A stretch of DNA of 27,404 nucleotides from a virus. The stretch spans positions 1 through 27,404 of IMG/VR virus record IMGVR_UViG_3300034092_001682; one strand, written 5' to 3'. The notes below the pieces were generated by a model. The model was not told the origin of the DNA. It did not search any database and saw only the letters and a list, made by a program, of their open reading frames with translations. Below are positions 1 to 27,404 of the stretch, piece after piece (the first letter of the stretch is position 1; the number at the start of each line of letters is the position of its first letter). A program made the translations under genes and the position numbers.

Positions 1-126
1 GTTAAGAGGCGAGAGGGGCGCGTGCTTTTACCCCGCTACGGGTCGACGTGCCCCCCTTTTCTCACACCTCTCTCTCTTTGTGTGTGCAATTGCGCGCTAA
101 TATCTCAACGTTTAAACCTTAGCCGC
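1..126. other. Left-edge noncoding region, probable packaging terminus
   Basis: No gene is visible here. The stretch has low-complexity tracts (C-run near 51-56, CTCTCTCTCT near 69-78, GTGTGTG near 80-86). It also has two short hairpins: CCCG-CTA-CGGG at about 32-42, and CACAC paired with GTGTG at about 65-86. It follows the HNH gene and, if the ends are joined, precedes the small terminase by about 185 bases in total. In many HK97-like phages the cos site lies between an HNH gene and terS, so a packaging site is a reasonable inference. The first and last 15 bases of the window do not match each other, so no terminal repeat is seen. Confidence 0.4.
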
Positions 127-414
127 TTAGACCTTGCTCTCTTTGCCTGACTTAACAGCGTGGCAGGAATTGCACAACGGCTGCAAATTATCGACATCCC
201 AAAAATTCCCGCCCAATCTTACAGGCTCGATGTGATCCACCATTTGAGCCAGTGTAATCGTGCCCACTTGCTCGCAGTGAACGCAGAGCGGCGCGTCTTG
301 CAATATGCTTAAGCGCAACTTTCTCCAAGCAACAGTGTGATATCTGGGCTCTTTATGTTTGTGCTCGCGTTCTGCTTGTGGCTTGCTTCGCTTGTAGTTA
401 GGAAAGGATGGCAT
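127..414 (-). CDS. HNH endonuclease, terminase-associated
   Basis: 95-residue HNH-family nuclease. Visible motifs are a zinc-binding CVHC (residues 44-47), the catalytic DHIEP (60-64) followed by a GG turn, NLQPLC (76-81) and the second zinc pair in CNSCH (81-85), then KSGKES. This is the usual spacing of small phage HNH proteins that sit beside the packaging genes and support terminase cleavage at cos. An upstream TTG at 417 is in frame, but the ATG at 414 overlaps the stop of the preceding VRR-NUC gene (TGATG) and is the better start. The gene is the last of the minus-strand early operon and, if the ends join, directly precedes terS. A free homing endonuclease is the alternative, but its position argues for packaging. 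The family call is firm; the packaging role is inferred. Confidence 0.85.
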   Translation of the reverse strand: MPSFPNYKRSKPQAEREHKHKEPRYHTVAWRKLRLSILQDAPLCVHCEQVGTITLAQMVDHIEPVRLGGNFWDVDNLQPLCNSCHAVKSGKESKV

Positions 415-746
415 CAATGTAAAGATAAGGCTTGTTTAAACTGATCCAGTGAACGGATTAAGTAGTAAGGATAGCCGCACTGATTTACTCGCAACTCAAA
501 AGCTTTCTGCTCTGCTGACTGGATGCCTGTCTCTGTCTTTAACTCAACAAACAAAACAACCCCGAAATGTATAACGATCAAATCACTTGCGCCAGATAGT
601 AGCCCTGTCGACTTCATTAGCATTGCTGTGCGCTTATCTCTGAGCCCTCCGTTGGGTATGCTAAAGATTAAACAATTAACATATAAACGTTGGTAGTGAT
701 TGCGGTAGTACATTATTATTTCTTGTTGTATTCTATCTTCTGTCAT
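414..746 (-). CDS. VRR-NUC (PD-(D/E)XK) nuclease
   Basis: 110-residue protein matching the stand-alone VRR-NUC nuclease domain of phages. The pattern is an N-terminal Q/E helix (QQEI, 7-10), SIPNGG (29-34), GLLSGASD with the metal-binding Asp55, the ELK motif with Glu68 and Lys70, and a late Gln80. Members are Holliday-junction-resolvase-like, structure-specific nucleases found with phage replication or recombination genes. The frame extends upstream to 782, but that part is read from the iteron region; the ATG at 746, giving MTEDRIQQE, matches the family N-terminus. It lies downstream of the probable origin and shares one base with the HNH gene. It probably processes branched replication intermediates or packaging concatemers, which is inference from family and context. 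Confidence 0.85.
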   Translation of the reverse strand: MTEDRIQQEIIMYYRNHYQRLYVNCLIFSIPNGGLRDKRTAMLMKSTGLLSGASDLIVIHFGVVLFVELKTETGIQSAEQKAFELRVNQCGYPYYLIRSLDQFKQALSLH

Positions 747-766
747 ATTATTTAGTACTTTTAAGG

Positions 767-884
767 TGTAACAGGTGCCCAAATCTACGTGTAACGCCCT
801 CTAGGCTTGGGATAGCGCGGATTTTTGGGCAATTTTGTAACAGGTAAAAAAATTCACGTGTAACGCACGCCCAGCTTGGGATAG
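767..884 (+). repeat. Tandem duplication with 69-bp period inside the origin region
   Basis: Three separate words recur exactly 69 bases apart: TGTAACAGGT at 767 and 836, ACGTGTAACGC at 787 and 856, and GCTTGGGATAG at 805 and 874. The bases between them have diverged. Keeping the words and the spacing while the filler changes suggests that the words are bound by a protein. Confidence 0.8.
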
Positions 885-998
885 AGGTCGTTTGTAACAG
901 GTGTAACACTAAAAACCCATAAACTTTCCCAGAGTATAATTTACAATTGCTCATAAAACGAAAATAAAAAAACCCTAGACCTTAAATGTTGCGTTTTA

Positions 999-1025
999 CC
1001 TGTTACACCTGTTACACCTGTTACA
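999..1025 (-). repeat. Three head-to-tail copies of CCTGTTACA
   Basis: Exact 9-bp period: 999-1007, 1008-1016 and 1017-1025. These are iterons in the orientation opposite to those at 767-902. A period just under one helical turn is compatible with cooperative protein binding, though slippage could also have made it. Confidence 0.8.
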
Positions 1026-1061
1026 GCGCCTTGTAACTTATTGATTTTGTGGGCGTTGGAG

Positions 1062-1091
1062 TGTAACAGGTAAATCTCGCCACCTGTTACA
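1062..1091. repeat. Perfect 10-bp inverted repeat of the iteron
   Basis: TGTAACAGGT at 1062-1071 and ACCTGTTACA at 1082-1091 can form a 10-bp perfect stem with a 10-base loop. It begins 21 bases past the primase-helicase stop codon in the direction of transcription. No U-run follows, so it is not a classical terminator. It could be a single-strand initiation hairpin or a paired binding site. Confidence 0.7.
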
Positions 1092-1112
1092 AATTGTCTA
1101 TTTTTGCTCATT

Positions 1113-3281
1113 TTACCCATTATTTTGCCTTTTTGCCACTTTGTAGGCTCTCATTGTGCGACCATTTACGCGCAAAAGTTTTTGCTCAAAGCCAAAATTT
1201 TTAAGTTCAAGGCCGAGTTTTTTCGTGTCAAAAATTCGCTGGTTGCTACAATTCTCGAGATAAATCTTTATTTCTGTGTTACTTAAATATGCCGAATAAT
1301 CGCTATTTTGTGGTATATATAAAAATTGGTTAATTAATTCGGCCTCAAAATTAATCGCATTAAAATCACTACTATTTTCTGCAAGTTGTATAATATCCTC
1401 GCTGCTCAGGTGCCAATCGAACCCGCTTTGATACAGGTCGTAGAAGGCCATAAATAGGGCCGTTTTATCAATTGCATTGTAGGCGGTGTGATTGATCCCT
1501 AGCACATTGATAGGCAAAATTCGGCGGTTGCCTGTGGGATCTGAGATTAAACCGAGGTCGTTCGTTGTACCTGCCAAAACTGCCAAGCGCTTGAGATCTC
1601 TGTGAGTGCGGCCATAAGGCAGGCGGATGCTAAAGGACGCCTTACTTGTTAACTCTTTAAACCGCTTAGCCTCCAGTTTGCTCTTACCCCCAAACTCATC
1701 GTCCATTATTATCAATTTTTTGGTCAGTAGTATATCGTCATCCTTACCGCCGTCCAACTTTGACTCGGCGTAGTAATTTGCCAGCGGTTTGGGTAGCAAT
1801 CGCCTAAAAAACTCAGTTTTACCCGTATTTTGGCGCTCGCCTGCTAGCACTAGGACTAATGGGGAGGTATGGCCGTAAACGCTTGCAACCATACCGCAAC
1901 CCCAGTGCGTTAAATATTTCTCTACGTTTGGCGTGCTTGTTTCAATAGTTGCCGCTAGATCACGAATCAACTCTGGGCCTCTTTGCACTGACTGATTTGC
2001 GTTAATAAATTCCTCAAAAGGATTGTAGTAGCGCGTCAATTCCGAGTAAATCACCCTACAAAAAAACTCAAAGCTTATCTTATTGTCTGTTACCTCTGAG
2101 AAACGCAGATACATAGTATTTAGGGCCATATCGTCCAAAATTTTGGGCCTGCCGTTCAATAATACAGTGCAATCCTCAATATCTGCAGTTATTGTATTGT
2201 AGCGCAGTTGGTGGTTGTTAGATAGGTATAGTTGGCAAAGGCTTACAGGCGTCTGCCCACTAAGCTGCAGGTTTACATTGGCAGAGTATACCGCCGCCGC
2301 CGTTTCTGTTGCTTTGTCAACGTCCAAGCCAGTTAAGCGCGCAATCTCTACAACCGACTCCTGCCCCCTGCCCTGCTTTTTTGCCATTTTTGCAATATTC
2401 TCCAATTTTATTGCCTGCTGGCTTTTAAGCTCAACGCCTGCCTGCTTGGCTAAGTAGTAAAACGTGGCAATTCCCACCTTGCTCTGGCCTGTATCTCGTA
2501 GGCAGTAGTTATATTGCCTGTCGGCTTTATTATGGTCGTATTTGTTATTTTGTGCGCTTACAGCGTGGAAATACTCGCGGCCTCTCTCTCCGAACTCGGA
2601 AGCTAGTGCAAATCCGATGCTAAGGTAGTTGGAATAAGCGCCCTCTGTTAAATCATACCCGCCGCGACAAATCCTGTCTATTAATTCCTCGAACTCGTTA
2701 CCAGTGAGCACAGTATTAACGACTTTGGGCTTTGCGGCTTTTTTGGGGTACTCCTTAAAAGTTTTGCTTTCGGGATTGTGGTAGAGCAGCGGATCATAAG
2801 ACAAAAAGCGCAGGCGGCTCACATTTTTACAACTCGCGTCAATTAGTTGGGTGTAGTTTTTAAAATAGTACGATTTTAACCCCTCAAAAGCTGCAAGGTG
2901 TTGCTCTGGCTCAATCTTAACCAATGCGGCCAAGCCGTTGCCGCTGACTGATAACAGGGCGGCGTAGGTGTACGGATCGCGCTCTAGTTCGCGCTTCAAT
3001 TGGGCCACATCCTCGACAGCGTCAAAATCAATACAAATTAGCCCTGAGTGTTGGGTGAGGTTTGCATTGGATACGTTCGCTTTAAACGTCCCGCTTATGG
3101 TTACAGCAGGAATCTTTATTTTTTCCGCCGCCTGCTCATCTTTGGAAAGCGAGCGGGTATTTCTGTACGCCTCAATTTGTGGTAAGTACTGGCCTGATCG
3201 GACTAAAGCAAAGTAATCGGCAATCGTGATAGTGTGGTGCTTGTCACTCTGCCGTATGTTTGGCAGAAAGGTTATTTGCAT
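1113..3281 (-). CDS. VirE/BT4734-like primase-helicase
   Basis: 722-residue replication protein with three recognisable parts. Residues 1-180 resemble the BT4734-like/VirE_N domain, an archaeo-eukaryotic primase relative: IDFD (84-87) as acidic catalytic pair, SGNG (113-116) and SRLRF (155-159). Residues about 195-285 resemble PriCT-2, with GGYDLTEGAYSNYLSIGFALA. Residues about 455-650 are a VirE/D5-like superfamily 3 helicase: Walker A GERQNTGKT (481-489), Walker B LIIMDDE (523-529), sensor TTN (572-574) and GNRR (584-587). The C-terminus looks like a small winged-helix domain. It probably primes and unwinds the phage origin, which lies immediately downstream. The ATG at 3281 overlaps the preceding 58-residue gene by 10 bases, and the gene belongs to the long early operon. 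Such proteins are common in Bacteroidota phages and mobile elements. Confidence 0.92.
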   Translation of the reverse strand: MQITFLPNIRQSDKHHTITIADYFALVRSGQYLPQIEAYRNTRSLSKDEQAAEKIKIPAVTISGTFKANVSNANLTQHSGLICIDFDAVEDVAQLKRELERDPYTYAALLSVSGNGLAALVKIEPEQHLAAFEGLKSYYFKNYTQLIDASCKNVSRLRFLSYDPLLYHNPESKTFKEYPKKAAKPKVVNTVLTGNEFEELIDRICRGGYDLTEGAYSNYLSIGFALASEFGERGREYFHAVSAQNNKYDHNKADRQYNYCLRDTGQSKVGIATFYYLAKQAGVELKSQQAIKLENIAKMAKKQGRGQESVVEIARLTGLDVDKATETAAAVYSANVNLQLSGQTPVSLCQLYLSNNHQLRYNTITADIEDCTVLLNGRPKILDDMALNTMYLRFSEVTDNKISFEFFCRVIYSELTRYYNPFEEFINANQSVQRGPELIRDLAATIETSTPNVEKYLTHWGCGMVASVYGHTSPLVLVLAGERQNTGKTEFFRRLLPKPLANYYAESKLDGGKDDDILLTKKLIIMDDEFGGKSKLEAKRFKELTSKASFSIRLPYGRTHRDLKRLAVLAGTTNDLGLISDPTGNRRILPINVLGINHTAYNAIDKTALFMAFYDLYQSGFDWHLSSEDIIQLAENSSDFNAINFEAELINQFLYIPQNSDYSAYLSNTEIKIYLENCSNQRIFDTKKLGLELKNFGFEQKLLRVNGRTMRAYKVAKRQNNG

Positions 3282-3448
3282 ATCGTAATTTTAAGCAGGT
3301 GCTCAGTAAGCGTGCAAAGTAGTTGCCCGTTGAGTTTAGCGTCGCGAATATACTCGCCCTGATCATCGTGCAGGTGTATTGCTTTTATCAAAATGCCCTG
3401 CTCTGTTACTTCAACGTGAGCGATGCGGGCGTGGGTTGGTTTACTCAT
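3272..3448 (-). CDS. Small hypothetical protein, 58 residues
   Basis: A short gene fills the apparent gap between the 68-residue protein and the primase-helicase. It starts at the ATG at 3448, preceded by a strong AAAGGAGG with a 6-base spacer, and ends in TAA at 3274-3272. It overlaps the upstream gene by 8 bases and the primase start by 10, as expected in this operon. The protein begins MSKPTHARIAHVEV and has alternating hydrophobic residues followed by a polar DDQGEYIRDAKLNGQ segment, suggesting a small beta-rich fold. It has no signal peptide or membrane segment, and I do not recognise a family. The ribosome site, overlaps and gap fit support a real gene; the function is unknown. Confidence 0.75.
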   Translation of the reverse strand: MSKPTHARIAHVEVTEQGILIKAIHLHDDQGEYIRDAKLNGQLLCTLTEHLLKITICK

Positions 3449-3647
3449 TTGATCCCTCCTTTAACGCATAAGTTACCTCAATACCAAAAGCGTTGCGCCC
3501 CAGCGTTGTATCTTTAAAAGCTTTTTTCATAGTTTTAACCCATTCCGCCTGAGGTATTGAAATGCCAGCAATAAACTCCTGTATTTCGGTTGTATTATAA
3601 CTGCGGTCGGTGTGTTCTATTTCGATTGTGATAATAAATGTTTTCAT
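3441..3647 (-). CDS. Small hypothetical protein, 68 residues
   Basis: 68-residue protein starting MKTFIITIEIEHTD and ending ALKEGSNE, with alternating hydrophobic strands at both ends. I do not recognise a family. The start overlaps the helicase stop as ATGA, which implies translational coupling. Its last codons (AAG GAG GGA TCA) also form the strong Shine-Dalgarno sequence of the next gene. No signal peptide or membrane segment is seen. Its place between the helicase and the primase-helicase suggests a replication accessory role, but this is context only. Confidence 0.75.
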   Translation of the reverse strand: MKTFIITIEIEHTDRSYNTTEIQEFIAGISIPQAEWVKTMKKAFKDTTLGRNAFGIEVTYALKEGSNE

Positions 3648-5035
3648 AATTTAATTAAATAATTTTTAACCGGTTGCCCCTCGGCAAATTCTCTCATACG
3701 TCTGTTTGTGTAGCCTTCGGTATAGCCTTTGCCCCTCCAAAACTTTTGCAGCTCGCGATAGTTGGCAAAGTATAGCACCCGCTCAATAAATGCCTGTTTA
3801 TACCCCTTGCGGCTTTTCAATTCCCACAGATCCGCAGGACTTTTGGCAATGTCGTACAGATAGCGGCCGTTGAGCTTATCGTAGGCCATTTCTTGCAGTA
3901 CGCCCTCAGTTGCCTGTTTTGCCTCTGTTTGGAATATCTCACCGCAAAACTCGCAAAAGCGGGCGGAGGCATACAATACAGCACTACAACAGGGGCAATC
4001 TTTAACAGGTGCCACGCCCGTACCCTTTTTCTCTACACCCTCAAAGGCTTTGCTCCAGTCCCTCGGCTCCTGCCAAAATCCCAAGCGGTGCACATTCTCG
4101 CCAAAGTCCAATATCGTGAACTCTTGCTTACCTTGCGCAGGCCTAGATCCTCGCCCCACCATTTGAAGCCACAGCGCAACGGATTGCGTAGCACGGTTAA
4201 CAACTACCACCTCAATATCTGGGCAGTCGAAGCCAGTGGTAGCAATTCCGCAATTAACTAAAATCCCGTCTTTGCTTGCGATAAAGTCGGCCATAATCTT
4301 TGCCCTGAGTTCTGTGGGTTGTTCGCTGTGCACTTGGTAAACTCTCTCCAGCCCTAGCTTTAGCATAAACTGCAACCACGTAGCTTTTGTGGCTTCTATG
4401 TTTACGCAGAAAACTATCGCCTTTTTATCGGCCCACTTTCTGCAAAATTCCTGCACAACTCCCTCGTAAACTTTCGGGCGGTTGAAAGCGTCATCCAATC
4501 CCTGCGCTGTAAATTCGCCCATTCTGCTAGCAATCTTTGACGTGTCCACTGGATGCATTGCGTAGGTGATAGGATTGCATAGATAGCCCTGCGCGATCAG
4601 TTCGCCAATCCCAACCGAGTTAATTAGTTTGCCATAGCTTTGGGCCATCGGTGGCTTACTTACTGGCGTTGCAGTTGCGCCGATCACAAAGCCGTCAAAT
4701 CCCTCCAGAATTTTGCGAAAATTGCCAATGTGGGCCTCATCAATCACAAGCAAATCGTAACTGCTCAAGTTCACAACCCCGCGCTTTATTTGATTGTTTA
4801 GCGTCTCAACCATCAGTATGTCGCAGCGGTTTAGTTTGCCCGCTTGGCTCAACAACTCGCGCCTGTGGGTTACAATTGCCACCCTGCGCCCCTTTTCCAA
4901 TACCCTGCGCACAATCTCCGAAAATACAACCGTCTTGCCCGCTCCAGTTGGAAGGCATAGCACAACCCGCTTACTTTCCTTAAAAGCCCCGCGGATCTCA
5001 TCGACAGCAGTCAATTGGTAGGGCCTTAATTGCAT
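3644..5035 (-). CDS. SF2 DEAD/DEAH-type helicase with C-terminal zinc motif
   Basis: 463-residue superfamily 2 helicase. Motif Q-like RPYQ is at 4-7, Walker A PTGAGKT at 29-35, Walker B DEAH at 99-102, motif III GATATP at 119-124 and motif VI QMVGRGSR at 291-298. After the two RecA-like domains comes a CPCC (347-350) and CEFC (361-364) pair that should bind zinc, then a basic tail. This is the phage helicase type often found beside primases and recombination genes, related to RadD/YejH-like proteins. It probably opens duplex DNA or remodels replication forks in the cytoplasm. The start overlaps the DnaA-like gene by 10 bases and the stop overlaps the next gene as ATGA. The family is certain; whether it is the replicative helicase is not, because the primase also carries a helicase domain. 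Confidence 0.93.
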   Translation of the reverse strand: MQLRPYQLTAVDEIRGAFKESKRVVLCLPTGAGKTVVFSEIVRRVLEKGRRVAIVTHRRELLSQAGKLNRCDILMVETLNNQIKRGVVNLSSYDLLVIDEAHIGNFRKILEGFDGFVIGATATPVSKPPMAQSYGKLINSVGIGELIAQGYLCNPITYAMHPVDTSKIASRMGEFTAQGLDDAFNRPKVYEGVVQEFCRKWADKKAIVFCVNIEATKATWLQFMLKLGLERVYQVHSEQPTELRAKIMADFIASKDGILVNCGIATTGFDCPDIEVVVVNRATQSVALWLQMVGRGSRPAQGKQEFTILDFGENVHRLGFWQEPRDWSKAFEGVEKKGTGVAPVKDCPCCSAVLYASARFCEFCGEIFQTEAKQATEGVLQEMAYDKLNGRYLYDIAKSPADLWELKSRKGYKQAFIERVLYFANYRELQKFWRGKGYTEGYTNRRMREFAEGQPVKNYLIKL

Positions 5036-5469
5036 ATCCCGAGCAGCTCCTTCACTGTGTTGTAAATCTTCTGCACTGACTTATCGTATTCCAAAAAATC
5101 CCGCATCCTGCTATAACTGTTGATTGCTGTTGAGTGATCACGCCCCAACCTGCGGCCAATCTCCGAATATCTCAGGGCGTAGTGCTGGCGCAGAATGTAA
5201 ACCAACATATGACGCGCGTCTTTGATATCTCCCTCTCTGGATGTTGAGAGCAACTGCGCAGGGGTTACATCGCAGGCAATGCAAACAGATTGCATAACCT
5301 TGGCGAAATCATCCATCTTGCTGGTAAATTTCACCTGTGGGCGCAGCAGTTCGTTTTTCAACCTTACCACCTCAGCCTCATATTTGGAAGTCATTTGCAG
5401 GATGCGCATTTGCAGCTCCTTATTCTCCCTGCGTGCTCTGCTGTATAGTTGTAAATAATCTGTAATCAT
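5026..5469 (-). CDS. DnaA domain IV-like DNA-binding protein
   Basis: 147-residue protein without an ATPase domain. Residues about 10-45 form a probable coiled coil. Residues about 75-125 match the C-terminal DNA-binding domain of DnaA (Bac_DnaA_C): SREGDIKDARHMLVY, then EIGRRLGRDHSTAI with the signature GRDHSTA at 109-115, which in DnaA contacts the DnaA box. Such stand-alone domains could mark an origin, recruit the adjacent helicase or primase, or compete with host DnaA. The only perfect DnaA box I found (7279-7287) lies inside the promoter of this same operon, which suggests autoregulation. The start at 5469 lies inside the preceding gene (50-base overlap), and the end overlaps the helicase start. 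The fold assignment is strong; the role is inference. Confidence 0.85.
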   Translation of the reverse strand: MITDYLQLYSRARRENKELQMRILQMTSKYEAEVVRLKNELLRPQVKFTSKMDDFAKVMQSVCIACDVTPAQLLSTSREGDIKDARHMLVYILRQHYALRYSEIGRRLGRDHSTAINSYSRMRDFLEYDKSVQKIYNTVKELLGICN

Positions 5470-5617
5470 TTGGCTTTATTATTGAATGTCTGGAAAGTTC
5501 GTACTGCTCGGCAAGTTTGATATATTCCCTCATTTTGTCGCGCTCTTCGATGTTGGTGATCATGAAACAAGCGTTGTAAATGTGCAGGCTAATGGTTTGT
5601 TCTGGCAGGTCAATCAT
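5420..5617 (-). CDS. Small hypothetical protein, 65 residues
   Basis: 65-residue protein, MIDLPEQTISLHIYNACF at the N-terminus, then a charged helix (EERDKMREYIKLAEQYEL). I do not recognise a family. The start is well defined: a near-perfect Shine-Dalgarno AAGGAGGTGA at 5630-5621 sits just before the ATG, and ATGA overlaps the stop of the previous gene. Its 3' end overlaps the DnaA-like gene by 50 bases in another frame, longer than other overlaps in the operon. No signal or membrane segment is present. It is probably a small cytoplasmic early protein. Confidence 0.72.
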   Translation of the reverse strand: MIDLPEQTISLHIYNACFMITNIEERDKMREYIKLAEQYELSRHSIIKPNDYRLFTTIQQSTQGE

Positions 5618-5880
5618 TGCTCACCTCCTTCAAAGATTTTGTCATACCATTTTTCAATTTTTGTTCTCAGTTGTTCACTTACATTGTCTTGTCCATATGC
5701 GTAAAACAATGCAAATTTGATGGTTAGCTCCTTATCCATTTCTTTGGCTTGTTCTTTTAATTGCTTTAACCTTTGATTTTTTTCATCTTTTGATATATGT
5801 TCTGTAAAATAATCATAATGTAAAATTTCAATTTGCTTAGCGTACCACTCCACTGCCGTTTGTTGTTTATTGTTTGTCAT
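5614..5880 (-). CDS. Small early protein of the NNKQQTAVEW family (copy 1)
   Basis: 88-residue, highly charged, probably helical protein. It starts with MTNNKQQTAVEW, shared with two other genes in this operon (starts 6331 and 6494), and has a QAKEMDKE segment (about 46-53) like QAKEMEKQ in copy 2. The downstream part differs. The family is one I associate with Bacteroidota phages; no biochemical role is known to me. The first 37 bases are identical to those of the 6331 gene. The start has a strong GGAGGAGGTGA and an ATGA junction. The protein ends GGEQ, and those codons are also the ribosome-binding site of the next gene. Base composition here is richer in A and T than in the structural genes, hinting at separate acquisition. 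Confidence 0.8.
   Translation of the reverse strand: MTNNKQQTAVEWYAKQIEILHYDYFTEHISKDEKNQRLKQLKEQAKEMDKELTIKFALFYAYGQDNVSEQLRTKIEKWYDKIFEGGEQ
5844..5880 (-). repeat. 37-bp repeat encoding the NNKQQTAVEW module (copy 1)
   Basis: The 37 bases at 5844-5880 are identical to 6295-6331 and match 34 of 37 bases at 6458-6494. Each copy starts at the initiating ATG of a small early gene and encodes M-(T/S)-NNKQQTAVEW. Confidence 0.9.
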
Positions 5881-6077
5881 TGCTCACCTCCTCCGTAGGT
5901 TTGTTCATAAATCGTTTTGAATAAAATTTGTTCAGACCGAAAAAAGACACCAAACCTATTTCCAAAATAGACATTCCCTTTGTATATAAAATAACCATCT
6001 CTATTTTTTAAGTCAATTTCTTCTGTCCAAATGTTAAATCTCTTGGCTTTGAATCTTGCTTTAATGTTTTCAATCAT
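5877..6077 (-). CDS. Small hypothetical early protein, 66 residues
   Basis: 66-residue protein starting MIENIKARFKAKRFNIW, basic at the N-terminus and aromatic in the middle (GYFIYKGNVYFGNRFGVFF, a likely beta hairpin), ending IYEQTYGGGEQ. I do not recognise a domain. Its C-terminal tail resembles those of its neighbours because the same bases carry the Shine-Dalgarno site of the next gene. The start at 6077 has AAGGAGG with a 6-base spacer and overlaps the previous stop as ATGA. It lacks the NNKQQTAVEW start of the genes on either side. The codons are AT-rich like its neighbours. Confidence 0.75.
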   Translation of the reverse strand: MIENIKARFKAKRFNIWTEEIDLKNRDGYFIYKGNVYFGNRFGVFFRSEQILFKTIYEQTYGGGEQ

Positions 6078-6331
6078 TTGTTACCTCCTTGTATTTTATT
6101 ACGCATCCAAGTTGCACCACCTAAATAAGATACATCGTAAGGGTCAAATTCATCAAACTCCATACCATCCAACTCCATCATTTTTTTTATCTCCTCATCA
6201 CTTGGTAGTTGCATAGACCTTTGTTGCTTCTCCATTTCTTTTGCTTGTTTCCAATCTTCAACGGTTAATTCTTGATTATATGCAATTTCCCACAACCACT
6301 CCACTGCCGTTTGTTGTTTATTGTTTGTCAT
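6074..6331 (-). CDS. Small early protein of the NNKQQTAVEW family (copy 2)
   Basis: 85-residue acidic protein. An in-frame ATG at 6355 would add eight residues, but that start lies inside the preceding gene (stop at 6339). The ATG at 6331 gives the MTNNKQQTAVEW start shared with the paralogues, so I prefer it. After the module come EDWKQAKEMEKQQ, a DEEIKKMMELDGMEFDEFDPYDV acidic stretch and a C-terminus GGNK whose codons contain the Shine-Dalgarno site of the next gene. No signal peptide or membrane segment is seen. There is no strong Shine-Dalgarno before 6331, and the previous stop is 7 bases upstream, so reinitiation is likely. Function unknown; small early proteins of this type are candidates for host takeover or anti-defence roles, which is only a hypothesis. 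Confidence 0.8.
   Translation of the reverse strand: MTNNKQQTAVEWLWEIAYNQELTVEDWKQAKEMEKQQRSMQLPSDEEIKKMMELDGMEFDEFDPYDVSYLGGATWMRNKIQGGNK
6295..6331 (-). repeat. 37-bp repeat encoding the NNKQQTAVEW module (copy 2)
   Basis: Identical over 37 bases to 5844-5880. Third-position bases are also identical, so this is a recent duplication, gene conversion or nucleic-acid-level constraint rather than protein selection alone. Confidence 0.9.
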
Positions 6332-6338
6332 AGTTTTT

Positions 6339-6494
6339 TCATTTGTCTGTTTCATTGTACATCTTGATGGCTATTTCAAATGCCTCTTGTCTTGCCTTAA
6401 AATATTCAATACTTTCAAAACGATATTTACTATTAATCATTTGAAATTCATTGAATAACCACTCAACTGCCGTTTGTTGTTTATTGTTGCTCAT
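6339..6494 (-). CDS. Small early protein of the NNKQQTAVEW family (copy 3)
   Basis: 51-residue protein in an apparent gap. The ATG at 6494 overlaps the stop of the 121-residue gene as ATGA, and the TGA stop is at 6341-6339. It begins MSNNKQQTAVEWLFNEF, clearly paralogous to the genes starting at 5880 and 6331, and ends EIAIKMYNETDK. The short, charged, helical body lacks a signal or membrane segment. It is preceded by a weaker purine-rich GGGATGGGGCA. The shared N-terminal module and exact junctions make this a confident gene despite its size. The function is unknown. Confidence 0.82.
   Translation of the reverse strand: MSNNKQQTAVEWLFNEFQMINSKYRFESIEYFKARQEAFEIAIKMYNETDK
6458..6494 (-). repeat. 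37-bp repeat encoding the NNKQQTAVEW module (copy 3, 34/37)
   Basis: Differs from the other two copies at three positions: one in the module body and two adjacent bases at the second codon (Thr to Ser). It starts at the ATG of the 51-residue gene. Confidence 0.88.
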
Positions 6495-6856
6495 TGCCCC
6501 ATCCCTTTCTTTTTTGCCCTGTGCCTTGCTTTCCTAACTCTCGCCTGCTCTCTTCTGATTGACTCCTTCGCCTCCAGTGCAAACAATTTCTGCAACGCTG
6601 CTGCCAAATCATTCTCAGCAATTAGCAAACGCTTTGCACAATCTTCGCCCCTTTGTTCCCACGTCTTTGCTTTGTCTTTTTCTGCCCTGTTTTCCGCCTC
6701 CAAATCGAGCAGGCGGGTTGCTTGCTTAGCGAATTGAATAGTCTTTCGGTTTAATTCCTTTGCCAATCCGCGCACCTGAGCACGTGAGGCGTTGATGGCA
6801 AGCCCTAGCACAATCGTGCTGCCGGCTGTTGCTGCTGTTAAGATTTCAATTATCAT
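6491..6856 (-). CDS. Membrane-anchored coiled-coil protein
   Basis: 121-residue protein with one N-terminal hydrophobic segment (about 2-22, IIEILTAATAGSTIVLGLAI). A long charged coiled coil (about 30-100, KELNRKTIQFAKQATRLLDLEAENRAEK) and a very basic tail (RVRKARHRAKKK) follow. The topology is a single anchor with a cytoplasmic or periplasmic rod. I do not recognise a family. The start overlaps the previous stop by 11 bases, and the stop overlaps the next start as ATGA. It is the third consecutive gene with a membrane segment at the head of the early operon. This suggests an early membrane-associated complex, for example replication anchoring or superinfection exclusion, but that is speculative. 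Confidence 0.72.
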   Translation of the reverse strand: MIIEILTAATAGSTIVLGLAINASRAQVRGLAKELNRKTIQFAKQATRLLDLEAENRAEKDKAKTWEQRGEDCAKRLLIAENDLAAALQKLFALEAKESIRREQARVRKARHRAKKKGMGQ

Positions 6857-7031
6857 TATCGTTTTTTATTACAAGGTTTAAAACATACAAAGCGGCCACG
6901 CAAAGCATAAAAGAAAAGCGAGCGCTCTCTGGCCACGTCAACGGGTTAAATTGCCCCGATACAAATACAAAGCCTGCATAGGTAATCAGCAGGGCCTGCG
7001 CAAAGCAGAGCACAGTGGTGCGGATGCTCAT
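6846..7031 (-). CDS. Small two-helix membrane protein
   Basis: 61-residue protein with two hydrophobic segments: about 5-27 (TTVLCFAQALLITYAGFVFVSG) and about 39-55 (FSFMLCVAALYVLNLVI). A short polar tail follows. It has the size and shape of a small inner-membrane protein. A second holin is formally possible, but it lies in the early operon far from the lysis genes, so an exclusion or membrane-modifying role is at least as likely. It has a strong GGGAGGGG before the ATG, and its start overlaps the previous stop as ATGA. No family recognised. Confidence 0.7.
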   Translation of the reverse strand: MSIRTTVLCFAQALLITYAGFVFVSGQFNPLTWPESARFSFMLCVAALYVLNLVIKNDNDN

Positions 7032-7243
7032 TTGTCGCCCCTCCCTCTGTACATTCTGCGCTGATAAAGCATTTGCGTGAACTCATCAAACTCGGGGCGA
7101 AATTCATCGCGTTCAAATTTGTACGGCTCGGCTTCAGGGGTTTCAATTCTGCGCTTTTTGTTGCGGCGAATTACGTGAGCGCAGTAGGCCACCGCAATGG
7201 TAGCAGGCGCTAAAATGATCGGATAAATAATATCTAAACTCAT
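7028..7243 (-). CDS. First gene of the early operon: small membrane-anchored protein
   Basis: 71-residue protein: an N-terminal membrane segment (about 4-24, DIIYPIILAPATIAVAYCAHV), a basic stop-transfer patch (RRNKKRR), then an acidic and basic cytoplasmic tail. The frame is open upstream to 7288, but the promoter (-7 box at 7272-7265) lies inside that extension, so the ATG at 7243 is the true start. The leader is only about 17-20 bases and contains the segment UAGCACCACAUU. This segment is complementary to the candidate small RNA just upstream. Translation of this first gene may thus be RNA-controlled, and the coupled overlaps could pass that control to the following genes. No known family. 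Confidence 0.72.
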   Translation of the reverse strand: MSLDIIYPIILAPATIAVAYCAHVIRRNKKRRIETPEAEPYKFERDEFRPEFDEFTQMLYQRRMYRGRGDK

Positions 7244-7264
7244 AAATGTGGTGCTATGTGGTTG

Positions 7265-7294
7265 CAAATATAAAGGCATTATCCACAAAACAAA
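7265..7294 (-). promoter_or_regulatory. Early-operon promoter with embedded DnaA box
   Basis: Minus strand: -33 TTTG at 7294-7291, an 18-base spacer, and -7 TATATTTG at 7272-7265, matching the Bacteroidota promoter (TTTG, TAnnTTTG). A perfect DnaA box TTATCCACA occupies 7279-7287 on the plus strand, inside the spacer. Host DnaA, or the phage DnaA domain IV-like protein made from this operon, could bind there and block or stimulate transcription. Confidence 0.75.
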
Positions 7295-7303
7295 ATAAAT
7301 TTG

Positions 7304-7336
7304 AAAAAAAAATGCCCCGAGCCGAAACCCGAGGCA
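7304..7336 (-). terminator. Rho-independent terminator after the repressor gene
   Basis: Minus strand: TGCCTCGGG (7336-7328), loop TTTCGG, CTCGGGGCA (7321-7313): a 9-bp stem with two G-U pairs, followed directly by nine T (7312-7304). It ends leftward transcription from the helix-turn-helix gene just before the early promoter. Confidence 0.9.
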
Positions 7337-7353
7337 GTTAGCACCACACTAAC
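7305..7353 (-). ncRNA. Candidate ~50-nt regulatory RNA
   Basis: A -7 box TATATTTG lies at 7365-7358, right at the end of the repressor gene. A transcript starting about 7353 would form a small hairpin (GTTAG, 7-base loop, CTAAC at 7353-7337) and end at the strong terminator. The segment AGUGUGGUGCUA (7350-7339) can pair over 12 bases (one G-U) with UAGCACCACAUU in the leader of the early gene starting at 7243. No good -33 box is seen: the nearest TTG is 25 bases upstream. It could instead be the 3' tail of the repressor mRNA acting the same way. Confidence 0.45.
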
Positions 7354-7366
7354 GGCGCAAATATAG

Positions 7367-7543
7367 TTATAACTCCGCCAGTTTCTCCTGCAATTTACGC
7401 AGCGTTTCGAGTGTCTTAGGTTCCTTTCTCGCCCAGTTGCTCAATACGCACCTATTTACGCCTGCCATTGCGCAGAGCTTTGTCAAGTTTACGCCCTTTT
7501 GAATTGCCTGTATTTTTAACTCGGTTACAATATTTTTATCCAT
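7367..7543 (-). CDS. Cro/CI-type helix-turn-helix regulator
   Basis: 58-residue protein. Residues about 19-45 form a helix-turn-helix of the Cro/C1 type (NLTKLCAMAGVNRCVLSNWAR), and it ends in a leucine-rich helix (ETLRKLQEKLAEL) that may dimerise. An in-frame TTG at 7552 exists, but the ATG at 7543 lies 6 bases after a -7 box and is preferred. The gene is divergent from the recE-like gene with overlapping promoters and has its own terminator. It is therefore the likely genetic switch controlling the recombination operon, itself and possibly the early operon. There is no integrase in the window, so a classical lysogeny repressor is uncertain; a Cro-like timing regulator fits as well. Confidence 0.83.
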   Translation of the reverse strand: MDKNIVTELKIQAIQKGVNLTKLCAMAGVNRCVLSNWARKEPKTLETLRKLQEKLAEL

Positions 7544-7581
7544 TTGGTGCAAATTTATAACATTTTGTTTATTTTTGCAAC
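7543..7581. promoter_or_regulatory. Overlapping divergent promoters of repressor and recE-like gene
   Basis: Leftward: -33 GTTG at 7581-7578, a 20-base spacer, -7 TAAATTTG at 7557-7550, then ATG at 7543. Rightward: TTTG at 7543-7546, a 23-base spacer, -7 TATTTTTG at 7570-7577, then ATG at 7585. Each -33 box lies just beyond the -7 box of the other promoter, so the two polymerase sites exclude each other. An imperfect inverted repeat (GGTGCAAA at 7546-7553, facing TTTTGCAACC ending at 7582) is a possible operator. Both mRNAs would be nearly leaderless. Confidence 0.7.
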
Positions 7582-7584
7582 CTT

Positions 7585-8349
7585 ATGACGTACCACACCG
7601 ACACAACTCGCATATCAAAAAGCGGGCTAGACCTAATTAACCGCGCTCCTGCACTTTATTACGAGCGCTATCTAAACCCAACAGCCGAACCGCAAAAAGA
7701 AACGCCTGCCCTGATCATTGGCTCGGCAGTTCACTGCGCAGTTTTGGAGCCGTCCGAATTTGGCAAACGTTATGCTATTGCCCCACGATTTGACAAACGA
7801 ACTAAAGAGGGAAAGGCAAATTTTGAGGCGTTTGTTGCAGATGCAGGTGAGCGCATTGTAATTGACGCCGAAACCGCTACAGTATGCGAGCGCATAATGG
7901 GCTCAGTCCACAAGCATAAGCCAGCCGCCTATCTTTTAAAGCAAGGCGTTGCTGAGCAGCCAATTTTTTGGACTGATAGACAAATAGAGGTAGATTGTAA
8001 GGCAAAGCCCGACTTTATCACTGACGGGGGTATAATTGTAGACCTTAAAACTACAGAGGATGCTAGCCCCACAGGCTTTGCTCGCAGCGTAAAAAAATAC
8101 CGTTACGACGTACAGGCTGCATTTTACAGCGATGGCTACGAGGAAAGCACAGGATCACCTTGCAGCGGCTTTATGTTTATCGCAGTAGAAAAAACAGCCC
8201 CTTATCTTTGCGCTGTTTACTTTATCGGCGCGGACGATTTAGCCAACGCTCGCCAGCGTTACAGAGAAAATTTACTTACCTACAAGCAAAGCAAACAGAC
8301 AGGGCTTTGGTATGGTTACAGCGAAATAATTACAAAAATCAACTTATAA
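7585..8349 (+). CDS. RecE-like exonuclease (PD-(D/E)XK, DUF3799 type)
   Basis: 254-residue nuclease. It matches the C-terminal nuclease domain of RecE/exodeoxyribonuclease VIII-like phage proteins: SGLDLINRAPALYYERYL near the start, GSAVHCAVLEP with His50, KPDF with Asp143, IVDLKTT with Asp153 and Lys155, and YDVQAAFY (174-181). It should resect double-stranded ends to leave 3' single strands for the annealing protein encoded next. It is the first gene of the only rightward operon, its stop is one base before the recT-like start, and its ATG is 7 bases after a -7 box. Together the pair forms a phage recombination system for repair, circularisation or concatemer formation. Confidence in family is high. 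Confidence 0.92.
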   Translation: MTYHTDTTRISKSGLDLINRAPALYYERYLNPTAEPQKETPALIIGSAVHCAVLEPSEFGKRYAIAPRFDKRTKEGKANFEAFVADAGERIVIDAETATVCERIMGSVHKHKPAAYLLKQGVAEQPIFWTDRQIEVDCKAKPDFITDGGIIVDLKTTEDASPTGFARSVKKYRYDVQAAFYSDGYEESTGSPCSGFMFIAVEKTAPYLCAVYFIGADDLANARQRYRENLLTYKQSKQTGLWYGYSEIITKINL

Positions 8350-8350
8350 G

Positions 8351-8941
8351 ATGACAGAAATAACAAAAATCACCGAAACCCCTGCGCCGCTTTCTAACTT
8401 TGAAACAGCGCAACGCCAAGCAAAAGCCCTGAGCGCCTCGGATCTAGTACCTGCTCAATACAAGGGCAACGTCGCTAATACTTTGGTAGCCTTAGAGATT
8501 GCAAACCGCATCGGAGCCTCGCCTCTTATGGTTATGCAAAATTTGCACATAATCCACGGACGGCCGAGCTGGTCTAGTACCTTTGTAATTGCAGCAATTA
8601 ACGGAAGCGGAAAGTTTACCGCTCTGCGCTTTGTTGGCGATTTGGCCAAAGGTATTAAAGCGGTTGCAACAGAAAAAGCCACAGGCGAGACAATAGAAGG
8701 CCCTACCGTTACTATGGAGATGGCAAACGCTGAGGGATGGGTGAGCAAGGCAGGCAGTAAATGGAAAACAATGCCCGAGCTAATGATGCGCTATCGTGCC
8801 GCCGCTTTCTTTGGACGCCTCTACGCCCCCGAGATTACTATGGGTATGCACAGCGTCGAGGAGGTTGTAGATATTACAACACACCAGAGCGAAGTGGTGC
8901 AGGATATCAACGCGAAAATTTTAACCGAGGGCTTGGACTAA
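8351..8941 (+). CDS. RecT-like single-strand annealing protein
   Basis: 196-residue protein directly downstream of the RecE-like exonuclease. The core AKALSASDLVPAQYKGNVANTLVALEIANRIGASPLMVMQNLHIIHGRPSWSS-type region (about 24-76) is typical of phage recombinases of the RecT/Red-beta group: N-terminal helix, NTLVALEIA, then HGRPSW. FVIAAINGSGKF and an RYRAAAFFGRLYAPE helix follow. It should coat resected single strands and anneal complementary ends. No Walker motif is seen, so it is not a Sak4/RecA type. It overlaps the lysin gene convergently by 21 bases, and its transcript should end at the hairpin at 8970-9002. Its pairing with an exonuclease supports the call more than any single motif. 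Confidence 0.75.
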   Translation: MTEITKITETPAPLSNFETAQRQAKALSASDLVPAQYKGNVANTLVALEIANRIGASPLMVMQNLHIIHGRPSWSSTFVIAAINGSGKFTALRFVGDLAKGIKAVATEKATGETIEGPTVTMEMANAEGWVSKAGSKWKTMPELMMRYRAAAFFGRLYAPEITMGMHSVEEVVDITTHQSEVVQDINAKILTEGLD

Positions 8942-9484
8942 ATCCTTGCTTTCTAGCAAAGTGTAAGTGAAGCGGTTGCCGTGAAGGGCGGCCGCTTTTT
9001 TTGCGAGTAGCATAAACTCGTTAAAATCTGCAACGCGCTTGAATACTTGACAGCCGTGGCTCCAGTCATCAACTCTCACCGAATCAACGCCAGCCTTGTG
9101 GATATTAATACCAAAGACGCCTGTCTCTGTCTTATCTTGTTGGTAGATCCCGTCTTTTGTAAAATCGCGGTACACTGTTACAGGTGCAACTTGGCGCAGC
9201 GCTTCGTACTTTCCCTGATGCAAGCCAATAGCGTGGCTGCCTCTGTATTGATTTGGCACTAGGCGAGCAGTTCCGCCGCCATTATCGCAAGTCGCTGCCC
9301 ATTCTTTTACCACCCAACTCTCGCCTTGCTTGTAAGCAACTACTAGCTTATCGTCGAAGGCATTGGTTACTTTGTTGCCTGTGCTAGAGTTCCTGATCCC
9401 AATAATATTAAGATTGTACTCCCCAGCCTCAAAAAAGGCGTATTTTTTGGCGGCCATTGTAGCGCGCAATACTTGTATATTCAT
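8921..9484 (-). CDS. L,D-transpeptidase-like (YkuD-type) cell-wall enzyme, probable lysin
   Basis: 187-residue protein. The catalytic signature is GINIHKAG with His129, followed 12 residues later by SHGCQVF with Ser142, Gly144 and nucleophilic Cys145. This is the H...S-x-G-C pattern of YkuD-like L,D-transpeptidases and related phage proteins. Classical YkuD enzymes make 3-3 cross-links or cut peptide stems through the same cysteine. As the only cell-wall enzyme in the window, last in the lysis cluster, it is the likely endolysin. No signal peptide is seen, so it should need the holin. The start overlaps the spanin-like gene as ATGA. Its 3' end overlaps the convergent recT-like gene by 21 bases and contains that operon's terminator. 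The fold is fairly sure; lytic activity is inferred. Confidence 0.75.
   Translation of the reverse strand: MNIQVLRATMAAKKYAFFEAGEYNLNIIGIRNSSTGNKVTNAFDDKLVVAYKQGESWVVKEWAATCDNGGGTARLVPNQYRGSHAIGLHQGKYEALRQVAPVTVYRDFTKDGIYQQDKTETGVFGINIHKAGVDSVRVDDWSHGCQVFKRVADFNEFMLLAKKAAALHGNRFTYTLLESKDLVQALG
8970..9002 (+). terminator. Terminator of the recombination operon, inside the convergent lysin gene
   Basis: Plus strand: AAGCGGTTGCC (8970-8980), loop GTGAAG, GGCGGCCGCTT (8987-8997): an 11-bp stem with two G-U pairs, with a T-run at 8996-9002. It lies 29 bases after the recT-like stop and wholly within the coding region of the minus-strand lysin gene, where it encodes part of KKAAALHGN. Confidence 0.88.
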
Positions 9485-9786
9485 AGTAGTAAAGATAATA
9501 AAAAGAGCGCAGCAAGTGCGTAGGTTGCAGATCTCAGGCGCTTATACTTGTCATCGCGTTTCTGTAGCTCATCCAATAGTTTAGCCTGTATCTTATCCTG
9601 CTGTTGAATTACCTCAGTATCGACTTTTCTGTATTCCCTGCACAGTGCTAACTGCTCCCGAGCCTCTGCGCCCTTTAGCAGGTAGTAATTATTTGCCGCT
9701 GCTGTCGAGCTGTCGGTGCATTGCGATAAGGCGAAGCGTGGCGCCACAGCTAGTATCGCCAGCAATAGATAGATAAAGCGTGTCAT
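9481..9786 (-). CDS. Spanin-like protein (signal sequence, coiled coil, C-terminal membrane segment)
   Basis: 101-residue protein. It has an N-terminal signal sequence (RFIYLLLAILAVAPRFALS) followed by QC, then a charged coiled coil (EAREQLALCREYRKVDTEVIQQQDKIQAKLLDEL) and a C-terminal membrane helix (about 84-101, ATYALAALFLLSLLL). A signal with an early cysteine plus a C-terminal anchor is the layout of unimolecular spanins (T1 gp11 type). The residue before the cysteine is Gln, however, so this is a poor lipobox and SPase I cleavage is possible. The first 98 bases overlap the preceding gene in another frame. Upstream of the lysin and downstream of the probable holin, it fits the last lysis step, outer-membrane disruption. 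Confidence 0.6.
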   Translation of the reverse strand: MTRFIYLLLAILAVAPRFALSQCTDSSTAAANNYYLLKGAEAREQLALCREYRKVDTEVIQQQDKIQAKLLDELQKRDDKYKRLRSATYALAALFLLSLLL

Positions 9787-9991
9787 ATTTTGTGATTAAT
9801 TGGGTGTCGATGTCGTGCAATGTTTTGTACTTCAGGCGGATTTGATAAAGCGTGTCGAGGTCTTTGTCTACAACGCGCACAGCAGGCCCGTGCACGACTT
9901 TCTCGGCTTTGGGTACTGCATACTCCACGTATAATATACCACCCACAAAGAGCAGCACAAAGAGCAAAACGGAAAGGCTACTCTTGCTCAC
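9689..9991 (-). CDS. Membrane-anchored periplasmic protein, inner-spanin-like
   Basis: 100-residue protein with an N-terminal anchor (about 6-24, LSVLLFVLLFVGGILYVEY). A soluble helical domain (LYQIRLKYKTLHDIDTQLITKYDTLYL) and a CGATLRLIAMHRQL C-terminus follow. The start is GTG at 9991; no ATG would keep the anchor. It overlaps the probable holin by 14 bases and the next gene by 98 bases in a different frame. An N-terminally anchored protein whose gene overlaps a second secreted protein resembles the Rz/Rz1 arrangement. No sequence match to known spanins can be claimed, so this rests on topology and position. Confidence 0.6.
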   Translation of the reverse strand: MSKSSLSVLLFVLLFVGGILYVEYAVPKAEKVVHGPAVRVVDKDLDTLYQIRLKYKTLHDIDTQLITKYDTLYLSIAGDTSCGATLRLIAMHRQLDSSGK

Positions 9992-10211
9992 CTTTTTTGC
10001 CGCTGAATTTGTCTATAGAAGTAAAGCCGAGCGTTAAAATTGTAACCCACTCAACAGCCGCCACCAATTCCGCACTGGGTGCAATCTCCTGCGGGCTCAG
10101 TGAGTTGTGGGCCATCGTTCCAAATAGCACAAAAGCGCCAATAATACCCACAAAGCGCTTGCTACTAAACTCGCCCTTATCTCCCTTAAATATTTCTAAT
10201 AGTTTTTTCAT
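9978..10211 (-). CDS. Probable holin, two membrane segments
   Basis: 77-residue protein: a basic N-terminus (MKKLLEIFKGDKGEFSSKRF), hydrophobic segment 1 (about 21-36, VGIIGAFVLFGTMAHN) and segment 2 (about 50-66, AAVEWVTILTLGFTSI), and a charged C-terminal tail (DKFSGKKGEQE). Size, two helices and charged ends fit small class II-like holins, and it sits just upstream of the spanin-like pair and the lysin. It would form inner-membrane lesions that release the cytoplasmic lysin. The ATG overlaps the stop of the basic 39-residue gene as ATGA. The assignment is by topology and neighbours. Confidence 0.65.
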   Translation of the reverse strand: MKKLLEIFKGDKGEFSSKRFVGIIGAFVLFGTMAHNSLSPQEIAPSAELVAAVEWVTILTLGFTSIDKFSGKKGEQE

Positions 10212-10327
10212 CTGCCCTGTCCCCTGTATTTTTTTACTGGTTTGTTATTTTTGCTGTGCACGCCCTTGTTTTTTCTTTTGGGCTTGGGTTGCCAACTTGC
10301 TGCGGATGTACTTTTTGCCTTTGCCAT
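10208..10327 (-). CDS. Very basic 39-residue peptide
   Basis: A short gene in the gap between the coiled-coil secreted protein and the holin. The ATG at 10327 comes one base after the preceding stop, and the TGA overlaps the holin ATG (ATGA), so the junctions are exact on both sides. About a third of residues are Lys or Arg (KPKRKNKG, NKPVKKYRGQGR) and there are no acidic residues. A nucleic-acid-binding or membrane-active peptide is possible. The GVHSK and KKYRGQGR segments remind me of small basic proteins in other Bacteroidota phages, but I cannot verify this. It is too short for standard gene callers. Confidence 0.72.
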   Translation of the reverse strand: MAKAKSTSAASWQPKPKRKNKGVHSKNNKPVKKYRGQGR

Positions 10328-10328
10328 T

Positions 10329-10691
10329 TTACAAGCCGTTAAGTTTTAACATATTGTTTATACTCAGCGTGTCAACTATTGGCTCGCCTTTGGCTGGCAT
10401 TGTAGTGTCGACTCCGCTGTAAACCATTCGCGCAGCGTAAACCTCAGCCTTAGCCTCAGCAGCTACAACTGCCTGCTTAAGTTCGGCCTTTTCTGCAACC
10501 TTGCTCTCTACCATCTTCTCACCCATTTCGTGCGCCTGAGCAGTTGCAACAGACGCCTCCTGCAAATGACTGCTAATTTTTTGTAGCATTAAATCTACCT
10601 CATCCACTGGCACGGCTTTGCTCTTTGGCTGTGGAACTGCGACAATAGCAACAAATAACGAGGCGGCAAAAATCAAAGTAAAGTGTTTCAT
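10329..10691 (-). CDS. Secreted or anchored coiled-coil protein
   Basis: 120-residue protein with an N-terminal hydrophobic signal (KHFTLIFAASLFVAIVAVP, about 2-20). A long alanine- and glutamate-rich helix follows (MLQKISSHLQEASVATAQAHEMGEKMVESKVAEKAELKQAVVAAEAKAEV, about 35-87), then a polar tail ending NNMLKLNGL. The helix is a likely coiled coil in the periplasm. It overlaps the preceding gene by 4 bases (ATGA). Together with the next gene upstream it resembles the small membrane/coiled-coil proteins between tail fibre and lysis genes in Bacteroidota phages. The function is unknown; a lysis accessory role is the simplest idea. Confidence 0.65.
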   Translation of the reverse strand: MKHFTLIFAASLFVAIVAVPQPKSKAVPVDEVDLMLQKISSHLQEASVATAQAHEMGEKMVESKVAEKAELKQAVVAAEAKAEVYAARMVYSGVDTTMPAKGEPIVDTLSINNMLKLNGL

Positions 10692-10975
10692 AGTTTTTTC
10701 ATTGTATTCATTATGCGAATCTCGGTAATAGCGGCAGCCAGTGCGCTATCTGACTTTTTCAACGCGTAGCTGAGGCGGTCAATCTTTAAATCCAAGGCAT
10801 CAATTTTTTGATTACTCTTTTCAATCTGCTCCTTGTAACCCGCGCGCAGGTCAATGTACAAATACCCAACAGCCAAAAGCATACAAAAAGCCACGGCAGC
10901 AACTGGGTTTTTACGGAATTGATCAAAGCTAACAGGGAGGGCATTCGGAGCGGTGGCTTTTTTTGGTGCAGTCAT
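10688..10975 (-). CDS. Membrane-anchored coiled-coil protein
   Basis: 95-residue protein. A polar N-terminus (MTAPKKATAPNALPVSFDQFRKN) is followed by one membrane helix (about 25-42, VAAVAFCMLLAVGYLYI). Next comes a strongly heptad-patterned helix (EQIEKSNQKIDALDLKIDRLSYALKKSDSALAAAITEI, about 50-87). N-in, coiled-coil-out topology would place the rod in the periplasm. It starts in a TAATG junction with the preceding gene and overlaps the next by 4 bases. Possible roles are lysis control or an inner-membrane partner of the secreted coiled-coil protein next door; neither is proven by sequence. Confidence 0.65.
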   Translation of the reverse strand: MTAPKKATAPNALPVSFDQFRKNPVAAVAFCMLLAVGYLYIDLRAGYKEQIEKSNQKIDALDLKIDRLSYALKKSDSALAAAITEIRIMNTMKKL

Positions 10976-11364
10976 TATTTGATAGATAAAGGTTGTACAG
11001 GATCAGGAACAATGCAATATTCGCTCTCTGGGTACTTCGCGCAGAAAGTTTTTAAATAAAGGCTGTCATCCCCCGAAAAAGTATGCACTCCGCACGGCTT
11101 TGGGAACACCTCAAACGGGGCAAAACTTGCGGGGGGTTCTGCATAGAATAGAATGTCAACCGCCCATTTGTCGCTTTGCTTTGTGCAAACGAGTTTGTCA
11201 TCTTCCGTTCCCCACTCTAAACAAATAAACCCAATTTCAACAACTGCGCAATCTTTCCAAGTTGTCACGGTTTCCCCGTCGGGCGTGGTTGTGGTTTGTT
11301 GTATGTCTTTTTGAAGGGTTGCCCATTCGGTAGGGGTAAACTCGAACTTATTAAAGGATTTCAT
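10975..11364 (-). CDS. Hypothetical protein after the tail fibre, 129 residues
   Basis: 129-residue soluble protein, MKSFNKFEFTPTEWATLQ at the start. Its six cysteines, in FICLEWG, KLVCTK, KPCGVH and TFCAKYPESEYCIV among others, are unusual for this window. I do not recognise a family. It follows the fibre gene by 4 bases, so it is probably co-expressed late. Candidates are a fibre chaperone or a minor virion protein; both are guesses from position. No signal peptide is visible, so the cysteines are more likely metal ligands or free thiols than secreted disulfides. Confidence 0.7.
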   Translation of the reverse strand: MKSFNKFEFTPTEWATLQKDIQQTTTTPDGETVTTWKDCAVVEIGFICLEWGTEDDKLVCTKQSDKWAVDILFYAEPPASFAPFEVFPKPCGVHTFSGDDSLYLKTFCAKYPESEYCIVPDPVQPLSIK

Positions 11365-11368
11365 TGTG

Positions 11369-13063
11369 TTAAATTGTGGTTAGTGAGGCAAGTTCTGCGT
11401 TTGTTAGGCGGGTTTTGAAAAGGACGGCTTCGTTAATTTGATATTGACTTACATAATTACTTGATGCTTGATAATCCAAATATAAATCAGCCATAGCACT
11501 AACAGTTCCGCTTGTGTCTGTCCCTATTTGTATGCCGTTAATATATAATACAAAATCATTATTTTTATAAGCAGCCGCAATTTTGACACGATTGCCTAAT
11601 GTATAAAAATTATTTGATGTGCTTATATTGCATTGAACGGAACTTCCATCAAAAATCACATATCTAATTGCGCTAATTGACCCAAGAAAAACAATATATT
11701 GTTGCGCTTGATTAATATTACCTCCACTTGTAAAAATAGACAAAGGGATTGCTTCGCTAAATGTGTTATAATTATTTACAATACAATCAACAAACATAAC
11801 CCCCTCCGTCTGCCCAATCAACGAACTAATGCCCGTCTTAAAACACGCATCCGCAACCCTTGTTGCACTTGCTGATGTGGTGGGGATGTAGGATGTGGGG
11901 TATGATGATTGCTCGGCTTGTGCGCCCCAAATATAAATGCCTTTACTGCCGTCACCCGCAAAAATAAAACTTGTACCATTTTCCGATAAAGCAATAATGC
12001 TGTAAATAGTACTCCAATTAGAAGTACCCGACGAAACTACACACCTATACCAACCATTGCCGACGCTTTGTATTGATGCGGTTAATGTGCTTGTATTTTG
12101 AGAAATAGTACCATTTGACAAATTAAAAAATGCCCCTTGACTTGCTGAGCCATTGTCATAACCTAAAAAAATGTAATTGTATTCGCCCGCCTTTGCATAA
12201 ATACTTAATGTTGCGGGTGAAGTTGAAGTAATTGTATTATCAAAAACACTATGGTCGCTATTGTCTGTATTTGCAATTGCCTTATCCGCGTTCTGCGTTC
12301 CGTCTGGACTTGTAATTGCATTTGCAGTAATTGAAGTGCGCAATTTTGCCCAAGTTGATTGTGAAAAATCTTCCGAATTTCTTAAAACATTCGTACTTTG
12401 CTTTTCAAGGAGTAACGATGGACACCCGCCCCCGCCATTTTGATAAGTTAATCTTGGTACATTTAAGCGGTCGGTAGTGGGGAAGTAGGGTTTGGCGGTG
12501 CTTCCAACATTGATTTGAAATCCCCAAATGTATACAATCTCGCCACTCGTTGCACTTTCGGGTGCTTCGACTCCGACATTGACATTTCCGTTTATATTTG
12601 CGGTAATGGTTAATTGTTGCCATTCTCCCGTCATTACGGTAAAAACTGCAGAGCTACTAATACGAATAGAACAATTTTTGCCTATTGCCGTTCCCGTTGC
12701 TTTTACATAACAAGTTGCAGTATAAACTTGGTTTGTTCCATTAAAAGATTGGTAAATATATGGGTCGGAATCAGTTGCCTCAAATTTTGCGGCGGTTGTA
12801 GTTCCGTTAGGGGCGACTGCAAAATTATCGGTAAAAGTTCCGTTTTTTGGTGTATAAATTGCGTTTGTGAATTGCTCCGAATAGGTAGCCAAATTCCACG
12901 GGCAAACCTCCACCAACCCCGCACTATTTATTCGTGTTCCGTTGGATGCACGGGTGAAACTTAAATCGCCGCTTCCGTCGGACGGCACCACACTATAGAC
13001 CGTGTCCTCTTTATACCCCGAAGGTATAACTACGAGACTCGCCTTATTTAATAAATCGCTCAT
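11369..13063 (-). CDS. Tail fibre / receptor-binding protein with tandem carbohydrate-binding-like modules and LamG-like end
   Basis: 564-residue adhesin-like protein. The N-terminus has the phage-fibre block LSFTRASNGTRINSAGLVEV (34-53). Two similar modules follow: about 60-197, from YSEQFTN to YIWGFQINVG...FPTT, and about 229-396, from NSEDFSQ to YIWGAQAEQ...YIPTT. Between them is the CPSLLLEKQSTNVL block (214-227) known from phage fibres. The last ~140 residues (about 420-564, GVMFVDCIV...AAAYKNNDFVLYINGIQIGTDT...FKTRLTNAEL) look like a laminin-G/concanavalin-type lectin fold. It probably binds a surface glycan. It lies 3 bases after the 51-residue gene and is more AT-rich than neighbouring tail genes. 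Modules and position make a fibre likely; the ligand is unknown. Confidence 0.8.
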   Translation of the reverse strand: MSDLLNKASLVVIPSGYKEDTVYSVVPSDGSGDLSFTRASNGTRINSAGLVEVCPWNLATYSEQFTNAIYTPKNGTFTDNFAVAPNGTTTAAKFEATDSDPYIYQSFNGTNQVYTATCYVKATGTAIGKNCSIRISSSAVFTVMTGEWQQLTITANINGNVNVGVEAPESATSGEIVYIWGFQINVGSTAKPYFPTTDRLNVPRLTYQNGGGGCPSLLLEKQSTNVLRNSEDFSQSTWAKLRTSITANAITSPDGTQNADKAIANTDNSDHSVFDNTITSTSPATLSIYAKAGEYNYIFLGYDNGSASQGAFFNLSNGTISQNTSTLTASIQSVGNGWYRCVVSSGTSNWSTIYSIIALSENGTSFIFAGDGSKGIYIWGAQAEQSSYPTSYIPTTSASATRVADACFKTGISSLIGQTEGVMFVDCIVNNYNTFSEAIPLSIFTSGGNINQAQQYIVFLGSISAIRYVIFDGSSVQCNISTSNNFYTLGNRVKIAAAYKNNDFVLYINGIQIGTDTSGTVSAMADLYLDYQASSNYVSQYQINEAVLFKTRLTNAELASLTTI

Positions 13064-13066
13064 TTT

Positions 13067-13222
13067 TTATAAGTTGTTAAGTTTTCGAAGTAAACAGCCG
13101 ATGCCTTCGTAATAGCCACCGTCAGCATTAACGCGCGACTTATACAACTTAACCAGAGCCCAGCCCTGCCCTTTGTATGCCGTGCCTCGCGTGCCAAGTC
13201 CGAGGTTTTGACTTACTAGCAT
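13067..13222 (-). CDS. Short tail protein sharing a GGYxEGxGCLLxKL module with the tail-tip protein
   Basis: 51-residue gene filling the gap between the 92-residue protein and the fibre. The ATG at 13222 comes one base after the preceding stop, and TAA at 13069-13067 is 3 bases before the fibre ATG. Its C-terminal half (25-51, KLYKSRVNADGGYYEGIGCL and on) matches residues 35-61 of the 836-residue tail-tip protein at 17 of 27 positions, including L-Y, R-V, GGY-EG-GCLL-KL. DNA similarity is low, so the match is old and selected at protein level. The two proteins may dock on the same partner. The N-terminus (GTRGTAYKGQGWALV) is unique. Function unknown. Confidence 0.78.
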   Translation of the reverse strand: MLVSQNLGLGTRGTAYKGQGWALVKLYKSRVNADGGYYEGIGCLLRKLNNL

Positions 13223-13223
13223 T

Positions 13224-13502
13224 TTAGTAACCGATTACAGAACCAGAACTAATAACGAAGCCAGTAATTTTATTACCCTTACCCGCTGGCAAATAAGCCC
13301 CCTGCTGGAAAGTAACGCCGCTCATTCCGCGGGCGCTCAATACATTGGTAGCCGTGCCGTTCTCTTGGGTTACGGTAAAAGAAGTAAATACAGTGTCCTC
13401 GGTGGGTACAACCGCGTCGTAACTAACTGAGGTAACTGTTGCAGCCGCGTGGTATTTAAAACCCTGCGAGCCTGCTATAATGTCTGCGCTTGCTTGTGCC
13501 AT
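13224..13502 (-). CDS. Small structural protein, 92 residues
   Basis: 92-residue protein: MAQASADIIAGSQGF, then alternating beta-type segments rich in Val, Thr and Gly (ATVTSVSYDAVVPTEDTVFTSFTVTQENG), ending GNKITGFVISSGSVIGY. It resembles small beta-sandwich minor virion proteins but I cannot name a family. It is the first gene after one of the two composite late promoters. The ATG at 13502 lies 4 bases from the -7 box, so the mRNA would be leaderless and expression probably high. Given that strong promoter, it may be an abundant fibre base or decoration protein; this is inference. Confidence 0.7.
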   Translation of the reverse strand: MAQASADIIAGSQGFKYHAAATVTSVSYDAVVPTEDTVFTSFTVTQENGTATNVLSARGMSGVTFQQGAYLPAGKGNKITGFVISSGSVIGY

Positions 13503-13506
13503 ACCT

Positions 13507-13541
13507 CAAAAATAGCAACGCAATTGCGTAACATTTGCAAC
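13507..13541 (-). promoter_or_regulatory. Composite late promoter, copy 1
   Basis: Minus strand: GTTGCAAATGTTACG (13541-13527), 12 bases, TATTTTTG (13514-13507), 4 bases, ATG (13502). The portal gene has the same elements with identical spacing. The TTG-to--7 spacer is 23 bases, at the upper end for Bacteroidota. The extended GTTGyAAATGTTACG block may bind a phage activator. It fills the 43-base gap. Confidence 0.8.
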
Positions 13542-13545
13542 TAAT

Positions 13546-16056
13546 TTACACGGTTGCAATAATGTACCATACAGCCCCGTCGCAGATAATTGTTTTGCTG
13601 CCGTAGTGGTTGCCTATTGTTGTGCTGCCTGCTCCGCTTATATTATAACCGTTGCCGCTAATTGTTACAACGTTGCCGTTATTTACTTTAATAAAGTAGT
13701 ACTTTTTGCCTTTGCTATCTGGCGCAGGTGGTAAATTGATTGTTACGTTGCCATCGGTAGAATCGCAGAGTATTGTTTCGTAACCGTTCGTAATAGTATG
13801 CGTTCCTGCTGTGTAGGTAACTGGCGCGTTATGCTCTTGCAGGTGCCAAACCATTTGCTCATCGGCGTAATTGTACTGCACCATTACCTCGTAGCGAGTA
13901 TTTTGTGTAGGCACTTCAACCGCGCCGCCGTTTGCCTCATTTACTAGGTGATCCAACACCAGAGCAGGCGTGCGCTGTACTGAATCATTTAAGCGGCCGA
14001 TTTGTTCCTCGTGGTAATTCACGCGATCCTTTAACCCTGTGCCAACTTTAAGCCCTTCGCCGCTAGAGGTTAAACCTGTGTATACTGGAATCAACCCCAA
14101 CCACTCGCCTGCCCATTGCTCAGAGCGTGCGCTGTATACTGCCCCATTAAACAGCCATTTATAAGTGTCGAAATACAGGGATTTAATCGCTGTCAAAGTT
14201 CCAGCATCCACCCAAGTGCCTTGTATAGTTGGGACGAAATCCTTATACAACCCTGCAACACCTTCCCCAAGCATCTCGGTAGGTGATCCGTGGCTTGTCG
14301 AATCCCAACCCCCATACCAATCGTCTGCAATTACCCACTGATTGCTGGAGTTGTAGGCCTCAATATTGCCTATCGCGTATTTGCTTGAGCTATAGTAATA
14401 TTTCGGCTCTAGAATTATCGGCGTAGAGTTTACAGCGTTTGCACTGTCTGGCGTGTAGGTTTCGGTTACGTTAAAAGTGAAATCTGGGTTTTGGTAGGGC
14501 GAAGCGTCTCCAAAAGCAACCTGAATACTGCCCCAAAATTCTTTGATTGTAGAATTGTAGCCGCTTGCATTTCCAAAAACATTATAAGTTGTTTTTGTAG
14601 CCGCTACCTGTGTAACTTCAACGTTTAAAGTTGTAAATCCTGCAGGCGCTGTGCTTACCTGCTTATCAAACACAAAACTAGTCCACGTTGTGCTCTGTAA
14701 ATCCGTTTTAATTTTTTCGTATCTTGCGGGCACTACGGTGCCAGTTACCCAGTAAAAATTTGTATTGTCTAGGATTTTTTTGTTACCGCTGGAATCCGTA
14801 AGCCAAATTTTAATAGCTACAATACTCTCATCTTCTGGCCCTGTTGGCGAGGTTGTAAAAATAAAGCGCTGAAATTTGATAGCAAACCTAATACGCAGCG
14901 GAGCCTCATCTGGATTTGTTCCTGTGGGAATTTGCGTAAACGCTTTGTTTAAAAGCGCGTCGGTTTTGTTTTGATAAGTCCGATAAACTCCCGTCCCTAG
15001 CATCCGCTCCGTGTCAACTTGCACGTATTTTGCAGCCGCCTGATAACTCAGCGAAGGCTTCGCGATCCATTGCGGGCGTGCATCGGTTCCAAGTTGTACC
15101 GTATGCAAATAGGAGCCAGTCCCAATATATTGCAGAGTATAGGTAAACTGGCGATATGCCACAGTTGTATCTAAATACTCGGCCGCAGAAACTAGCCAAT
15201 ACTGCCCAGATTCCAACAAAAAACGAGCCTGTAAGATATCGCAAAGCTGCGCAAGTGCTGCCTTGCAATCCAGCATATTATTGTCGGCATATTGGAAAGC
15301 GTCGACGTCGGTAGCTTTAATATCTTTAAATTGGTCGTAATCGCTCACGAAAGTATTTAGGTCAACCTGTAGCAAGTCGATTCCCTTGCGCACTGCATCC
15401 GTTGAGTAAGGAGCCACGGCGTCGCGTAAATAGTCGGTATTTGTAGCGTTTACTACCCAGTAATCTTTGAGAGCTAGCACGTCCAAGCAACGCCTAAATA
15501 ATTGCGCTACAGTTATTTTGCCATCCGTAAACCACGAGGCTTGCACTTTGTACCCGCTCAAAAGTTCCAAGCCATCCACAGCAGCAAGCGAAATAATCGG
15601 CTTGGCTTGTATTGCCTCGCGCAAAAAAGTCATCTGATCCGCGAGCACCCTGCCAACGTGCTGAAGTACGTCATCCTGATAAATTAAGACCGCCCAATAT
15701 TGCTCAGTATTTGTGGCAATAGCTTTGAACTCACCCAAAATCGTATCGAGTGGAATCACCCAATAGCTTGTACTGCGCGAGGGGCGGATAGCATTTTCAT
15801 AAAAAGTATCGCCTTCGCCCTCTCTCTCTATTTCGTAGCCAACGCCTCCAAGCGTCAACTCAATTGAACTATTAAGCCCCTGCAGCTTTTCCAATAGACA
15901 CCCTGCGCCCTCCTGATATCCCCCTGCGGCTTTCACTCGGGCGGCGTAAAGCCTTGCCTGTATCTCTGGTGTGGTACCTGTTGGCCCGTCCCAAATTTCA
16001 ACCCTGTGCAGTTTACCTGTAATAGAATAAAAAGAGCCGTAGTATTTGCGTGCCAT
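13546..16056 (-). CDS. Tail-tip / baseplate hub protein with C-terminal fibre-like module
   Basis: 836-residue structural protein directly after the tape measure, where the tail-tip or hub protein is expected. The N-terminus (YYGSFYSITGKLHRVEIWD) looks like the first strands of a distal-tail or hub domain. Residues 35-61 (RLYAARVKAAGGYQEG, then GCLLEKL) are the module shared with the 51-residue gene. Residues about 75-320 (VGYEIEREGEGDTFY...IPLDTILGEF...LLESGQYWLVSAAEY) resemble hub proteins of Bacteroidota siphophages. The last ~85 residues (TILCDSTDGNVTINLPPAP...VTISGNGYNISGAGSTT...WYIIATV) form a repeat type typical of fibre ends, so attachment functions may be fused to the hub. A TAAATTCG box lies 4 bases before the ATG. 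Structural role likely, exact position inferred. Confidence 0.75.
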   Translation of the reverse strand: MARKYYGSFYSITGKLHRVEIWDGPTGTTPEIQARLYAARVKAAGGYQEGAGCLLEKLQGLNSSIELTLGGVGYEIEREGEGDTFYENAIRPSRSTSYWVIPLDTILGEFKAIATNTEQYWAVLIYQDDVLQHVGRVLADQMTFLREAIQAKPIISLAAVDGLELLSGYKVQASWFTDGKITVAQLFRRCLDVLALKDYWVVNATNTDYLRDAVAPYSTDAVRKGIDLLQVDLNTFVSDYDQFKDIKATDVDAFQYADNNMLDCKAALAQLCDILQARFLLESGQYWLVSAAEYLDTTVAYRQFTYTLQYIGTGSYLHTVQLGTDARPQWIAKPSLSYQAAAKYVQVDTERMLGTGVYRTYQNKTDALLNKAFTQIPTGTNPDEAPLRIRFAIKFQRFIFTTSPTGPEDESIVAIKIWLTDSSGNKKILDNTNFYWVTGTVVPARYEKIKTDLQSTTWTSFVFDKQVSTAPAGFTTLNVEVTQVAATKTTYNVFGNASGYNSTIKEFWGSIQVAFGDASPYQNPDFTFNVTETYTPDSANAVNSTPIILEPKYYYSSSKYAIGNIEAYNSSNQWVIADDWYGGWDSTSHGSPTEMLGEGVAGLYKDFVPTIQGTWVDAGTLTAIKSLYFDTYKWLFNGAVYSARSEQWAGEWLGLIPVYTGLTSSGEGLKVGTGLKDRVNYHEEQIGRLNDSVQRTPALVLDHLVNEANGGAVEVPTQNTRYEVMVQYNYADEQMVWHLQEHNAPVTYTAGTHTITNGYETILCDSTDGNVTINLPPAPDSKGKKYYFIKVNNGNVVTISGNGYNISGAGSTTIGNHYGSKTIICDGAVWYIIATV

Positions 16057-16060
16057 ATTG

Positions 16061-16068
16061 CGAATTTA
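16061..16068 (-). promoter_or_regulatory. Possible -7 box before the tail-tip gene
   Basis: Minus strand TAAATTCG, ending 4 bases before the ATG at 16056. The distance equals that of the two composite late promoters, and it shares the C variant (TTCG) with the portal box. No matching upstream block is found at the right distance, and the box overlaps the 3' end of the tape-measure gene. It is therefore weaker evidence. Confidence 0.4.
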
Positions 16069-18312
16069 CCCCCTTTTGCTGTCTTTATTGTAACGCTCCA
16101 ACACAATCGCCAAATCTCGGCCTGTAATTGTTGTACTTGCTACAAATCCGCTGCTGTCTGAAGTGTTTAGCAACCCCTGCAATTTATCCAGCGGCGCAAT
16201 AACCTCGGGATTACTACGAGCGTTTGGATATTCGCCCATAAGTCCCAACGTCGGCCCTGAAACAATACCACCGTCAGCGAAGGCCGTAACGTCTGGCCCC
16301 TCTTTTAAAGAGTTGCGCACGATGGCTGCCCCTGCAATCAAAGCAATACCTGCAACCGCTGCCCCTGCAGGATTTGTAAGTATTAATTTTTGGAAAGCGT
16401 CAGAAGCTACAGCCGTAGCAATCAAAGCCTTACCGAGGGCGTCCATAAAGGCAGCAATTGCCCCTAGCATATTTTTACCGAAATTTTTGCCTGCGTCTTT
16501 TTCTCCTGTGGCAAGATCCCCGAGGAACTGGCCAAAAGATACAGCCGCTTGGGTTTGCAAAGTAGCAAAGGCTGCGTTTGCCTGTTGTAGCGCTATCTCT
16601 GTTTTGTCTGCCCAAGCCTGAGTGTCAACCGCTGCAGCATATTGCGCCGCCTTTTGCTTTTGGAACGCCTCGCTAGAGCGGTCAGCCATCGCCTCAAACT
16701 TTGGAGGCAGGGCGTCGATAGTTGTGGCAATTACTTGCGCATCCTGTGCAATCTCGTCAGCGCCAAAAATATCCTCAGAAGTTAGAGGGCCAGCTTGTTT
16801 AAATTTCTGCTGCGAGGCGCTAATATCGTCAAGCGCTCGCTGCGTTTCTGTTTTGGCTTCAGTGATCGGATCCAGTGGGATAAATTGATTATCTCCGCTG
16901 CCCTTTGTTCTGCCTGTTTTGTCAATAGCCGCCTGCAGTTTTGCAATCTGTTTATCTAGGCTCTCAGCGTCTTTTGCGCCTTGCTTTAGTGAGGTGTTGT
17001 AATTCTTTTGCGAATCGTTTGCCTCGTTAACTTTTGGCGTAAGTAGTGCAACCTGATCACCCGCGTTTTTGATTGCGTTGGTATACAATTGCGTTGCGGC
17101 TGCAGCGTTTTGATTTATGTAAACCTCAGTACCTGCAGCGGCTGCGTTTGCAATCCGTGAGCCTAGCACGGTTTTCATTAACCCATTTTGGGACTTTTGC
17201 GCCTCGTTTATATCCTCAATTCTCTTGAGTTCTATCTCGGCAATCTTCGCAGCGGCTTTGTCAACTATAGCCTTTTGGATGCTTAAATTTATGCTGTCTA
17301 GTACGCGATCGTTTAGCGTTTTTAACCCTGCGGCTGTTTTGATATTTAAGTCATCGACAGCAATCCCAGCGTCTTTAAGAGCCATAAGTGCGCCCTGTCT
17401 TTTCTCTTCGCTTTGAGTAGTGTCGTTAACGATATCGAGATAGGTTTGCAATTCAATAGCAGAACTACGAGCGTCCTGCGTTGCATCTCTTAACTCCTTG
17501 TTTACCTCGCCCTGAATCCTTGCAAATTTTTGTGCCTCAGTTTCAGCCGTTGCAATCGCCACACCTATAGCAGCAATCGCAGCAGCAGCTACTAGATAAG
17601 GGTTTGCTTTGATCCATTGCCCTACATCCTTAGCAGCGTTGGCCAAACCTCCGTACTCCTTTGACAAATCGCGCACCTGCATAGCAGCGGCCGAAAAGTT
17701 AAGAGCTGCGTTAGTTGCCATCAATGCCTTGCGCAGTTCCTCGTTATCGTCTGCCACGATAGCCATAATTGACGATACAGAACTGAATGAGGTAGCCAAT
17801 CCGTTAAGGCTTGCACGAGTTGCCCCGTTTACTGTCTTTTGCTCTCTGGATGCCTTATTTGCGTCCGTGGTGGCTTTGGCTAGTTGTTTCTCCAGTTCTA
17901 TCTCTTTGGCTAGCTCTGCATCCAGTACCTTTTTCTCGTTTACTAAATCCGCAATCCCCAACTTTTGCCCAGCAATGGCAGCCTTTACAGCGTCCATTTC
18001 TTTGCGCAGTGCTCTCTGGCCTTTGATATCGGCGGCAGACATTGCGGCGCTTTTATCGCGAAGGCTTTGGAGTTGCTTTTGATATTCTAGCGTAATTTGT
18101 TTCTGGTCGTTTATTGCTTGACTTACCTCTTTAATTGCATCCCGTACCGACATATTACCCAACGCGCTAGCAATTGCCTCGCCTGCCTTTTGGCTTGCGT
18201 CTTGCATTCTCTGCGCGCCTTTTTCCACCGTCTGCGCGGCGTTGGCGATATTTTTATTTAAACCCGATACGTCTGCACCGAGCGCAATGTTTATACTACT
18301 GTGCGCTGCCAT
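16066..18312 (-). CDS. Tape measure protein
   Basis: 748-residue protein, the second longest gene, in the standard place after the tail chaperones. Long coiled coils cover about 15-150 (KGAQRMQDASQKAGEA; QKQLQSLRDKSAAMSA) and 260-640. There are two hydrophobic stretches: about 238-256 (PYLVAAAAIAAIGVAIATA) and about 645-665 (AAVAGIALIAGAAIV). The end carries the typical FADGGIVSGPTLGLMGE block followed by NPEVIAPLDKL. The protein sets tail length and is threaded through the tube, later helping DNA cross the membrane. By the usual ~0.15 nm per residue, the tail would be roughly 110 nm (inference). It shares one base with the preceding tail-terminator gene. Confidence 0.92.
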   Translation of the reverse strand: MAAHSSINIALGADVSGLNKNIANAAQTVEKGAQRMQDASQKAGEAIASALGNMSVRDAIKEVSQAINDQKQITLEYQKQLQSLRDKSAAMSAADIKGQRALRKEMDAVKAAIAGQKLGIADLVNEKKVLDAELAKEIELEKQLAKATTDANKASREQKTVNGATRASLNGLATSFSSVSSIMAIVADDNEELRKALMATNAALNFSAAAMQVRDLSKEYGGLANAAKDVGQWIKANPYLVAAAAIAAIGVAIATAETEAQKFARIQGEVNKELRDATQDARSSAIELQTYLDIVNDTTQSEEKRQGALMALKDAGIAVDDLNIKTAAGLKTLNDRVLDSINLSIQKAIVDKAAAKIAEIELKRIEDINEAQKSQNGLMKTVLGSRIANAAAAGTEVYINQNAAAATQLYTNAIKNAGDQVALLTPKVNEANDSQKNYNTSLKQGAKDAESLDKQIAKLQAAIDKTGRTKGSGDNQFIPLDPITEAKTETQRALDDISASQQKFKQAGPLTSEDIFGADEIAQDAQVIATTIDALPPKFEAMADRSSEAFQKQKAAQYAAAVDTQAWADKTEIALQQANAAFATLQTQAAVSFGQFLGDLATGEKDAGKNFGKNMLGAIAAFMDALGKALIATAVASDAFQKLILTNPAGAAVAGIALIAGAAIVRNSLKEGPDVTAFADGGIVSGPTLGLMGEYPNARSNPEVIAPLDKLQGLLNTSDSSGFVASTTITGRDLAIVLERYNKDSKRG

Positions 18313-18713
18313 TATCTTGTGTAGTTAATTATAAAGTCCATCCCAATAGTTGACACCCCAGCAAATCCTGCGTTATCGTCCGCAAGGTGCACCTCGCCCT
18401 CATATTCAATAACTTGCACTGGCACCCCGTTAAAAGTGGCAGGAGTTGCTACCTCCATAGCATTGCGCACCAAATCACCCACAGCAATCGCTGAGGCGTA
18501 GGTGGTGGCTACGATCATAACCTGCACCCTCGTAAAATCCGAATGACTTGGCCCGCTCTTTGTCATATTACCCCGATTGCTTACAACTTGGTAAGCGATA
18601 GCAGGTAAGGCGCTAGTTTCTGGGATCCTTAGCGGATTAATTCGAGAGCCTACAACTGCAGTAAGTGCTGAGTTGCTGCTGAGGATATTATAAAGGGCTT
18701 TAACGGCTTTCAC
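18312..18713 (-). CDS. Tail terminator-like protein (DUF3168 family)
   Basis: 133-residue protein matching the DUF3168 group of tail-completion proteins: ALYNILSSNSALTAVVGSRINPLRIPE at the N-terminus, LPAIAYQVV, then RVQVMIVATTYASAIAVGDLVRNAME. The C-terminal strand GVSTIGMDFIINY is also typical. Family members cap the tail tube and join it to the head. The start is GTG at 18713, overlapping the stop of the chaperone extension (GTGA). Its position is odd: this gene normally precedes the tail-tube gene, next to gp10, but here it follows the chaperones and touches the tape measure. The family match is good; the order is discussed as a finding. Confidence 0.8.
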   Translation of the reverse strand: MKAVKALYNILSSNSALTAVVGSRINPLRIPETSALPAIAYQVVSNRGNMTKSGPSHSDFTRVQVMIVATTYASAIAVGDLVRNAMEVATPATFNGVPVQVIEYEGEVHLADDNAGFAGVSTIGMDFIINYTR

Positions 18714-19048
18714 GCTTGAGGGGGTGGGGTTAGTTTGTTAAAAATGTGCTTATACTTTTCAATTTGTTCCTGCACGCTTTCGGCTTGCTGTTCCCACGGG
18801 AAGCGCATAAGCTTTTGCGGCGCGATTGGTTTCTTTAAGTGTGGCGCGATAATAGTGGCGGCAATCCATCGGCTTACTTCCCACTGGTTTTGATATTGTT
18901 GGGTCTGCGCCTTCCGCATCCCGTGCAATCTCAGGCGAAAATAAAAAGGTGAGCAATTGGCAAAATCTGCCTCTAGCATCAACATCTCGCCGTAACCTAT
19001 TTGCTTAAGGCGGTCAAAGGTCAACGGCTCGGCCTTCCCGCCTGTTAC
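18710..19048 (-). CDS. Tail assembly chaperone, frameshift extension (T part of GT)
   Basis: Open frame of 112 codons in the -1 frame relative to the chaperone G gene. It has no ATG near its beginning; TTG at 19024 is the first plausible start codon. From the slippery site it reads VTGGKAEPLTFDRLKQIGYG without a stop, then MLMLEADFANC and a helical KPIAPQKLMRFPWEQQAESVQEQIEKY tail. Fused to the 115-residue G part it gives a protein of 227 residues, comparable in design to lambda gpGT. The extension binds the tail-tube protein in lambda while G binds the tape measure. The FPW near the end resembles the C-terminal block of many GT proteins. The overlap with the next gene (GTGA) implies coupling. 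Confidence 0.85.
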   Translation of the reverse strand, partial: VTGGKAEPLTFDRLKQIGYGEMLMLEADFANCSPFYFRLRLHGMRKAQTQQYQNQWEVSRWIAATIIAPHLKKPIAPQKLMRFPWEQQAESVQEQIEKYKHIFNKLTPPPQA

Positions 19049-19054
19049 TTTCCC
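19045..19054 (-). promoter_or_regulatory. Programmed -1 ribosomal frameshift site
   Basis: Slippery heptamer G GGA AAG (19054-19048) immediately before the TAA stop (19047-19045) of the chaperone G gene. It fits X XXY YYZ and is identical to the lambda G/GT heptamer. Slipping back one base after AAG leads into the open 18710-19048 frame. Having the stop codon directly next to the heptamer should increase pausing. Confidence 0.9.
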
Positions 19055-19392
19055 TGTACTGGTGCCACGTCATCGGCAGGCTTGAAAAATTCCTCTACCG
19101 CTTTAGTAAATCCAATGATTGCAGGCTCCAACTCGTTAAAAGCTTTCACCTCATCGGCCAAATCGTCAATATTTGCAAAGGGGCACTTTTCTCCAATCTT
19201 GCGATATCCGCCCTGTATGCCAGCAAAAGCACAAGCCCTGCCAAATTTTAAGGAGTTACTCGCGGTTTTGGTGCTCATAACCTTGCCCAACTTTGCAAAA
19301 TCGTCCACCTGCAAATCAGAAAAAACTTGCTCAATTGCCAACATCGAAAAATAAAGGGGATGGCTAGCACCCCCTATTTTGATTTGCTGCAT
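19045..19392 (-). CDS. Tail assembly chaperone (G-like)
   Basis: 115-residue protein, MQQIKIGGASHPLYFSMLAIEQV at the start, ending AVEEFFKPADDVAPVQGK. N-terminal strands followed by helices match the phage tail assembly chaperone group, which keeps the tape measure soluble during tail assembly and is not part of the virion. The gene follows the tail-tube gene by one base. Its last codons contain the GGGAAAG heptamer, so a minority of ribosomes should make the longer GT form. No special promoter is seen; expression is from the head-tail transcript. The identification rests mainly on position plus the frameshift signal. Confidence 0.85.
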   Translation of the reverse strand: MQQIKIGGASHPLYFSMLAIEQVFSDLQVDDFAKLGKVMSTKTASNSLKFGRACAFAGIQGGYRKIGEKCPFANIDDLADEVKAFNELEPAIIGFTKAVEEFFKPADDVAPVQGK

Positions 19393-19393
19393 A

Positions 19394-19828
19394 TTATGGG
19401 GTTACAGTGCTAACAGTCAAAGCGCCAGTACCTTGCAAAGACGCTGTGAAAGTAGTTACGTCGTTATTTGGTGCGCTTAAAGTCAAGTTTGAAAAGAAAG
19501 CCGAGCCGCTCAATTTAATATCTCCGCTAACCTGTGAAGTCATTACAGCAGTGATAGAAGTTCCAGCTGCGAGGTCTGTGTAAATATCCTTCCAAGAGAT
19601 AGAAGCAACGCCCCCATCCTCTTCAAACATACCGTCTATATTCATAGTCCAGCCGCCTTCGCCTACGATAAACTCTTTCCAGCCTGCGCTGTCTTTGTTG
19701 GTGGTTTCGATCATATCCTTAGTTACGTCGAAGTCGTTAGAGGTCGCGTTTGCGATTTTTGTTAAAGTACCGCTTACATCTTTGTAAATTGCGATAAGTG
19801 TTCCGTTTACTACGTTTGCAGTTGCCAT
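19394..19828 (-). CDS. Major tail (tube) protein
   Basis: 144-residue protein of the TP901-1-like tail-tube family. It has MATANVVNGTLIAIYKDVSG, then IANATSNDFDVTKDMIETTNKDSAGWKEF (the usual block with the TTNKDS turn), GGWTMNIDGMF, and a C-terminal beta strand TFTASLQGTGALTV. Hexamers stack into the tail tube. The leader is A-rich (TAAAAAAAAATATATAAA), as is common for well-translated Bacteroidota genes without Shine-Dalgarno. It lies between the gp10-like gene and the chaperones. The small size means no extra Ig-like domain. The call is confident. Confidence 0.92.
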   Translation of the reverse strand: MATANVVNGTLIAIYKDVSGTLTKIANATSNDFDVTKDMIETTNKDSAGWKEFIVGEGGWTMNIDGMFEEDGGVASISWKDIYTDLAAGTSITAVMTSQVSGDIKLSGSAFFSNLTLSAPNNDVTTFTASLQGTGALTVSTVTP

Positions 19829-19843
19829 TTTATATATTTTTTT

Positions 19844-20284
19844 TTATTTCACTGTGAAGCCTGCCTTGTGAGCTTTGTCTGCGATTATACGCACGAGATC
19901 CCGCTCAGTATTGGCAATAAATGTATCTTTATAAGAATTAAACGCCCTGCTCATTTGATTGTGTGCAGGCATTTTGCCACGATTTGCGCCGTTGTATTCG
20001 CGCTTTTGTGTCCCGTGCTCGTAAATATAGGCGTGATATCCTTTGTATCCACCATAAACACGCGCACCAATGAGACGAACCGCAGCAAATCTAAAGCGCG
20101 GATTTTTGTCGATAAAACCGATAGAGCGGGATAAATTACCCGTATCGTCTTGCACGTTGTTTTGCGCTAAACTTATAAACTCTTTGCTATTTTTTTCAAT
20201 GACTCCCCCAACTACCTGCGTAGGCAAACCCAGCGACTTTATTCCGCTGATTGCTTGCTGTAACTGGGTGTTAAAGTTAGTCAT
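19844..20284 (-). CDS. HK97 gp10-like head-tail/tail completion protein
   Basis: 146-residue protein of the HK97 gp10-like family: an N-terminal helix, then VQDDTGNLSRSIGF (the D-TG-L--S motif), and a basic FRFAAVRLIGARVYGGYKGYHAYIYEHGT segment with YHAYIYEHGT typical of the family. A final helix (RDLVRIIADKAHKAGF) follows. It helps to join tail to head. It overlaps the preceding head-closure gene by 8 bases and precedes the tail-tube gene directly; the tail-terminator gene that usually stands between them is found further down at 18312-18713. Confidence 0.88.
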   Translation of the reverse strand: MTNFNTQLQQAISGIKSLGLPTQVVGGVIEKNSKEFISLAQNNVQDDTGNLSRSIGFIDKNPRFRFAAVRLIGARVYGGYKGYHAYIYEHGTQKREYNGANRGKMPAHNQMSRAFNSYKDTFIANTERDLVRIIADKAHKAGFTVK

Positions 20285-20606
20285 TTTTGTAGCTGATTTC
20301 CGTATGCAATTTAATATACATCCGTCGTTCTAGGTCAGCAATTGCAATAATGTTGTATTTGTTAGAGTTCCAAACAACCCGATCCGATACTTTTATATTG
20401 CTGTCGTATCTGATTGTGAAATTGACGGTTTGCTTATTTTCGCGGCGGTCGGCGTTTACCTCTTCGCTACCTGTTTCCAATTCAACAACACGCGCCCACG
20501 GTGCAGCAATCTCCGCCCAAGTTTGGAGTTTCTCGCCTGTGTTGGTGTCTGTCGTTTCGGTGTAGCGCTGAATACTTACAGGCTCATCCATTAGCCCTGC
20601 GTTCAT
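20277..20606 (-). CDS. Head closure protein (SPP1 gp16 / HK97 gp9-like)
   Basis: 109-residue protein of the phage head-tail joining family: MDEPVSIQRYTETTDTNTGEKLQTWAEIAAPWARV, with the typical I-R-T-G-Q-W block, then a LETGSEEV-type segment, FTIRYDSNIKVSDRVVWNSNKYNIIAIAD and a strand-rich C-terminus. It forms the ring that closes the portal after packaging. It overlaps the connector gene by 4 bases and the gp10-like gene by 8. An internal ATG six codons in is possible, but the overlap favours 20606. Confidence 0.88.
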   Translation of the reverse strand: MNAGLMDEPVSIQRYTETTDTNTGEKLQTWAEIAAPWARVVELETGSEEVNADRRENKQTVNFTIRYDSNIKVSDRVVWNSNKYNIIAIADLERRMYIKLHTEISYKND

Positions 20607-21262
20607 ATAATTACAGGAATTTTGTAAGAGTCCAAAAGATAGTGAAACCCAAAATTTAGCGGGGTGTTGTTTACGCCCACAGTGATAGCCATACGATTAT
20701 CGTAGTACTGCCCAATCAATAAAAGCGCCGCGTGCTTAACTGCAGCAGGGAAAATAGTATCTGGCGCAACGTTAGCTGTGCCCACTGGATTAAATCCCTC
20801 GCTTACTTCAACAATGTACTTTATTACGTCATCCGTTACGCTTGTGGGCGCGTCATTCATAAAGATATTTTTTGTAAAGTTGCTCATTGGATCAGGTGAA
20901 ACTATCCAATCGGCAGCGGCGAAGGTTTGGATCGTGTTATTATCGTCAACGTAGTAAACATTATTTACAGCCAATACGCGGCTATTCACGCGCAGATAAT
21001 TGCCTGAGGGTATACTCAGCCCGTTTATTGGATTAATAAGCGCAGGAAAGCCTGTATAATAGTCAAATCCATAGCGAGCCGTTGCCTTACGCACCGAATA
21101 ACCCAAATAACCAGCACAGGCCTCTAAAGCCATAGAGATAAGGCCAGAAATATAGGTATCGTCTGCGCTAGTAGTTACGCGAAGGTGCTGCTTTGCATCC
21201 GCTACACTAATATAGTCGGTTGCTGCATTTGCAAAAGCCGTGTATTGTCTAGCCTTAAACAT
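20603..21262 (-). CDS. Head-tail connector (gp6-like adaptor)
   Basis: 219-residue protein matching gp6-like connectors. The N-terminal segment ISVADAKQHLRVTTSADDTYISGLISMALEACAGYLGYSV (about 18-57) is the classical helical pair; a beta-rich insert follows and the end has AAVKHAALLLIGQYYDNRMAI (about 173-193). Twelve to thirteen copies normally form a ring below the portal. The gene is longer than minimal adaptors (about 100 residues) because of the insert. It follows the 66-residue gene by one base and overlaps the head-closure gene by 4. Confidence 0.9.
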   Translation of the reverse strand: MFKARQYTAFANAATDYISVADAKQHLRVTTSADDTYISGLISMALEACAGYLGYSVRKATARYGFDYYTGFPALINPINGLSIPSGNYLRVNSRVLAVNNVYYVDDNNTIQTFAAADWIVSPDPMSNFTKNIFMNDAPTSVTDDVIKYIVEVSEGFNPVGTANVAPDTIFPAAVKHAALLLIGQYYDNRMAITVGVNNTPLNFGFHYLLDSYKIPVII

Positions 21263-21263
21263 T

Positions 21264-21464
21264 TTATTCCGCGTCGAGTTCGGTCTCTGGGTTTACTGTC
21301 TTGCCTTTTTTGCTTGGCTTGCTACTAGTAAGCGCTGGAATTTCAACCGCAACGCCTGCCTCAATTAAAAGCATCGCTTGCTTAGTTTCAATTATCACCT
21401 CTTCGCCTACGTTATAACTTAGGTTAAAGCGTCCTGTTGGGTTTGCAGTAAATCTCACTTTCAT
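21264..21464 (-). CDS. Small head-region protein, 66 residues
   Basis: 66-residue protein: MKVRFTANPTGRFNLSYNVGEEVIIETKQAMLLIEAGVAVEI, then a charged tail (SSKPSKKGKTVNPETELDAE). Small proteins with VGEEV and AxxLIEAGVA blocks are common between capsid and connector genes in Bacteroidota and other phages; I know no defined role. It lies below the structured RNA at 21471-21508 and directly above the connector gene. It may be a minor capsid or head-completion factor. The start is clear at ATG 21464. Confidence 0.75.
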   Translation of the reverse strand: MKVRFTANPTGRFNLSYNVGEEVIIETKQAMLLIEAGVAVEIPALTSSKPSKKGKTVNPETELDAE

Positions 21465-21470
21465 AATAGC

Positions 21471-21508
21471 CCGAGGGCGGTGCAGTCAAGACCACCCTCA
21501 GCACTCGG
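21471..21508 (-). promoter_or_regulatory. Hairpin between capsid gene and downstream head genes
   Basis: In the 73-base gap after the capsid gene, the minus-strand RNA can pair GGGTGGT (21497-21491) with ACCGCCC (21481-21475), 7 bp with one G-U and a 9-base loop. An outer CCGA/TCGG stem may extend it. No U-run follows, so partial attenuation or RNA processing is more likely than full termination. It would help to keep capsid output above that of connectors. Confidence 0.5.
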
Positions 21509-21537
21509 AACTTTTACGCCCCCGAGCGGGCAGATTA

Positions 21538-22851
21538 TTAGGCTACGATGTCTTTGCAGACAGCGAAGGCTTTAGGTTGCAATAAGTTTACATCCATATA
21601 AGAATTGAGGATAACATTTGTCAAACCAGCAGTAGCTCCACTAAATGGGTCTACGACTAATTCCATTCCTCCCCAGTTCGCAACGGCCATCATATTGAAG
21701 GCCCCGTAAATCATAGCAGACAATGAGCTGCTAGATCCTTTGCTCAAGTTAGAAGGCACGAGGGTTGTGGTAGCCACTTGGTAGCCGTTCAACTCAGTAC
21801 CGCCTGAAGGCCAGATAAAGTTACCTTCAACGCCTGAAGCTTGGCGTGGGATGCTTTGCAAAGCACCTTTTACCAATGGGTTAGTCAAATAAGCGTATCC
21901 CATAGCGTTGCTATTTTCTACGGCTTTCATCAAATTAACAACGTCAGCCCAAACTGGAGCGATTCCGTTTGCGTTGGTTGCGTTTGAAGTTGCGCCACCT
22001 GCGTAAACTACGTTTACGTTGCTGTTTGCGATGATACCTGTAGGCTCGTTAGATCCGCCTCCTTTGATAGCAGCAGCTTCCAAAGATTGAGCCATTGCAT
22101 TCAACAACCAGTTACGCACGTATCCGTCAATTGAGTTGCTAGATTGCAGCATCAACTGGTTAGAAACTTGGATGTAAGCAGCCAATCTCTTAGGAGAAAA
22201 AGTTACCTTGCTGAAGGTAGGGCTCTTTTCGGTAGCGGTACCGTTTTCAGTGTTCCAGCCTGCACTAGGTACAGTTTGAGCAGTTGGCAAATCCAAGTTA
22301 CCCACCAAGCCAGACAAACGCTGTACGCCCAAACCAGCCAATACTGTGCGAGGCAACAATACGTCGATAATTGAACCTACAGAAGTTTGGATGTTTACGC
22401 CACCCTGATCGCCAGAGGTTCCGCCTGTTGCGGTCATATCACGAGTAAATACTTCAGAAGGGATTTTGATAGAGTGAGCGCTTACGCTTACGCCTGAACG
22501 CTGAAACTCATTGCCACCAACTGCAGAAAATTCGCCCTCGATACCTTCACGACGGCCAGAAATAGCCATTTCCATCGCACGCTTGAAGCTGTAAGATTTA
22601 GCCATTTCTGACTTTTCCTTTTCCTCGCTACGGCTAGCAGAGTGGCCAGCGGCTTGAGATGCCAAGTTTTGCAATTTCTCCAAAGTTTCAACCTCAGCCT
22701 TAATCGCGCCCAAACGGGCCTCGATTTCGCTCAAGCGGTTGGTTTCGGTTTCAGCCATACTACGGGCTTCGCGCTCGATAGTAGTTTGCAAGGTAGACAA
22801 TTCGCCTAGCAAACGTCCACGCTCTTCTTTCAATGCTTTAATTTTATTCAT
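21538..22851 (-). CDS. HK97-fold major capsid protein with N-terminal scaffold-like coiled coil
   Basis: 437-residue capsid protein of the HK97 family. Residues about 1-65 form a long coiled coil (KALKEERGRLLGELSTLQTTIEREAR...LSEIEARLGAIKAEVETLEKL). This corresponds to the delta/scaffold domain that the prohead protease removes, with cleavage probably somewhere in 70-105. The remainder carries the usual blocks: QGGVNIQTSVGSIIDVLL, WNTENGTATEKSPTFSKVTFSPKRLAAYIQVSNQLMLQS, a GGGSNEPTGI loop, and a C-terminal VVDPFSGATAGLTNVI segment. The leader is A-rich. A GC-rich hairpin follows the gene. The protease and portal genes sit directly upstream in the usual order. The call is certain at family level. 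Confidence 0.95.
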   Translation of the reverse strand: MNKIKALKEERGRLLGELSTLQTTIEREARSMAETETNRLSEIEARLGAIKAEVETLEKLQNLASQAAGHSASRSEEKEKSEMAKSYSFKRAMEMAISGRREGIEGEFSAVGGNEFQRSGVSVSAHSIKIPSEVFTRDMTATGGTSGDQGGVNIQTSVGSIIDVLLPRTVLAGLGVQRLSGLVGNLDLPTAQTVPSAGWNTENGTATEKSPTFSKVTFSPKRLAAYIQVSNQLMLQSSNSIDGYVRNWLLNAMAQSLEAAAIKGGGSNEPTGIIANSNVNVVYAGGATSNATNANGIAPVWADVVNLMKAVENSNAMGYAYLTNPLVKGALQSIPRQASGVEGNFIWPSGGTELNGYQVATTTLVPSNLSKGSSSSLSAMIYGAFNMMAVANWGGMELVVDPFSGATAGLTNVILNSYMDVNLLQPKAFAVCKDIVA

Positions 22852-22867
22852 TTTTTTGGTTTTTGTT

Positions 22868-23479
22868 TTAAAGGTTTTCGTATCTCAATAAAGCCAATTT
22901 AATAACATCGGCAGAGGCTTGGCTTCTTTTGGCCTCTTCGATTTCGCGCTCCTGATCACGTAAGGCAACAATGCTGCGAGCGTCGGCCTCAGTGTCTGCG
23001 TAAGCGGGGTAAGTAACAGGGCTAACGTCGTACAAATCCTCAATTACTGTAATACTGCGCTTGCCCATAGAGCCGTATTTGCTAGATTCGCCCCACTTCT
23101 GCTCCTTAATTGTAAAAGCAAAAGAGCTCTGGGTGATATCTCCGCGCATAATTGAACGAACAACGCTCATATGTGTAGGGTTTTCGTAATCTGGAACCCA
23201 AGTATACTCAAGATTGCCGTCGGCATTTACAAAGACGTTGCAAGTATTGGCTTTAGTGCGCCCTAGGATAAGCTCGGCCTCGTGGTTAAATAGACAGCGG
23301 ATGTCGTACTCTTTATTTAAAGCATTGTCAAACGCACCGCGCTCGATTACTTCCTCAAAATAGCCCAAATCCGTAACGCTATTAATTACGGCGGCAATGC
23401 CTCCAATCTCTTTAGGCATATTTTCGCCCTCTGAGCGGGCTATTACCGTACCTGTAAAAGTTCTGCGCTCTTGTTTCAT
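22868..23479 (-). CDS. Prohead protease (HK97 family, U35)
   Basis: 203-residue protease starting MKQERRTFTGTVI. The frame is open upstream to 23605 but that part overlaps the portal; the ATG at 23479, one base after the portal stop, fits the family. Visible blocks are GYFEEVIERGAFDNAL (39-54), CLFNHEAELILGRT with catalytic His66, GDITQSSFAFTI with Ser118 or Ser119 as the likely nucleophile, and DLYDVSPVTYPAYADTEAD (148-166). It cleaves the capsid N-terminal scaffold and itself during prohead maturation. The C-terminal charged helix (REIEEAKRSQ) is a likely assembly tail. Portal-protease-capsid order is standard. Confidence 0.93.
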   Translation of the reverse strand: MKQERRTFTGTVIARSEGENMPKEIGGIAAVINSVTDLGYFEEVIERGAFDNALNKEYDIRCLFNHEAELILGRTKANTCNVFVNADGNLEYTWVPDYENPTHMSVVRSIMRGDITQSSFAFTIKEQKWGESSKYGSMGKRSITVIEDLYDVSPVTYPAYADTEADARSIVALRDQEREIEEAKRSQASADVIKLALLRYENL

Positions 23480-23480
23480 T

Positions 23481-24764
23481 TTAAATATTCTCTTGGTTGT
23501 TAGTCCCCTCGGGATTGTTGTTTTTGTCTGCAGTTGCAAGCAATTGGTTAATCTTGGCGTCCATATAGGCGTCAATTTTTGAGGCTGGCACCAGATTGCT
23601 CTCAATTAGGTACTCATCGCCACCCTCGAAAGCGTTGGCATCCTCAAAATCTCTGGCCTCGTTTCTGCTCAACCAGCCGCCTCTGATACCTTTATTGTAA
23701 AAGTCGGCGCGATCGTTTGCAGAAGCCCTAAGCAAAGAGTTAAAGTTGTACTTAAAATACATATCCACTTTATCCACTTCTGTCAACAATTTACGACGCT
23801 TTTCCTCTTCGATATTGATTGCGTAGCTCATCAACGTACGGCTGTAAAAGTCCTGATATTCCTGCTCTGTGCTTGTTTTGGTGGTTGTGTTTGCGCCGAT
23901 CATAGAAGCGGGCACGCCAAAAATACGCGCAATCTCTTCAACGTCATACTTACGCGTCTCTAGATATTTCGCCTCGTCTGGGCTCAAACTCAAACGCTCC
24001 ATTTTTACGCCATTAGGCAGCACAGCACTGCGAGCCGCGCCATCTATTACGTCATCAAGCGACTGCTTTAGCGGCGCTGCCTGTTCTGGCTTTATCTGTC
24101 CCTCTGCAGTAAGCAAAAACTTAAGTACGCCGTTTTTGTATACTCCAGCATTGCCTGAAATCGCGGCTAAATCAATACCCAATGTCTCAGCGTGCAACAC
24201 AATAGGAGAAACCCCTACTAGTGGATTGTCTAAACACATTCCTTTGTAATGCAGCATATTGGCTGCTGGAATCATTGGCGGAAATCCTTTAGCGTTTACC
24301 TTGTAAAATAATTGCCCATCGCTGAGCACTGGCGTAACGTAGTCGGGATTAATTGGGTGCAACTCTACAGGCAGATATCTGGCGTCGCGATTGATAAAAG
24401 CGTAAGCATTGCCCCTCAACACCAATGCGCCCACCATAAATATTTCAAAATCGTAGCGGGTTTGGTAGCTGTTGGGCTCGTTAAGGGCTACGGTTGCGTA
24501 ATTATTCAATACAACCTCCTTGCCTCTTACTGTCTCTCTGTAAAGTTTCAAATGTAGGCCTGCTATACCGTCAGAAATAACTCTTACGCAAGCGTGTACT
24601 GAGGCAATAGATAGCGCAGTGCGCGGGTTAATTGCTTGACCGCTCTGCGTTTGGTAGCCAAATACACTATTTAAGGAATTTATAAGCCATTCGGTAGGCG
24701 CGGCCAAATTGCTGCGCTTTTGTACACCGTTCAAGCCTAAAAGCCTTTTAATACTAAACTGCAT
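23481..24764 (-). CDS. Portal protein (HK97 family)
   Basis: 427-residue portal protein. Typical blocks are the N-terminal TALSIASVHACVRVISDGIAGLHLKLY (about 49-75), NEPNSYQTRYDFEIFMVG (about 94-111), GNAYAFINRDARYLPVELHPINPDYV and the late EEIARIFGVPASMIG (about 277-291). Dodecamers form the channel through which terminase pumps DNA. The gene is driven by its own composite promoter in the 41-base gap upstream, with the -7 box only 4 bases before the ATG. This gives the head genes a second transcript independent of the terminase promoter. The C-terminus is acidic and Asn-rich. Firm call. Confidence 0.95.
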   Translation of the reverse strand: MQFSIKRLLGLNGVQKRSNLAAPTEWLINSLNSVFGYQTQSGQAINPRTALSIASVHACVRVISDGIAGLHLKLYRETVRGKEVVLNNYATVALNEPNSYQTRYDFEIFMVGALVLRGNAYAFINRDARYLPVELHPINPDYVTPVLSDGQLFYKVNAKGFPPMIPAANMLHYKGMCLDNPLVGVSPIVLHAETLGIDLAAISGNAGVYKNGVLKFLLTAEGQIKPEQAAPLKQSLDDVIDGAARSAVLPNGVKMERLSLSPDEAKYLETRKYDVEEIARIFGVPASMIGANTTTKTSTEQEYQDFYSRTLMSYAINIEEEKRRKLLTEVDKVDMYFKYNFNSLLRASANDRADFYNKGIRGGWLSRNEARDFEDANAFEGGDEYLIESNLVPASKIDAYMDAKINQLLATADKNNNPEGTNNQENI

Positions 24765-24768
24765 AGGG

Positions 24769-24803
24769 CGAAAATAAAACTAGAATATCGTAACATTTAC
24801 AAC
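24769..24803 (-). promoter_or_regulatory. Composite late promoter, copy 2 (portal)
   Basis: Minus strand: GTTGTAAATGTTACG (24803-24789), 12 bases, TATTTTCG (24776-24769), 4 bases, ATG (24764). All spacings equal those of copy 1 at 13507-13541; the upstream block differs at one base and the -7 box at one base. The surrounding sequences are unrelated, so this is a conserved regulatory unit and not a duplicated region. Confidence 0.8.
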
Positions 24804-24805
24804 TA

Positions 24806-25006
24806 TTAAGGGCGATTTTTTTCTAGCCACCGCGATAAAGTAGAGCGAAACACCTCGTAATTTTTAAACTTATTACGCTCAAATACTGCAAAGTATCGAG
24901 CCTCGATTTTGTCGTAAGCCTCGCGGTAGGTTGCGGAGTTGGGGAGTTCTTTGTAGTACTCCTGCATAAAGCACTCTGTGAAAGTTAGCCAAGCGTCTGA
25001 TTTCAT
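24806..25006 (-). CDS. Small protein between large terminase and portal, 66 residues
   Basis: 66-residue helical, charged protein: MKSDAWLTFTECFMQEYYKELPNSATYREAYDKIEARYFAVFE, ending RSTLSRWLEKNRP. The frame is open up to 25060, but the ATG at 25006 overlaps the terminase stop (ATGA) and gives a natural start. The aromatic, helical TYREAYDKIE...F..Y..FR..LSR block looks like a compact DNA- or protein-binding helical bundle. Similar small genes occur at this position in Bacteroidota phages in my recollection, with no assigned function. A terminase accessory role is plausible from position. Confidence 0.75.
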   Translation of the reverse strand: MKSDAWLTFTECFMQEYYKELPNSATYREAYDKIEARYFAVFERNKFKNYEVFRSTLSRWLEKNRP

Positions 25007-26622
25007 AACGGAACAAACCAAAAATCTGAATTTATATTTTTTGCGGCCTCCTGCATACAAGTGCCTAAAGCCATAACCAAAGACACAGGGCCGTCCACTT
25101 TATCCCCTGACTTTGCTTTGTCAATTTTAATATTACCCGCTGGATCTGTGCGCAGCATTATATTGCCCATCTGCCAACGCGTAACAGGATTGCCTCCGTG
25201 TCTGAGCCTGCCCTCTTTTACCAATCGCTCCAGTTCCATCGTGGGGGCAGACATTGAAACAAAGCCCTGTCCAAATTTAAACATCTCAAGCCCTTCATTC
25301 TGCAATTCAATAACTAACTGCGAAGAGTTAAAGCGGTCGAAAGCAATCTCTTTAATATCGTGATCAATTGCCAGTTTACAAATCTGCGCTTTAATATAAG
25401 CGTAATCTGTTACGTTGCCCTCCGTGGCTGTTATAAGCCCATCGGCCACCCATTGGCGTATGGATTGCCCTGCTGCGTCGTTTCTGCGCTTTACTGTCTC
25501 TTCAGGCAAATAGTACCACGTTTTTACTGCGCAGGTCTCTGGCCAATACAAAGTAAAAGCGCAAAAATCCCCAGAGGTTGCCAAATCGAGGCCGCCGTAA
25601 CATTCGCCCACCATTGCGCCCTCGTCGCTGCACTGCATCCAGTCGCTGTCATTTATCCAAGTTAGCGCCGTATCTGTCCAAACATTGAGCAGCTTCGTCT
25701 TAAATTCCACCTCTTTGCTCGCGTATTCCTTTGCCTCAGTGAGCGCTTGCTCTAATTGGCGCGGGTAAACAGAAATTCCCCAGTTTGGGTTAGCCTTTCT
25801 CCAGTTTTTGCTATCTGTCCAATCGTCCCCTTCATCTAGCGTATAGATCACAGAAAACAGCGAATCGTCCACAATTGCTCCCTCCAGCACTTTCGCGCAG
25901 AATTGGCGGTGTTTGTAGCACGGTGCCTCCTTATTAAAGCCTGCCGTCGTGATTGTAAACAGCAGCGGCTGCCTCCGCGCCCCCATTGAGTTGCGGATTA
26001 CGTTATAAAGTTCGTCGTTAGGGTGCGCGTGGTATTCATCAATTACAGCCATATGGCTATTAAGTCCGTCCTGCTTGTTTGGATTCCACTCTAACGGCCT
26101 GTAAATACTCTGCCCGTACAAGATACGGCGATTGTTGACTGAATTGTTGACAGTTACCGCCTCGCTCAACCAGCCGATATTCTGGCACATCCGCACGGAT
26201 TCGCCAAATACCATCATAGCCTGATCCAATTTTGTAGCAGCGCTGTAAACCTGCGCGGCTGGCTCATCGTCTACTAGCAAGCCATACAGCATAATCGCAG
26301 AGCTGAACGTCGATTTACCATTTTTTCGCGGTACTTCAACATAGGCGCGCGTAAAGCGCCTAAAGCCATCGCGCATAAATCCGAAAATATTGGCAACAAT
26401 AAAAGCCTGCCACGGCTCAAGTATAAAGTTACGCCCCGCGTGCTCGCCTGTTGTGTGCTCCAGTTCCTGTATGAAGGTAATAGCGTGCTCCGCTGCCACC
26501 TCATCAAAAACAAACTCCGAGCCCTCACGATCGCGCAAATATCTAGCGCAAGCGTTTTGCACGTGCTTACACGCCACAACCTCGCCAGAGGTAACAGCTA
26601 GAGCGTAATCGTGGTAATTCAC
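25003..26622 (-). CDS. terL: Terminase large subunit
   Basis: 539-residue packaging motor. The ATPase domain has Walker A VPRKNGKST (97-105), Walker B MAVIDEYH (191-198) and coupling motif TITTAG (223-228). The nuclease domain has GGLDLATSGD with Asp346, IAFDRFNSS as the second acidic site, and a late KSGDKVDGPVSLVMALG block with the third Asp. This is the Terminase_1 (HK97/P27-associated) type. The start is GTG at 26622, overlapping the preceding stop as GTGA; there is no ATG before the FILEPWQ block. It pairs with the P27-like small subunit, though an unknown gene lies between them. Confidence 0.96.
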   Translation of the reverse strand: MNYHDYALAVTSGEVVACKHVQNACARYLRDREGSEFVFDEVAAEHAITFIQELEHTTGEHAGRNFILEPWQAFIVANIFGFMRDGFRRFTRAYVEVPRKNGKSTFSSAIMLYGLLVDDEPAAQVYSAATKLDQAMMVFGESVRMCQNIGWLSEAVTVNNSVNNRRILYGQSIYRPLEWNPNKQDGLNSHMAVIDEYHAHPNDELYNVIRNSMGARRQPLLFTITTAGFNKEAPCYKHRQFCAKVLEGAIVDDSLFSVIYTLDEGDDWTDSKNWRKANPNWGISVYPRQLEQALTEAKEYASKEVEFKTKLLNVWTDTALTWINDSDWMQCSDEGAMVGECYGGLDLATSGDFCAFTLYWPETCAVKTWYYLPEETVKRRNDAAGQSIRQWVADGLITATEGNVTDYAYIKAQICKLAIDHDIKEIAFDRFNSSQLVIELQNEGLEMFKFGQGFVSMSAPTMELERLVKEGRLRHGGNPVTRWQMGNIMLRTDPAGNIKIDKAKSGDKVDGPVSLVMALGTCMQEAAKNINSDFWFVPL

Positions 26623-26873
26623 TCAGGGCGCAGAGATAGAAAATAATTTACCGCCTGCTCAGCAAGTTGCAAATTTCTGTAGATTCTAGGCTCGTGATTC
26701 CAAAGCCCATCACCGCCGCAGCATTTCCAGCCGCTGCCCTGATTGGATTCAACAATAAAGCCCTGCCCAAAAGGTTGCACTCTATACTCGCGATAGGTGC
26801 GCTCGGCTTTCATCTTCACGTGAGCAGTTTCAAACGCGGCCTTACTTACGGCCTTTTTAACTTTCTTTTCCAT
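26619..26873 (-). CDS. Unknown small protein between terminase subunits
   Basis: 84-residue protein. A basic N-terminus (MEKKVKKAVSKAAFETAHVKMKAERTYREYRV) is followed by a compact domain with PFGQGFIVESNQGSGWKCCGGDGLWNHEPRIYRNLQLAEQAVNYFLSL. Its CC and the W-H region are unusual. The second half reads like a small beta-alpha fold in which a glycine-rich turn ends in a helix. It begins one base after the small terminase stop and ends in a GTGA overlap with the large subunit, so it is translated with the packaging genes. I know no family; a terminase regulator or packaging cofactor is inferred only from position. Confidence 0.72.
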   Translation of the reverse strand: MEKKVKKAVSKAAFETAHVKMKAERTYREYRVQPFGQGFIVESNQGSGWKCCGGDGLWNHEPRIYRNLQLAEQAVNYFLSLRPE

Positions 26874-26874
26874 A

Positions 26875-27345
26875 TTATGCGGATTTTTGTTTTTTCAATA
26901 GTTCTAGTTTACTGGCAGGCTTAACGTTGCCTGTTTCAATTTTTGCCCTAGCGCTTGGCGTGATTCCAAAGAGCTGCCCCATTTGAGTGGCTTGCTTTAA
27001 TGCACCACTCCGAACGCCATACCACGGATTTACAACCTGATCGCCGAACCTGTTTACAATTACAACGCCTTCCTTTTCTGTCATTGCACAGGCCGCTTTG
27101 TATAATCCCAACTCATTGCAATAACCAGCCACAAGACCGAGGTCTGCGCCAGCGAGTAGGTTGTTATTCAATAACTCCTTACAGGTGATATCCCAGTACT
27201 CATATCCCAATTTGTTTAAGTGCGCGGGTGGTTGTGGAACTCCAGCACTCAACTCAACCAGCATCGGCTGCTCGAGGTTTCGGTCTGCGCGAAAAGTGCC
27301 CTCCATTTTTTTTAAATCAACGGGTTTGCGTGGCCTTCCTTTCAT
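26875..27345 (-). CDS. terS: Terminase small subunit (P27 family)
   Basis: 156-residue small terminase of the P27 type. It starts MKGRPRKPVDLKKMEGTFRADRN, then has PAHLNKLGYEYWDITCKELLNNNLLAGADLGLVAGYCNELGLY. A typical NPWYGVRSGALKQATQMGQLFGITPSARAKI block with the GITPSAR turn follows. It recognises the packaging site and directs the large subunit. The ATG at 27345 is 6 bases after a -7 box, so the message is nearly leaderless. If the ends are joined, the HNH gene lies about 185 bases upstream with the probable cos site between. Firm family call. Confidence 0.93.
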   Translation of the reverse strand: MKGRPRKPVDLKKMEGTFRADRNLEQPMLVELSAGVPQPPAHLNKLGYEYWDITCKELLNNNLLAGADLGLVAGYCNELGLYKAACAMTEKEGVVIVNRFGDQVVNPWYGVRSGALKQATQMGQLFGITPSARAKIETGNVKPASKLELLKKQKSA

Positions 27346-27351
27346 ATTTCA

Positions 27352-27359
27352 CAAATATA
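27352..27359 (-). promoter_or_regulatory. -7 box of the terminase promoter
   Basis: Minus strand TATATTTG (27359-27352), a full TAnnTTTG match, 6 bases before the terS ATG. No TTTG/TTG is found 17-23 bases upstream, and the GTTGyAAATGTTACG block of the other late promoters is missing. Activation may therefore differ. The remaining bases to the window edge (27360-27404) show nothing else. Confidence 0.6.
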
Positions 27360-27404
27360 GTATAAAAAACGAAACTTTTATTTTTGCCCGAGTGTAGAGT
27401 AGAG

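Follow-up and report, generated by a model that had tools for sequence, protein, structure and literature searches.

A possible two-layer early switch in a Bacteroidota-type phage: a putative DnaA-type site in the early promoter and a predicted multi-target antisense RNA

The dnaA gene is autoregulated, and DnaA also acts at the phage lambda promoter pR, where it activates from boxes located downstream of the promoter. Phage antisense RNAs include P1 c4 and P4 CI RNA. P22 sar and lambda OOP are further examples (PMC12197685). Phage promoters carrying sites for the host cell-cycle regulator CtrA have been described under the term 'lytic deferment' (PMC9437464); in the phages of that survey, DnaA sites showed no asymmetry of position.

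The locus analyzed here resembles each of these systems in part. With dnaA autoregulation and lambda pR it would share a DnaA-type site at the promoter of a replication operon. In contrast to lambda pR, the box lies between the -33 and -7 elements, and repression would therefore be expected. What it has in common with CtrA-controlled promoters is a host-regulator-type site within a phage promoter, here of the DnaA type and single. The 9-mer is the high-affinity box of E. coli, found as one promoter site and not as an origin cluster. Like sar, OOP, c4 and CI RNA, the RNA predicted here is a short, terminator-ended product of a control region that would pair with phage mRNA, as several of the known RNAs do at translation starts. 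These, however, have mainly one target each and are mostly encoded opposite it, whereas the present RNA is predicted to act on multiple targets in trans. Literature searches found no comparable phage RNA in the host phylum. DnaA-type control of phage promoters and phage antisense RNAs are thus known kinds; new here would be the box within the spacer, the domain IV gene in the same operon and the use of one seed for several trans targets.

The window, by which we mean the whole stretch of DNA analyzed, comes from a virus and forms one linear contig of 27,404 bases, whose helicase has its nearest relatives in Flavobacterium and Cellulophaga phages. From its sequence, we take positions 7243-7598 to be the region from which a Bacteroidota-type phage controls its early genes. 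This region is carried by 35 contigs including the window, among which there are 20 distinct sequences of the leftward early promoter, P_L. Leftward of P_L come small genes, the DnaA-like gene (5026-5469), the helicase, the primase-helicase and nucleases. The principal genes and the rightward and divergent promoters are as follows.

1113-3281, minus strand: primase-helicase (BT4734-like N-terminal part, PriCT-2, VapE-like)
3644-5035, minus strand: DEAD/ResIII-type helicase
5026-5469, minus strand: 147-aa protein, predicted to consist of a stand-alone DnaA domain IV preceded by a long helix
6846-7031, minus strand: second gene of the leftward operon
7028-7243, minus strand: first gene of the leftward early operon, 71 aa
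7367-7543, minus strand: Cro/CI-type HTH regulator, 58 aa, ATG at 7543, with weak Pfam and PHROG matches
7557-7550, minus strand: TAAATTTG of the divergent HTH promoter
7570-7577, plus strand: -7 box TATTTTTG of the rightward promoter P_R, overlapping the divergent HTH promoter
7585-8349, plus strand: exonuclease VIII-like gene (DUF3799), read from P_R
8351-8941, plus strand: RecT-like annealing protein, directly after the exonuclease

No integrase was detected among the scanned proteins, a subset of those of a possibly incomplete contig. In the collection of GTDB genomes searched, neither the pattern of the small RNA nor an alignment of the DnaA-like protein found a match, so that no host was indicated. 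The mRNA of the HTH gene would be nearly leaderless, its predicted start point at 7545 lying 2 nt before the ATG (7541-7557, minus strand); with a predicted leader of 3 nt, the same would hold for the exonuclease mRNA.

Bacteroidota promoters follow the consensus TTTG / TAnnTTTG (PMC6847099), and the flavobacterial -7 box covers -12 to -5 (PMC9723704). P_L is of this housekeeping type, with TTTG, TAnnTTTG and the usual distance between -33 and -7. Its spacer is 18 nt long in the window and 18-19 nt across the 35 contigs, and its transcription start is predicted at about 7260. The elements of P_L are listed below.

7265-7272, minus strand: -7 box TATATTTG, reading CAAATATA on the plus strand
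7279-7287, plus strand: DnaA-type box TTATCCACA, in the P_L spacer at about -19 to -27
7291-7294, minus strand: -33 element TTTG, CAAA on the plus strand

The initial annotation of this DNA had singled out TTATCCACA as the only perfect DnaA box of the window and had placed it between the -33 and -7 boxes of the early promoter. Both the claim and the position are borne out: there is one exact copy, within the TTTG-N18-TATATTTG spacer. A single exact 9-mer has little meaning on its own, and it is conservation that lends credibility to the site. An exact copy is expected 0.15 times, and at least one was present in 14 of 100 shuffles. When one mismatch is allowed, sites number 6 against 5.6 expected, and thus form no cluster, and the relaxed pattern TTWTNCACA occurs twice against an expectation of 3.6. 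The box may then be a chance match in an AT-rich promoter spacer, with no binding function; that one-mismatch matches are as common as in shuffles fits this view, and so does the outcome of a search for box avoidance elsewhere in the genomes, where a signal that was strong against dinucleotide shuffles was lost once permuted patterns served as the control (rank 68 of 400) and was discarded. We nevertheless consider a chance match rather improbable, given that seven of the nine box columns are conserved over 20 distinct promoters while the adjacent columns vary.

TTWTNCACA fits 18 of the 20 distinct promoters from the 35 contigs, variation being confined to positions 3 and 5. The exact TTATCCACA is found in three, TTTTCCACA in nine, TTTTACACA in three, TTATGCACA in two and TTTTGCACA in one; the other two promoters have lost one further position (TTTTGAACA and TTTTACACG). 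Over the 20 promoters, the box contains 1.7-2.0 bits per column except at columns 3 and 5, and the columns from the box to the -7 box only 0.5-1.0 bits. This contrast between the box columns and their neighbors is our chief argument that the site is read at all. Natural DnaA boxes are 9-mers with at most two mismatches to the perfect box (PMC4285127); with the E. coli box as reference, the window site is exact and 18 of the 20 distinct promoters stay within two mismatches. The initial annotation had proposed that its reading would fall if closely related phages with an intact promoter had lost the box. On this point the answer is divided: the exact 9-mer is gone from most relatives, and the relaxed pattern persists.

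In more distant phages, whose DnaA-like protein is 35% identical, there is no such promoter box. A conserved TTATACACA in distant phages was considered as support and dropped, since it sits in coding sequence. No instance of the box separated from the DnaA-like gene was found, as none of the contigs checked was both sufficiently long and devoid of that gene. On balance, we predict 7279-7287 to be a genuine DnaA-type site only tentatively, at a little less than an even chance; its binder may be the DnaA of the host, the phage's own DnaA-like protein or the HTH regulator encoded next to it.

This last candidate leads to another reading of the same bases, which also form part of a possible operator.

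7257-7287, no strand assigned: possible operator dyad TGTGG (7257-7261) ... CCACA (7283-7287), weak, with five-base arms

The dyad spans the P_L -7 box, and the DnaA-type box supplies one of its arms. We may hypothesize that 7279-7287 is a half-operator of the 58-aa HTH regulator, which would repress P_L across the -7 box, and that the likeness to a DnaA box is coincidental. A repressor gene directly upstream of P_L, between divergent promoters, is indeed the classical arrangement, and clade A has the arms TGTGG/CCACA, some members of clade B TGTGCAAA...TTTGCACA. However, the motif is missing from the promoter of the HTH gene itself, although such a regulator would be expected to control its own gene, and the dyad has short arms whose spacing is unequal between clades. 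Furthermore, position 5 varies in clade B although the HTH protein is unchanged, and the variable columns are precisely the two lenient columns of the DnaA box. We regard the half-operator as a serious rival, although less likely than not.

As to the DnaA-like gene, the initial annotation had described an operon product with a DnaA-type DNA-binding domain, a GRDHSTA signature and no ATPase, and this description holds. The protein matches Pfam Bac_DnaA_C with 57.5 bits (cut-off 31.5; 1.4e-15) and contains no AAA+ domain. Its AlphaFold model (pLDDT 89) was compared with two DnaA-box complexes, 1J1V, which is E. coli domain IV on a DnaA box, and 3pvp, a M. tuberculosis complex, giving TM scores of 0.92 and 0.82, respectively; the phage fold superposes on domain IV of E. 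coli DnaA (1J1V), and the GRDHST signature is common to both. Residues R78, R86 and D111-H112-S113-T114 are invariant in 15 relatives, down to 34% identity, and their counterparts in an alignment with known DnaA proteins are E. coli R399, R407 and D433-H434-T435-T436. Several of these E. coli residues reportedly contact the box, a finding ascribed to Fujikawa et al. 2003. The model argues for a true DnaA domain IV fold in the 147-aa product, with the DNA-contact signature retained. The protein is not a full DnaA initiator: in contrast to E. coli DnaA, it has no AAA+ ATPase domain, and only a long N-terminal helix precedes domain IV. In its minor-groove loop, most basic residues are lost (REGDI versus RSRSV in E. 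coli DnaA). Stand-alone DnaA domain IV proteins also occur in Pelagibacter phages, where they are annotated merely as DnaA-like or hypothetical.

An AT-rich stretch at 7288-7312 had been taken, in the same annotation, to allow a secondary origin. We reject this idea: the stretch is made of the T-tract of an intrinsic terminator and the -33 region and is no unwinding element, and the presence of a single box further speaks against an oriC-like origin. What stands of the original reading is a conserved, degenerate box and, as modeled, a true domain IV fold.

What the sequence shows directly is the promoter boxes, the conservation of the DnaA-type box and, for the RNA described below, hairpins with compensatory changes and complementarity placed in the sense orientation only; that these elements are expressed or bound, and in which direction they would regulate, we infer. 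In a first layer, P_L would drive the leftward replication operon, and a DnaA-family protein on the spacer box would block the DNA used by RNA polymerase; we think that repression is the likeliest effect of such binding. The binder could be the phage domain IV protein, which would amount to autoregulation, or host DnaA. The phage protein is slightly favored because the site's own operon encodes it.

A second element, overlooked in the initial annotation, lies beside the site: a conserved predicted RNA that we regard as a better-supported regulator than the box.

7305-7353, minus strand: predicted small RNA of about 49 nt, comprising hairpin 1, a terminator hairpin and a U tract
7313-7336, minus strand: intrinsic terminator (stem 7336-7313), common to the small RNA and the HTH gene
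7358-7365, minus strand: small-RNA -7 box TATATTTG, TAnnTTTG in all relatives with variable nn

The T-tract of the terminator abuts P_L. When placed by the flavobacterial box spacing of -12 to -5 (PMC9723704), the start of the RNA falls at about 7353, five bases past the -7 box, which is the first base of hairpin 1; a -33 element is not evident in this promoter. Hairpin 1 has the form GUUAG-UGUGGUG-CUAAC and exposes GUGGU in its loop, and the 50-nt stretch folds with -20.8 kcal/mol (z = -4.7). The hairpin (UUAGUGUGGUGCUAA) is identical in 35 of 35 aligned contigs, while the flanking end of the HTH gene and the leader diverge. All 15 base pairs are kept in the 11 distinct small-RNA sequences, with compensatory changes at two pairs, both from G-C to A-U: one separates the clades and lies at the base of hairpin 1, the other is in the terminator of contig L017. 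The small-RNA pattern is present in 34 viral contigs besides the window. A covariance model detected no small RNA in more distant phages, and Rfam has no family match in the window at gathering score.

The hairpin is located between the HTH stop codon and the HTH terminator, and might be just the 3' UTR end of the HTH mRNA, conserved for stability or termination and devoid of targets. However, a TAnnTTTG box with variable nn immediately precedes it and sets the start at the first base of the stem, and an invariant loop is no requirement of a terminator. Furthermore, in contig L015 an insertion parts the small RNA from the HTH gene, and both the -7 box and the RNA sequence, hairpin included, are unchanged. 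A plain 3' UTR is therefore quite unlikely in our view. The L015 insertion (about 4694-4850, between the HTH gene and the small-RNA promoter) ends in a sequence resembling the 3' half of a tRNA (GGTTCGAATCC). ARAGORN finds no tRNA beside the small RNA there, and this candidate was dropped; a past recombination event at a tRNA gene may have left the insertion behind.

Returning to the RNA as a regulator in its own right, sequences complementary to its loop region are observed at the starts of early genes of the window.

3230-3241, minus strand: predicted pairing site AGCACCACACTA / AGCACCACACUA, primase codons 14-18, 12-bp perfect
7015-7021, minus strand: predicted pairing site GCACCAC, close to where the operon's second gene starts
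7247-7256, minus strand: predicted pairing site UAGCACCACA, ending 3 nt before the AUG in the 5' leader of the first P_L gene; 10 perfect base pairs, about -19 kcal/mol
7591-7598, plus strand: predicted pairing site UACCACAC, exonuclease codons 3-5

In the sister clade B, sites occur at the starts of the exonuclease gene (ACCACACUAA), a 120-aa gene (CACCACACUA), a 65-aa gene and whichever gene comes first after P_L. Predicted targets in this clade include even the DnaA-like gene, with ACCACACUAA upstream of its start; the clade B primase has no pairing site. We tested the targets by counting gene families, not related sequences. Matches of at least 9 nt at gene starts involve two families in clade A and three in clade B, and in each clade 500 shuffled seeds all fell short of the observed count; the same test gave no match (0) in the antisense orientation. 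Predicted duplexes range from -14 to -22 kcal/mol. An energy test with shuffled seeds backs the same genes, the result for clade A being modest (4 families versus 1.05, with a shuffle maximum of 5). Among invariant two-codon residues of 31 exonuclease genes, 7 of 56 use a single codon, including Tyr3 and His4, whose codons fall inside the pairing site. Features of an antisense RNA are thus present, namely complementarity to start regions beyond chance and, except that a -33 element is not evident, an own promoter (-7 box) followed by an intrinsic terminator.

The recurrent ACCACA / TGTGGT elements may also be viewed as DNA operators just past three promoter starts, the inverted repeat at 7338-7352 being the strongest, and at P_L, P_R and the small-RNA promoter they do lie no more than about 20 bp away from the predicted start. 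Yet they are also seen at interior gene starts (DnaA-like, 120-aa and 65-aa genes in clade B, primase in clade A), and their orientation always matches RNA pairing, never the antisense direction. Nor would operators account for the terminator after the hairpin or for the compensatory changes. Different targets use different stretches of one 15-mer (UAGCACCACA versus ACCACACUAA), as pairing predicts, and for this reason we favor base pairing over a fixed protein site; DNA operators appear improbable.

Three observations touch on these sites. An 11-nt match to the target sequence at 12985-12995 (plus strand) is antisense to a tail gene and was set aside as a chance occurrence. Contig L011 has an extra gene after P_L (4437-4876), with an ACCACA element at its start and at the start of the next gene. 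The exonucleases of the window and of contig L014 share only 67% identity, whereas the L014 DnaA-like protein, helicase and primase are 85-97% identical to their window counterparts; this difference suggests mosaic exchange at the control region, in which the pairing site was kept.

In the second layer, the RNA of about 49 nt would be made from its own TAnnTTTG box and end at the terminator beside P_L. Its hairpin loop GUGGU, together with complementary flanks, would pair with ACCACA-type sites at early mRNA starts, and pairing would lower the translation of early replication and recombination genes. We hold it to be somewhat probable, from comparative evidence, that a trans-acting antisense RNA of this kind exists and acts. 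The combined proposal of a two-layer switch, with a DnaA-type site in P_L and a multi-target antisense RNA, seems to us very nearly evenly balanced. Such a switch might serve lysogeny, a delay or the control of copy number. A bolder version, in which one trans-acting RNA of about 49 nt with a single invariant seed runs the whole early programme by acting on several replication and recombination mRNAs, in sister phages also on that of the DnaA-like gene, and P_L is read by a DnaA-type protein, would make an RNA-based switch tied to replication state; this we deem unlikely.

If true, the first layer would provide a testable case of a phage early promoter read by a DnaA-type protein, and the second a rare instance of a phage antisense RNA with several targets, in a phylum where translation does without Shine-Dalgarno sequences. 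How such an RNA would block translation starts in a phylum without Shine-Dalgarno use is then a question in itself. As for stand-alone domain IV proteins, the box in the promoter of an operon encoding one of them offers a concrete first binding test.
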